DNA from: Gossypium raimondii
Lineage: Eukaryota > Streptophyta > Magnoliopsida > Malvales > Malvaceae
DNA: 64,000 bases
Direction of reading: 5' to 3'
NCBI RefSeq assembly: GCF_025698545.1
Contig: NC_068569.1
Location: forward strand, 15,562,001 to 15,626,000
Shown: in pieces, positions 1 through 64,000 of the stretch
Layout: every line of letters begins with the position of its first letter
How positions within the stretch are numbered: the first letter of the stretch is position 1
Translations under genes and position numbers: made by a program
Notes under the pieces: model-generated
The model's database searches: none
Told to the model about the DNA's origin: nothing
Seen by the model: only the letters and a program-made list of their open reading frames with translations

Positions 1-644
1 CCTGGAAACCCAATTCAAAGGCAACGGAAAATTAGGGTTTTACTGTTAACAGAAACCGTACCAAAATTCTTTATTTATTTTTCTTTTCAATTTTCCTCAG
101 GTGATTTCTCTTTTGGGGTTTTCCCCCTTTCTATTTTTCGTTTTTCCCAGATTGCTTTTATTGCTTATTGATATATATATTTTTCTGTGTTTTGCGTCAA
201 TTTTTAATTATGTTTGTCGTGAATTAGGTAACAAACGTTTAAATTCTTGTTGTTTTAACCCAATTTAGAAAGTTCCTTCTCCGGCCGAGAAATTGAATTA
301 GATTTGTTCATTATTCTTCCCCCCCCCCCCCAATTTTAGCTACAATTCATTAAATGCTAGGATAATTCAGGTTTAGACTTTAATTTCCTTGAAGGGATTG
401 TTTGATTTCTCTTTAGAACTAAAACCTTCTCTTTTAGTCAAAAGAACCCTTTTAAGAATCAGAGAATTTTTTTGTTTTTTAATTATGGTAACTCTATTGA
501 TGTATTATTTGCTATCATGATATGCTGTTTTAATTTTACTTGGGTTCTCTTGGTTTAACAGAGAGGTAAAATTTATGATAAGATCATTGTTTGTATTGAG
601 CTGCTTGTTTAACTTTTATTGTAGTTACGGCAAAATTGCCGCAC
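1..644 (+). other. 5' leader and leader intron of the cyclin T gene
   Basis: A likely untranslated exon runs from the window start, or from outside it, to about 100, where a CAG/GTGATT donor is seen. The intron would run from 101 to 624, ending at a TTGTAG acceptor 20 bases before the chosen ATG. A run of ten or more C lies near 320-331. The promoter is not in view, because the window opens inside the leader or close to it. Confidence 0.5.
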
Positions 645-3206
645 ATGGATTCAACTTGTGCAGCTAGCATGTGTTTACCAGAGCAGCCGCATTCATCTAT
701 GCGCAAGTGGTACTTCAGCCGAGAAGAAATTGAGAACCATTCTCCATCTAGGAAGGACGGAATCGACCTTGGAAGAGAGGAGCAGTTGCGGAAGTCGTAT
801 TGTTCTTTTCTTCAAGAGCTTGGAATGAAGCTTAAAGTGTAAGTGCAGGGGCTGTGCCTATTTTGAAGTTCTTTACTAACTTGATGAGATGCTAATTGCT
901 TTCAAATATATCACCAATTAGGTCCTTAGTTTTGTAGTTCTCAAGTTGTTTTGCATATTGCTTTTGAAGCATTAGCTTTCGTTACGTGTAACATTTTTTT
1001 AATTGGTGATTGAAAAATTTACTTGCAGGCCTCAAGTAGCAATAGCATGTGCAATGATGCTGTGTCACCGATTTTACATGCGCCAATCCCATGCAAAGAA
1101 TGATTGGCAGGTAGATGCTTTAATTGTATTCCACTGTTTTAATGCGTACTTGCATCTTTCTCATTCTAAATATGGAACCATGTATTAATGGACATGAGCG
1201 CTAATAGGGAAAAGATGCAATGATTATGTACTTTTCACGAGACCAGTTATCTGCATTTTTTGGAAGCAGAAATCACTGAATTCATATAAGAAATGAAGGA
1301 TTATACACATAATATCATCACATGCTATTTCTTATTTTTGGATATTTAGTAGTTTTCGTTCAAAGAGAAAGTGTATATTAAATTGTTCAAACCTAGCTGG
1401 CTTGGTTTTCTCTTTTCTGAACATATTGGTGAATTCTGCAGACCATTGCAACTGTAAGCACATTTCTTGCATGCAAAATAGAGGAAACACCACGCTTGCT
1501 GCGGGATGTAATTGTTGTGGGCTATGAAATTATCTATAAACGGGATCCTTCTGCTCCAGGAAGAATCAGACAAAGAGTAATGTCGATTCCCTCACCTCAG
1601 CTGAACTACGTGCCTTCTCAATATCTTGCTTGCCTAATGTTTTTACCACTTTTGGCATGCAGGAAGTTTATGATAAGCAGAAGGAATTGATCTTGACTGG
1701 GGAGAGGCTTTTGTTGGCAACGATTGCTTTCGATCTTGATATCGAACTCCCTTACAAGCCCCTTGTTGCAGCTGTGAAGAGATTGGAAATTTTTCCGAAC
1801 CTCTTAAAAGTGGCATGGAATTTTGTGAATGATTGGTGAGAACTTGCCAGCGAGTTCATTTTAAGCAAACTACTTATCTTTATGCTATGTTGAATTATTT
1901 TGGATCATTTCCTTATGTCTTTATGATATTAACCTAACATGAATTGAACTAGCAGGCTTCGTACAACCTTGTGCTTGCAATACAAACCCCATTACATTGC
2001 AGCTGGTTCCATGTGTCTTGCTGCTAAATTTCAAAAAGTTAAGCTTCCAATGGAGAAGGGAAAAGTATGGTGGTTGGAATTCGATATTTCACCTAAACAG
2101 TTACAAGGTTTGTACTACATATATCTTTCTATCTTTACATGTATCAGCTTTAATTCTTACTCATGGTCATTATATTTTTAATGAACAGGAACTATAGTTG
2201 ATAATTAAAAGCCTGGCTGTGGTTCTTATATACTCCCTACAATATTTAAAAGTGGTACACATTGTTCATGGCGGAACTTTCTTTTTCAAATCACCCTCAT
2301 TAACCTTACCCTGTTTTTTCCCTCTTATATAATAAATATAAATGGCGGAAGCTTATTGGAACGTTTCTCGAACATTAAATGCATGGTTGTTCATAACCCT
2401 CTTTTTCTTTTTACCTAAATATATATATTTGGGACGGTTATCTTCCATTGCCTTGATGTGTGCATAATTATTGTGGCTAAAAATAAGCTCTACCCCCAAA
2501 ATTTTCAGAGGTCACTCAGCAGATGGTCAGGTTGTTAGAGCAAGACAAAAGACGAGCTTTATCGTCAAGACATGAGAGGGCCAGTCAATCTGCTTCTTTA
2601 GCTGGGAACGCAATGACGCAATCATGCACCTTGAGTGCATCAGTTGGTACTCAGTCTGGTGCTGGAGCTGAGAGTAGTAAAGTTAGCAAATCAATGGACA
2701 ATTGTGCCAGCCAAGATTGTGTGAAAGAAGTTTTCCCACATCGAACAAGTGATGATGGCGCAAGTGGTGTTGTTGAGGATGGCAGTGGTACGGGTCAGCC
2801 AAGAACAGAGGAATCTGACCAGAACCAAAGTTTGAAGATTGTTTCATCCGTTGCCTGTGACAACAAGCAAGCAAGTGCAAAAGAAAGTTTACCAAGTCAA
2901 ACCAGTGATAGTGGTGCAAGTACTGTTGTCGACAATGCTGAAGGCGATTGTGAGCTAAGAACAGAGGAATCTCATCATCTAAACCCAAGTATTAAGATTG
3001 TATCAATTTGTAATACTTTCAGTAAGAGCGACGCCGACCGGATTCGAGAGATCTTTAAGAGGAGGAGATGCGATAGGGCTGCAAATTTGAAGCGAACGAA
3101 AGTTAGAGATGACGAGGTAGACAGTGAAGCCTGGATAGAGAGAGAACTGGAGATGGGAATAGAACTGGAATCTGCCACTTCCCGGAAGCGAGGGAGGGTG
3201 CACTGA
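645..3206 (+). CDS. CYCT1: Cyclin T1-like protein (P-TEFb cyclin)
   Basis: This is a T-type cyclin, the regulatory partner of CDK9/CDKC kinases in P-TEFb, which phosphorylates the RNA polymerase II C-terminal domain in the nucleus. Six coding exons join as 645-838, 1029-1110, 1442-1576, 1663-1835, 1956-2107 and 2509-3206. Together they give 477 residues with consistent phases. The N-terminal half carries the plant cyclin T signature: [19 protein letters not shown] near residues 22-41, then the [27 protein letters not shown] and YKPLV segments, and [11 protein letters not shown] leading into the second cyclin fold. The last exon encodes a low-complexity Ser/Asp/Gln/Glu-rich tail, followed by a basic KRRR segment and a final SRKRGR patch that could be a nuclear signal. 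The ATG at 645 was chosen because the only in-frame extension upstream starts at a non-ATG codon. Assignment to family is firm; the exact paralogue (CYCT1;3-like) is not. Confidence 0.93.
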
Positions 3207-4371
3207 GGTTTTAAAGTTGGGAGAAGTAGTTCGTTGATACCCTCTAACCACATATCTTCTTTCTACTTAGTGCATCAAAGCGACCCTTCCATGGTCTCAT
3301 TTATGGCATTTCAAGAAAGACTGAATTCTATTTCTCTCTTAGAACAACTATAATTATTGCCTTGTTGTAGACTGTATACAAGTGTAGAATAATTGTAACA
3401 TTTTTTTTCGAGAGATATTTTATTTGTATTTTGGATCATTCATGCAAGAATCACATCCATTCTTTTCTGTTGAATTGTAAATATATAGTTGACCTACCAT
3501 TTATTAAAACAGATTCATTGTTATTCACTTTTAGCAACTAATTGATGAAATATACTAAGAAACTAATAGTGCAAAAAGGCTGACCTAGGTAAGGCCCCGA
3601 TGTATGTATTACTTCTTTCCTGTTGCTTCTTTTTTTTTTTTTCACCTTAAACACCAAAATCAGTGTATCAAAACATGAAGTCATTCTTTGGCTAATAATC
3701 TCAACTACCCTTCATTGATTACGTACTTGACAGTTGGTACCAAGGAGCAAGAAAGAACTAAATTTATGCCTTCTGCTTTTTGGCATAATTTCAACTTCAT
3801 CTGAAAAGATCCCATTATTTTTGTGGACGTACATGCATACACATGTAAATATACGGAAAATGTAATGATTTGGGTTGATTGGATTGCTTTTTATTTCAAG
3901 ATGATCGTTTCGTTAAAAGACGAACAAAAATGAAAAAGAAGAAGAAAGAACTGATTTACGTTTAATACAAGTCATTTGTAAAGAAGGATAAACCTTGCTT
4001 TTTCAAGTATATTGACCAGAAAAGATTGTTTTTCTACAACTTCCTCTCTCTCATGGTCTTTTCTTTTGTTACTGGTCTTTTGCGTCATTTATCTTTTGTC
4101 TTCTCAACTAGACTTGAGTTTCGAATATGTCGAATGTATTCGACATGAGTATAATTAGATTTCTTTTTTTTTAGTTTTGAAATTCATATTTTAGTAATGT
4201 TACACATGAAAGCTTTAAGAAAAATGATGAATCGGATCAGTATGACTATATGTTGCATTATATATAGATGATTTTTATAATTGTATAAGCTTGAAAACTT
4301 GGTTCAAATTTGATCTGGTCAGAAGGAAGAAGCAGAGAAACATTTAAGCACTTAACTTTCCAAGTGTGGGG
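3207..4371. other. Cyclin T 3' UTR and intergenic DNA
   Basis: The 3' UTR of the cyclin T gene probably ends within the AT-rich stretch around 3400-3490. Beyond it I see only AT-rich sequence and poly-T runs, with no supported gene. Confidence 0.5.
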
Positions 4372-4671
4372 ATGAAGATGAAGGTAGTGGAACCCTCCAT
4401 TGCCGTGAAAAGCAAGCACATAAAGCTCTTAACCCACCAAATGCTTCCTCCAAAGCCCCGGGCATCAGCCATGTGGGTTATGTTTTTGCTTTCTTTCTTT
4501 CAACCAGTTCATCAACATCTCCCATTATCTGGCCTTTTAATTTTACCCTGGAAAGAAAAATCTGTAGAAAGAAAAAGAATCTGGTCAAAACTGTCTTATA
4601 TGTTCCATGTATTTGTGATCCTTGAAACAAAGCTCTTTTCTTTTTTATTTTCTTTTTCTAGATTATTTTAG
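4372..4671 (+). other. Unassigned small ORF, possible relic exon
   Basis: An ATG at 4372 opens about 99 codons. Only the first 35 or so look protein-like (MKVVEPSIAVKSKHIKLL, then HQMLPPKPRASAMWV), with balanced codon use. After that the frame runs into T-rich, low-complexity DNA. The good part could be exon 1 of a short or decayed gene, but I see no convincing downstream exon and do not recognise the peptide. Confidence 0.22.
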
Positions 4672-7600
4672 GCATACCCCTTTTTCCCTTAAAGAAAAAA
4701 ATAGAGAACATGATCCATCAAGATTTCATATTGGAAAAATCAAAGGATAAAACTTTGATCAAAGTGGTCTGTTCTTAGATGGAAACTGAAAATATGCACA
4801 AAGCTAAAGTGTTTGAATCATTGGGCTGACTGGCATCAATATTTTAACAAAGAAGTGGATAATCTCCACCATTATTGTTGGAAGATACCAAAGCTACATA
4901 TAAAAATCATTCTAAATAACCATAGGGAAATAAAGGGATCAACACAGAATAAGGAAATATATATACATATAAACATATACATGAGGCTAAGTGGGTGGGG
5001 GGGGGGGGGTGTGATAGAAAGCATATATTCTGCTATGACAATGCCTTTGTCTTCTTCTTATGACATACCTTTAAATCTTACAAAAACTTTAAACCCCCTT
5101 TTAAGGGCTTTCTGATTATTATTATTTTGACTAAAAAAAAAAGTTGCAATATGTATAAATATACACAGCGAAAAAGCATAAGCAACAAATGAGATTAAAC
5201 AATTGAAATGGGAAAAGGGAAGGAAAAAAAAGGTTGCATAAAATATGTAATAATTGTTCAGAATTAATGTACTACCATATAATATGCAAGGTATTTTAGT
5301 TTTTATTTTTGAAATTAACTTTTGTATTACAGATTTACATACTGGATTTGATTCATATCATACAATTATTGGGTTATCAAATTATCATACATCAACATCA
5401 TCATCATAACCATAAACATAAATCATTAAAAATAATTCAGATCTTACAATTATTGAATCAAACTATCATCCATCCATCCATCATCATCATAATAACAAAA
5501 TAAAATCATTTGGTATGATGGTAGATTATATATCAAGTAAAACAAATACTTCTATACTAATAAAGAATCATTTAGAATGATGTTAGCTATATGTCAAGAG
5601 ACACCAAACAATCTTCATTGGAATTAGTTCACATAAGTTGGGACAAGATAATGGTATTACATAAAATTAAGACAATAAATTGATAATCTTGGCAGTATTT
5701 TCTAAATTGGCCTTTTTAAGTTTTTTTTGGAGATTGAATAATCCAATAATTTCCAAATCGCTCCACGGATTAAAAAAGAAGAAAAAAAAAGGCATGTTGT
5801 AGCATTTAAAAATGCTTATATTCACTATCATGGCATCAGAATTAATATTTCCATCAATTAAGCCAATGTTGTCTAAAAGTTTGGATAATTTTACATTACA
5901 TATATATATATTTGTGGGAAGTGGATGTTTGACCCTCGGCCGGTTGACTGCCTACGCCCATAAAAGCCAACATAGGGCTCTTGCTTTTTCCCCCCCCTAA
6001 TGGACCCCTAAAAAGCGATTAATCATAGCCAAAAGGGCCCAATTAAGTTGTTTTATATGTAAAGAAATTATAATAAAAAAGTATTTGAATCTTAAATTTT
6101 TTTACAAATAATGCACCCACAAAAGATCACCAATATGTGGGTATCAAAGCCATCTGCTTTTTTAAATATTGACCACTATTTCATGCTTAGTCTAAACCAA
6201 GTTTGAAGAGATTGAAAAGTGGGAGAGGGGTAGCTGAAGTCATATACCATATCTGATCTTTTATGTTAAATCACATAAATAGTATTATTGTTTTTCAATT
6301 TCAAATTGCTAACCATTAGCTACCGACACCACTCCATTCATGCTTCTATCATTTAGTATCGTGAAGGTAACTCTAACATGCACGAATCATCACTTACACA
6401 CAAAAAGAAAGAAAATAAAAATCCCCATGAATCTGTTTACTTAATTATTGTAAGTTGGAACCCTTTTGAATCACTTTGTTAAAAGGGTTTAGAGGAGGAG
6501 GGGGGGTAGTTGAATAGTTTATCACTTTTCTTTCATCTTTGTTTGTTCTTTTGGAGTCGTGTTTTGTTCTCCGTTTATGGGAAAGATTTCTATATATAAT
6601 ATTTCATCTTTTTATTCCCTCAATCATTTTTTTAAAAGAAATGACGGTGAACAATAATAATATAAAAACATGACGTACAAACGAGAAATTAATCACTATA
6701 AACTAATGCACTAACGTCATTTCTGTATAAGAATCTTAAAAATAAAGTGAATGACAAATTAACAGTAACCGCAACACTAGAATAATTCAAAAACGCATCA
6801 ACTTAATCAAATAGCTGAAATTTGCATCCCAACCTTGCCATCATCAAATCAATCTAATGACGTACACCGATCAACAAAAAAAAAATTTGTCAAAAGCCCC
6901 AAAAGACCCACTACGTACGTCAGTGATGCACAAATGATCAGGTTTCAGATGACCTATCCTCATATCTCAAATCTATCACCATCATTATAATCTATCATGA
7001 TAACGCCCTTCGAAAAAGATTCCTAATAAATTTGAAAGTATCATTATATTGGCAAATCTCACATATATGTTAGAACCCAACTAAAAATTAAAAGTAAAAT
7101 AAAATCACATCCGCATTTAAAAAATAGACTAGATAAAACAAAAATCATGAAAAATATTGATAACCGTAAAATTATAGACAAAATCAAAATAATGTAGATT
7201 GAAAATAAAAAAAAAATGGTTAAAGAGACCGCACCCAACAACCAAAACACTGCGGTCGCTAAAGCAAAATTTAATTTGAAAATATTGAAGGGCTAATATA
7301 TTTTTACAAAAGGAAAAGATACATTTATCCTTTCAATGATTAAAATTAAAATGATTGATAGACTTATATATATATATATATATATATATTAAAACTAGCC
7401 ATAAGCTAAAATATGTATATATAACTCAAAGTAGTTCATAATTTATTGAGGGTAATTAAGAAATTATATTTTGAAATAGATGCATAGGATATTGGAAGTG
7501 AAATCTGATGCAGAAGCAGCTTTTGTGAAATGAAACTTGGAAGATAATGAAATTGGGAAATATGGAAAAGTTTACAACTCACAAGCAAGGGAAAGGGAAA

Positions 7601-7780
7601 GAAAAATACCATCTTTTTTTCTCTTTCAATAAAGATGAAAAGCTTTGAAGGAGAAGATGATGGGGGGAAAAGGATTAAAAAAAAGAGGAGGGGAGAGAGG
7701 GATTTGAACAAAAAGTAAGTATCGACAGAGAAACAAAGATTTATAAACAACTCAACAAGGGGAGGAAAGAAAAAAAGTGA
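4672..7780. other. Gene-free AT-rich DNA
   Basis: The stretch holds a G run at about 4997-5008, CAT/CATCAT-rich sequence at 5390-5500 and an AT dinucleotide microsatellite at 7365-7389. An AG-rich strand (CT-rich on the minus strand) runs from 7600 to 7780. No ORF here has coding character. Confidence 0.5.
7365..7389. repeat. (TA)n microsatellite
   Basis: About twelve uninterrupted TA units in intergenic DNA. Confidence 0.9.
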
Positions 7781-7817
7781 GGCATTGGCAATGGCATTGG
7801 CAAAGGCATTGGGCAAT
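7781..7817 (+). repeat. 12-bp minisatellite, three units
   Basis: Three consecutive units read GGCATTGGCAAT, GGCATTGGCAAA and GGCATTGGGCAAT. They are followed by a GC-richer block to about 7930 that contains a short inverted repeat, TGAGTC and GACTCA. Confidence 0.8.
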
Positions 7818-8234
7818 GCATGATGCCCATACTGTGTGCCTGAGTCTCACAGAGAGGGACTCAGAGTCTTTCTCTCTCACTCCCATCAACTTTTGGAGTG
7901 ATGTGAAATATTGTGGGGACTCTTCAAATATCGCTCTCTCAGGGAATGACAACTTAATCTATCTTGCTCTTTATACATATGAGCTTTATTAAGGAATGAG
8001 TACTTTATAAGTATTTTTAAATAAATTTAATTAATATATTAAATGTAATCATTGATATTTTTATATTATCATTTTAAAAAATATTTATTAACTAAAGTCG
8101 TATATATATATGTATAGAAAGTAACAGATTTTGTTTTCTTACTATATTAAAAAATTAACAAATATAAAAAAATATTTCATATTAATTTTTGTCGTTAAAC
8201 ATGTTCATAATTATATTTAAAAAGTAATTATGTA

Positions 8235-8715
8235 TGCTAACAGTTTTGACTGTGCGGAAACCTTGAATATCATCAACAACATAAGCCCTTGGTGGTGTGG
8301 GAACATTGGATATCATCGACATTTTGATGCTTTAGTTGTATGGGAGCCTCGGTCACCACAAGACCTTGCCTAAGCCACTAAGGGGCACGAAGGAGGGTGC
8401 TAATAAAGTGTCTTGTTTCAGACAATTTAATATCTATTAGTAGCAGTTTTATAAAAGCTTGTAAGCTGCCCCTCAACGACCCCCCACACCGAGTGGTGAG
8501 TCCCTTACCCCCATAGGGGCAGGAATGGTTGCCATGTATGGGTCATGGTGGCAAGTAGATCATCGGACTTGGTAGTAGGGGCATGGTTATGGCGAAAGGT
8601 TAAGTTCATGCTCATAGTAATGTTGCCGATGACTCTAGGATCAAATTTCCTATTTCGAACAAAGATCTCTTGGGATGACTTATGTAGAGCTATGTGTTTG
8701 AGCTAATTGGCCTAA
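8235..8715. other. GC-richer island of unknown origin, probable repeat relic
   Basis: Within strongly AT-rich surroundings this block of about 480 bases is clearly richer in G and C, with phrases such as CGGTCACCACAAGACC and GGGGCACGAAGGAGGG. Stops interrupt every frame I checked, so it is not an intact gene. A decayed transposon or retroelement segment is the simplest reading. Confidence 0.35.
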
Positions 8716-10200
8716 CCATCATAAGAATATGTGTTGTTTGTTAAAAAGAGTCAATTAATTTATGACACAAATTAAATTAAAACCTTTATATATAATTGTA
8801 GGGAGGAAGTGATAATAAATTTGATTATTGAATTTGAATTAATGATGTTGAGAGAATGGTTATTATAAGTAATTATATGTTTGTATATGAGCTCTAAATT
8901 TTGTACCACACCTCACAATAATCTTGGCTTATCCAACAACACAAATCATCTAGCATTATATCAATTATTTGTTGAGTTTCAAAGAAACATGTCAGATGAT
9001 AAATTTATTTTATGATATTTTCAATTTCGAATTTAAATCATTCATATATATATATATATATAGTAAATCAATAAGTTTTATTTTGCAACATATTATTGCT
9101 TCATGAAGATGACACACCTATTACATTCCTATTCTTTTGCCTCCCTTCCAGTTTATCATCATAAATATTAAAATATAAATTTTATTTATTACATAAATAT
9201 TTACGTGCAACTTGATTATGGTTCATTCAAGACTTTAAAGATATAAAATATCAATTTATTTTTATATCGGATGAGTATAATTATTGAGTATATAATACAT
9301 AGATGTAAAATTGAATCAAATCAATATTTTAAATATAAAAAAACACAAGACTAAAAGAATTTTATGATTTCAATTTTTTTGGTAAATTAGGCAACAAAAT
9401 TGAATTTTAAATATCGGTAGTTTAATTCAAATAGAAGAAAGAAAAAAAATGAAAACTATAGTGGGGGGAGACTGGAGAGGGCCAGAATTGGAAGAAGAGA
9501 AGGCAGGACAGTGGCATTATAAAGGAACGGAAGGGGATTGCCCATAAATATTCCTTTTTCAATATTATCATAATAGAATTTTACGACTTTCTTTTATCTT
9601 TTAATACCTCCCCGACTTAATATTTAATATTTCATTTCGAATTAATTTGCTTCAAATATAAGTAGATGTGAGATAGAATATAATTTTTTTTTAAATTATT
9701 ATGATAATTATTTGTCTCACCTGCTATATGAGATTACTATTTTATCCTTTGTATATATATAAAATTATTGAAAAGGTAAATATGTAATAAAGTATTAAAA
9801 ACAATATCTGTGTTTAAATATTTTTTTTGAAGGATTATATTTAAATATATATTTAATTTTTAAAAAAATTAAAAATTTAAATTGGAGTGAAGCAGGGTGA
9901 GGTGAGGATCGTTACATCCAACATCTATAAAGGCGGTTGAAATTTTTAAAATTATACATTTATAATAAAGTGGAGTAAGGTGGATGGCTATGCGGAGCGA
10001 TAATGAATCTAATAAGGATCCGTTTCTGTTCCACTCTATTACCATTTCTATATTTGATGCATATTGTATATTAAAATTTTCTTATTTTTATTTTACACAG
10101 ATATATAAAATATATAATAGTTTACTGCATCAATATCTCAATTGTGGAAAGGGGGAAGGGGAGGCCCCTCACACTTGGGAAATTCCCAGTGAGTCTGGTT
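8716..10200. other. Gene-free AT-rich DNA
   Basis: AT-rich sequence with a (TA)n run at 9044-9062. No coding signal is seen. Confidence 0.5.
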
Positions 10201-10218
10201 AGTCTTCACTAAAATCAT

Positions 10219-10365
10219 AGCTATAAATATAGTCTGATCTGATCATCTCTGTATCACAAAGGACGACATCTCTATCTGAACAAGACCTCATTCAACCACA
10301 CAAAACCCCATTAATGGCAGTGAAAAAAGGTGCAATCCCACCAGCATCGGGTAGGCCAAACTTCT
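10219..10365 (+). promoter_or_regulatory. Possible orphan promoter with a short ORF
   Basis: A good TATA motif (CTATAAATA, about 10220-10228) lies roughly 85 bases upstream of an ATG at 10314. That ATG opens MAVKKGAIPPASG, followed by a GTAGGC that could be a splice donor. No matching downstream exon was found before the bHLH gene. It may be a relic first exon or a non-coding transcript. Confidence 0.2.
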
Positions 10366-10949
10366 AAAACATAATTTCATGTCTAAAATTCTAAACAAAA
10401 GAATTTTTTAAAAAATATTACAGCCGACATATCATGTATCTAGTTTATATTCCAACGATAAAATAAAATATATTATTAAGTTCAGACAAAACTTATATAT
10501 AAAGATTTTTTTCTCTTTTAAATGTGACTGTACGAAGTAGTAATATTTTAGGGGCAAGTTAAGTACTTTTGAGATGACCAATCACAATACAAAGAGACAC
10601 AAAAAAAAAAAAAAGAAATTTAAGTTAAGGTGTCCCAATCATGTCATCGATGAAAGAATTTTAAAGGATATATGATAAATTCCAGTGGAAATGTTTGTAG
10701 AAAATTATAATATTTTGGGACACTGTATTAATGCTGAATTTATAAATAGAAGATAACAATGGAAGCAATAGATATATATAAAGGGGCTTTGAACATGTGG
10801 AGATGAGAGGCAGCTAAGAGAGCATGGTGTTATCATTTCTCTCCTCAGACCTTTGCTGAAAGTCTTGGGATTGAAGGCAGGGATCTTAATCATGGCTTTG
10901 AGGAAGTATTAATCATCTGCCTGTAATTGCAGTGAGTGCAATAAAGCTT

Positions 10950-10970
10950 TATTTATATATATAAATAAAA
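10950..10970 (+). promoter_or_regulatory. TATA box candidate for the bHLH gene
   Basis: A TTTATATATATAAATAAA motif lies about 390 bases upstream of the bHLH start codon. It is followed by a purine- and pyrimidine-rich leader that includes a CTCTCTCTCTCT stretch near 11090-11105. A leader this long is plausible for a plant transcription factor. The distance is inferred, not shown. Confidence 0.35.
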
Positions 10971-11351
10971 GTGGGGGAGTGAGTTTCTTTTAAGCAAAAT
11001 CTTGTTTTGAGGGATAGCTGCAAAAAAAGTTTGGATGAAAAGAAGAATAAATAATTAAAGTCAAGAGAGAGGGTGGGGGATTGTTGAAGCTCCTCTCTCT
11101 CTCTTTCTTTATTTCTTTTAAAGATGGAAACTTGAAATAGTAAAGAGGAAAAAAAAAAAAAAACTGAGAAAAGTTGCTTAGATAAAAGCAAAGGAGGTGG
11201 TGTGTATATGTGGGTGTCACCTGAAACTGTTTTCTTTGATTAGCGTGAGAGATTCCTGGAAACTAGCTGTGTAGTAACTAAAATTTTAATTACTCAACCT
11301 TGGGATTTTCAAGCCCCTTTTCTTCTTTTGGCTCTCTTTTAAATTATCATC

Positions 11352-14300
11352 ATGGAGCCTGAAAATGCCCATCACCAACACCACCTTCAAGACCAGCTTC
11401 TTGGGTCTTCTTCTTCTTTACCTATCTCACCTTGTTATGGAGTTTCAAGCACCCATTCTTGGACCCCAACTACTGCTTTGTAAGTTAAACCTTTCTCTTT
11501 CTCTCTCTCTGGTTAAGCTTTCTACAAATATGTTTGTCTCTTCATACTTCACAGGCCATTATGAATTTACTTTAACTCCGGAATCTATCGCCCTTTTTTT
11601 TTTTCTGATTTGATGTGCATCAATCACAATTATGTTGTTTTAAGTTTTACTTATTTATCATTTGTTTGTTTTTTCAGGAGAATATTTTCTTTTTATTGCA
11701 TTGTTTTTGGATTCCTAAAACTTGTCGGTTCACCAAGTACAGTGCATCAGATACTGCTCTCTCTCACTAATTGCTTCCCTTCCATTTTTTTTTTGGGCAG
11801 GAACTCCAGTGAGTTCAATCCGAGTTGTAATGGGGATATCTTACATTCCAGGCTGAAAAATGACATGTTAGTATCACCTCAAAACAGTTCCATGATCCAA
11901 GGCTGGACTAACAACGAAGGGAGCTTCACTACCCATTCTTGCCATGGCCTACACCTTCCTAAAATAAAGGACGAGCTTTCAGAATCTATCACTAAATTTA
12001 CTGATATCCTAAGCGACAGTACCTCCAGCGTCATAGATTCTCACCACCTGCCTCCTCCAAACTACTTGAAAAATAATGAGCAAAGGGATTTGAGTGATCT
12101 CAGCCAGAAACTATTGCTCAAGACAATATCTTCTGGTTTCCCAATGTTTTCTACAGGACCGGAATTTTACTCGACTACCCAGAATTGTTCCATCCCTAGG
12201 AATAGCTTTTTACCTAGTAGAGGGAGTTTCAGCCAGATTTACCCTAGTATAAATATTTCAAGTTTGAACCAAGCTTCTTCTTCCCCCAATATCCCAAGCT
12301 CCTTCGACATGAATAATATGGAGGCCTTGGATCTCTTAAACCCAGCAAGGTTTAGCAGAAGCAGTAGATTTAGCTACCCTTCGGAAGATCATGATAATCT
12401 TGATATATACAAAGAGATCAGCCCTTCTTTTGGTCTTCATTACCACCATAATTTGCAACAGTCAAGTCAGAGGCCAGTAGCTTATACCCCTAGTAAAGTA
12501 AGTGCTCTCTATTCTTTCTTGTAGCAGCATTCATTTCTACCACAAACCATACCTCAAGTACAAAACATTATTGTTTTCTAACACTGCACTGTCATGGCTC
12601 TGATTTATATATATGTATATATGTATGACACTGCATTTTATGTTCCCTCCCCACCCTTTCATGCATTGAACTCAAAAATCAAATATAAGATCAACTAGTG
12701 CTAAGCATCTTATAATCCTATGTAAAAGTATAGTTGGAATCTCAATAATACTATCTAATACTCCATTAAATAACACAATAATGAGTAGAATATGATTAAT
12801 TAGTGGAGCACTTTCTTAAATGATGCTAAGGTAAGAAAAGATTGGAAAGTTGAAAACCTTTATTCATAAGTAAGAATATTATCTTGTTCAAAACTATGCC
12901 CGCTAAAAGAAAACATATATGGGCACCTTCAGCTTTAATCGTTGTTGTATGCATATATCTTTACCAGAACTTTATGGCTTTATTATTATTATTTTTTTAA
13001 AACTTCTTTTTTATGATCATTCAACTGATCTTTACTCTTTGCACTCCATGAAAGACATCACCCTTCCCCACTGAAATAACAGAGGCAAAGAGACCCAGCA
13101 TTTTACCAGAAACAAAGCCAGCAGCACCAACAACAACTACAGCCAAGAAATCTCGTTTGGAGTCACGCGCTTCATGCCCTCCCTTTAAGGTGCCCTAAGG
13201 AACATTAAACTAGACCTGATTCTTGATTTCCACGTTTTACAACCTTGTATCATGTTTGGGTTTGCATCAAACAGGTTAGGAAAGAGAAACTGGGAGACAG
13301 AATTGCAGCTCTTCAACAACTGGTAGCTCCTTTTGGCAAGGTAAAAGAGGAAAGAAACACAATAATAAACAACCACCAGTAGCTGCTATGCTGATAGAGA
13401 AAAGAAAAAGGAAAACAGAAGATTAATGAGAGAGATTAATTAATTTATTAGTAATAATCAGTCTTAGATTTAATTAATTAGTGGGTAATTGATGGAAAAT
13501 GACGAGGTTACTTTTTTTTATTGCATGCGTTGGTGGTGGTGGGAGGATACCGCAGACAGATACAGCGTCCGTACTAATGGAGGCTATTGGATACATCAAA
13601 TTCCTTCAAAATCAAGTCGAGGTACTATATATATATATATATATATATATCAATATCACTTCCCAAACATTCTCCTTGAATTTTGCGATTTCTTACGTTA
13701 TATATTCATTTTACTATTCCTATTCTCTGACACATCTTTAAAATATTATTTCCACCTCAATATGAGACCCATTGGAAACTGCCACTTATGGGGGCTACTG
13801 CAACCCCCAACCTGTTACCTTCTCTAGAAGTAAACCCTAAATTATTCAGGCAAAACTAGCTGCTAGCTAGGGTTCTTTATAGGGTTTTATTCTATGGGTA
13901 TGGAGTCCAATTTAAAACTAAATATTAGCCATTGTTGATTTCCCAAGAAGTTCTCAGCCTAGCTAGCTGGAGAGAAAGAGAGAGCTCAACATGAGCTTTC
14001 TTTGGAATGAGTTTAAGAAATCAAAGACTTAGTCATATCCCGTTAGAATCAATCTTGGTGTTTGGATTTTCCATGTAAACATGATCAGTTTACGTATGAA
14101 TATGTGTATATACTGAATAATTACCGTATTTGTTTTCGACAGACACTGAGCGTTCCGTATATGAAGTTATCTCGCAATAAAACATCCAAATCCAAACAAG
14201 GGGTAAGAAAAAACATATCTACGGTGGCCAATGGAAACAATAACTTTGTCACGTCATTTTAAGGGACAATGGGTATTCAAATCATTTCAATTACTGTAAC

Positions 14301-14483
14301 TTTTGAAAATTTTGTGCTGATGTTTAGGGTTCAACGATGGAGGACGAAAATGAAGAAGATGAAGCAAGGCCGGATCTCAGAAGCCGAGGTCTATGTCTAG
14401 TTCCATTGTCGTGCATGTCTTACATGACTAGTGAGAGCGGTGGGGGCGGCATTTGGCCGCCGCCCCCCAACTTCACCGGATGA
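11352..14483 (+). CDS. bHLH transcription factor (bHLH123/bHLH103/bHLH114-type)
   Basis: Seven exons join as 11352-11479, 11801-12497, 13055-13189, 13275-13340, 13556-13621, 14143-14202 and 14328-14483, giving 435 residues with consistent phases. The bHLH region reads PPFKVRKEKLGDRIAALQQL, then VAPFGKTDTASVLMEAI and GYIKFLQNQVE. It is followed by the TLSVPYMKLS and LRSRGLCLVPLSC blocks typical of this plant subgroup. The basic region lacks the His-Glu-Arg triad of canonical E-box binders, which is normal for the subgroup and suggests altered DNA preference or obligate heterodimers. The N-terminal 275 residues are Ser/Asn/His-rich and contain the family-like AWTPTTAL-type and LSDLSQKLLLKT segments. 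Introns split helix 1, loop and helix 2 at conserved-looking positions. Nuclear location is inferred. The exact orthologue is not assigned. Confidence 0.92.
13625..13650 (+). repeat. (TA)n microsatellite in bHLH intron 5
   Basis: A run of about thirteen TA units begins only a few bases after the 5' splice site GTAC at 13622. Confidence 0.9.
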
Positions 14484-14542
14484 AGTTAGAAAACAACTGC
14501 CGCTAGCTGGTTTGGAAGCGAGAAGAGTTATTAAATCTTGGG

Positions 14543-14573
<31 letters not shown>

Positions 14574-17169
14574 TATTATGATAAAAAAAATACTGATTAG
14601 TTTCTAATCCCGTATGTTAGGAGAAATAATAAGTGCTGCTAGCATTGGTTTCAATGGAACAAATTTGGTCATCTTGTTTAAATTACTCTCTTACAAGACG
14701 GACCAAGCTTGATCCATTAACAACATTAATTCTTGTACTTTTTTTTTTAAATTTAATTTATAGTTTGTACCCTTTAGAGGAGCTTCCTCCACATTGTGTT
14801 TTTATCAATAATTAATTTCAATACTTAATTAGTTTGTTTGCCTAACACACATTCCTTTAATCTATAAGACTTAAAATTCATTTAAAATACTTTAAAAATA
14901 ATTTAAAAACAATTAATGTTTTATTTTATAAGAAAGAAAAAATATTGAAAAGGGAAATATATTGCTGGCTTTATCTTAACTTAATTATTATTATTACGAA
15001 TGTAATAATTTAAATATATAATATAAAAGGGAGGATAAGTAATTTAAACATTGGATATAAAATAATAGTAAATCTTCCTATGTTTCTTTCGTAGGCCACT
15101 TACTAGGTAAACTATATGGTATAAATTTTGTTACACTTTACAGTATAGGTATGAAAAGGATTTATATTTAAGTTTTCAATTATACTAATTTTGAATTCCA
15201 TCAATTGATAATTTTTATCCTATTTTTATAAGAGAAAAGATGGAGTTGATAGTACGGATTAAAATCATATCAACTTAATTGAAGAGAATAAAATAACTAT
15301 TTTTTAAAAATAAACTTATATGTTAATATTAATAAGATTATATATGTATTTTATTTATTTGAGAAAGCGATTTAAAAAAAACACTTATTATGTCTCATAC
15401 AGTTTTTATCATTAACTATATGTTAACTTCCCTCTTGTTATTCTAAAAAGCTACCCAGTGTCCAATAATATTTAAAAATCTAAAAAAAGGCTGCTAATTA
15501 TTTTTAAAAAATAAAAAAATTCAGTTAAATAAAATTATTTTCTCATCCACCTGTTCATTAATTGGGCGGCTGGGGTAGAGTGTATTGTACTTTGCCCGAA
15601 ATGGGCCTAAAATCATACTCTGAACCCAATCCCAATTTTAGCTTTGGAAAAACAGAAACAAATGCAAACTTTGTGGATGGAACAAAATCAATTGTGTTTA
15701 CTCATTTTCATTTTCTTTCGCGCATATTCGACAATATCAATGATCAATCTCATACACGTGTGTCTTTGCTTTATCTAGACAATTTTTTTATTAAAAATAA
15801 ACAGATGGGCAAAGCCAGATGAAGTTGGAAGAAAATACATATTGAACCGCTTCCATTTATATAATATTCGTTGGTGCAATTTAAGACAATCCTCCATCAA
15901 GTAATTAGGATTTATATAGAATAACCCATCATACAGATAATATCAATCTCCATGCTTCCCACGATTTTCCGACCAGAGACAGAACAGCTCTATATTTCAG
16001 ATTTCATCAAATTCATTACTTAACTATTGCTAAATTTAATACTTGTGTAGTATTTGATTGGCATTACCTTTAGGGGAATGTAACTTTAACTATGTTTAAA
16101 CCTGTTTTTCTTCCTGAAAATATTATAAAATTAAAGATAAATAATTTTTTATATGTCCTAGATTGTTCTATGTTATAACTACTGTTGATATATTTGAAAT
16201 TTGAATAAGATTACATTAATATTTTTGTTTTTCTACTAAAAATGAATAAAAATAAAAACACGCGTTCGAATCTCAAAAATCCATTGTATTAAAAAAGAAC
16301 ATATTGTATCGGTGTCGATTTTACCCTCCCGTCTTATCCACTTCCCTTCAAAAAGGAATTTGTTAGACAGCCTTATCCACATCGTTCGAGAGAATCAGTA
16401 TAGACGTGGCGATCACGTAGAATCTTGAAATTTTCGGCCGCTGGCATCGTTGATCTGTTACAACTTAAAAGCGTGGCTCTGAGGCTCGGGCCTCGGTTCA
16501 GCCGTTTTTGTCGTTCTATCCCAAATCTCATTTCTCCCCTTCCATCAAACACAATACCACCAAACATGTTTAAAATATCTACCAAATGAAATTTTAATAA
16601 TTAGAAACAAATCTATACAATTCAGGAATACTAGATTAACGACAAAAGAAGAATCCATGCCTTCTACTTATTTGTAAAACAAAAAAAAAAATGTAAATAT
16701 ACAATATTATTTATTTAGTGAAAGTTTGTAGGAAGTGGATACTTATTTTAAATTTTAATTTTTAGGATAAGTTTTAAAATATTATTTTATATTATCATCT
16801 TTAAAAATTATATATTTATAGAATTAGACATATTTTATTCAAATTTAAACAGTATTTTTCAAATTATAATATTGTATATTTTTCTTAATTTTAAAATTGT
16901 GTATACTTATCATCAACAAACACTGTAAAATTGCTAATAATTTTATTTTATATTTGCTATCAAAGCAAATAAATTTTATATTGAAAAGGAAAACTAAAAA
17001 AAAAAAAATCGAATCACACGGAACAGAACTACAGAAGGGATACAAGCGTAATTTGCGAAAAGAGTTTTTTTTTTTTTGAGATAAGGGTAAAGAGTTTCGG
17101 ATGTTGCGGTGTTTCAATAATATCCAAAAGAAAAAAGAAAAAGAAAATCTCATGTATATTTTTGTCCAT
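14484..17169. other. Intergenic DNA between bHLH and BBD1
   Basis: The stretch holds a (TA)n repeat at about 14543-14565, long AT-rich sequence, and two less AT-rich patches (15545-15830 and 16320-16570). The first contains an ATGGGCCTA element of the TGGGCC type found in plant promoters, but no gene starts nearby. The ORFs seen here look like chance frames. Confidence 0.5.
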
Positions 17170-17390
17170 CTCTCATTTGCTTACTCTATATACTCTTTTT
17201 TCTTTCCATCTTTCATTCTCCGATTTTCATTCTATTTCTTTCTTTTCGAAGATCTTAGATCTTCGAAAACCTTATTCATTTCCACATTCTAATCAATCAG
17301 GACCGTCCTTCAACTTCCGAAGATTCTCCTGCTTCGCAATAACTTTGTTCTGATCGTTGATCGGCTTTTGATTCTTTGATCTTTGTATAG
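17170..17390 (+). other. Probable 5' UTR exon of BBD1, with perfect hairpin
   Basis: This pyrimidine-rich leader ends in a TATAG/GTAATA donor at 17390/17391. The intron would run to the TGTAG acceptor at 17679, and translation starts 18 bases into the next exon. A perfect 12-bp inverted repeat (TTTTCGAAGATC, three-base loop, GATCTTCGAAAA) sits at 17243-17269. The start of the leader is approximate. Confidence 0.5.
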
Positions 17391-17696
17391 GTAATATAGT
17401 TGCCTGTTTTGGAAACCTTTCCAGGTGTAAAGTTTTATCTATCGAGTTTCACTTTAATTTATGCTTTAATTCTATCATGACTAGTTTTTGAATCGTAGGA
17501 TCATCCATCCTTTTTAAATATAGAAGATTTCTTTATTGTTTTAGTTTTTAAATTCAGAGCTCTAACTAAGAAAACTAAAATGAACTGTAGATTTCATTTG
17601 AATGCTTTTTCATCAGTACACTTCAAGTTATGAATATAAGACATCTGACATTTAGTTTTTTTTTTAATTGTGGGTGTAGGTAGTGATCGGAGAAAG

Positions 17697-19929
17697 ATGG
17701 TTTCGTTGCAAGGACCGGTGATTTGCCCTTCCGTTCACAGCAAACAGGTTGGGGTTGACACGCTGATGGTGAATAGGCCTTCTCCTTGGGCGAGGTTGCT
17801 TAGAAGTGATATATGGGGACGTACAAGAGTGATTGATGGAATGAAGTCTCATAAACTGAAAATACGATATTGCAAGACCATGGTGCACTGTAGTTTCAGT
17901 TCATCTTCAGATGGGAGTGGAAGCATGGCTGAGAGTTTCAATGAGAAGGATGAAGATTATGTTAATTCCACTGTGGTTGAAGCTGGTATATGGGTTCTCA
18001 TTAAGCCAGTGATTGTTGGTTGGTTGGATGGTTGCTGCTGCCTTTTAATTTCGAAATTAACTTGTGCCTTTTATATATTTCATAACTGTTTCATGTAGAT
18101 CATGTGAAGAGCGGACCTGATGGATTTATAATTAAAATGAGGGATGGTAGGCATTTAAGATGTATTCAAAACAATCCGCAAGCTGGAAATCTGCCAGATT
18201 ATGCACCGCATCCTGCGATTGTTCTGAAGATGGAAGATGGGACTGGTCTTCTTCTCCCAATCATTGTTTGTATGTGATCTTACATGATCTTAGTCTTTTT
18301 TGGATCCATTTATTACCTTCCCAGTCATAATTGATATGGATTGTGGTTTTGAATGCAGTGGAGATGCCAAGTGTGTTGCTCATGGCAGCAATGAGCAATG
18401 TCCAAATTGTATGATATCATTTTCACTTCCGCGTTGAGTTTTATTTGGATTTCTCACTCGGTTTTGTTTTGAATATGGATGCTAACATATGTTTTGGCTA
18501 TTATCTCCAGCCTAGACCTACAATGTATCAAGTTGTTAAGGACATGATTGAAAAGATGGGCTACTCGGTATGATTTCTTTTCCTGTCCGAATTCCCTTAT
18601 TTCAACCAATTTTATTTTTATTATGATAAATACCTCATTCTTCTGCAGGTAAAGCTTGTCAGAGTTACTAAAAGGGTGCATGAGGCCTATTTTGCTCAGT
18701 TGTACCTAACAAAGGTACGTATGCACTTAAGCGTGAAACATATGATTGCTCTCTTACTGAAACTTTTAACTCGGGGGTAGTCTTCACTGACTCATTTTTG
18801 GTGTTGTCACAGGTGGGTGATGAAACAGAGTGTGTTAGTTTTGACCTTCGGCCTTCTGATGCTATCAACATTGCTGTGAGATGCAAGGTAAACTTTATAT
18901 GTTAGTCTCTTGTATGATTTTTGGACTGGATCGAATGTTTATGCCAGTTTCATGATTAACAATACTTGAAGTGTATGCTAGGACTTGTTAGATTTTTCCC
19001 TCTACAGTAGTGTATAACCTTGGAAAATTGGTTTTTGTATTGTTGTCGATCTGATTGCGGGAATGCTGTATCCACTGTACAGATTATAGAAGCATTCATA
19101 TGCTTTCTCATTGACCTCAGGTTGCTTTTCCCCTTTCTTTCTTTTGGTTTTCTTGTCCATTTAACTAGATATTGTTATGTGAAATATGGTTTACATAAAG
19201 TATTATGTGCCCTTTTTTTTTTGTTTACTTTCTGGACTGAATACACTCTCCATAAGAATGTGAAAGCCTTTTGGAACGATGACCTTTGAACCATACCTGA
19301 CCTGCTATGCAGGTACCTATACAAGTGAATAAGTACTTGGCATATAGTGATGGAATGCGAGTGATGGAATCAGGGAAGCTGTCCGTACAGTCCACAGCTT
19401 CAGATGTTTTACCACATGCCGAACTGGACCAGTTAGTCTTGGAATCCCTTTGGAGATTGCATTTGTTTTCTTTACCGATAGAATTAGACTCATTAAAAAT
19501 TGCGTGAGATTCTTGTCTCTGAATGCGGCTTACCTTAATTAATTTTCCAGGCCAAGTGGTCAGCCTTGTCTCGATTCAGAGGAGTTCAAAATTGTCGGCG
19601 ACTTAAATGAGGCTATTTCTCAGGAACGTTACAAGGATGCTGGTACTCTCCCTGTGTCTTTCTCAGACATTGCATTGCTGTTTAACATAGGCTTAAGCCA
19701 TTTGTCTTTTGTCCAATAGAATATCTATCTAATTATGATTAAAAAGAAGACTGGAGTGTAATTAGAATCGTAGCATCGCTTGGACCTTCCTCTTCATTTG
19801 TCAGCTTTTTTTTTTTGTTGTTAATTATCATTAATATGTTTATCATGATTCTGATGCTCTCTGACAGCTGATTTGAGAGACAAACTTGATAAGTTCCGGG
19901 CAGCAAGGAACTTGAGGAAATTCACGTGA
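17697..19929 (+). CDS. BBD1: Bifunctional nuclease in basal defense response 1 (DUF151 + UVR)
   Basis: This is a homologue of Arabidopsis BBD1, a nuclease reported to act on both DNA and RNA and linked to basal defence. Nine coding exons join as 17697-17985, 18099-18269, 18359-18408, 18511-18567, 18649-18714, 18813-18887, 19313-19431, 19551-19642 and 19868-19929, giving 326 residues. The N-terminal part (MVSLQGPVICPSVHSKQVG, about 95 residues) is variable. The DUF151 bifunctional nuclease domain follows, about residues 125-260, with PDYAPHPAIVLKMEDGTG, LLLPIIVLEMPSVLLMAAM, KRVHEAYFAQLYL and SFDLRPSDAINIAVRC. A UVR motif ends the protein (LNEAISQERYKDAADLRDKL, then RNLRKFT). A splice-like GTGATG just after the stop and a TTGCAG near 20058 suggest an intron in the 3' UTR. 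The gene looks intact, and its length matches the family. Confidence 0.95.
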
Positions 19930-20249
19930 CAGGTGATGTTTATAATATGTGAATCTTGAAGGGGCTTTAGTTAATTGTGTGGTAGTGTCTCCTCTATCAT
20001 CTCTGCCTATCTGTTTTTTTATTTTTTATTTAACAAAACTTGTAATAATTTGTTGCAGTTGTTTATGCTGGAGTTTTCAAGTGTAAATAGCAGTTATTGT
20101 TGAAGCTGACATCTATCGATCCGGCCGCAAGCAATTGTTTCTCATCCTTTTTTATTAATTCATATCAATTTATATGGAATAGGGAAGTCCCGTGAATATA
20201 TATGTATATAAATAATCTTTGTACAGATATAGTTAGAATATTGGTAACA

Positions 20250-20289
<40 letters not shown>

Positions 20290-20730
20290 GTTAAAGCACG
20301 TTGGTTTATGATGACGCTTAACCATATATGGTTCTTGTTTCACCTGCTACCATTAAATCCAATTTTAAAGTAGAGATATAATAAAGCCGAGTTGTTTAAT
20401 ATTAATGAACTAACAAGAAATATTTATAATGTTTTCCATTTTTTACTGTTTTGAATATTTCAATTTATTTTCTTTATAATTTAATTTAATTTTTATAATA
20501 TTATTAGTAGTTTTAAATTGATAATTAAATTAACTTTTTTTAGAAGTATTGATTCTTTTTTTCTTTCAATATTCAAGTTGTATACAAATTAAAAATACTA
20601 TATATATATATGTGATCAGTTAATTAATTTTATAAAATACACTATAAATAATATATATTTTACTATTAAAACTTTATAAAATATTGAAAATTAAAATATA
20701 TTAATAAAAACACAATCTAGTAGTTAGAAG
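19930..20730. other. BBD1 3' UTR and flanking AT-rich DNA
   Basis: A probable 3' UTR intron runs from about 19932 to 20058. The tail of the transcript follows to about 20230, and then AT-rich DNA without coding signal. Confidence 0.45.
20250..20287 (+). repeat. (TTA)n microsatellite
   Basis: About twelve uninterrupted trinucleotide units lie just past the BBD1 3' end. Confidence 0.95.
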
Positions 20731-21250
20731 TAGAGGTGCTCATAAGTCGGGCTGGGTCGGGTTTAAATAAAATTTTAGGCCTATTTATTAGGTTTGGGTT
20801 TAGTCCAAAAAAGGGACTAAAATTTTACCCAAGTCTGGTTTAAATAAAAACGTTAAAATTTGAGCCAAAATCGTATTAAAATTTTATATTATTTTTAATT
20901 TTTTTCTAATTTTTAAAAATATAATAAATAAAAAATATTTAAAATATTAAAATAAATATTTCTAACAAATTGAAAATAAATTAAAAATATGTATACTTAA
21001 ATAACACAAAGATAGGTATAACTTAACAAGTAAATGTATAAAAATAATAACAACATAATAGTGAGCAAAAAGAAAGTAATTTTTTTTACATATTCAAGCT
21101 AGGTTAAGCTCGGACAAAAAATGCTTTACTTGAGATTCGACTCGTCTTCTAAATAGATTTTATTTTTTATCTAAGCCCATTTTTTGTTTATATTTTTACT
21201 CAAATTTTCCTACCTTTTAGAGGAGTCTTTAGGCCGAGCAGGTCTAGTTA
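20731..21250. repeat. Dispersed repeat of the GGGTCGGGTT type
   Basis: It starts at AGGTGCTCATAAGTCGGGCT and ends near a TAGGCCGAGCAGG segment, giving roughly complementary GGGC-rich ends around an AT-rich middle. I recognise this as the style of a non-autonomous repeat that is frequent in cotton intergenic DNA. Boundaries are approximate, and the class cannot be fixed from one copy. Confidence 0.45.
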
Positions 21251-21981
21251 GAGGGCTTAGAATGAATTTTTTTTGTTTAGACCTTTTAAAATTTTAAATT
21301 AATAAAAATAAAATTTTATTTTAATCTTTTTTAAAAAATAAAAATTTAATTTAATTTTTAAAAATTATAAAAATATAAACTATTGAAAATAATAATAGTT
21401 TACTATAACAAAATTTACGATTTAAATTTGACTCCACTAAAAATATTTTTTAGCTTCGCCCTGAGGCACGACATTGATATGATTGTTTTAACTGTAAAAA
21501 TATCCTGCCCTGCACTTAGAACATAAGAGAGAATAAAGCAGTTAAAGGCACCGACAGAAACTCGTTTTCCGTAAGCAAATTCCCGTGAACAATATCTACT
21601 CACTGCAGCAGTTTATTAACACTACCAGTTTAGTTTTCAAACGGAGAGAAAGTCGGTCCCCCCATCCCATCTGGGCCCCTTTCCTGTTTGACGTTTGCTC
21701 CGCCGATAATTAATATATAAATAATATTTTTACCTTTTAGTTTTTTGCGATGTATTTATGTATTAATTTATCTCTCTTTTGTTTGTTTTGTCCGTCTAAA
21801 CCTGAGCAGCCACGTCATTCCCGAAGATCGATTTCTTCGAACTGCCGTTTCCTTTTTAGATCCCACTGGTAAAATCTTCGGTTCCTTCGCTACTCCCATT
21901 GATTTCGGTTCCCTTCCTAAACAATCGTATCCACGTTCTGGATCGTGTGTTGCACTTTTCCACGAGACTGATCCTTCAAAC

Positions 21982-24900
21982 ATGTCCGGCCCGCTCGATC
22001 GTTTCGCAAGGCCTTGTGAGTGGAACTTTTCTGCTGCCAAGTCTATGCTTCATGCTTATTAGTTTTTTTTCTTTAATCGTTACTTGCTGCATCGTTTGAA
22101 CTAATAATATTTCTGAATATCGATGAACTTGTTGTAGGTTTTGAAGGTATTGTTTGTAATGATGAAAGGAAAGACAGGAAATCGGATTTCGAAGTCTCTG
22201 AAGATGACAGGAGGACTAGAATCGGGAATTTAAAGAAGAAAGCGATAAAGGCATCGAGTAAGTTTAAACGTTCTCTTAAGAAGAAGAGTAGTAGGAGGAA
22301 AAGTGGTCTCTCTGTTTCGATTAAGGACTTTCGTGATATCGAGGAGCTGCAGACTGTTGATGCTTTCCGTCAGGCATTAATAGCCGAGCAGTTGCTTCCT
22401 GCTAGGCATGACGATTATCATATGCTACTGAGGTACGTTTAAAATCCACTATGCTTTTTATGTAGGATTGCTTCAACGATTTTTACCGATGCAAAATTGG
22501 TTTATTTGCACTGTGCTTGGTGGTTTTCTTGCAGATTCTTGAAAGCAAGGAAGTTCGACATCGAAAAAGCAAAGCACATGTGGGATAATATGATCCAATG
22601 GAGGAAAGACTTTGGTACTGATACTATTTTGGAGGTGATCCCATCTTATTGCAGGAATACTCTTACTTACTTACTGCATTAGATATTTGCTTCTATCCTT
22701 AGTTTTAAGGACATGTATAACTTTTTTTTCCAAGTTGTTATTCACTTGTTGCCTGCTTTTTTGTAGAGAAATACTGACCTTTTTTTGTTTTTTGTTTTTT
22801 TAATATTATTATGATTTAACCAGGATTTTGAGTTCAGTGAGTTGAATGAAGTGTTGAAGTACTACCCTCAAGGTTATCATGGGGTGGATAAGGAAGGAAG
22901 ACCGGTTTACATTGAATTGCTAGGAAAAGTTGAACCTGACAAGCTCATGCGAGTCACAACTTTGGAACGATATGTAAGATACCATGTGCAGGAATTTGAG
23001 AAGTGTTTTGCTATTAAGTTTCCGGCTTGCTCCATTGCTGCGAAGAGACACATAGATTCAAGTACAACTATTTTGGATGTTCAAGGCATGGTATGTTTTA
23101 TGTTGCTTCTTATATTTTAGGGTCCTCCCTGACATCATTTTATGATGGCCTAACAAGAGTCTATCACAGTATTTGCATGTTGATCACTTCCAGTCATTTT
23201 TGTTCTCAGGGATATAAAAACTTTACCAAGACTGCACAAGATCTTGTGAGGCGGCTGCAGAAGATTGATGGTGATAACTACCCTGAGGTAGCATGTTCGT
23301 CCTATTGCTAATTAATCTGCTCAGATATTTTGTGAATATAGCTTGTGTTTTCAGCATTGATAGAAATTTGTCAGGAATGTTTATTATGATTGCCCTTCTA
23401 CAGACTCTTTACCGTATGTTCATCATTAACGCTGGTCCGGGTTTTAAAATGGGCCTGAAAGCTGTCAAATCTTTTCTTGATTCTAAAACAGCTAGTAAGA
23501 TCAATGTAAGTTCAAAATCTTTGTATAATTTGGTTTTTTACTAGAGTTGAAGTATGGACTCTCGGTTACTGGAAGTTACCTCATTTTTGAAATTTCTCTC
23601 AGGTTCTGGGTAGCAACTACCAGAATAAGTTGCTTGAAATTATTGAAGCAAGGTAATAAAATGTTTTTGGTTGCTGATATGTGGGTTAATTCACATTTAG
23701 TTGTGCTGGAAAGTAAAGGGTTTTGATATATTGAACTTGGTTAGTGAGTTGCCGCAATTTCTTGGAGGTAGCTGCATTTGTTCTGACCAGGGAGGTTGTA
23801 TGAGATCAGACAAAGGTCCCTGGAAAGACCCCAACATATTAAAGGTGTAATATGCACTATGTGAATAAAATTGGGTTATTTTCCAATCTCCTTCATTTTC
23901 ATTGTTATCCCATACATGTTTTAAGCAATATGAATGCTATCTTAATGTAGATGATTGCCAGTGGTGAAGCACTATTTCCCAGACAGATTGTAACAGTTTC
24001 AAACAGTGAGGGAAGGGTAATTGCCTATGATAAGCCATGTTATCCTTTGGTACGGTTCATTATTTGTCTTTTGCAGTGCATATTATACCTTCTCAGCTTT
24101 GTATTTTGCATTGTTAGAATTTAATCAAATATTCTCTAATTTTTAAATGTTCATCCTGAATCAGATAAAGAGTAGTGACACATCTACTGCTGAGTCAGGA
24201 TCTGAAGTGGAAGAACTTGCTTCCCCTAAGAAAACTAGAAGCTATTTACATCCAATATTGGCTCCCGTTAGTGAAGAGGTAGATAGTTGCAAATTGCTTG
24301 ACAGATTTAAGTGGCATAAAAGGATTTCATTCGTTACATGCTAGATCCATAGTTTAAAAGACCACCTAATACCAGAATAGTCTTTCTTCTATTCAAGAGT
24401 GAGTATATAGGTGGATGCTTTGCTCACTGTATAAAATAACATGGTAACACCCTAAGAAGTGGAACTGCACTTTCAGTGTCAGACTATAAATTCTTCAATC
24501 TTGAAGTTGTAACAACATACCATGATATTTGTATAGGCTAGAATGGCTGGCAAGGTGATCTGTGGTGGTGGTTCGTCTGAGTATGGTGAGTATGTTCCCA
24601 TGATTGACAAGGTTGTAGATTTGGAATGTGAGAAACAAGTGTCACGTCAAACTCTATATACTTCTGAAGGTTAGCAAAATGAGCTACGTTAAAAGGTGTT
24701 TTATTTATTTATCTTTTCTTTTTTCTTTTTTACTTCAATGAAGCCTACTATCTTTAATTGCAGGGACTCCTCTGCTGCTGGAAAGGCAAACTCCAAAAGG
24801 AATCTATGGTCGTATCATTGCTATAGTTGTTGCCTTCTTGACTTTTTTAACATTTATCCAAACAATGGCATTGAATCTGATGAAAAAGAAGAGTTCAACT

Positions 24901-25621
24901 GATTTAACATGTAGCATTCCTGAGCAGCATATTGAACCAACGTACAAGGAGGAAACTCGTCCACCTTCTCCTGCTCCAAGGTTTACTGAGGCAGACGTCC
25001 TGTCATCTGTTGTAAGAAGGCTGGGTGATCTAGAAGAGAAGATTGAGATGCTGCAATCAAAACGATTTGAGATGCCTCATGAGAAAGAGGAGTTGTTGAA
25101 TGCTGCTATGTATCGTGTGGAAATGCTAGAAGCAGAACTAATTGCTACAAAGAAGGTAACCATTCTATGCTTCCAGCTCCGAGTATAGATTATCTCTTCC
25201 ATGCCGCGTTCTTAGGTTGTTACTTGTGAGTAGCCTTAAGAAGCATTTCAAGCCTGTCTTGATCTTTGTCCCAAACTGTTCTACTCCTTTACTAAATGAC
25301 CGGAGCCTGATGTAAGAGAAGGCTACAGTGGTACAGCACCGTTTGTTATTTGATATAAGGATTCCGTAATGATGCATGTTTTCTTGTTTCTTGACGACTG
25401 TTGTTTACATGAGCAGGCTCTCCATGAAGCTATAATTCGGCAGGACGAACTCCTTGCACGCATACAAAGTGAAGTAGTAGTCAAACCTGGGGTAAGTCAA
25501 AAGATAATTAAATTCAACCGTGAACTGATGCAATATGATTAAATTTTCATTAGTTAGATAAATGATTTGTACGTTTGCATGCATGATGCAGAGAAGGAAG
25601 CTGTTTTGCTGGTGCAAATGA
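21982..25621 (+). CDS. SFH: Sec14-like phosphatidylinositol/phosphatidylcholine transfer protein (SFH, Sec14-nodulin type)
   Basis: Fourteen exons join as 21982-22015, 22138-22432, 22535-22634, 22824-23090, 23210-23287, 23404-23505, 23603-23652, 23745-23844, 23951-24049, 24165-24278, 24537-24669, 24764-25155, 25417-25491 and 25592-25621, giving 622 residues. The start [15 protein letters not shown] is typical for plant SFH proteins. A basic Lys/Arg/Ser-rich segment (about 62-90) precedes the CRAL-TRIO N region ([35 protein letters not shown]). The lipid-binding Sec14 fold follows, with [52 protein letters not shown] and LPQFLGGSC. The C-terminal half has a hydrophobic segment at about 474-494, a coiled coil at about 545-610, and the nodulin-like tail RRKLFCWCK. 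It likely moves phosphoinositides at cell membranes and so shapes polarised membrane traffic. The member number within SFH is not assigned. Confidence 0.95.
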
Positions 25622-25943
25622 GAATGAGATGTATGTACCGAAAAGAATCGATCAAATGTTCAATAATATTTGTGGTGTGTGTATGCATGCATATTGAAGA
25701 TGGATAGAAAGCTTTGTTGGGGTGATATATCAGATTATCAGAGTCGAAGGGAAATGAGGTGTAAATAAAAATACCAAACAGAAGCGTGTAACAGTGTCAT
25801 TAGGACCGGCTGGTTTTGCAGTGGTGAATGGATATTTTTTTTGTTGGGTTAGTGCACATTTTAATGTAGTATAAAATGTTGTTTTGTTTTGTAACACAAA
25901 TATTTTGTGTTATTGTTTGTGTTATATCTTTTTGTTCATTGTG

Positions 25944-26130
25944 TTTATGCTATATATACATATCAGGTTTAAAGAATTATTTATTAACATATTAATAATT
26001 TATGCTACATAAATAATGCATTTATTTTATTTATGTTAAAATATATTATATTAAAAATGTTTATCACTGTTAATTTATGCTATATATACATATCAGGTTT
26101 AAAGAATTATTTATTAACATATTAATAATT
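25944..26130 (+). repeat. Perfect 57-bp direct repeat pair
   Basis: Copies at 25944-26000 and 26074-26130 are identical as read (TTTATGCTATATATACATAT and on to ATTAATAATT). They are separated by 73 AT-rich bases. The second copy ends about 260 bases upstream of the DHFR start codon. Confidence 0.9.
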
Positions 26131-26391
26131 GATTAAGGTGTTAAAAAAATGTAATAAATAATTACCTTTTTGTGTAAATAATATTATATTTGTGTAATAG
26201 TTTTCCTTTTTTCTAAAAAAAGCCAAAAAGAATGTAAATCGCAATGAAAAAAGGGTCAATAATATTTGCTGGACTCCCTCCCTGACCGTCGGTGTTTCAA
26301 ACAGAAGCAGAGCAACTGTTCTGGTCGGACTCTTTTGGTGGTTTGTTCCGATGTTCAAAGATTTTGGTTATTGGATCTCATTTTCTTCTCA

Positions 26392-27368
26392 ATGTTGACG
26401 CGTCTGCAGAGTAACAAACTTTTCTCCAAGGTTTGTATAGTTATATGGGGTTTCCTTTCTACACTTTCGCTTGCGTCGTATTATCTGACTTATTGTTCTC
26501 GCGATCTGCGTTTTTATTTTTAGGTTCTTCTGAGTCGTTACAAAAATGGGTTTCCCAATCTTATCTCTGGGTCTCAATTTTTAAGAGGTTTTAACGAGAT
26601 TGCAAAGCATGGGTTTTCTGTAATGTCGGGTGATAATCTACGGAGCCTATCTAACAGTGCTTCCCCGAGGAATTACCGAGTCGTAGTGGCTGCAACTCGT
26701 GAAATGGGAATAGGGAAAGATGGCAAGTTGCCATGGAGATTGCCTTCTGATCTCAAATTCTTCAAGGAACTTACAGTGACAACATCAGATCCTGAGAAGA
26801 AGAATGCTGTAGTAATGGGTAGAAAAACCTGGGAGAGTATTCCACTTGAGTTTAGACCTTTACCCGGTCGCCTGAATGTTGTCCTTACTCGTTCCCAGAG
26901 TTCTGATATTACAACTGGAGAAAATGTTGTAATATGTGGGAGCACTCCATCAGCTTTCGAACTATTAGCCGAGGATCCTTATTGTTTTTCAATAGAGAAG
27001 GTGTTTGTCATTGGCGGTGGCCAGATATTCAGGTAGATTTTTTAGTAAAAGTTGTTGAATTTCATTGCATATTTGTTGGGGAAAGATAATGTCTTGATGT
27101 TTTACAATGCAGGGAAACACTCAATGCTCCAGGTTGCGAAGCCATTCACATTACTGAAATTGGGACAAGCATTGAATGCGATACCTTCATTCCTTCAATT
27201 GACTCGTCTTGTTTCCAGCTGTGGTACTCTTCGAAGCCATTGGAAGAAAATAATGTCCGGTTTTCATTTGCAACTTATGTTCGTGTTAGATCTAGGACAA
27301 CTGATAATTATGAGGTAAAAGACTTGAGTTTCTTGCCCAGGATGATTGTTGAGAGACGAGATGAATGA
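26392..27368 (+). CDS. Stand-alone dihydrofolate reductase with mitochondrial-type presequence (no TS domain)
   Basis: DHFR reduces dihydrofolate to tetrahydrofolate with NADPH. Three exons join as 26392-26430, 26524-27032 and 27113-27368, giving 267 residues. The first 46 residues are rich in Arg, Lys, Ser and Leu with few acids (MLTRLQSNKLFSKVLLSRYK), as in a mitochondrial presequence. A second in-frame ATG at 26530+93 (position 26623, residue 47) could start a cytosolic form. The DHFR fold is complete: VVVAATREMGIGKDGKLPWR (65-85), the conserved Asp in LPSDLKFF, VVMGRKTWESIP (109-120), PLPGRLNVVLTR, VFVIGGGQIFR (to 183), IHITEI and CDTFIP. In plants DHFR is normally fused to thymidylate synthase. 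Here the frame stops at SFLPRMIVERRDE, just past the linker, and no TS sequence was seen before the next gene. It could be a functional single-domain enzyme, a regulator of the bifunctional isoforms, or a recent truncation. Confidence 0.9.
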
Positions 27369-28209
27369 GTCGATTAGTAAATACTACTGAGACTTGTTCA
27401 TGAAACTATCTCAAGTGGCAAGCAAGATCCTTGACTGGTTAGATGCAGAATTCATTTGCCTAGGTAGTCTTAAACTTTGGTTCTCTATGACTCTACTGCT
27501 CTTTGCCTTACATTTTATTGTTGTTGCTGAGGTTTAAATGTAAATATGAGCATCATCCCCAGTCCATGATGTGATTTGGTACAATGTAAGTCTATCTTTG
27601 CAGATCTTTTCATCTTCTTATATAACTAAGGTACTTACTTATGTTGTTGCTGTACCTTAGGTTGGTTCTTCTTTATCGAATTCATTCTTTTTTTTGTACA
27701 AAGATTATCCTGTCCATAGGGAATGCAGATTTTGGTGATCAATGAGCAAAAGAAAAGACTGCATCTTTGATCCATTGGGTTTTTAGGATGATTGTAAAGA
27801 GAAATAGAAAGATTCACTGCCCTTTTATTAGCATTCAATTATATTTCTCTCTGAAGCAATGCCAATGGTTGTCTTGTTGTATAGACAATTACATTTTACA
27901 TAAATATTGTACAAATGTTTGAGCAGCAAAATGGCGTTAAGATAATGGCACCTCACTCAAAAGAGAATTGCAGGAACTGTTGTGCTTTACTTGCATCAAA
28001 CACATTCAATTATATGAATCTAGTTTGTGTTAGTATATTGCCTGGTTGAGAAGTGAAGGGACGGTTTTGGGGTTGTGCAGGTTATTTATTTATGTTTTTT
28101 CTACTTGCGGTTTGAGCAATCACAGTTTAGGCCTTCAAAAGCAATTTTGCCTTTGCATGGAGAACCCTTTTCTTCTTTTTTTTTGGGTTTTAGGTAGGTG
28201 CTTTGCCAC
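27369..28209. other. DHFR 3' flank
   Basis: The 3' UTR probably lies within the first few hundred bases. I looked in all frames for thymidylate synthase motifs (DRTGTGT, the catalytic PCH region) and saw none. Nothing else is supported. Confidence 0.55.
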
Positions 28210-28400
28210 CTGTCAAGGCCGAAGAGGTAATCCATTATCTCAATAAAAGCCCATAAGGATGAAAAAGCTAAAAGCAAGGCAGCCCAATGATCTGTTATTG
28301 AAGCCTGGTAATGATAAAACTCAAAGTAATCATTCTCATGCTGAATATAGTCGGGAACGGTAGGTAGAAGCAAGGAAGCAACATTAATAATAATAGCCAC
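28210..28400 (-). pseudogene. Orphan exon-like open segment, membrane-protein character
   Basis: On the minus strand a TTTTAG acceptor opens exactly at 28400. It is followed by 63 stop-free codons and an AG/GTGG donor at 28210/28209. The translation has two hydrophobic stretches (VAIIINVASLLLPTVP and AALLLAFSSLWAFIEI) around an acidic, aromatic loop (DYIQHENDYFEFYHY). Codon use is gene-like. I do not recognise the family and found no partner exons, so it may be a relic of a moved or decayed gene, or a chance frame. Confidence 0.3.
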
Positions 28401-29304
28401 CTAAAATGTTGTAAAGTCTTTTTCCTACTAAAAGGAAATGGATCAAACGTGTTGATATCATCCAAGTAAAATAGACAGCTTTCATAGATTAATATTTATT
28501 AAACACATCTCCATTTGTATGAAAACTGACCACTCCATTGCCGTCACATCTCTTCTAATTCTAATCAGAAGCCAATGTTTCTTGTGATATTACTACTATG
28601 GCTTTATTGTTTTTTAAAATTTATAGTTAAAAATATTTGTGAGCTCATACAAGATGACAACAAACCTCATTTAATTATTGTTCCATTTTAATTGAGCTTC
28701 AAAATATTACTATACTAAACAAGTGCTTCTGTTAGTTTAGTTATTAATTTAGATGTAAAATGCTTTCACGATGAAAATGTAAATAATACGTTCCTATTTC
28801 ATGGACAACTGATTTTAATTTGTTAAAAGTTTAAACTACGTTAATAAAATTTGAAAGAGTTTTTTTTTAACAATTAAATCTAAACTATTATATGGTAAAT
28901 ACACAGGTGTTTATACTTTAATTCATGTAACGTGTGGAAAAGTTGAATAATTTAATATTAATATTTTTATGTGAAGCTAGAGTTAAAAGAAGAGTAATAA
29001 ACATAGCCATTTCTAACCATTAATGGGATTATTCCAACTAATGGGATGAATCTCTATATTCGGGAAATGTGTATTTTGCAGAAAATAAAATGATTGATAA
29101 AAGAAATATAAACCTTTTAGACATACTAAAAGTTGGCCATGAAACATCATAAGGTTTATGATATACAAGGGACCGAAAAAGGCTAAATATGCTTATCCAG
29201 AGCTACTTGAAAGATATGAAGTTCCTCTGGCACTTGTCATTTTGAAACTAGAATTCTAGATATGCAACAAAAGCTTACATTGGGAATATGGGGGGATCTT
29301 AATT
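28401..29304. other. AT-rich intergenic DNA
   Basis: No gene is supported. The last 100 or so bases are probably the 3' UTR of the minus-strand HIPP gene. Confidence 0.5.
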
Positions 29305-29901
29305 TTACAGAATGGAACAATGATGGTAAAGATCATCATGCACAACGTACCAAACTTCACATCTCCGGCATGTCTTTGGAGAGTATATCACTACATCTTT
29401 CCGGCAATCCTTCTTCTCATCCTTCTTCTCATCCTTCTTCTCCTCTTTTGCGGCCCCTATACTTACGATCGATGCGTGTTTACGGAACTTCCTGACTTTC
29501 TTAATGATCTTAAACGGATCAGCTTCGCCGGTAACCATTACCGTATTTTTCGATGGATCGAGGGTGATGGACGTTATCCCCACTAGCTCTGAAATTACAT
29601 GCATTACCTTCTGCCTGCACTTTGGACACAGCAGCTCCACTGACAGGATTGTTTTCTGCAACACCCAAAACAAAGAGTCAGATTCTATGGCACTTTGTCC
29701 CTGCTCAGAACAATAATATCCTATGACAAATAGAAGTACTGTAGGATGTCAGTGCAGGCTGCAGGGAGAGAATGGCAGAGCAGGAATTGATGAGTTCAAA
29801 ATTAAATGCTTCCACAGAACAAACATCAAATTACATATATAAAAAGCGCAAATATAGGAAGCAAAATAGGTATCAAGGGAATGGAATGAAACCTTCGACA
29901 T
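29305..29901 (-). CDS. Heavy-metal-associated isoprenylated plant protein (HIPP-like)
   Basis: Two exons on the minus strand, 29901-29893 (just MSK) and 29655-29305, give a 119-residue protein. The HMA fold begins at once: KTILSVELLCPKCRQKVMH carries a CPKC metal-binding motif (C-x2-C). It continues with the HMA beta strands (GITSITLDPSKNTVMVTGEA, DPFKIIKKVRKF). A Lys/Glu-rich spacer with repeated EEKKDEKKDEKKD follows, then a Cys-rich tail (SPKTCRRCEVWYVV). The protein ends in CSIL, a CaaX box whose final Leu favours geranylgeranylation, so membrane or nuclear-membrane attachment is likely. The very short first exon is typical of this family. Metal specificity cannot be read from sequence. 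Such proteins act in metal handling and stress responses. Confidence 0.88.
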
Positions 29902-29996
29902 GGTGTTTTTCAATAAAGCAGACACAATAAACAAAGTTGTATAAGACTTAGGAATGTGAAGAAGCTTTTTTTTTTCAATGGATCCAAGCAGTCTTA

Positions 29997-30011
29997 CTTT
30001 TATATATAAAA
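29997..30011 (-). promoter_or_regulatory. TATA box candidate for the HIPP-like gene
   Basis: TTTTATATATAAAA lies about 100 bases upstream of the minus-strand ATG at 29901, a usual distance for a plant TATA box plus short leader. Confidence 0.4.
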
Positions 30012-31858
30012 TTATTACTACATCTCTCTCAACTTTCATTTCATTACATGTAAATTTTTTGTCTTCTAAATATGTTTGTTTTTTTTACTTAAGGCTTTGG
30101 ATAAAAGAAGTTTTGTTGGGAAGTAAATGGACTGACAGTATTAGTTGGTGAGAAGTAAATGCCAGTCAGAAGATGTTTGATTGTTTACCAATGGCACCTT
30201 GCTCATTAAATGTGGAATGTTTACGCACATGAAGGGAAAAAACAGAAACCTTCATACTTGGGAGTTTTCACTCATGATGATGTTGAACAAGTTTTGAATG
30301 GTTTCCCTGGCTCACAAATGTATGTTCTTTCAATTGCTAAAACTAAATCATACAACCAGTATGACATTAACGATTTCATGCTATGAAAAGTTCCCAGTCG
30401 ACTGAGCAAATAATCATTTGTACGGAGTACAGACAGTGGGATGGTTTATCCGAGAGATGCCAGAATAACCAGATGGAACAAAATTTTCTTGTAATTGCAG
30501 AACACTGTCAGACCTATGACTCCTTGAGTTTTTCACTGCAAATTTAGCCGTGTTTCTACGGTTACCCACGCGTCCCTATCTCCCCCATTGTGGACATGTG
30601 ATGTGAGACCAAGCTTGTCTGCCTACGACCCAGACGTCCTCCCTTCAATGCTCCCATCCCCTCGAGTTATACAAAATATTACACAAATTATAACATTTCT
30701 AATGTTTTGTATAGTTGCACACATTTCTTAATTATATAATTTTTTATAAATCTTGTAATTTTTTTAATACATATCGCATTACATTTTCCAATTATACAAA
30801 CTATTACAATTTTTTTAATGCTTTGTGTAACATTGAAGCTGATGGAAAGCTCAAATTAAGGTCTTTTGAGAATTTTAGTTGTTGCTCTATGAGTCTTATC
30901 ACATTAAATTAGGAAAAATTACACAAATTGGTCAGGTTTAGAAACAAATCAGAGAACAAAATTCATTAGTTGGTCTTTCAAACAAAAATTCTGCTCTCAT
31001 CTCATCAACTTTAATGCAATGAGTACTCTTTCTCATCACCATAAATTACAATCAAGTTAGCCACACAAAAAAAAGCAGTAACTTCAATATCCAGCTGTAT
31101 GATTCATAATTTGGCATGTAGAGTCGAGATGTAACGGCAGTGAGTAGTTGGCACATCACTTTCCCTGTTAGCCCAAACCCTTACCTTATGTTCCGTCATT
31201 TTGATATATTTTTTCACCAAGGAATGTTAAAAAGCTCTCCCTCTTAAACCTGATGAGACATGCCAATATAAACACTGAAAGATATAAAATGCATTACCTC
31301 GTTCTAAGCAAAGGAAAAAGGTGTGAAGTTCGATGGCAAGAATAGATGATTATTGACAACTTGGAATTTTACTTCAAGGGGCTGAGAAATATCATAGCTT
31401 TACAAAACATGAGAGCATTCATTTATTTATTCGACTAAGTATAGGAATAGCAGTAACATTTTTGGTAGATTATCAACTAACCATACTCTGGAAAGAGGAT
31501 GCACATGGTTATCTGATTTTATGGCGGTCCATGTTGCATGGATTGTACAACAAATTGGAAAAGGATTAAATCCTTTGCCACCAAGTAGTACCTTAGACAT
31601 GGGTAAGTTTGATTATAAATCCATAAATACACAGCTGCTGTGAAAGTAGAGGAATTACCAGAAGGAAAACAAAAAGGATATCAACTCAAATAAATCTTTA
31701 AGCAAAAGATACACACAAGAGATTATTTTCTCCAAGGGAAATCCAAAAGCCCCAAAAAGTGGTGAAAGGAAGAACTTGAGCCTAATGACGAGTTAATCAT
31801 CTTGGCTCCTTGCAACCTTTACTTTTACAACAACAGTTCAGGGATCATATAATAAGAA
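30012..31858. other. Intergenic DNA between two minus-strand genes
   Basis: No supported gene. The right end is probably IPK1 3' UTR. A C-rich patch near 30560-30660 has no open frame of note. Confidence 0.45.
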
Positions 31859-34744
31859 CTACTTGCACTTACCAGTACAACCTTCAGTAAACAAACCGTC
31901 TTCTAATGCGTATCTTTGATCTCGTACACTTCCATTGGAGTTTATTGTAACAGCTTTATCTGTTTCATGCTCAGTTTTCACCATCTGAGAATAGCAGCTA
32001 ACAATTTTCTTATCTAACTCGTAATAAGCCTCCATTTTCTTCAAGGGTTTCAGATCCAGATCAATGAAATACACCTAGAAATTTGCAATTTAGATAAGAT
32101 ATGCATGTAAAATGAGAACGAAGTAAGAAAAGCTGCCATAGATGACTTTGATTTCAGCCCAAAAGAATTTCTTGTTAAACAAAGAGCTATATAATGATTT
32201 TTATAGGTTTATTTATAAGGACTGAGCAAATTATCATGGCCCTAATGGAAATTATATATGCAAAAGAATCACAAAAATTTGACTTCAAAATCAACCCATG
32301 CATCAAAAACATATTTTGATGGATCAATTTCATATGCTATGACGATACTAATACAATACTATAGCAATAATGATATAGAGTATGAGTCAAAAGAAAATGG
32401 CATTGGAATCTACCTTGCACTCAAAAGCTTGGTTAGTTGATCCTAGATATACAGTATTGTGAGAAGGGAGTCTACCATCTTCCTTTGGTCTAAAACTAAT
32501 CATCAGACTACAGTCCTTCGCAGTTGCAGCTATCAGATAGTCCTTTACAATCTTCAAGCTTTGATCCAATGGAATGGAGTGCAAAGAGGTATAGCGGCAT
32601 GATAATTTATCTTTACACAATTCTCTACAGACCATACAAGGTTGAGAAATTATGTTGTAATAAGCATGAATCGCCCCCTCAATGTCATAAGTATCAAGCT
32701 TCTGAACTTCAAGAAGTTGTTCTAAAGCACCAGAAATATAAATTGTCTCAGCAACAAGCTGTAGAAAACTAGTTGTGCGCTGGCCATTATCTGCCTGAAT
32801 GACATTCTTAAGTATATCTTCAAAGGCCTCACCAACCTGAACAGTAGTGCTGTTCGTGCCACCACCCAAACCCCCAAATACAATAGAACCATTCAGAAAT
32901 ACACGGAAATTGTTCTGAGGAGTGGCATACAGAGCTTCAATAGCTTTTTGTATCCCTTCTCTGGATCCAGAGAATAAATCCAGCGGATTATATTCACTAT
33001 ATTCTGATATCTGAAATATTTTTGAAATGTCACAGATATTTCAACAAAATGGCCATATTGGCCAATATATGGGTCAGAAAGTGCTACAAAGAGACACCCT
33101 TCCCTTGCATGTTGACACAGCAACAACTTAGCACCCAGAAAAACCCCCTACTAATATGAAGATACATAAAGTTACCTCTTGATTATGCAACTTCAGTGCT
33201 TGGTGCATTCTAAACCGAACTACATTTCTCTTAACAGCATTTTCTTCAGTTATGAATCTTGAAAATGGGAGAAATCCACATTTGGGCTACTTCATCGAAA
33301 CAATTGAAGTTAAAACTTGGTGAAGCAAATGAAAATGAAGAACACGCCAAAAAGACAGTTGATTACACAAAGAAATTGAGGAAAAAGGGCATACGAAGAA
33401 ATCTACCTTTATCTCAACAGTTATACATGGTTCACCTTTAAGATTACCTGAAATAAAAGAAAGTACAACCATATAAAAAACAAACGGAACCTTTGCTATA
33501 TTTAAACTAATTTTAATCTAGGTTCATCTTTACTTAGATTTAACTAATACTCCGGCATATGAGCTAAGTTCTAGGAAAACAAAAATGATGAAGACTGCAA
33601 GCATGTCTTTTAGTCTTCCCAAATTGTTGAATATTTCCCACATCAATTACTCAGTGAGAGCTACTTCCCAGTCCTTTACCTACTTCCAGTCTGCACAAAG
33701 TAACATAAGATCTATAAATTTCCAAACAGATTACACACTGAGAGCCACTTCCTAATCCTTCCCTTACTTCCAAACCTATAGCAGGAAAACATTTTGTCAT
33801 CTGCATTCTAGTAAAAGTCCTCTAGTAGTACTTTGCCCTCACAATGATAAGATGGAAGGAAGCTATAAAACTATTCAATTAAGCTCAGCTGGATAGGATT
33901 ACATAGTCATGCCTTCCTCAGTCTATAAGAGTGACAAAGAAGATATCATCCCTTCACATTGATAAGTACAACATGAGACCAGCAGAAGGTCAAATTACCA
34001 TCGGGAAAGATCGAATGATCAGATAAGATTAGCACAGAATCACGATTTACATCAACCTGGGATGAGTGAACTCGCCAAGCAGGCCGGTGACAAGTCACAT
34101 TCTTCTCAACGGACTTAAGGAATTCCTTAGTAACAAGAACACGAATCTGCCAAAGTCAAAAGACCAAAATCCAAAAGCGATTACAAAGCTCATCGAACCA
34201 AATTAACTAAATCAGAATTATAATAACTAGAACATAAATAAATACCCCAACATCGACATGTTTTGGGCCTAACAATGGGATCATAACATGTTTGACGTAA
34301 AGCTGTTCTAGAATCTCTCTGTTTGACGACGCCGTTAGCTCCTTATTTTCTCGCCAAAGAAGCCGTTCATGCGTTGTTAAAGCTCTGCCTTCTTTCACGC
34401 CACTGTTGCCGTTCCGTTGCGACTTTTGTATTCGCAGCACTTTCCCAATCTTATAATAATTATTTTATCAAAAAAAAATCCAAAAAGAAAAGAAGAAGAA
34501 GAAGAAGAAGAAGAAGAAGAAGAAGCAAGCAAGCATGAATATTCACAAATTGAATTTTATACTCCACCCCCTTCAAATTCGAAATTTCAATGGACTAAAT
34601 TTAAAGCTCCGAGAAAAAAGAATCAGTTGAAGTACTTACAAATGCGGGAGACGATCCAGTGTAAGCGAGAATAAGATTAGCAGCTCCTTCTCCTCTATAG
34701 ATCCAATCAACTGCATCCTTTTCCTCTAAAATCACTTTCTCCAT
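31859..34744 (-). CDS. IPK1: Inositol-pentakisphosphate 2-kinase
   Basis: IPK1 adds the 2-phosphate to inositol pentakisphosphate, making phytate (InsP6) from InsP5 with ATP. Seven exons on the minus strand run 34744-34640, 34449-34246, 34146-33999, 33447-33407, 33286-33176, 33010-32414 and 32074-31859, giving 473 residues. Family marks are all present: EEKDAVDWIYRGEGAANLIL at the start (the GEGxANL nucleotide loop), MIPLLGPKHVDVG, the signature EIKPKCGFLP formed across an exon junction, RFRMHQ, and YLIAATAKDCSLMISF. In the last of these, Asp369 corresponds to the catalytic Asp of the plant enzymes. The C-terminus includes YFIDLDLKPLKKMEAYYELDKKI. A GTAAGT donor-like site three codons before the stop could allow an alternative 3' end. 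The gene looks intact; role in phytate synthesis and phosphate signalling is inferred from the family. Confidence 0.96.
34491..34525 (-). repeat. (TTC)n microsatellite in IPK1 intron 1
   Basis: Nearly twelve trinucleotide units (AGA on the plus strand) fill much of the 190-base first intron. They read as a pyrimidine tract in the transcript. Confidence 0.92.
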
Positions 34745-36011
34745 TTATCTACGGCGGCTGCTATTCATTCACCAAAACAGAAGCTAAAGCCAAATGGGAA
34801 AAAAACTCAAAGAAAAAAACAGAATTGAAAAGCTCTGAATACCAGATCGGGATATCGAAGAACAATGTAGATTGTAAATTAAGTTAAAATCTCTAAAGAA
34901 TTGAGAAAATCGCAGCCGAAACTATCGGAAATGTGAAAATGGATTGAGAAGTGAAAAAAGAAGGCGTTGGAGAAATCTTCTTCGGCTTTGATTTTTTATA
35001 AAAGGAAAAAAAGGTAGGGGAGAGTGATAAACCCACAGCTGGCTTTTTAGTTTTACTTGTAATGGAAAAGAGATAGACTTTCTCTCGGATTTTCGTTGAC
35101 TAAAAGACAAAATTAAATTTGTAGGTGTATTGAGGTAAAGTATTGGGAAACGCAACGTTGTTACGTATGCGTAAATGAGCGAGCGGGGTATACGTGTCAT
35201 TTTGTAAAAAAGAAGGGATAATTTACTTCCTTGGAACTGTTCAGATCATGCTAGTAAAACAACAAACTTTACGTTTAGTTATGGCGTAAATTCCGGTTAG
35301 TATCGATTGTATCGCCTGAAATATAGTCTACCAATATGTAGCAAAATATTTCATTTTTTTAATATTTATTTTGAATTTCTTTAATTATAAATTATTATAT
35401 GCATGCTTTATCAAATATTTTTTTTATTATTTTATTTTGTGTTTATTTAATCATATTGCATTCGTAAAGCTTATTAAAATTTATTTTATATAATTAATTA
35501 GTATTTTTATCTTAAAATATACATATGGTCGATTTGAACTTATGCCACTAATGTTTTTAAAATCTTTTATTTACCACCTCAACCAAAATTTCATTTTTGA
35601 TGAGTATTTTTATTTGAGATTTATTTAACCTCGTTATTTGATATTTGTAAATGCATTAAATATTCATATGTCTAATGTTTTTAAAAAATAGTAATAAACC
35701 CAAAACGATACAACAAAAAGATCGATACCAGTACATATCAATACCAATAGAAAAACTATATACTTGTCGGTACGGTACTAACTACCTTGGTTCAAATACT
35801 AAGGAACCACATTAAAGTGTCACGAGTCATAGATCAAAGCCCGTGATGAATGCGCAAAGAGCATCCCGTGAAGGTCAACTGATGAAATGTGGCTCATTTC
35901 TTGAAATTTTTATGAATTTGGGATCATGGGAACTTGATTTAATTAGTTCATGTATCAATTTGTAAAACTGTTAAAGTTTTAGAAAATTGTCATTGATAAT
36001 TAGGCTTGAAT
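34745..36011. other. IPK1 5' leader, promoter and intergenic DNA
   Basis: The first few hundred bases are AG-rich on the plus strand and likely hold the IPK1 leader and promoter. The rest is AT-rich, with no gene. Confidence 0.45.
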
Positions 36012-36160
36012 AATTGGTAGAGAGAGTACATACCTAAAGGATGTGTAGATGATTAATTGGTGAAGTCACGTGTGATGTGAATTGAACCACCAATCATCGA
36101 TCGTGACTTTACAGATTAATTATCTACACATCCTTCATGTATATACTCCCTCTACCAACT
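36012..36160. repeat. Long imperfect hairpin, MITE or small-RNA precursor candidate
   Basis: Arms 36012-36070 and 36102-36160 (59 bases each) are inverted copies with nine mismatches by my count (about 85 percent). The loop is 31 bases. Arm phrases include AAGGATGTGTAGAT and TAAAGTCACG. Pairing is scattered-mismatch, as in an ageing MITE or a hairpin that feeds small RNAs. Confidence 0.75.
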
Positions 36161-38639
36161 AAGGTGTTCTCACTCTATGAACCTTTGGGACTTGTCATGG
36201 AGTCAGAAAATAAAACCCAAATCTCAAGACAATAACTATAATTGTTGGGATTGTATCAACTATCCAATAAACTATACTTTAAAAAAGAGTCGATTCTCTG
36301 AAATAATTAAATTAAAATTTGTGATTGGGTACGTAAGAATAATTATGTTGGTGATAGGGTGAGAGTAGTAAGATTCGAAATTCCAAGTGGAAAGCAGAAC
36401 CTAAAAATTGATTCCAAATAGTTGGATATTAAGAGGGGAGTAGCCCAAAAAGATGAATGGTTCCCTCGGCTAAGCCAAGCAGCTAAAAGGTGTATTCTTT
36501 TTTGAAAAAAAAAAAAAAGAGGAAGAACATTCCAAAGTATTGGTGTCCTCCGACAATAGATAATTATCTAACTTTGGGTCAAAAAATAGAGGAATTTTGT
36601 TTTTTATACATAAACACTTTGGATGAGTAAAGAGATAAAAGGGAATTAAGACACAGGGTTTTGAGATTTAGATTTATGTTTTGAAGGAAGAAAGTGAAAC
36701 ATATTTGTTTAGGTTTGTTATACAACAGACTTCTTTTTGGAATCAAAATGATAAGAAATGGTACAAATTTGGGTGTGTATTCCGAGCGTGCTATAAAATT
36801 TCCCAAAAACTCGTCTCATTCATTTTCTATTGCAATAATAATAAATTACATATATGCTTTTACTCTAATTGTGTTTCTTTTTCTATTTTTGAAATTACGT
36901 AAAGACAAAACAACATGCAACTTATATTAGGACAGTTCTAAAATTAAGATTTTTAGGCATCGATCAAATTTTATCATACCATCTATTTTTAAAGATATGA
37001 AATTATTATTGTATACTCATTCATATTCAACCTATTCCCTAACTTTAATTGTAATGCCCTTAAAACTTGATGTCATAAATAGCACTATTTTGAGAAAACA
37101 TTTAGTAAAATTTTCCTAATAGTAAATTACATTTAATCGATAAAATTTAGAGGAGGTTGTTGGATATTGAAGAAAGCCGTTAGAAATGATATATTTTAGT
37201 GTATTAAACCGAGATATAAACTAAATTGTAAAGAAGTAAAATTATAAAGGGTAAAAGTGGTCATAGGGTGAATATAAAAATTATAAAAGGTAAGATGGAG
37301 AATTGTCAAGAATATATATTAAGAGTTTAAAATAAAAAAATGAAAAGCTAGTGTACTTTTGGATGATTTTGGATCAATAGAATAAGTGGAAAAAGAGGTT
37401 TAATTTGTATTAAATTAAATTTTTTTTAAATGTAGAATTTTCTACACTTCCTCTTTAACCCGTGAGAAGAAAGAAATAAAAAGTAAGGAAACTGCTCTTT
37501 TTTCATCTTCTTTCATCCAACCAACCCAAAACCTTCAAATTTTCATGAAATTCTAAGTGAAATTTAGCAGAATTCAAGAATCCATGGTTGGAAGTTAGAG
37601 AAAGAGGAGGAAATTGGAAAAAGAATGATGTACAGAAAGGAAAAGATTGAAAAAAAAGAAAGGAGACTTAAATTACTTATTCAAGCCAAAGTCAAAAAAG
37701 TGCTCGTTTCAACTCTTATTTACTATGTTTGGGTTTGGTTAAAAAAATTTATGAAAATCTTTAAATTAAAGAATTAATAAGTGCAAAAAGATCAAATTAA
37801 AGTCTCAACGGTTTGGTAATGACGAATAGACCCAAATATGGTTGGAAAGCTTGTTGAACATAGTTTTTGATGAAACAAACCAAACTTTGTACTGTGAGCT
37901 CAAAATATTTTAGTAAATTTTGTAGAAATTGAATTAAAATAACAAATATATAAATTTTATATTAAAATAATATTTTAAGTGACGAAAGATCACAACTACA
38001 TGACGACACTAATGAAGTAATTTTAAATTTTGCTACATTAAAATGTTAAGGAATTAAATTATGAAATATTATTAAGTCTAGTTTCTAAAACATTTAACTT
38101 TGAGATATAAATATTTTAATAACTAGTACTCAAGTTGATAACCATATTTTGAAAGTCAAATTGCTTAAATTGATTAGATGATTGTGAAAATGTCATTTTG
38201 AAACGCTAACATGATTCGAGATTATGAAAATTATTTATAATTAATTATGATTTTGATAAATAAAATTTAAATCAATCAGATATGCCATTAAAAATTTTAT
38301 ATTGCACTTATTACGCATAACACACTTGTGCTTTTGGTCTATTGCACCAAAGATGCAATTTTATATATACATTCATTATTTATATAATCTCTTATGCATT
38401 TGATTCATTATTTACTGATTTTTTTTTCTTTTTACGAAAAACTAATGACCACCATTTCAACAAAAGCACAAAGTGCATGGGTTATACCTGTCACTAAATT
38501 AGTGACTCAACCGACGGTGACTGCCCCTAATTAATCAACGAAACAGAAACCAAAAACTGAAGAAATCAAGAAAAAGAAAACATCTATCAACTTAACAACT
38601 TCGAAAAACATAACCAGAAATTAAAGAAAAAAAAACACT
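36161..38639. other. Gene-free AT-rich DNA, probable repeat relics
   Basis: No ORF has coding character. Around 37300-37700 an AG-rich segment resembles leader DNA of plant LTR elements, but I cannot fix ends. Confidence 0.35.
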
Positions 38640-38880
38640 AAAGCGACCCTCTTGAAAAACACAGCAGCCTTCGTCTCCATGGAACTATTCATCAGTATAG
38701 CTATACCATCGTCTTACTCCCAACAGATCAGCAACGTTGAAGACATCACGATGGAATCTTGTGGATCTAAACCGTCAGAGTCCTGGATAGCCTTTTCCTC
38801 TGCCTCATTCATCTTCTTCACATCATGTTTCTTCTATTTTTTTCGACACCAATCATGAGATAATTGTAATTACATACTTG
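38640..38880 (-). mobile_element. LINE ORF1 C-terminal remnant
   Basis: Minus-strand translation gives EEKAIQDSDGLDPQDSIVMS, a tail-like segment (DSDGLDP) that I associate with LINE ORF1 proteins of plants. It ends in a stop soon after. It fits as the far end of the ORF1 remnant at 39950-40950, with other DNA in between. Confidence 0.45.
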
Positions 38881-39949
38881 TTTTACCTTATTTATTAATA
38901 TAAGGCGTTGTCATTATTATTTTAGTTTCTTTTTTCGGTGTATATAAATAAATTGAATTGTAATAAAGTCTTAAGAAAACATATTATTATTTTTAAAAGG
39001 TCCTTAGTCAAGTATTATTATGGGCTTAGACAACAATAATACATTGAGACTAATGCGTGGTTGATTGATGCCAAAATGTTGTCATTGACATAGAGATGTC
39101 AAAAACAATACATGAGTATGCGCTGGAGAACAACATATTGGATTGACCCGCTATGAGTATGTTTATTGGATTATTATGTAATGGTCACAACATTACTCAT
39201 AGTGATAACTATGTATACAGTTCTCAAACTTGAGATCATCATTATCCAACATCGTAAGTCATATATTTTGATGCAGTCAAACGTCTTCGTAACAAGTTGT
39301 ACTGAAAAGATTGATGTTGAATATGTCACAATCTATGTAGTGGGATATAATTGATCAATATATGATTTGTCTCTCCTACATAATGGGAGTAATATTTGAT
39401 TGATCAATATAGGCCACTTAATTGAGTGAGACTAGAAATGCATGACCATACTCGAATAAAATATATGAGATGTTATACTTATTTGTTTATTGTAGTCTAC
39501 TCAAGATATTAAGAAACATGAGATTAGATTATGCAAGTGTGACTATTCCATTACTTGTGTCCAATCTAGATATAAAGAACAAAATGATGTAATACATGAA
39601 AGGTTTATCATAGAAAGGTTATGTTGAATTACGACTTCTTATAACTTAGGTAGCAATGATACATTGCTAGATGTCACTCATTATTTGTATTATTAGAAAT
39701 GTTCTAGTATTACTTCTCATGTTACAAGAACTTACAAGGTCACACCCTATGGTTAAAACAAACAAAATCCAAACACATTTGGTATTGTGTTTAGTGTCAC
39801 ATGAATTAAATTAATTTGACAGTTAAATATTAAACTAATTAAATGTACAAGCTTGTTGTATACAAATAGAGAACATAGTTAAAATTAATATATGAATTTG
39901 ATTCATATAAAATTTCAACAGGATATAGTTTATCGGAATTATTATAATT
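38881..39949. mobile_element. LTR-like retroelement DNA inserted in the LINE remnant
   Basis: Non-coding DNA with phrases I know from plant LTR or copia-type element flanks, for example a stretch at 39090-39160 and AGCAATGATACATTGCTAGA near 39651. No protease, integrase or reverse transcriptase frame is present. It lies between two parts of one LINE ORF1, so it probably inserted into that element. Ends are approximate. Confidence 0.4.
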
Positions 39950-40950
39950 AATTATTATAATTAAGATTTTGGTCAAACATTGAAACATGGTAGTTATAAT
40001 TATTTTTAGAAAAATATAAAATTTTTAATGTTTCCCAAATGTTCTCTATAGGATGATTCTGTTTTAATATATGGATACCAATAATTCTGAATACCCTACA
40101 TTCGTTGTCTCTTTTTCCCATCAATCTGTTCAATTGGTTTATTCCTCTGAATTAGAGCCTATTTCCATCTATCCATTATCTCCCTACCTAGTCATGACTC
40201 CATCCCTACTCCAACTGTTTAGATAAGGATTAACAATTTGGATATCACCAAAACTTTTTCCCTCACCACGCTCATCCACGTCCATGTCAAACGAGTTGCC
40301 ACCTGCTTGGTTAATGTCCGAACAATTCTCATGGAGCCACTTTCTACTCATCATGGCCTCCCTTCTTGATGGTGCCCTCAAGGAAGCATATCCCAACCAA
40401 ACTCTACTACATGTACTCCGATTGTCATCCTCAACGGACGGAAACCCTCTCCATGGCCTAACTTCCCACACAAAAAACAAAATAAACTACCCCAATCGGG
40501 AGATTGTGAACTTGAACCCAAAAATCTGTATAAACTAAAGGGACTTGTAACGAATTTTTACCTTGCCCCAACCGATGAAGAATAATAAGATGCCTCTTAA
40601 ATGACCAAGGCATACTCTCCATTACCCTTTTTTATATCAATTGCATAGTAAAACCAGAACAAAATACCTCTTATCCCCAGTGTTCGTGATTGAGACTCCT
40701 CCCAACGGGGGCCATAGATCAGACAAAGTCCTCCTCAAAGAAGGGAAATGAACCACACTATCCGTCAAGGCTTTTCCCACCAAACAGAATCAATAATCTT
40801 CTTCTACTGCTTCCGAATCCCCATGGAACTGAATCAACACCTCCTCCTCATCCACAAGGCTTGGATTTGCTAATTTGTCTCCATCACCACCGATCTCCCC
40901 AGGCCAAACCAAAACTCAAAAAACCCTAAACCAAAGCAATAAGAAACATG
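39950..40950 (-). mobile_element. Degenerate L1-type LINE, ORF1 (DUF4283 + zinc knuckle)
   Basis: Reading the minus strand from about 40950 with several frameshifts gives the order expected for plant LINE ORF1. First comes SDLWPPLGGVSI-like and GDKRYF, then a DUF4283 stretch (MPWSFKRHLIILHRL, VPLVYTDFWVQVHNLPIG). Next is a zinc knuckle CFLCGKLGHGEGF whose fourth ligand has become Arg, and then VEFGWD and SLRAPSRREAMMSRKWL. Stops and frame changes show it is dead. The remainder (DERGEGKSF to GKRDNECRVF) is the variable ORF1 tail. No ORF2 reverse transcriptase was seen in the window. Confidence 0.72.
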
Positions 40951-43900
40951 CTCCACTAGCAGATGAAAGAATTGTTGGTTGACCTAATTAAACCTTTACA
41001 ATACTTATTGATAATTCAAGTAAGCTAATGTCGCAAATAGTTTATTGATATTTTTATTTTAATTAATTATATTTAAAATAATTTAATTAGAGTAAAAAAA
41101 TAAGTTGAATACGGATGGGTGTATAATAATAATTTTTATGTTTAAAAATTGATGTGATTAAATTTTATTAGTGCCTAAAACTTAAATTTTTAAAATCTTA
41201 GTTATTTAATTTAAATATTACAGATTATTAGAATATATTTTTAACTATCAAATCATCTTCAATTTGAAACAATCTTAAATCTTAATCAATCCTTTAAGCT
41301 GCTAAGATTTTCACTCATCCAAACTTATATTATTTTCCTTACAATATAAACTATTTTGACGTTTCAATATAAATTGATATAAAATTATTTTATACAAATG
41401 CATGAACACAAGTCATCTGATATTAGTTAGGCCCTTCATTTTCTTAATTTATTACAAGTAGAGAAATTAATGTGATATAGGGATCTCCTAGGTGCTTGAG
41501 GCCAAAACTAACCTCCTTTTGTTTGAAAAATAAAAAGGTATTGAATGGTCTTGCTTTTATGATATCGGTAGCACTTCTCAACTTGAAAACTAATGTTATA
41601 TCCTAGGTGAAATTATTTAAAATTAAATTAATTTGTATTTCATGTATCATTATATTAAATTATTTAAATATTATTTTTACAATTTTAATATAACTGATGT
41701 ATAATTAATTGTAAAAATAGTTTATATTATATTTTATTTTAATATCATTTTTTTAATTTTCAGCATCATATCTAAGATAAGTATTTTAACCTTTCATTGT
41801 AAATTTTAACAACATTACTAAACACTTAAAAATACAAATTACATTTTTACATTAATTTTCAACAACAACAATTTATATTATATATTAACTCTATTTTTAG
41901 ATATCCATAGTTGAAAACGCATTAAACTTGATGCTTGAAATAATTTTTATATAATATTTTAAATTACCAATAAATCCAAAATGATAAGATATTCTGAATA
42001 TCCGCCAACTAGATAAACATTAGAACTTGAGTTGTTTTGAATTTAAATAATTTTCTAGTTCAAATTGGACATATTTGATAAAATTAAATGGTTGGATTTA
42101 GATGTAATTGACGTGGGGATCATTTAGTGGCTATTTCGGAAATGAAACATAACTTACACGTTGTAGAGGGGGAGAAAACATATTTTGGGATTGGAGTGGC
42201 GAGCCGGTAGGGGCATGGATTGACTGTAAACCGACCAGGCAAGAAATCCACGTTTTGATTGGGGGGGGGAAATGTGGCATGCACGACAAACACACTCGTA
42301 TTTCAACCTTGTGGGGAAAAATCAATTTCAATGCATGTATAATGTGGAGGAATAACAAAGTGATACGCCTTTTTCAAAATAATTTTCTTGTTTTTAGACA
42401 ACTGCTAATTCAATAAATATGTTTCTAAAGAAAGTAATGTGAAGCCATCTTTAACCCACAAACTCAGCACCCTTCCTCTTATTCCTCGTACTCCTAATTT
42501 GGTGGCAAAGGTTTCTCGTGTTGGATCTGCTACCGCAGATTGGGTGTTAATCTTTAGTCAAACTTGTAGAATGTGGCAAAGTTGATTAATGATTTGTGCT
42601 CTTTTCCTCCAAAAGGTCTTTACCTAACACACCGAAAACAACCACCAATCCATCCAAGTATAAATTTCTCTTTCCAAAAGGAAGAAAAAAACAATGGTTT
42701 CTGAGTAAACTGGATTTATTCATAGCGTGATTAATTAAAAAAATTGGATGAGTAGATTAATTAAAAAATGGGCACCACCTTCTAAACTTAAATAATAAAT
42801 ACTTAATTGATATTTAGTTCATTCCTAAGATCAACTCAATTAAATACTTATTTTATAATACGTATAAAAATAATAGGAGAAACTCTTCTTACCACATAAG
42901 CAAATCCCCCCCCCCTCTTTTTTCATCTAAATATTTCTCTTAGAAAAAGTAATAAACAAGATCCGCCCATCAAAGTATTTGAGATGGGGCGAAGTTAAAA
43001 TTGTTGATTAAAGGGGCAGAAATATTTATATACAACATACATGTTCTTAATTTGGGATAATCTTAATTACAAAAATAAATTAAATTAAATGCTCAATTTG
43101 TAGTAGATATTATAATTATTTAAGTTTATTTTTATCTAATTAATATTTAGATACTATTTACACTTAGATATTGTAATTATTAAATTTTAATTTTACCAAA
43201 TAATATTTATATACTAGACTAAATTAAACTAAAAATTTGACTAAATTTATAAATTCTATGAAAGAAATCAAATTAAAGAATGTTTGAAAAACTTTGGAGG
43301 CCAAGTAAATAAAATTGAAAGAAATTTTAGAAAAGTCAGGGTGGGGTGACTTGAATTCGCCTCTGCTCGCAATCCTTGAAAATGAAGAAATTCTTTATGA
43401 CCATCCTCGTCATTTTGTTCGAAATCCCAACACTCAAAAGTCTAACTTTAGACCCATAGATTAAATAGTTGAATTTCACATCTAACATCTACAATTAAAT
43501 TTAATTTAAGATTATATCAAGAAATTGGGAAGAGTATTGATGATAGGAGAGAAAGAGCTTACCAAATTTTTTTATGAATTAGGTAGATAGTTAGTATAGG
43601 GAACTCAACAATATTGAAAAAAGTTTGTATGCATCAAGTAAGATAGTTAGAATAGGTAACTTTGTATTGGAAATATGGAGGATTCTCAAGAATATCGAAA
43701 TCTTGTTTGTTGAAAGTTAATAAATTTTTGTCATTTTTAAAATTACAAGACTGAGGTTCATACAGTAAAAGTACCTCACATGCAATGGGGATTGTACATA
43801 CTTACTCGGAAATGGCATATATGTTGTATGTCAATGATTCAAACCTCAACATGCACAAATCCTTAAATTTTCATGGTGGGTGAGGTATTTTCATTTCATG

Positions 43901-44449
43901 ACTTATTTTAAGCGCAAACAACATTTCATACATCTTTTAATTTTACTTATCTATAGTTCTCAACATCGTTACTAATGGTATGAAATTCATCGAATGTACT
44001 TTTAAAGAAAAAAAAAATCATACAATTAAAAGCAAAGATAAATGATACCAAACGCGTTTAAACGTAGGGTTACTCAAAAATTAGAACATGAAATTGATTC
44101 ATATTCTTAACCTTATTAGCACAAGTGGTTTAAATTTAGGCGGAAGTTAGAGTGGTCCTCGCCCCTGCACCCTCTCCTTGGGTTACTCCTGAGGCTCCCT
44201 GGCATGACTGGTTTAAATTCGTCTCACCTCGTTTTCTAAGTTTGACTTTTTTATTTCGTGTTAATCTAAAATATGCCAACGAATTTATACTTGTACTAAA
44301 ACACTGCACTAACTGAAGCCCCATATTTTAAAACTAGTAAGTTATAAATTTAAGGCATCAAAAGTATTCCATAAACATATACGAATTAAAAATAAAATAA
44401 AATAATTTAAATGGTAAGCAAAAATAAATCTAAATAGATAAATTATATT
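40951..44449. other. Gene-free AT-rich DNA
   Basis: It holds a related half copy of the element at 44450 (about 41110-41205, with GGATGGGTGTATA and TTAGTGCCTAAAA). A less AT-rich patch lies at 42130-42320 with a run of G at about 42261-42269, and a C run near 42908-42914. A 25-codon frame at 43382 has a signal-peptide-like start only. No gene is supported. Confidence 0.45.
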
Positions 44450-45111
44450 GGGAATCATTTTAAAAGTATAGTTTTTAGGCAACAATAAAACAGTGCCACC
44501 TCATTAAATTTTAAAGATAACAAAAAGTATTATTATGCACTCATCTATAACTAATATCTTTTCCAACTTAATTTAACCTTAATTAAATTACTTAAAATAA
44601 TTATTTTTTAAAATTAAAACAAATCTTTTCTTCTTTTACAAATTTTAATTATTATTTTTCCATAAGTTAATATTTTTTTTATTTTTGTGTAACCAATTTT
44701 AAAAAAAATAATTTTTGTGTAATTTTTTCCATGTAATTGACACATAATTTTGGTAATTATTTCACCTCGAACCTTGAACCATGAACCCCGAGGTTCAAGG
44801 CTTGGGCGTGAGATTTAAGGATTAAGGTTCAAGGATTTGGAGATTAGGTTTAGGTTTAAGGGTTTGAGGTTACAAGTTTGGGTTTATGGTTCTATATTTT
44901 GGGTTCAGGGTTTAAAATTATCAAAATCACGTGTCAATGACATAAAAAAAATTATCTAAATGTAATTAAATAATTGAAAAGGGACCATGAATACTGTGGT
45001 GGGAAGGGTTCATAAAATAATTTTTTTATGGATGGGTGTATATCTTTAAAATTTAATGATGTGGCAAGTTTTTATTGGTGCCTAAAAGCCTTAATTTTTA
45101 GGATCATCCTT
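44450..45111. mobile_element. Inverted-repeat element with telomere-like core
   Basis: The outer ends are inverted copies: TTTTTAGGCAACAATAAAA and CATTAAATTTTAAAGATA at left, mirrored at 45040-45105. Inner arms at 44713-44760 and 44926-44975 also pair (around AATTGACACATAATTTTGGT). The middle (44766-44915) is a degenerate array of GGTTTAGG/GGTTCAAGG-type units. No ORF is present. It is best read as a non-autonomous inverted-repeat transposon. A partial relative lies near 41110-41205. Confidence 0.6.
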
Positions 45112-45389
45112 ATGTAAGTTATTCTCAAATCCATTTAGTTAAATTACTTTGTAACTCGTATTATCAATTTTTTATAACATGCTAAAATGTTAATTAGCAC
45201 CATATTAGTAAAATGCGGAAATGTTATGGTATTGATACATTAATAATAGAATTTGTGTTATTAACAGTATTAAAATTATATATCTATTTTTTGCAATTGG
45301 TTTTCTTTAAAATATACATTACCTTATCACAACCACAACTTCGGAAACAAATCAAAGGTTTCCTCGTCCTCACGAATTACTCAGTAAGT

Positions 45390-45399
45390 CTATATATAG
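45390..45399 (+). promoter_or_regulatory. TATA box candidate for the SABATH gene
   Basis: CTATATATAG lies about 100 bases upstream of the ATG at 45493. Confidence 0.5.
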
Positions 45400-45492
45400 G
45401 GCATCCATTTGTGCTCCGCTGTATTCATTCTGCTTCCTCCTTCTGCATGTTATATACAGTATTCAATAAAATTAAGACACAGTAATTATATC

Positions 45493-47931
45493 ATGGAAGT
45501 AGTGCAAGTGCTTCACATGAACAAAGGGAATGGCGATACTAGTTATGCAAAGAACTCCACTGTTCAGGTTTTTTTTCGCCATTAAAACACCATGATTTAC
45601 ATGTTTTCCCCATTAATTCCTTTTTTCCCTTAACTCTCTATATCTCTTTGCTTCTTTTGATTTGTTAGAGGAAAATCATATCTTTCGGGAAAACCATCAT
45701 TGAAGAAGCATTACTAGAACTCTCAAGCAACTATGATATAGATAGCATGGGAATCGCAGACTTGGGTTGCTCCACGGGACCCAACACCTTGTCGGCTATC
45801 TCGCAGATAATGGACATAGTACGAGCGACGAGCGGTCACCTCAGGCGCCGGGTGCCGGAGTTTAGGCTTTTCTTTAACGACCTTTATAGCAACGATTTCA
45901 ATTCCTTATTCATGTTGTTACCGGCATTCTACAAGATGCTGAAAGAAGAGAAGGGTATTGGATTGGCACCCTCCCAGTGCTTCATATCGGGTGTCCCAGG
46001 TTCTTTCTACGGCAGATTGTTCCCTAGCAACAGCCTCCACTTCGTCTACTCTTTTTCCAGTCTCCATTGGCTCTCCCAGGTTAGTGCCATGATAATCCTA
46101 AAATGATGGTAAAATTTTCACTTAAAACTCTCATGCACGTTGTACAACAATGCTTGTTCTCATCAAACTCAACGTTGGATAGATTAACAAAACTGTTTTA
46201 GTGATTTATCATATTATACCAAAAATGAAGAAATTAGATTACTGGATAAGTAATGAGATCCACCTGCAAATTCGATCATTGTTGCATCATCTTATACAGG
46301 GCGAAACTATAAAAATTTTAAGTGTCCAAAATTAAATTATAATTTGTATGATATTAAAATATAATTTTATTATTTTAATAATTTTTAAAAGATTAAATTA
46401 AATTTTTATATTATTAAAAGGGGTTAAAAGCATATTTTACTTTTACTTTTTAAAGGTTTTTTTAGGGGGTTTTCGCCCCTCATCGTACAGTTTGTGGGAC
46501 AACTTTTCCTAGTGACCACAATTTTCAATATGACCCCTAGGGATGAATATCCCCGAAATATCACTGATTTTCGCTCTCTTGTTTTTTTTTTTAACTTTTT
46601 TCACCGGTAAAAGGATCTGTCGTAAGCAGGCTCAAAAATGCAAAATTGCTTTTTAATCCCTTGAATATTTATAAAGTTTTTAGTTAATTTAATGATAAAA
46701 TTATATTTTGACCTCTCCTAATATTTAAAATTAAATTATACCTTCTCCAAAAATAAAAAATTATAGTTTAATCCCTTGAAAACTGTAAAATTTTACATCA
46801 ATACAATAATGAAATTATATCTTTAGCTCTTTAAAAAATTTATAATTCAAATTCAGCCACTTTAAAAAAGAAATTTGGGCTTCACCCCTGTTGCAATCTA
46901 GTTAGTAACAACCAAAACATGTAATATAGCAAAGCAATGAAACCATGGATTTACATCAAAATATGGAATTGCACCAAAAGCTTCTGGCAACATTGAAGAA
47001 AATCCTAGTATTATTGTTGATTAAGTGAGTACTTATAGATTTTATATTTTGATGTAAGTGTTAATTAAACATAGCTCTAGTGAATATATAAAAATTTGGT
47101 GGGGGTGCTTGGATGTGGCTAAGGAAATAATAAATGCTGAATTTAATATCTTCAGGTTCCGGTGGGGCTGGAGAGCTATGCCGTGAAGCATTTAAATAAA
47201 GGAAAAGTGTATATCTCAAAGAGCAGCCCGCAAAGCGTGGTGAATGCTTATTCATCGCAGTTCCAGGCTGATTTTTCACAGTTCATAAAGTCACGTTCCC
47301 AGGAGTTGGTCCCAGGTGGCCGCATGGTCCTTTCTTTCCTGGGCAGGAAATCCATTGATCCCACAACCGAAGATGGGTGCTATCAGTGGGAGTTGTTAGC
47401 TGAAGCATTGATGAGCCTGGTCAAAGAGGTACAACATTACTTCAAGCATTGATTAAGTGATTGGCGAAAGTGGGAATTGAGGTTAATTTCAACTTTTTTT
47501 AACACATATTGTTGCAGGGTTTAATTGAAGAGGACAAAGTAGCGTCATTCAATGCACCGTACTATGCTCCGTGTGCGGAGGAACTAAAGGTGGAGATTCT
47601 AAAGGAAGGGTCATTCATAATTGATCGGCTGGAAGCTTTTGAAGTGGACTGGGATGGAGGCGCGGTTGCTGACACCCATAATGAACAAGGGAAAATGATG
47701 GTGGGAGAGCGAGTGGCTAAAACCATCAGAGCGGTGGTGGAATCGATGTTGGAATCCCACTTCCGACTGGGACAAGATACGATGGATGTTTTATTCAGCA
47801 AGTTAGCAGAGATTGTTGGGAATCACTTGTCAAAGACTAGAACCAAGTACATCAATTTCGTGATTTCACTGGTTAGAAAGGCTAGTCATATCAACTTGGA
47901 AGCTCAGCCTATGGATGTTTTTCTTTTTTGA
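45493..47931 (+). CDS. SABATH family carboxyl methyltransferase (salicylate/jasmonate MT-like)
   Basis: Enzymes of this family move a methyl group from S-adenosylmethionine to the carboxyl of small acids such as salicylate, benzoate or jasmonate, giving volatile esters. Four exons join as 45493-45567, 45669-46079, 47156-47428 and 47518-47931, giving 390 residues, the usual size. The start [20 protein letters not shown] leads to Gln25. The SAM site is [12 protein letters not shown] (54-65), followed by [12 protein letters not shown] and [16 protein letters not shown]. The substrate-pocket motif is [10 protein letters not shown], with His158-Trp159. Salicylate enzymes usually have Met at the His position; His is seen in jasmonate and several other SABATH enzymes, so salicylate is not the safest guess. 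The C-terminal part ([37 protein letters not shown]) is complete. The substrate is unresolved. Confidence 0.93.
46299..46890. mobile_element. MITE-like insertion in SABATH intron 2
   Basis: The 1076-base second intron holds an AT-rich block bounded by CAGGGCGAAAC at left and GGGCTTCACCCCTG at right, which are roughly complementary. The interior has repeated phrases such as TTTAATCCCTTGAA. A similar GCTTCGCCCTGAG end occurs near 21452-21465, suggesting a family. Target duplications were not certain. Confidence 0.4.
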
Positions 47932-50900
47932 AGTAAAATCAGTGGATATGATTGGTCCAAACCTGTTCTCAAAACCTGGCTTCCCATTGGGCCAAATCTT
48001 TGCCAGTTACGTCTACATTATTTTTATTATAAAAAAATTAAGTGAGTGAAAATATTAATTTTAAGTTTATTTAATTTTTTCAATGTGTTATCAAGCTTTT
48101 AGTAATAGATTAATTACGTAGCATATCAATTCATTGAATTAATTAATAATTAATTTCTTCCTTGAACTATAACCAAAAAAATTTTTAAATTCACACTTTT
48201 AGACTTTTTTAACAGAAAATCTAAAACATCAATAAAAATCTTAAATTTCATAATTTATTTTATGAAATTGTAAAAACATTTTAAATTACTATTATAAGAA
48301 AATTATTTAAATTTTAAAATATACCTAAAATCTAAAACAATTTAAATGGTTTAAAATTTGCCTAAATTTTAAAAAACTAAAAAAGAATTATTTTTTTCTA
48401 CTAACTACTGCATAATTGTAATTTTAACAAGTTTTTTATAAACTCAAAATTATAAATTATGAATTTTCAGATTTTTATTGTTTTACCGTCAAAAATCTAA
48501 AAGTACCAAATCGTTACTTTAGTTATAATTCAGACACCAAATTAGCTATTAAGCCTATGAGAAAATGTATTATGTCATCAATTTGTTAGTGATTATTATA
48601 ACTTTTTATAGTTGGGTGATGATAAAACTTACTAATTATTGAGTGCTTTTACCAATAAACAAAAAAAAAATACTTTAGTCACTTGATGAATGGTGACTTA
48701 ACCGTCCCGTTGATATCTGCTATCATTTTAACAGTGAAGTGACTTAAATGATCAATTTCGATTAATTTAACTATTAAATTGTAATTTTTCATAATTAAAC
48801 GAAAAAAATATAGACTTATTAATAGTTAAATGACTAGTGATGAAATTTTTCGCATAAATCATTTAGATTAAACATCAATCGATGTCGAGGGAGAGTATAG
48901 AGTGATTAATTTGGTAACCTTCGGTTTTTACAACACGAAATTGTTCACTTTTCAGACTCTATAATCAAGTTTATAATTAAACAGAACTGCAGCTCCTAAA
49001 GAGTGTTTATTTCGTGCACATTTCACGTGTTGGATCCAAACAAGGAACCATTCATTTGAAATGTGTAGTCCGTGGACAAAATTTTTTTTGAATACAACAT
49101 TTAAAACGTGGCTAGCTGCTTAGCTAGGTTGCCAAATCTATATAAGTGATGGGTAGGCGGGAAGGCCCTCTCTCCAACTCATTTGAGTTCAAACATTCAA
49201 CCAAATACCATATCCCTCTTCACTTCAATTTTACAATTATGCATCATTTAACAAGTTTTAAATTGTGGAATTTTATAAGATAGAAATGAGAAAATTGTAA
49301 TCCTTTAATCAACCCACCTTACGATTTAAGGAATTGTGCTTGTGATCTGAAACTTATTAAATCTAATATAGGATTTTTTTTCTTATGAAAATCATTTTCT
49401 CTCCTTCTTTAATATTGAAAGTGATTGAAAGATAAACTCGCGAGAGTTGACAAACGGGTAGGCTCAGTTCTAGCTTTAATTATGAAAATTTAAATAAATT
49501 GTCGTAGAAATTATAGCGTTCCGGATAGGTATGAAGAAATTTATAAAATAATTGAAAATATTTGACAAATTGTATAAAGACATGTAGATATATTGAATGA
49601 TTTGTAACAGTATTTTGGTGAGGGTTTAATGAATGTATTGGAATCAAGAATAGAATAGGAATTAAAATAAAATAAAAATGTTATGTGTTTGGTTTTCAGA
49701 TGAATAAACAAAAAGATGAAACAATTGAGATTAAAACTAAAATAAATGAAAAAAGATGACACCTTCAATTTTTTCAATGCTAAAATCCTTCAACCTGCTT
49801 TAGGTTTTCCTTCTTATCGCTATGACCTATTTATTTTATGGCCAAGTTTGACCCAAAAATAATTAAATATTTAAATTTAATTTCTTTTACCACACACACA
49901 CACAAAAGTTAATGTTGGGTGGGTTATGAATCAACACAAAAACACTTATATTGTAAGTTGTAATTTTATATGTGTTACAACGAAACACAAAGAATTTCAA
50001 GGATTGAACCCAAAGAGTTGCTAAACTGGTAAATGTTTTTATCAAGCTAATTACAAGTTAAACAATTACTGATCTAATCGAGTCGAAAATTATTAGTGCA
50101 AATTTCAAAATAAATTGTTTATAAACTAAATTTAAATTATCAACTAAACAAGCTAATCCAATCTTCCTCTCTATTACTTTAGACAAAGAAAATGATAAAA
50201 TGATAGGTCGATTGATTCGTTAATCTCTAACTAAGCTAATAAACCTATATCAATTAGATTATTTGTTATTCTTAGCTAAGAATCTCCTCCAAGTCTCATC
50301 CTAGACTAAAAGATATACCAACTAGGTTCTCCTTTCAGTCTCACTATTCAACACAATTATATCGAATGATCTAATGATAGGCCCTCATCTCGATCTCGTT
50401 TATCTAGATTTTTCACTAGAGGCGTCAATTCTAATATATTAAGCATTTCGATATAATCAAACAATCAATTAATTAAGAATAAACATTAACTTAAACTAAC
50501 AAATAAACCATCAACCAATTTAGCACATAATCAAACTTAAATTCCAAATAAGCATTTTAGTAAACACATGGTAGGCATAAAATAGAAGTGAAGAGTTTAA
50601 GAAAATGCTCATTTCATTGAGGGAAATCAAATAAAGCCCGAGAGTTTGATCATCTCTCTTTTACATAGTCTTCAATAAGAAATAAGAAATGAAACAACAA
50701 AAAGAAAATATATTCTAAAAAGGAAAAGAAAAACCTAATCTAAAAATAAAAAGAAAATAAACAAAAAAGAAAAGAAACTTAACGTAAAACTATGAAACTA
50801 ACGAAAGATGTTAAGCCAACCAAAATCTACCTCGAAAGCTTATAAAGTGGTATTTATAGTCCACTTATATTTAATCTAACATTGACAATTATGTCCTTAA

Positions 50901-50939
50901 ATGAAAAATGACTTAAGCTTATTTGGACATGAAATTGCG
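47932..50939. other. SABATH 3' flank and AT-rich intergenic DNA
   Basis: No gene is supported. Between 48550 and 48850 lie relics of phrases also found in the fold-back element at 62.9 kb (TAGTCACTTGATG, TTAATAGTTAAATGACTA). From about 49900 to 51230 a less AT-rich segment looks like old retroelement DNA (ATTGAACCCAAAGAGTTG near 50004) but encodes nothing I recognise. Confidence 0.4.
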
Positions 50940-50968
50940 CCTACAGCTTTTAAGCCGTTAGGCAACAG

Positions 50969-51210
50969 TATCGTGACACCCAGACTTTGATGTCACGACA
51001 CCCAAAATAATGGCAAACTTGTAGGTCTTAGGGGTCTCGGTGTTGTGACACCCACTAGATTTGGCCTCAATTTTTTCACTTCAACACCTTAAAGGGTATG
51101 ACGGCTTTGTAGGCTCCGTGTCATGACTCCCATGATAGTAAGTTCCATGTTGATTTTCCGTTGAAGTTTTGCAAGCTCAGGGTGAAAGGATTGGGTGTCG
51201 CGACACCTAC
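50969..51210. repeat. Cluster of degenerate GTGTCGCGACACC palindromes
   Basis: Five related sites occur in about 240 bases: TCGTGACACCCA (50971), TGTCACGACACCCA (50991), TGTTGTGACACCCA (51041), TGTCATGACTCCCA (51120) and a perfect 14-bp palindrome GGTGTCGCGACACC (51194-51207). They are spaced irregularly. Confidence 0.6.
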
Positions 51211-53321
51211 GTTAGATGCAACTTTCTTCAAGGTTTGACTGTCGTTGTCTCCCTACACAAGCTCAAAGCAATCATTAGTCTCCCAAGGGCATAGTTTTGT
51301 CAATTTAGGTTTCAAAAGAGGTAAAATCGTATTAGAAACCATTATTAGTAATAAGAACTGGAAAAGACTCATAAATTGCTTGCAAACAAATTGATTAAGT
51401 GTTGTAGAGAGACTAATTTGACATATCAAATTATGGTAAATCACATAAACTCAAAATGTAATGTCATGACAAGGAGCAAATTCAGAAAAGTTGTCAAATT
51501 CAATGACTATTGTGGACTAGAGATTATATAATGAGGAATCATTTTCACTCTTCACATATATAAATTAGTAGTTAAATAGTAATTGAATTAAATTTGATTT
51601 GAGCGAAATGAAGGAGTATGAGGTGGGGCAGGATGGATTCCTGTGCATTTTTATTGTTAATTTGGAATAAAAGGAAGAATATCATTTGTTATGAAAGTTG
51701 GAACTGGGAAAGCACGAAACAGAAATGCATTCATTATATTTTGATATTAATTTTACCTAAAGATTTCCGGACATTTACATTTGGCCCAATGCTAAATGCT
51801 TTAGGGCCTTTCCAATTTCTGTGGCACCAAGTCCAAATATATGCTACTTTTTCTCATAAAAACTAAAATTAACATTTAAATGACCCTCACCTGGATAGAT
51901 GAAACTTAATGTCAATTGAAATCCCATAGAAATAACCTTAAGATTAGAGACACATGTGATGTGGGTGCTGTTGTGACACTTATCCCATTTTTTTTTTTTA
52001 AAAAAAAGAAAAGAAAGCGTAGCTCAATCACGAGGTCTGAGGCGTACAGCAGTTGGTTTCAATGAATCTATTATCTATGTTAGCCATAACCCATAAGGAT
52101 TGAAAAGAATAGGGAATTATCCAGTATTCAACTGTTTAGTGTGGTTTCCATAAATTTTAGATTTAAATTTTGTGGATAAAGAAACACATTGAATGCCATG
52201 TTGTTATTAAATTAAAATTTTCGATTTTGAATTTACTAAAATCTCAAAGGACTGAAAAAGTGAACAAAAATAATTGTAGAGAGGGTAAAGCTGCCAGGCA
52301 GAATGAAGGCAACAACTTGTCCCACGACCTTATCACCCAAATTGGAGAGGCCGAGGCTTGAAATAAGGGCAAAGGACAGGGTTCCCAATTTAGACACCTC
52401 CATCAATTTTCACTTGTGTTGTTTCTTTCCAATCTAAGCAGATTTGGTGTTGACATCTGATTGGGTCTTTACTTGCACTTTCTGCATGCCGATTGCCATT
52501 TTTGTACCATTATAATTACGTATTTGGTTTTCCCCATTTTGCACACCCCCTGCCTGCCTGCCTGCCTTTTTCATTCCAACCCACTTTCAAATTTAGTTAC
52601 TGAATTAATATCAATGAGAGCAAAGATATCCCCCACCAGGGTGATGATAAAAGGGTTTGGAGTGAAGGCAATTATGTTCTAAATTTTAACCAAATAAAAG
52701 ACTTGGCAAAGACTGGTATCCTAAAAGAGAACACTGATTAATTATTTTATAGCGATGTTGATGTTGACTAATTCATCGATCCATAAAATCCTCCATTTTT
52801 AAAAAAAAATTAGATTATTATCGACTCACTCCACTGCTCTGCATGCCCTTAGAATCCGACCACAGCCTCACAATTATATTAGCTACTAAGCAAGCCATGA
52901 CTCCCTTTTAAGCCTATAATTTAATCAATGGGGCAATGAAGGGTGAAACAATTTGTTTTTCCACTTTTTGCAAAATATAATATACCATTTTATTCCTTTA
53001 CTTGACTATTGTTGTTCTCAACATTTATATGTAAAAAGATGTTATTATTGAAATAGCTGCAGGTTCCGGACTTACCATCCCTCTCACAGATTGCTTATTC
53101 TTTTACAAAAATCCAAAGATAAAAACTCAAACTCAAAAAAGCACTAAAAAGAATAGTAGTCGAGGAGAGTTTTGTGGCAGCTGCCTCAATCCTGATCATC
53201 CATTAATGATTGGACTTCTCATCCTGCGACACCCGTCAACCCTATAATAGAAATGAAATGACAATCTTTAATTACATACAAAAGAATCCCTCCTATTGCT
53301 TCAATATATTTATCCATGAAG

Positions 53322-53325
<4 letters not shown>

Positions 53326-53357
<32 letters not shown>
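53326..53357. repeat. (TA)n microsatellite
   Basis: About sixteen uninterrupted TA units. Confidence 0.92.
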
Positions 53358-53359
<2 letters not shown>

Positions 53360-54539
53360 CTGCTATCAAAACATGAATCTAAGTGTAACAAGCAACCAGC
53401 CTTCTTTCAAGAAATTGGGATCTTTCATTTCCATGGGAACTGATGTTTGGTTGTCTCTATTAAGTAATGAAAACCCATAGTTAGTTTAAAGTTGTCAGTC
53501 AAACGAAAACCCATGGTTAGTTTTCCTGTTTCTGAGGTTACTTACAGAGTTGCAAAGATCACAAACAATGTAAGTTGTCAGCTAAGGTCAAAATCAGTAA
53601 TTTTGATAGGAAAGCCAAATAAGGGGAATACATATTTGTACAAAACATAGTGAATTTGCTCTTAAACAATGCGGTGAAGCATATGGATGGAATGGTTCTA
53701 AGATAACACAATGATGCCGATGCTCAGCCTTGTAATTAAAATGAATTTGTTGATGGATTAATCCCAAATGGTCCCCTTGTCAAGCAATAAAAAACCAAGT
53801 TGTATTTTTTATTTTTTAAAGGTTAACTTAAAATTCTTCCTGGGGTTATTGTACTTGACTGATTTTTGTAATCATTTAAAAGAAAAAGGAATTACTAGAA
53901 GAAGAATTGGGATGTCACTTTCAAGGGACAATACAGAGAATTAAGGAAGAAAAAAGGTGGTGGTGGGAACTTTGTCTGGAATCGCAGAAAAACTGAAATT
54001 AAAGACAAAGCTGTTAAGATGATACATGTCTAACGTTCCTCAAAGCCCCCACTAGTTAGTGTAGGTAATGATGATGATAAGCAAAGTTAAAATGAAAATT
54101 AAGACAAAGCCAGTTTAGTTTAATGGTAGTGGGCGTGGCTAAAGTAGAGTAAAAGTTATTGACTTTCCCGTGGAAGATTTTCAAGCTTTTGATAGTAAAT
54201 TCATCCAACACTCTATAAATTTAATTACTCCATTATGCAGGTATAAAAAGAACTTTTTATAGACACCACTGTTAACAAAAATGTTATAATAATCAGAATA
54301 ACAGTGTAATTTTCATGATTGGGTATTCATTAAGCAAAACATCCACCGGCTCACCTTTTGTGTGTATGTGTGCGTGCGCTTTTACTGTATTTCATAGCCT
54401 TTTTACACTGTTTACCTTTCATCATTGGACCCTTTGGATTTTTGGGTACTGATTAGCACAGAGAAAAAAGAAACAGTCAGACAAGAGTTGGTGAATGGAG
54501 TACTCAAAAAAAATTTTTTTGACTCAAAATGGGATGCTA

Positions 54540-54669
54540 AAACTATGCTATGATCATGTAGAATAATGATTTCAAGCTATAACCAAAGTTTGCATGAAGC
54601 CGAGATAGAAACTATGCTATGATCATGTAGAATAATGAATCCAAGCTATAACCAAAGTTTGCATGAAGC
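54540..54669 (+). repeat. 61-bp tandem duplication
   Basis: Units 54540-54600 and 54609-54669 (AAACTATGCTATGATCATGT to TTTGCATGAAGC) differ at two positions by my reading. Eight bases separate them. It lies about 570 bases beyond the stop of the minus-strand DUF4408 gene. Confidence 0.9.
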
Positions 54670-55236
54670 ATATCTGAAGTTGGCATAGATGACAAGGGTT
54701 TCTCTCAGAAAGAAGCAAAGGATCTGAATGTAAAAAGAGTTGAAATGAATTCTCATGTCAGGGAGGAAAACAAAAAACTGAGAAAAAGGAATAGAATCAA
54801 AGTTCCTTTTGCTTCTTAAAAGGAAAACCCAAATACTCCAAAAAATCTGAATTCCGTGGCTGCTAGTTCTTGTTTTAGGCCCTCGTAAAATTATATATCC
54901 TTTCATTACAACTTCACTTCCCCCTTTTTTTCTTTTACCCAGAAAAGAATATACCCACAATTGCACACATGATTCTGGGTCAAACGGAAATCAGTAAATC
55001 TGAAAACACATAGATCCAGAGAGCTTTAAACGAATATCCATTTCATAAATGAGAAAGGAAGAAGCACAATAACCCATAAAGTTTGATCATCTTAAAATTT
55101 ACTCCCACAAAACCCGGGAAATTTTATCGCTGTACATCTATCCCATACTAATTAATATAACATAGGACCTCATCAGCCTACTAATACGAAGATCGAGATA
55201 GATTATGTTTTAACTCACTCATTTCTGTCTAATCTT

Positions 55237-56109
55237 TTAATTCTTAACCACAATTGACATGCACTTGTCTTTTCTCCTAGTGTTACGAGCGGTGTTTTCT
55301 TGCATCAGAGTTTTCTTTTTTTCAGCGATGAAACTGTCTACTATCGACCGAAACTCTTCGCTGCTCATCTCGTCCATTGATTTCCTCGGCGGCTCAGCAT
55401 CTGTAACCACCAGTTCTCGGCTGAACATAGCCGTCTCCGACCTCCGAAACTCCCGGGGTCGTTGGCTTCGGGATTCTGAAACCATTGATCGAGTTCTTCG
55501 GTACTCCTTTTGATTCATCATTTCGGTTGAAGAACAGAGAGGCTTTGTACGTGTCACTGTCCGGTTCTCCGTAGGTTGATGTTGTTCTTTAACTGGTGAG
55601 AGGGAACGTTTCGTCTCTGTAACAGTATCACGGCCAGTGCCAGTAGTCGTACGTTGCGGCTTGGCTCGAGAATTTAGAGCAGCCGCATTTTCCACCAGAA
55701 TGATTTGCTTGTCCACCGTGGTCTCTTCCGTGACAGGAGCGGAGGTGGAGGCTGCCGATGTTTGCATACACCGGCGAGAGCTAACGTACTCGCCGTAGAT
55801 GTCGGGAGTGGTGGTTAGTTTCTGGGTCTGGTTTTGGGTAGACAAAACAAAAACAGCGAGGATGATGATGTTTAGGAGGACAAAAGTGAAGAGCGGCTTA
55901 TTAAAAGTGGAAACCAAATATCGGAGAAAATCTCCGGCAGCCTCGACGGTGTCAGGAATCAAAGTTGGGAACAAGGGCCACGACAGCAAAAACAAAACCA
56001 AGAGAAACCCGATGAAGCTAAGACCCATCCTCAACTTCCTCTCCATCTTGTATCTCCACAAAGCATCTTGCTTCTCTGCCTTAACATTATCAAATTCAAA
56101 GGAAGGCAT
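55237..56109 (-). CDS. DUF4408/DUF761 membrane protein
   Basis: A single exon of 290 codons on the minus strand encodes a plant protein of unknown biochemical role. The N-terminus (MPSFEFDNVKAEKQDALWRY) is followed by two hydrophobic helices, about residues 29-51 (LSFIGFLLVLFLLSWPLFPT) and 72-90 (LFTFVLLNIIILAVFVLS). These make up the DUF4408 region. The following 150 residues are Ser/Thr/Arg-rich and probably disordered. The C-terminal block MSSEEFRSIVDSFIAEKKKT is the DUF761 motif. Membrane location is inferred from the helices, with the long tail most likely in the cytosol. The domain order and lack of introns match the family. The protein appears intact. Confidence 0.9.
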   Translation of the reverse strand: MPSFEFDNVKAEKQDALWRYKMERKLRMGLSFIGFLLVLFLLSWPLFPTLIPDTVEAAGDFLRYLVSTFNKPLFTFVLLNIIILAVFVLSTQNQTQKLTTTPDIYGEYVSSRRCMQTSAASTSAPVTEETTVDKQIILVENAAALNSRAKPQRTTTGTGRDTVTETKRSLSPVKEQHQPTENRTVTRTKPLCSSTEMMNQKEYRRTRSMVSESRSQRPREFRRSETAMFSRELVVTDAEPPRKSMDEMSSEEFRSIVDSFIAEKKKTLMQENTARNTRRKDKCMSIVVKN

Positions 56110-56263
56110 AATTGATTAATAAGAGAAAGAAGGAATTGAGGGAAGAGAAGGTTTAAGGTAGCTTTCAGAGTTTATTAAAAGAGAAAATAAGTTCGAAGCT
56201 GGTAGTGTTTTTTGTTTTTTGAGGTACTTGGAAACTGAATGATTTGAATAGATTCCAAGGCCA

Positions 56264-56273
56264 TTATATATAA
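56264..56273 (-). promoter_or_regulatory. TATA box candidate for the DUF4408 gene
   Basis: TTATATATAA lies about 155 bases upstream of the ATG at 56109, with a pyrimidine-rich leader (minus strand) between. Confidence 0.45.
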
Positions 56274-59200
56274 GAGAATTGTCCGCTTTTGTATTAAAAA
56301 TAACAGATGGGAAATATAATGATTATTGAATTATAATAGAGGTAGTGAACCAGAGAGACTGAAAAATAGAACCCGGACCGAACCATGGCAGACCCACGCG
56401 TGGGGGGAGGAAGCTTGAATTAGGTTAGGTGGTGCGCAGTCTGCAGTACACCAGAGGGAAACGGACGGGTTACTTTGGAAGGGTCCCAGTGTTGCACCAA
56501 TTAACCTATTTTTAATTTATTGTTTATTGCTGTGTCGCATGTCTGTCTTCCCATTATCTAAAGTAAATGTGGGTCCTCGCCTCTTCATTTCTTTTGTATA
56601 ATTTTCTGAAATTAATTAAGAAACATTAATGTAAGAAGTTTACTTATTATATGTTTTTGTGTTACGGTAGCGACTGCCTTTTGAGAAAATAGACGGTTGG
56701 TCATAAAATGTATTTTATTATTATTATGTGATTAAGGTGAAGTGAACAATCATTCTGGTTATCACATTCCAATGTTTGATTATTAATGATGTGTGCTGTT
56801 TTGTTTAGGAACGTTCAAATAATGCATGCATTTTACTTTTATTCTCACTAGTACCCTTTTTTTTTAGAATATACTCACTAGTACTTTAGAGCTGGGAAAT
56901 AAGGGGATTTATGTGCAACTTGTTTGATAGTCATATGCCTTTGCATTGAATTGGAGGGATTTATATGCTCCAGAAAAACAAGTCTTAGAATGCTTCTAGT
57001 GTCTGAAATTGTTTGATAAAGATGATAGATAATCCTAATAATTTACATTTAATTATAGTTCCAATTTCAAAATAATTTCCAAACATAACAAATTAGTTGC
57101 TTAGGAATTGATGTAATTATGTAGCCAAATATAGAATTAAGTAGAAGATGAAGCCCATCTTATATTTCAACTTCAGAAAAAACAATTAAGTTATGAGGAA
57201 CCCAGAAAAAGTCCAAATTTCCTGCATGTCATTCCAACAAGACAAATAATATTGGTGGAACTTTTTGCTGTTATCTATATGAGAAAAGATTAAAAATATT
57301 GGGGGGGGGGGGATGTGATGCATGTTTAAGTGAATATGAACATCTTAAAATTGATTGACAATGACCAGATGCTGAATTTGTGGTGGGTTTGATTACATTC
57401 TTTTTTGTAAATATCCCTGTGGTTAATTATCATACAATTGAGAGGTTCTTTAAAAAAAAAACATTTGAGTTAGGTTCATTAATTAATATAATCACGCATG
57501 AACTAATGGATCATAGAGGAAGTGACCTTTTTGTTTTGGTAAAAGCAAAGGTTAAGTCATCACATGGGCTATTCTTACCTTTTTTTCTTCGAGTTGTAAC
57601 CCTGTGACCCTTTAATTCTCTTTAGTACATTTGTAAAGCTGAAGAAGTAGCATCCTTTGGCATTGTATTGGTCACACCCCTTCACAATTAACCAATCTTA
57701 TTTGTGCCCAAAATCTTTTTTTTTTTTTTGATAATTGGAAAAGGGGAATGAGATTAAACCCAACTTTCATTTCTACATCGTAATATTTTTATCACCAAGC
57801 AAGAGGTTGTTAACCTATAACATAATGTTTAAATTTAATCGAATTGAATGTAACTACCGTGACACAATCAAATTAAATGAAAGCAATGTTTTAAAGGAAA
57901 ATGGAAAGTAGACAAAAAGAAAAGCTCCAAGTAAGCGTGAAATTTTCTATTTAAAATGAGCTTTTTTTGCATGGGAAATTCATGAGTTGTGAAACAGGAC
58001 AATGGGAACTCGAGGTTTTGTCCGTGGGAAGGTGATGAAATCCATGAAATATTGATTGGTTCAACCTGTCACTCTCCCATTAAAAACTAAAAAAAGGGAG
58101 GCTCGGGTTTGAAAATCACGCGCGGTTTTCTCCAACAACAAAAAGAAAGAAAGCATTCGTGACCCAAGTAGAGAGTTGAATCGTCCAAAATAGAAAACCA
58201 GAGGGGAGAAAAAAATTAGAAAAGCAAAAGGTATATGAAAATCACGTGAGGCCTGAACTAACAGTGTACGAAAGCCACCTGACAAAGGCTAAGATTATTC
58301 AAAAAAAAAGAAAGAAAGAAAGAAAACAGTTGGATTTTGGCTTTGTAAGAAAGGAAGGCCATTTGAGGCTCAGCTTATGTTGGTTGCAGACGATACCAAC
58401 CGTGAGATATGGAGCAGGCAATCCCGTCAGACACGCCAATGTTTCAACCTCTCCCACTCCCACATTCCATTTCTTAATTTGTTTTGTCTACTGTAGTTGT
58501 TGAACAAGGAAGGCGTTCATATTGCAATTCAACATTTTTTTTAAATTATTTTTGTTCACTTCAATTCAACCTAATATTACCAGAAGAATTCAGGGTGATT
58601 TTCCATTTCTTGTTTCAATTCAACTACTTAACTCTGAGTAGCCAAGCAAAGGACAATAAACTGAAAAAGCCAAAGAGGTCAATAATTGATTGAGGATAAC
58701 CTTTTCCTTTTTTTCTTTTTGTCCCCTTAGTCAAGTTAAACTTGTTTAATTCTGTCATTGAAGAGACGGTGTTGATTAAAGATAGGAACTTGATGACTAT
58801 GGTACTCAAGCCTACTCTATATTTGATTACTACTATCTTAGTTGACTGAAAACAAAAGCAATAATGTTTTTCCACTTAACTCGGAATAATTCTAATGTAA
58901 ATTCAAAATAGAAGTAAGATGCCAAGTCAAGAGCAAAAGGCTCCTTCCTTTGTCTATGCCTAAACTCAAAATCCAAACGGGTGAGTATGTTAGTAAAAAG
59001 TAAGTGTGTTGAAAGCAGAAACAGATAGAAGAATTTCATGCCAGTATATTTATATACGAATGTGAATGATGCTTTGAAAATAGAGCGTAGGGAATGGAAA
59101 GTTGAGAAGGCAAAAAGGATCATTAATTCAGGAGACGCACCTTTTCCTTTTGGGGGTTCCATGATTAATGAGTGATTAAGATTAGGTAAAGGTGATGTTT

Positions 59201-62200
59201 GATTGTTAAAAATTTTCATAAATAATATTAACATGTAGCTGCCTTTGTTAGAAAATGGGACCCGGAAATCAATAGATAATAATACCTCCCAAACCTATCA
59301 CCTCTTACCCTACCTTTTCATCGACGCTTAGAATTTGATGCCTCCACTCTCACCCCTGAAAAATAGTAAATTCCTATATAATTAATAATATTATCAATTT
59401 ATTATTTTTAATTTTTCAACGCCCAACGTTTGATTTATTAATGATCAAATAATAGCTTTTTTAGAATTTAACGATAAAACTGTAAATATAATACAAACAA
59501 TTTTATTGTCTACCCACCGACCTCTATATCTAGCCTTGTTTAGAGATTACGCTGTTTTCAAGTAAATTTAGGCCAAACTCGACTGATTTCAATTAAATCC
59601 ATTTTTTTTTCTTTAAATTCTATGGTGAGGCAATTTTTTATTAAATCTTTTGAATTCGAACTGCCATGCCTCAAAAACTTACCGAAATTCCTTTCTTTTT
59701 AATTTTTTTAATTAATTTCATACCTTTGAAATTTTGTTTTCAAATTTTATAAGATTTTTACTATCCTTTTCATATATTTTCACTAGATATTTTATTTTTT
59801 ATGATGTTCTTAATACATATTTCACTTAATATTATATAAATTAATATAATATAAAAATTATTTAATACTTCGGTACAAATAAAGAAGATTTGATGGAAAA
59901 GTGTAGAGATGAACATGAGTGGAAAAGTGTGTTTGTAATGAAAGAAAAACGAGAGAAAAGAAAATAGAAGATATGATCATTTTCTGTTCTAATGCGTAAA
60001 AATCATCCACTCCAAGTTGAGATGACTAGAAGAGAGAAAGCGAGAGAAGTGTATATATATTAATTTAAAATTATGCATTTTCTTTCTTTTATTTTTCACT
60101 CTAATGAGAAAAGGATGGAAAAGAATACCCTTTGTTTTTCTTTTTTCAATTTTTATATATTTCTTGCCAAACATGCTTATCAAAAGAATACTCATATTTT
60201 TAATTTTACTACTTTTTTACCCTTTTTAACTGTTCATCTTTTTAATTTTTTTGGATTCTATTAAGCAAAACCTTAAAGGCTTCCTATTTAGATGAAGGTG
60301 AGGCAAAAAGAAAAATCCCATCCCATGGCTATCCCTATTTACCAGGGGCTCCCTTCTTACCTCCTTTGAAGGCACACCGGTTAGAAATTAGGCAGTTTTG
60401 AAGTTGATCCAGTTCTTTGTTCCTGGATGATTTCATTGCATCTTTTAGCTTAGTTAATAAATGTCATCACATATCATTCTATTTATGTTTAACATCAAGC
60501 GAGACTAGTACTCCAGTTAGTAAACTATAAATGATACTCATATCTGTGTTAAATGGCCATGTCACTATATCAATGGATTGTTTACACATACAAATTTGGT
60601 TGATAAGCAAATCTTATCCATTATGTGTTTAGACATTTTGAGCCAACTTAAAGGTTTGCACCCTTTTACAAGAAAAAGTACGTAATAAAAATTTTCAACA
60701 TATATAATTTGTTTATCCATATCAGTGAGAGTTTTTAAAGATAAATTATAGGATTATGAATATCTCTTAAGATTATTATAAAATTGAGAAGAAGAAGAAA
60801 AAGTTATAGAGCATTAGTAGATTCTTATCTCTCTTTTTTTTTTTGTGAAATTAAAATATTTTTTTACAGATGACTCTGAAAATTGGATGGAAAAATTTTG
60901 GATAAGAAGAGGGGAGTCATCTCAACTTTTTGCCCAACGCTAGCTAATTACTCATTCACCTAAATGCTGACTCTGATGCAAAATAATTTGATGTTTTAGT
61001 TTCCCTTATTTACTAAGGAAACCCTCTTTTGGACAAAACACTAAGAATAGTTTCGTGGATTGCTTCCTTGTAGACAATACAAGCAATGAGAGGACTACAA
61101 TTGTAAAAAAAAAATGAAGAAGAAGAAGAAGAAGAAGAAGAAGAGCATGTGGATAAGTTCAAAGCTATCTCACTTTTAAATTTAAAGATGAAGGTCCCTT
61201 CAATTGACGGCATGTAAGGGAGAAAAGAAATAATTGCCTTACACGTCTTAGGTACATTCCTCCACAGTCCACACATGCAATAAGTTGGTTTGACTTAAAT
61301 TGCAACATCTCAGAAAAAATGGGGGATACGTTATAATATTAAGTATAAAATTATGAATGGGGTTTTAGTTTAATTATAAGGTTGAGATTCGATCCAATAT
61401 TTCGAAATTTTTAATCCCATTCGTAAACACCTTACAAAATAACGAATGCAAATATTAATGAAATAATGGAGCGTATTATATAGACTGCCCAAGGGATCAT
61501 GTCCATCAAGAAAGTAGCATAAGTTTGACAAAGAATCTATAATATAAATTCAGGAGGTAGTTTAGGAAGTATGGATGCCAGTTAGGGTGTCGGTTGTCAA
61601 TCATTGTTAAAGGTATTAAAAAACACAACATACATCTATTCATGCTCTTACCAAAACTTACTTAATTCTTTTTTGAAGAATCGTCGGTTTGGTTACAACT
61701 ATTTGTCAAAATAATACATTTTATATTACTCACTATGTATGGGATTTTCTTTTTTGATAGATAAAATAGAAATATCATTAAAGGCCTGCACAGGTACCAT
61801 GCAGAGGAACCATTTTGTGGGGTGTTGCATTAAGCACAATCAGACCGTCCGCAACTCGGTCCCAACTTAACAAGTCCAAGATTGAGCGGAGGAGCATGCA
61901 TGAGATTTTTTTTTTAACATTAGAGGATTAATAAAATAATTTTTGGGTTTAATTTGGAATTAATACAAGGACAAAAGGGTCATTTGCAATTGTATCCACT
62001 AGGGGGACAATCCGAGTCAAGATTCGGCGTTGGGGGATATTGCCTTTTGCTTTTGTTTCCTGCCGTCTTCTTTTGGCTTTTTATGTAATTACAATTTCAT
62101 TTCCAAAAGCAAATAAAATTGAATCACCCTTTCAGTGTAAATATATGTAAGCTTATCCTTAAAGCATGGCTTGAAAGAACGCAACGACTCTAGCGGTGGA

Positions 62201-62902
62201 AATACTGATTTTCTGATTTTCAACTAGAATCATAAATTATCTCCTAATGTTGTAAAAAGAAATGTAAGCTTGAAAGGGCGAAATAGAGGTGAGTGTGCTA
62301 GTTGAAAAATGGGGAATAAAGCCTAACTGAGTCTTTAAAAACTGAATCATCCAATCCACGCTAACCAATAGTTTTACATCTTTTCTAACTTTAGAGTAAT
62401 ACACCAAACTCACACCGACTTATAAAAGAGATAACATATTATATATAGCAGACAATGCTAAGTTCAATTACGGTATAATTAATGCATCCCAAAAGAATTA
62501 GTTAACGCTACAAATATTATCCACATCCTTTTATTAAAGCATTAAATTAAAGAAATTTTTTGATTCCATTTCTTATCCTCATTAAAATTCACGATAAAGA
62601 TCAAATTTTAATAGTGAAATATGTGTAATTTTTAACAAGACATGTTTCCTCTTTAATCTAATATATAGAGACTAATTTACCCATATTTTGTTTAAAGAGA
62701 ATAAAATGCAACCCAACTATTATTACAAAGGCTTCTATAGTACTTTTCCTTAGTTAAGGCATAATGATAATTTTATGCACTCTTGTAGATAGGGAGAATT
62801 ATATTTCAACCCCTTTACCGAAAAATAGGTAAATTAGCTTTTATCCATTTCAAAACGCATAAATTAGCCCCTCTGTTAAATTTTATATGTTAAATGATGA
62901 TT
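56274..62902. other. Gene-free intergenic DNA
   Basis: Promoter-proximal sequence of the DUF4408 gene lies at the left, followed by AT-rich DNA. Visible items are a G run at 57301-57312, a (GAA)n repeat at 61115-61144, a GGTTGAGATTCGATCC segment near 61380 that resembles a Pol III B box, and a less AT-rich patch at 61780-62060. The frames here look like chance. Confidence 0.45.
61115..61144 (+). repeat. (GAA)n microsatellite
   Basis: About ten trinucleotide units in intergenic DNA. Confidence 0.92.
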
Positions 62903-63880
62903 GGGAATTATTTTTTATGGGTGAACTATAAAATTGGTCACCCAACTATGGCTTTTGTTATATTTTGATCATCCAACTATTAATTTTTTATTTAGCCACT
63001 AAACTTTTCAAAATTAAATATTTTAGTCACTCTAAGTTGTCTGTAGGTTTTTTATTGGTCTAGTAATAAAATTAGCCTCTAATGTTTACACATTCTATCA
63101 ATTTGATCCTAAATATAAAAATTCAACAAATTTAGCCCTCAAGATTTACAAATTTTGTCATTTAGTTTTAAGTCTAAAAATTCAATAAATCTTGCCCTCA
63201 ATATTTACAAAAACTATCAAAATAGTCCGAACTCTAAAAATTAAAAAAATATTTTTAGCCCTTTATAACCCACCGGCTAACCGTGTGAGATATTAACATA
63301 AGAAAAAGAGTACTCTCTTTCAAGTCACTTACAATAATTTCTTTTACTATAATTTAGGCTTTACACTGGACCAAACCAATTGATTTGGAACATATCTGGA
63401 ATAACTGGTTGCATTACTACTTGAACAGATAATGTTTTTAATGCCTTTCTATTTTCTTTTGGATTTTAAATTTTATTGTGTTTTATCCCAACTTTTTAGA
63501 GTTATTTTGCAAGTGACTTGAAAGAGGATTTTTTTTCGTATTTTAATATCTCACATGGGTTAGCCGATGAGTTATAAAGAGCTAAAAGTGAATTTAAAAA
63601 ATAATAAAATTTTTAGAATTAGGACTAACTTGACAAATTTTATAAATATTGAGGGCTAAATTTATTGATTTTTTTAATATTTAGGATTAAATTGATAGAA
63701 TGTGCAAACATTAGAGGGCTAATTTTGTTACTAGACCGATAAAAAAAATCCAAATCAGCTCAGAGTGACTAAAATATTTAATCTAGAAAATTTTAATGAC
63801 TAAATCGAAAAAAATTAATAGTTGAGTGACCAAAATAGAATGACCATTTTTATAATTTACCTATAAAAAATAATTTTCCT
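62903..63880. mobile_element. Fold-back element with arms of about 0.4 kb
   Basis: The left arm (about 62903-63342) and right arm (about 63498-63880) are long inverted copies around a 155-base centre. Paired landmarks are ATTATTTTTTAT at the tips, GTGACCAAAATA against TATTTTGATCAT, AATTGATAGAATGTG against CACATTCTATCAATT, GGTTAGCC against GGCTAACC, and CAAGTGACTTGAAAG against CTTTCAAGTCACTT. The left arm is about 57 bases longer, apparently through one extra internal unit. No ORF is present. Confidence 0.8.
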
Positions 63881-64000
63881 CATGAATACAGTGGCTTCCT
63901 AGTACTTTTACTGGTTTGTGGCCTTTTAGAATTCTTCACGTCCTGGCAATTTCAGATGGGAAAAAAGCTTTGGGATTGTATCTTTTAAAGAAGGAATTCT

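Follow-up and report, generated by a model that had tools for sequence, protein, structure and literature searches.

In plants and other bikonts the fusion of DHFR to thymidylate synthase (TS) is regarded as a fixed character, and a 2019 survey describes bifunctional enzymes in all of the plants and algae analysed (PMC6451014). A gene in the 64-kb stretch of DNA analysed here (C5:15562001-15626000, hereafter the window) ends at the point where such an enzyme would pass from DHFR into TS, raising the question as to whether a plant DHFR can be encoded on its own. The original prediction for this locus was a stand-alone DHFR that stops just after the DHFR-TS linker, and this is borne out by a 267-residue open reading frame that contains one DHFR domain and closes with a stop codon at 27366-27368. 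We have examined the structure of this gene, its relatives across the 281 contigs (750,779,957 bases) of the genome, the fate of its TS half, and the selection acting on what remains.

Gene structure and predicted product

The gene lies on the forward strand and has three coding exons. The first (26392-26430) begins at a long-form ATG at 26392, opens a 46-residue N-terminal extension and is followed by a GTTTGT donor at 26431; the second (26524-27032) holds the remainder of the extension, another in-frame ATG at 26623 (MSGDN...) and the first two thirds of DHFR; and the coding part of exon 3 (27113-27368) supplies the end of DHFR and a shortened linker (EVKDLSFLPRMIVERRDE) before the TGA stop. 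Both introns (26431-26523 and 27033-27112) are of the GT-AG type, and the predicted 267-residue protein is unbroken. As had been claimed, the motifs LPWR, SDLKFF, GRKTWESIP and VIGGGQ all fall within it (4 of 4), and it terminates in LPRMIVERRDE where plant DHFR-TS continues into TS, the TGA being confirmed. A donor-like site within exon 3, GAG|GTAAAAG at 27314/27315, lies upstream of this stop and could yield an alternative DHFR tail.

Pfam searching identifies a single DHFR_1 domain in the protein (1.8e-39) and, with a threshold of E<=0.001, nothing from any further family; the PF00186 match scores 135.4 bits relative to a curated cut-off of 25 and covers positions 4-159 of the 159 in the profile. 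The nearest solved structure is Arabidopsis DHFR-TS1 (8dae, 1.2e-85), with which 126 of 180 DHFR-domain residues are equal. We also compared 27 positions of E. coli FolA. Twenty are identical in the window protein and seven differ, and at 25 of the 27, five of the differing seven among them, the residue is that of AtDHFR-TS1. The identical residues include W22, D27, L28, F31, T46, S49, R57, G95, G96 and T113 of FolA (W84, D89, L90, F93, T115, S118, R129, G177, G178 and T197 of the window protein), and FolA Y100 and R98 are replaced by Phe and Gln, which are unlike both FolA and AtDHFR-TS1. By these comparisons of sequence the key catalytic and cofactor-site residues are intact, and the gene appears to encode a monofunctional DHFR that is probably active.

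A single-sequence AlphaFold model of the protein has a pLDDT of 31, which is too low for use. Chains of 238-241 residues that contain the DHFR part alone, although named DHFR-TS, have solved structures (3rg9 and 2bl9); these are protozoan enzymes. Rfam and tRNA scans gave 0 matches, no E2F-like site is present at 25600-26600 (there are 19 across the whole 64-kb window), and three pattern matches among viral contigs include no relative.

Paralogues and genomic neighbourhood

The genome was searched both with the DHFR protein and with the Pfam family, and every first-look candidate was scored (5 of 5 in the former case, 6 of 6 in the latter). Each search points to three places: the window gene, a gene on C1 (P1) and a gene on C3 (P3). 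Both P1 and P3 are bifunctional, with DHFR exons and, after exon 3, eight TS exons that are open over the residues examined, and the exon 2/3 split of the window gene is identical in both. Two hub genes of upland cotton are annotated with both domains (PMC9408450), and their names suggest that they may correspond to the C1 and C3 genes.

Fragments of TS, complete with introns and 94-98% identical to the C1 gene by blastn, are also found at C11:11697106-11698072, C13:55935261-55936241, C10:38018154-38018464 and C3:35585655-35585899. Their breakpoints are shared in pairs, two loci corresponding to P1 4988-6504 and the other two to P1 5420-5868, which is the pattern expected if pieces of the gene had been captured and then spread by a mobile element. 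We considered these four loci as TS-only partner genes, but the blastn matches make captured fragments the likelier interpretation.

The upstream neighbour of the window gene is a Sec14-like SFH gene on the forward strand (21982-25630; the limits are approximate, placed by eye, and some exon ends are loose), with a CRAL_TRIO match of 9.1e-07 at 22815-23117. Arabidopsis DRTS genes likewise adjoin SFH genes, which are described as head to head with them (PMC5464667), and P3 is also head to head with an SFH gene about 10 kb away (C3:61483-61499 kb). The SFH/DHFR pair in the window is arranged head to tail, which, set against the head-to-head order at C3, suggests that one gene of the pair may have been inverted. 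No SFH match was found in the 29.5 kb surrounding P1. The window and the C3 locus further have in common genes for a SAM carboxyl methyltransferase (45669-47928, forward strand, in the window; 61472-61475 kb on C3), and no match was found at either the C3 or the C1 locus for the window's heavy-metal-associated (HMA) domain protein gene (29305-29748) or inositol-pentakisphosphate 2-kinase gene (32390-33040), both on the reverse strand. The neighbourhood shared with C3 favours an old duplicated block with loss of TS in place over a transposed partial copy.

Two repeats were noted in the window. In the likely promoter, downstream of the SFH gene and ahead of the DHFR start, a 60-nt direct repeat (25944-26003 and 26074-26133) is 98% identical in its two copies, which lie 130 nt apart; the other, at 54540-54669, consists of 1.9 copies of a 69-nt unit with 96% matches.

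Relics and probable loss of the TS half

No intact TS was found in the 64-kb window, which extends 36.6 kb downstream of the gene, when tblastn was run at E<=1 with the Arabidopsis TS as query, and no C5 locus is among the 32 genome TS matches listed at E<=1. In control searches at E<=0.01, planted 35-residue TS pieces, back-translated from a soybean-like protein, were recovered in 160 of 160 cases when undecayed, and in 156, 103, 21 and 2 of 160 at decay of 0.1, 0.2, 0.3 and 0.4, respectively. With the stop at 27366 the predicted polypeptide contains no TS, and the gene as modelled does not encode a bifunctional DHFR-TS. The claim that there is no TS motif downstream thus holds for an intact TS, but has to be modified to allow for relics, which occupy 27369-27463 and resume from 27729.

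The nearer relic, on the forward strand at 27369-27463, corresponds to the TS-coding part of exon 3 and has in-frame stops at 27375, 27378 and 27432 beyond that at 27366. Measured from the start of the stop codon, the relic exon-3 donor is reached after 98 nt, compared with 96 nt in P1 and P3, and the relic exon ends AG|GTAG where exon 3 of the paralogues ends FGCQ|GTAAT. Read in the DHFR frame, 27381-27419 gives ILLRLVHETISSG, for which the Arabidopsis counterpart is LYLNMVEDIISNG; under a frame- and position-matched null, 113 of 41188 window places do as well when only the Arabidopsis query is used, and 27 of 41188 when a soybean-like query is added. Global alignment to the paralogue tails finds other window pieces that are as good in 13 of 3340 cases for P1 and 2 of 3340 for P3. 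The local alignment scores of 20 and 27 are exceeded elsewhere in the window (33 and 36), and the exon-3 relic is weak on its own.

Relic intron sequence follows at 27464-27728 (forward strand), running from the 5′ end of intron 3 (AG|GTAG) through the 3′ end of the last intron (GGAATGCAG), and leads into a relic of the last TS exon (ILxIN...) at 27729-27828 on the same strand, which is gapped and contains stops; the local alignment stops at 27808. This last-exon relic ranks top of 636 tiles on both strands, with a score of 70 against P1 (next separate tile, 43) and 49 against P3 (next, 40), and 69 of 94 aligned bases are equal to P1, with 8 gaps. The tile ranking was used in place of blastn E-values, which are not reliable for this comparison: a match to AT-rich intergenic sequence reached 1.6e-6 where the last-exon relic gave 6.0e-7. 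The two relics are separated by 265 nt, as against 1682 nt in P1 and 1518 nt in P3, and the seven exons that separate exon 3 from the last exon in both paralogues are absent from those 265 nt. It is most likely that the seven internal TS exons were deleted and that the flanking TS pieces have decayed.

Several other approaches were uninformative. A frameshift-tolerant alignment of the whole Arabidopsis TS to 27369-28300 is indistinguishable from noise (best score 43, mean 44 in 300 shuffles), and nhmmer with a profile sampled from the Arabidopsis TS finds no TS in the window and also misses the relics. A C-terminal relic placed initially at 27699-27755 was not significant, being equalled in 89 of 600 null draws, and the paralogues put the exon start at 27729.

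An assembly error at 27366 had been named as something that would overturn the prediction, but a misjoin there is unlikely, since relic TS sequence follows the stop at roughly the spacing seen in the paralogues. The shared exon 2/3 split, the relic exon-3 end, the relic last exon and the SFH neighbour together indicate that the gene is descended from a bifunctional plant DHFR-TS.

Selection on the DHFR domain and the probable age of TS loss

The proposed dN/dS check was run and indicates that the DHFR part is not decaying neutrally, with ratios of about 0.1 to both paralogues, alongside a TS half of its own that has decayed. Over 180 DHFR-domain codons (NG86) the ratio is 0.099 to P1 (bootstrap 95% limits 0.046-0.162), 0.097 to P3 (0.042-0.161), and 0.095 between P1 and P3 (0.042-0.182). 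The linker, at 0.84 to P1 and 0.53 to P3 (24 codons) and 0.435 between P1 and P3 (41 codons), is by this measure less constrained than the DHFR domain. The dS of the window gene to P1 and P3 is about 1.4, which is near saturation, so that dates are rough.

Counted as minimal base changes, the exon-3 relic helix gave 8/39, as against 7/39 for Arabidopsis versus the soybean-like sequence; the relic thus seemed no more diverged, and the dating was redone with own-genome DNA. A closed-form formula was discarded, since the ages that it returned for the observed distances were negative, substitutions being masked by optimal gapped alignment, and relics were instead simulated from the paralogue exons and passed through the same aligner, the relics totalling about 200 nt. 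The last exon alone fits best at a neutral distance near 0.3 and the exon-3 tail alone near 0.5-0.6; both relics together fit 0.2-0.3 in four further parameter sets, for an overall estimate of about 0.2-0.5 substitutions per site. A lower limit, at roughly 5%, falls at about 0.1-0.2 over five parameter sets: it is about 0.2 or 0.15, or, when decay is modelled most harshly (a high indel rate, and 25% of amino acids changed before the loss), lies between 0.09 (2.7% of runs) and 0.15 (14%).

For the DHFR domain, dN in excess of the P1-P3 ratio implies a neutral distance of 0.002, with an upper limit of 0.09. The lower limit for TS stays above this value in all five parameter sets, the two nearly meeting under the harshest. 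When an unselected DHFR copy was simulated with indels (2000 runs per distance), the open reading frame and splice sites survived in 13.9% of runs at a distance of 0.02 and 0.65% at 0.05, and in none of 2000 at 0.1, 0.15, 0.2 or 0.3; with substitutions only, 4.3% remained intact at 0.1 and 0.15% at 0.2. The greater distance of the TS relics than of DHFR makes it most likely, from the comparison of one genome, that the DHFR half was protected by purifying selection after TS was lost. Moreover, as the relic distance of about 0.3 exceeds half of the P1-P3 dS (0.36/2), the loss may predate the P1/P3 duplication, an order that the lower limit of the distance does not require.

Alternative explanations

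We consider it probable, at about three chances in four, that a DHFR-TS gene lost TS in place and that a selected, probably active monofunctional DHFR was kept. The locus might instead be a young pseudogene, a whole dead DHFR-TS copy in which the DHFR half happens so far to have escaped damage. The TS half is indeed dead and broken at several points, and under the harshest model its lower limit of about 0.1 almost meets the DHFR upper limit of 0.09. The DHFR half, however, has kept its introns, an open frame and dN/dS of 0.097-0.099, the TS limit stays above 0.09 in all five parameter sets, and neutral survival of the DHFR frame and splice sites falls to 0.65% at 0.05 and to none from 0.1 when indels are allowed; a young pseudogene is therefore improbable. 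We give the least credence to a gene that is fused after all, with TS exons far downstream or lost in assembly and transcripts that are bifunctional. The donor-like GAG|GTAAAAG at 27314/27315 is a good one and could in principle serve such splicing, but no TS match at E<=1 occurs across the 36.6 kb downstream (the control having recovered 160 of 160), C5 is absent from the 32 listed genome TS matches, and the exon-3 stops precede relic TS, with the relic last exon in order 265 nt on.

Very unlikely, too, is the truncated regulator that had been suggested, a non-catalytic DHFR-like protein that acts upon the bifunctional isoforms in the manner put forward for Arabidopsis DHFR-TS3. The TS domain, through which DHFR-TS usually dimerises, is missing, and with the catalytic residues intact this makes a DHFR-TS3-like role less likely, even though selection on the fold would look alike. 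Inhibition by DHFR-TS3 is reported in two papers (PMC6451014, PMC7073030), and AtDRTS3 resembles the window gene in being a divergent family member that adjoins an SFH gene. The window gene nonetheless does not fit an inhibitory paralogue of this type: AtDRTS3, as described (PMC5464667), keeps a TS reading frame and has most of its substrate-binding sites substituted, whereas the window gene has no TS and retains the key DHFR residues.

N-terminal extension and possible targeting

The second in-frame ATG at 26623 (Met47) leaves before it a basic extension of 46 residues, with 7 Lys/Arg, one Glu and no Asp, and with an amphipathic stretch that was equalled in strength in 141 of 5000 shuffles. 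On this argument from composition the long form would be directed to mitochondria, which are the site of folate assembly in plants, and a shorter form starting at Met47 may remain cytosolic. The extension of AtDRTS2 is 47 residues, and the long isoform is mostly predicted to be mitochondrial and/or plastid (PMC5464667).

Discussion

The structure of this gene can be accounted for by an old member of the plant DHFR-TS family in which the reading frame would have been shut at the domain boundary by stops and indels and the seven internal TS exons would have been taken out by a deletion, the order of these losses being conjectural. The DHFR half, under purifying selection, would then have persisted as a lone DHFR able to fold by itself, which would reduce dihydrofolate with NADPH and supply tetrahydrofolate untied from thymidylate synthesis, and the C1 and C3 genes would provide TS. 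Folate reduction would in this way be separated from dTMP synthesis. The two activities of plant DHFR-TS are described as largely autonomous in one study (PMC5464667).

The gene shares its DHFR domain with Arabidopsis DHFR-TS1 (8dae) and with the C1 and C3 genes, and with the latter two also the exon 2/3 split and the remains of the exon-3 end, but it differs from these bifunctional genes in lacking TS, in a frame closed at the domain boundary and in a shorter linker. Monofunctional DHFRs of animals, fungi and bacteria likewise have one DHFR domain and no TS, although the window gene would differ from them in origin, having arisen secondarily when a fused plant gene lost its TS, relics of which are present. 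DHFR-only products have been predicted in Arabidopsis as the splice isoforms AtDRTS1.2 and AtDRTS3.2 of DHFR-TS genes (PMC5464667); in these the short form arises through a retained or partly retained intron of a gene that still encodes TS, whereas the window gene can make DHFR only. No report of a gene-encoded stand-alone plant DHFR was found in the literature, as judged from titles and the starts of abstracts in a search whose coverage lay outside most subscription journals. This plant probably encodes, on its own, an enzyme that in plants has been regarded as existing only in fused form.

A broader proposal is that Malvaceae have an old gene-encoded monofunctional DHFR, having lost TS before the C1/C3 duplication, that is kept for tetrahydrofolate, above all mitochondrial, independent of thymidylate synthesis and the cell cycle. 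We put this forward tentatively, at somewhat less than even odds. If TS was lost before the P1/P3 duplication, lone-DHFR orthologues are predicted in other Malvaceae, and an old Malvaceae lone DHFR, if true, would depart from the published view in which plant genes without exception encode DHFR and TS as a fusion. Knocking out the window gene alone would be a way to test the reason for the fusion of DHFR to TS, and a lone plant DHFR bears on both folate biofortification and antifolate herbicides.
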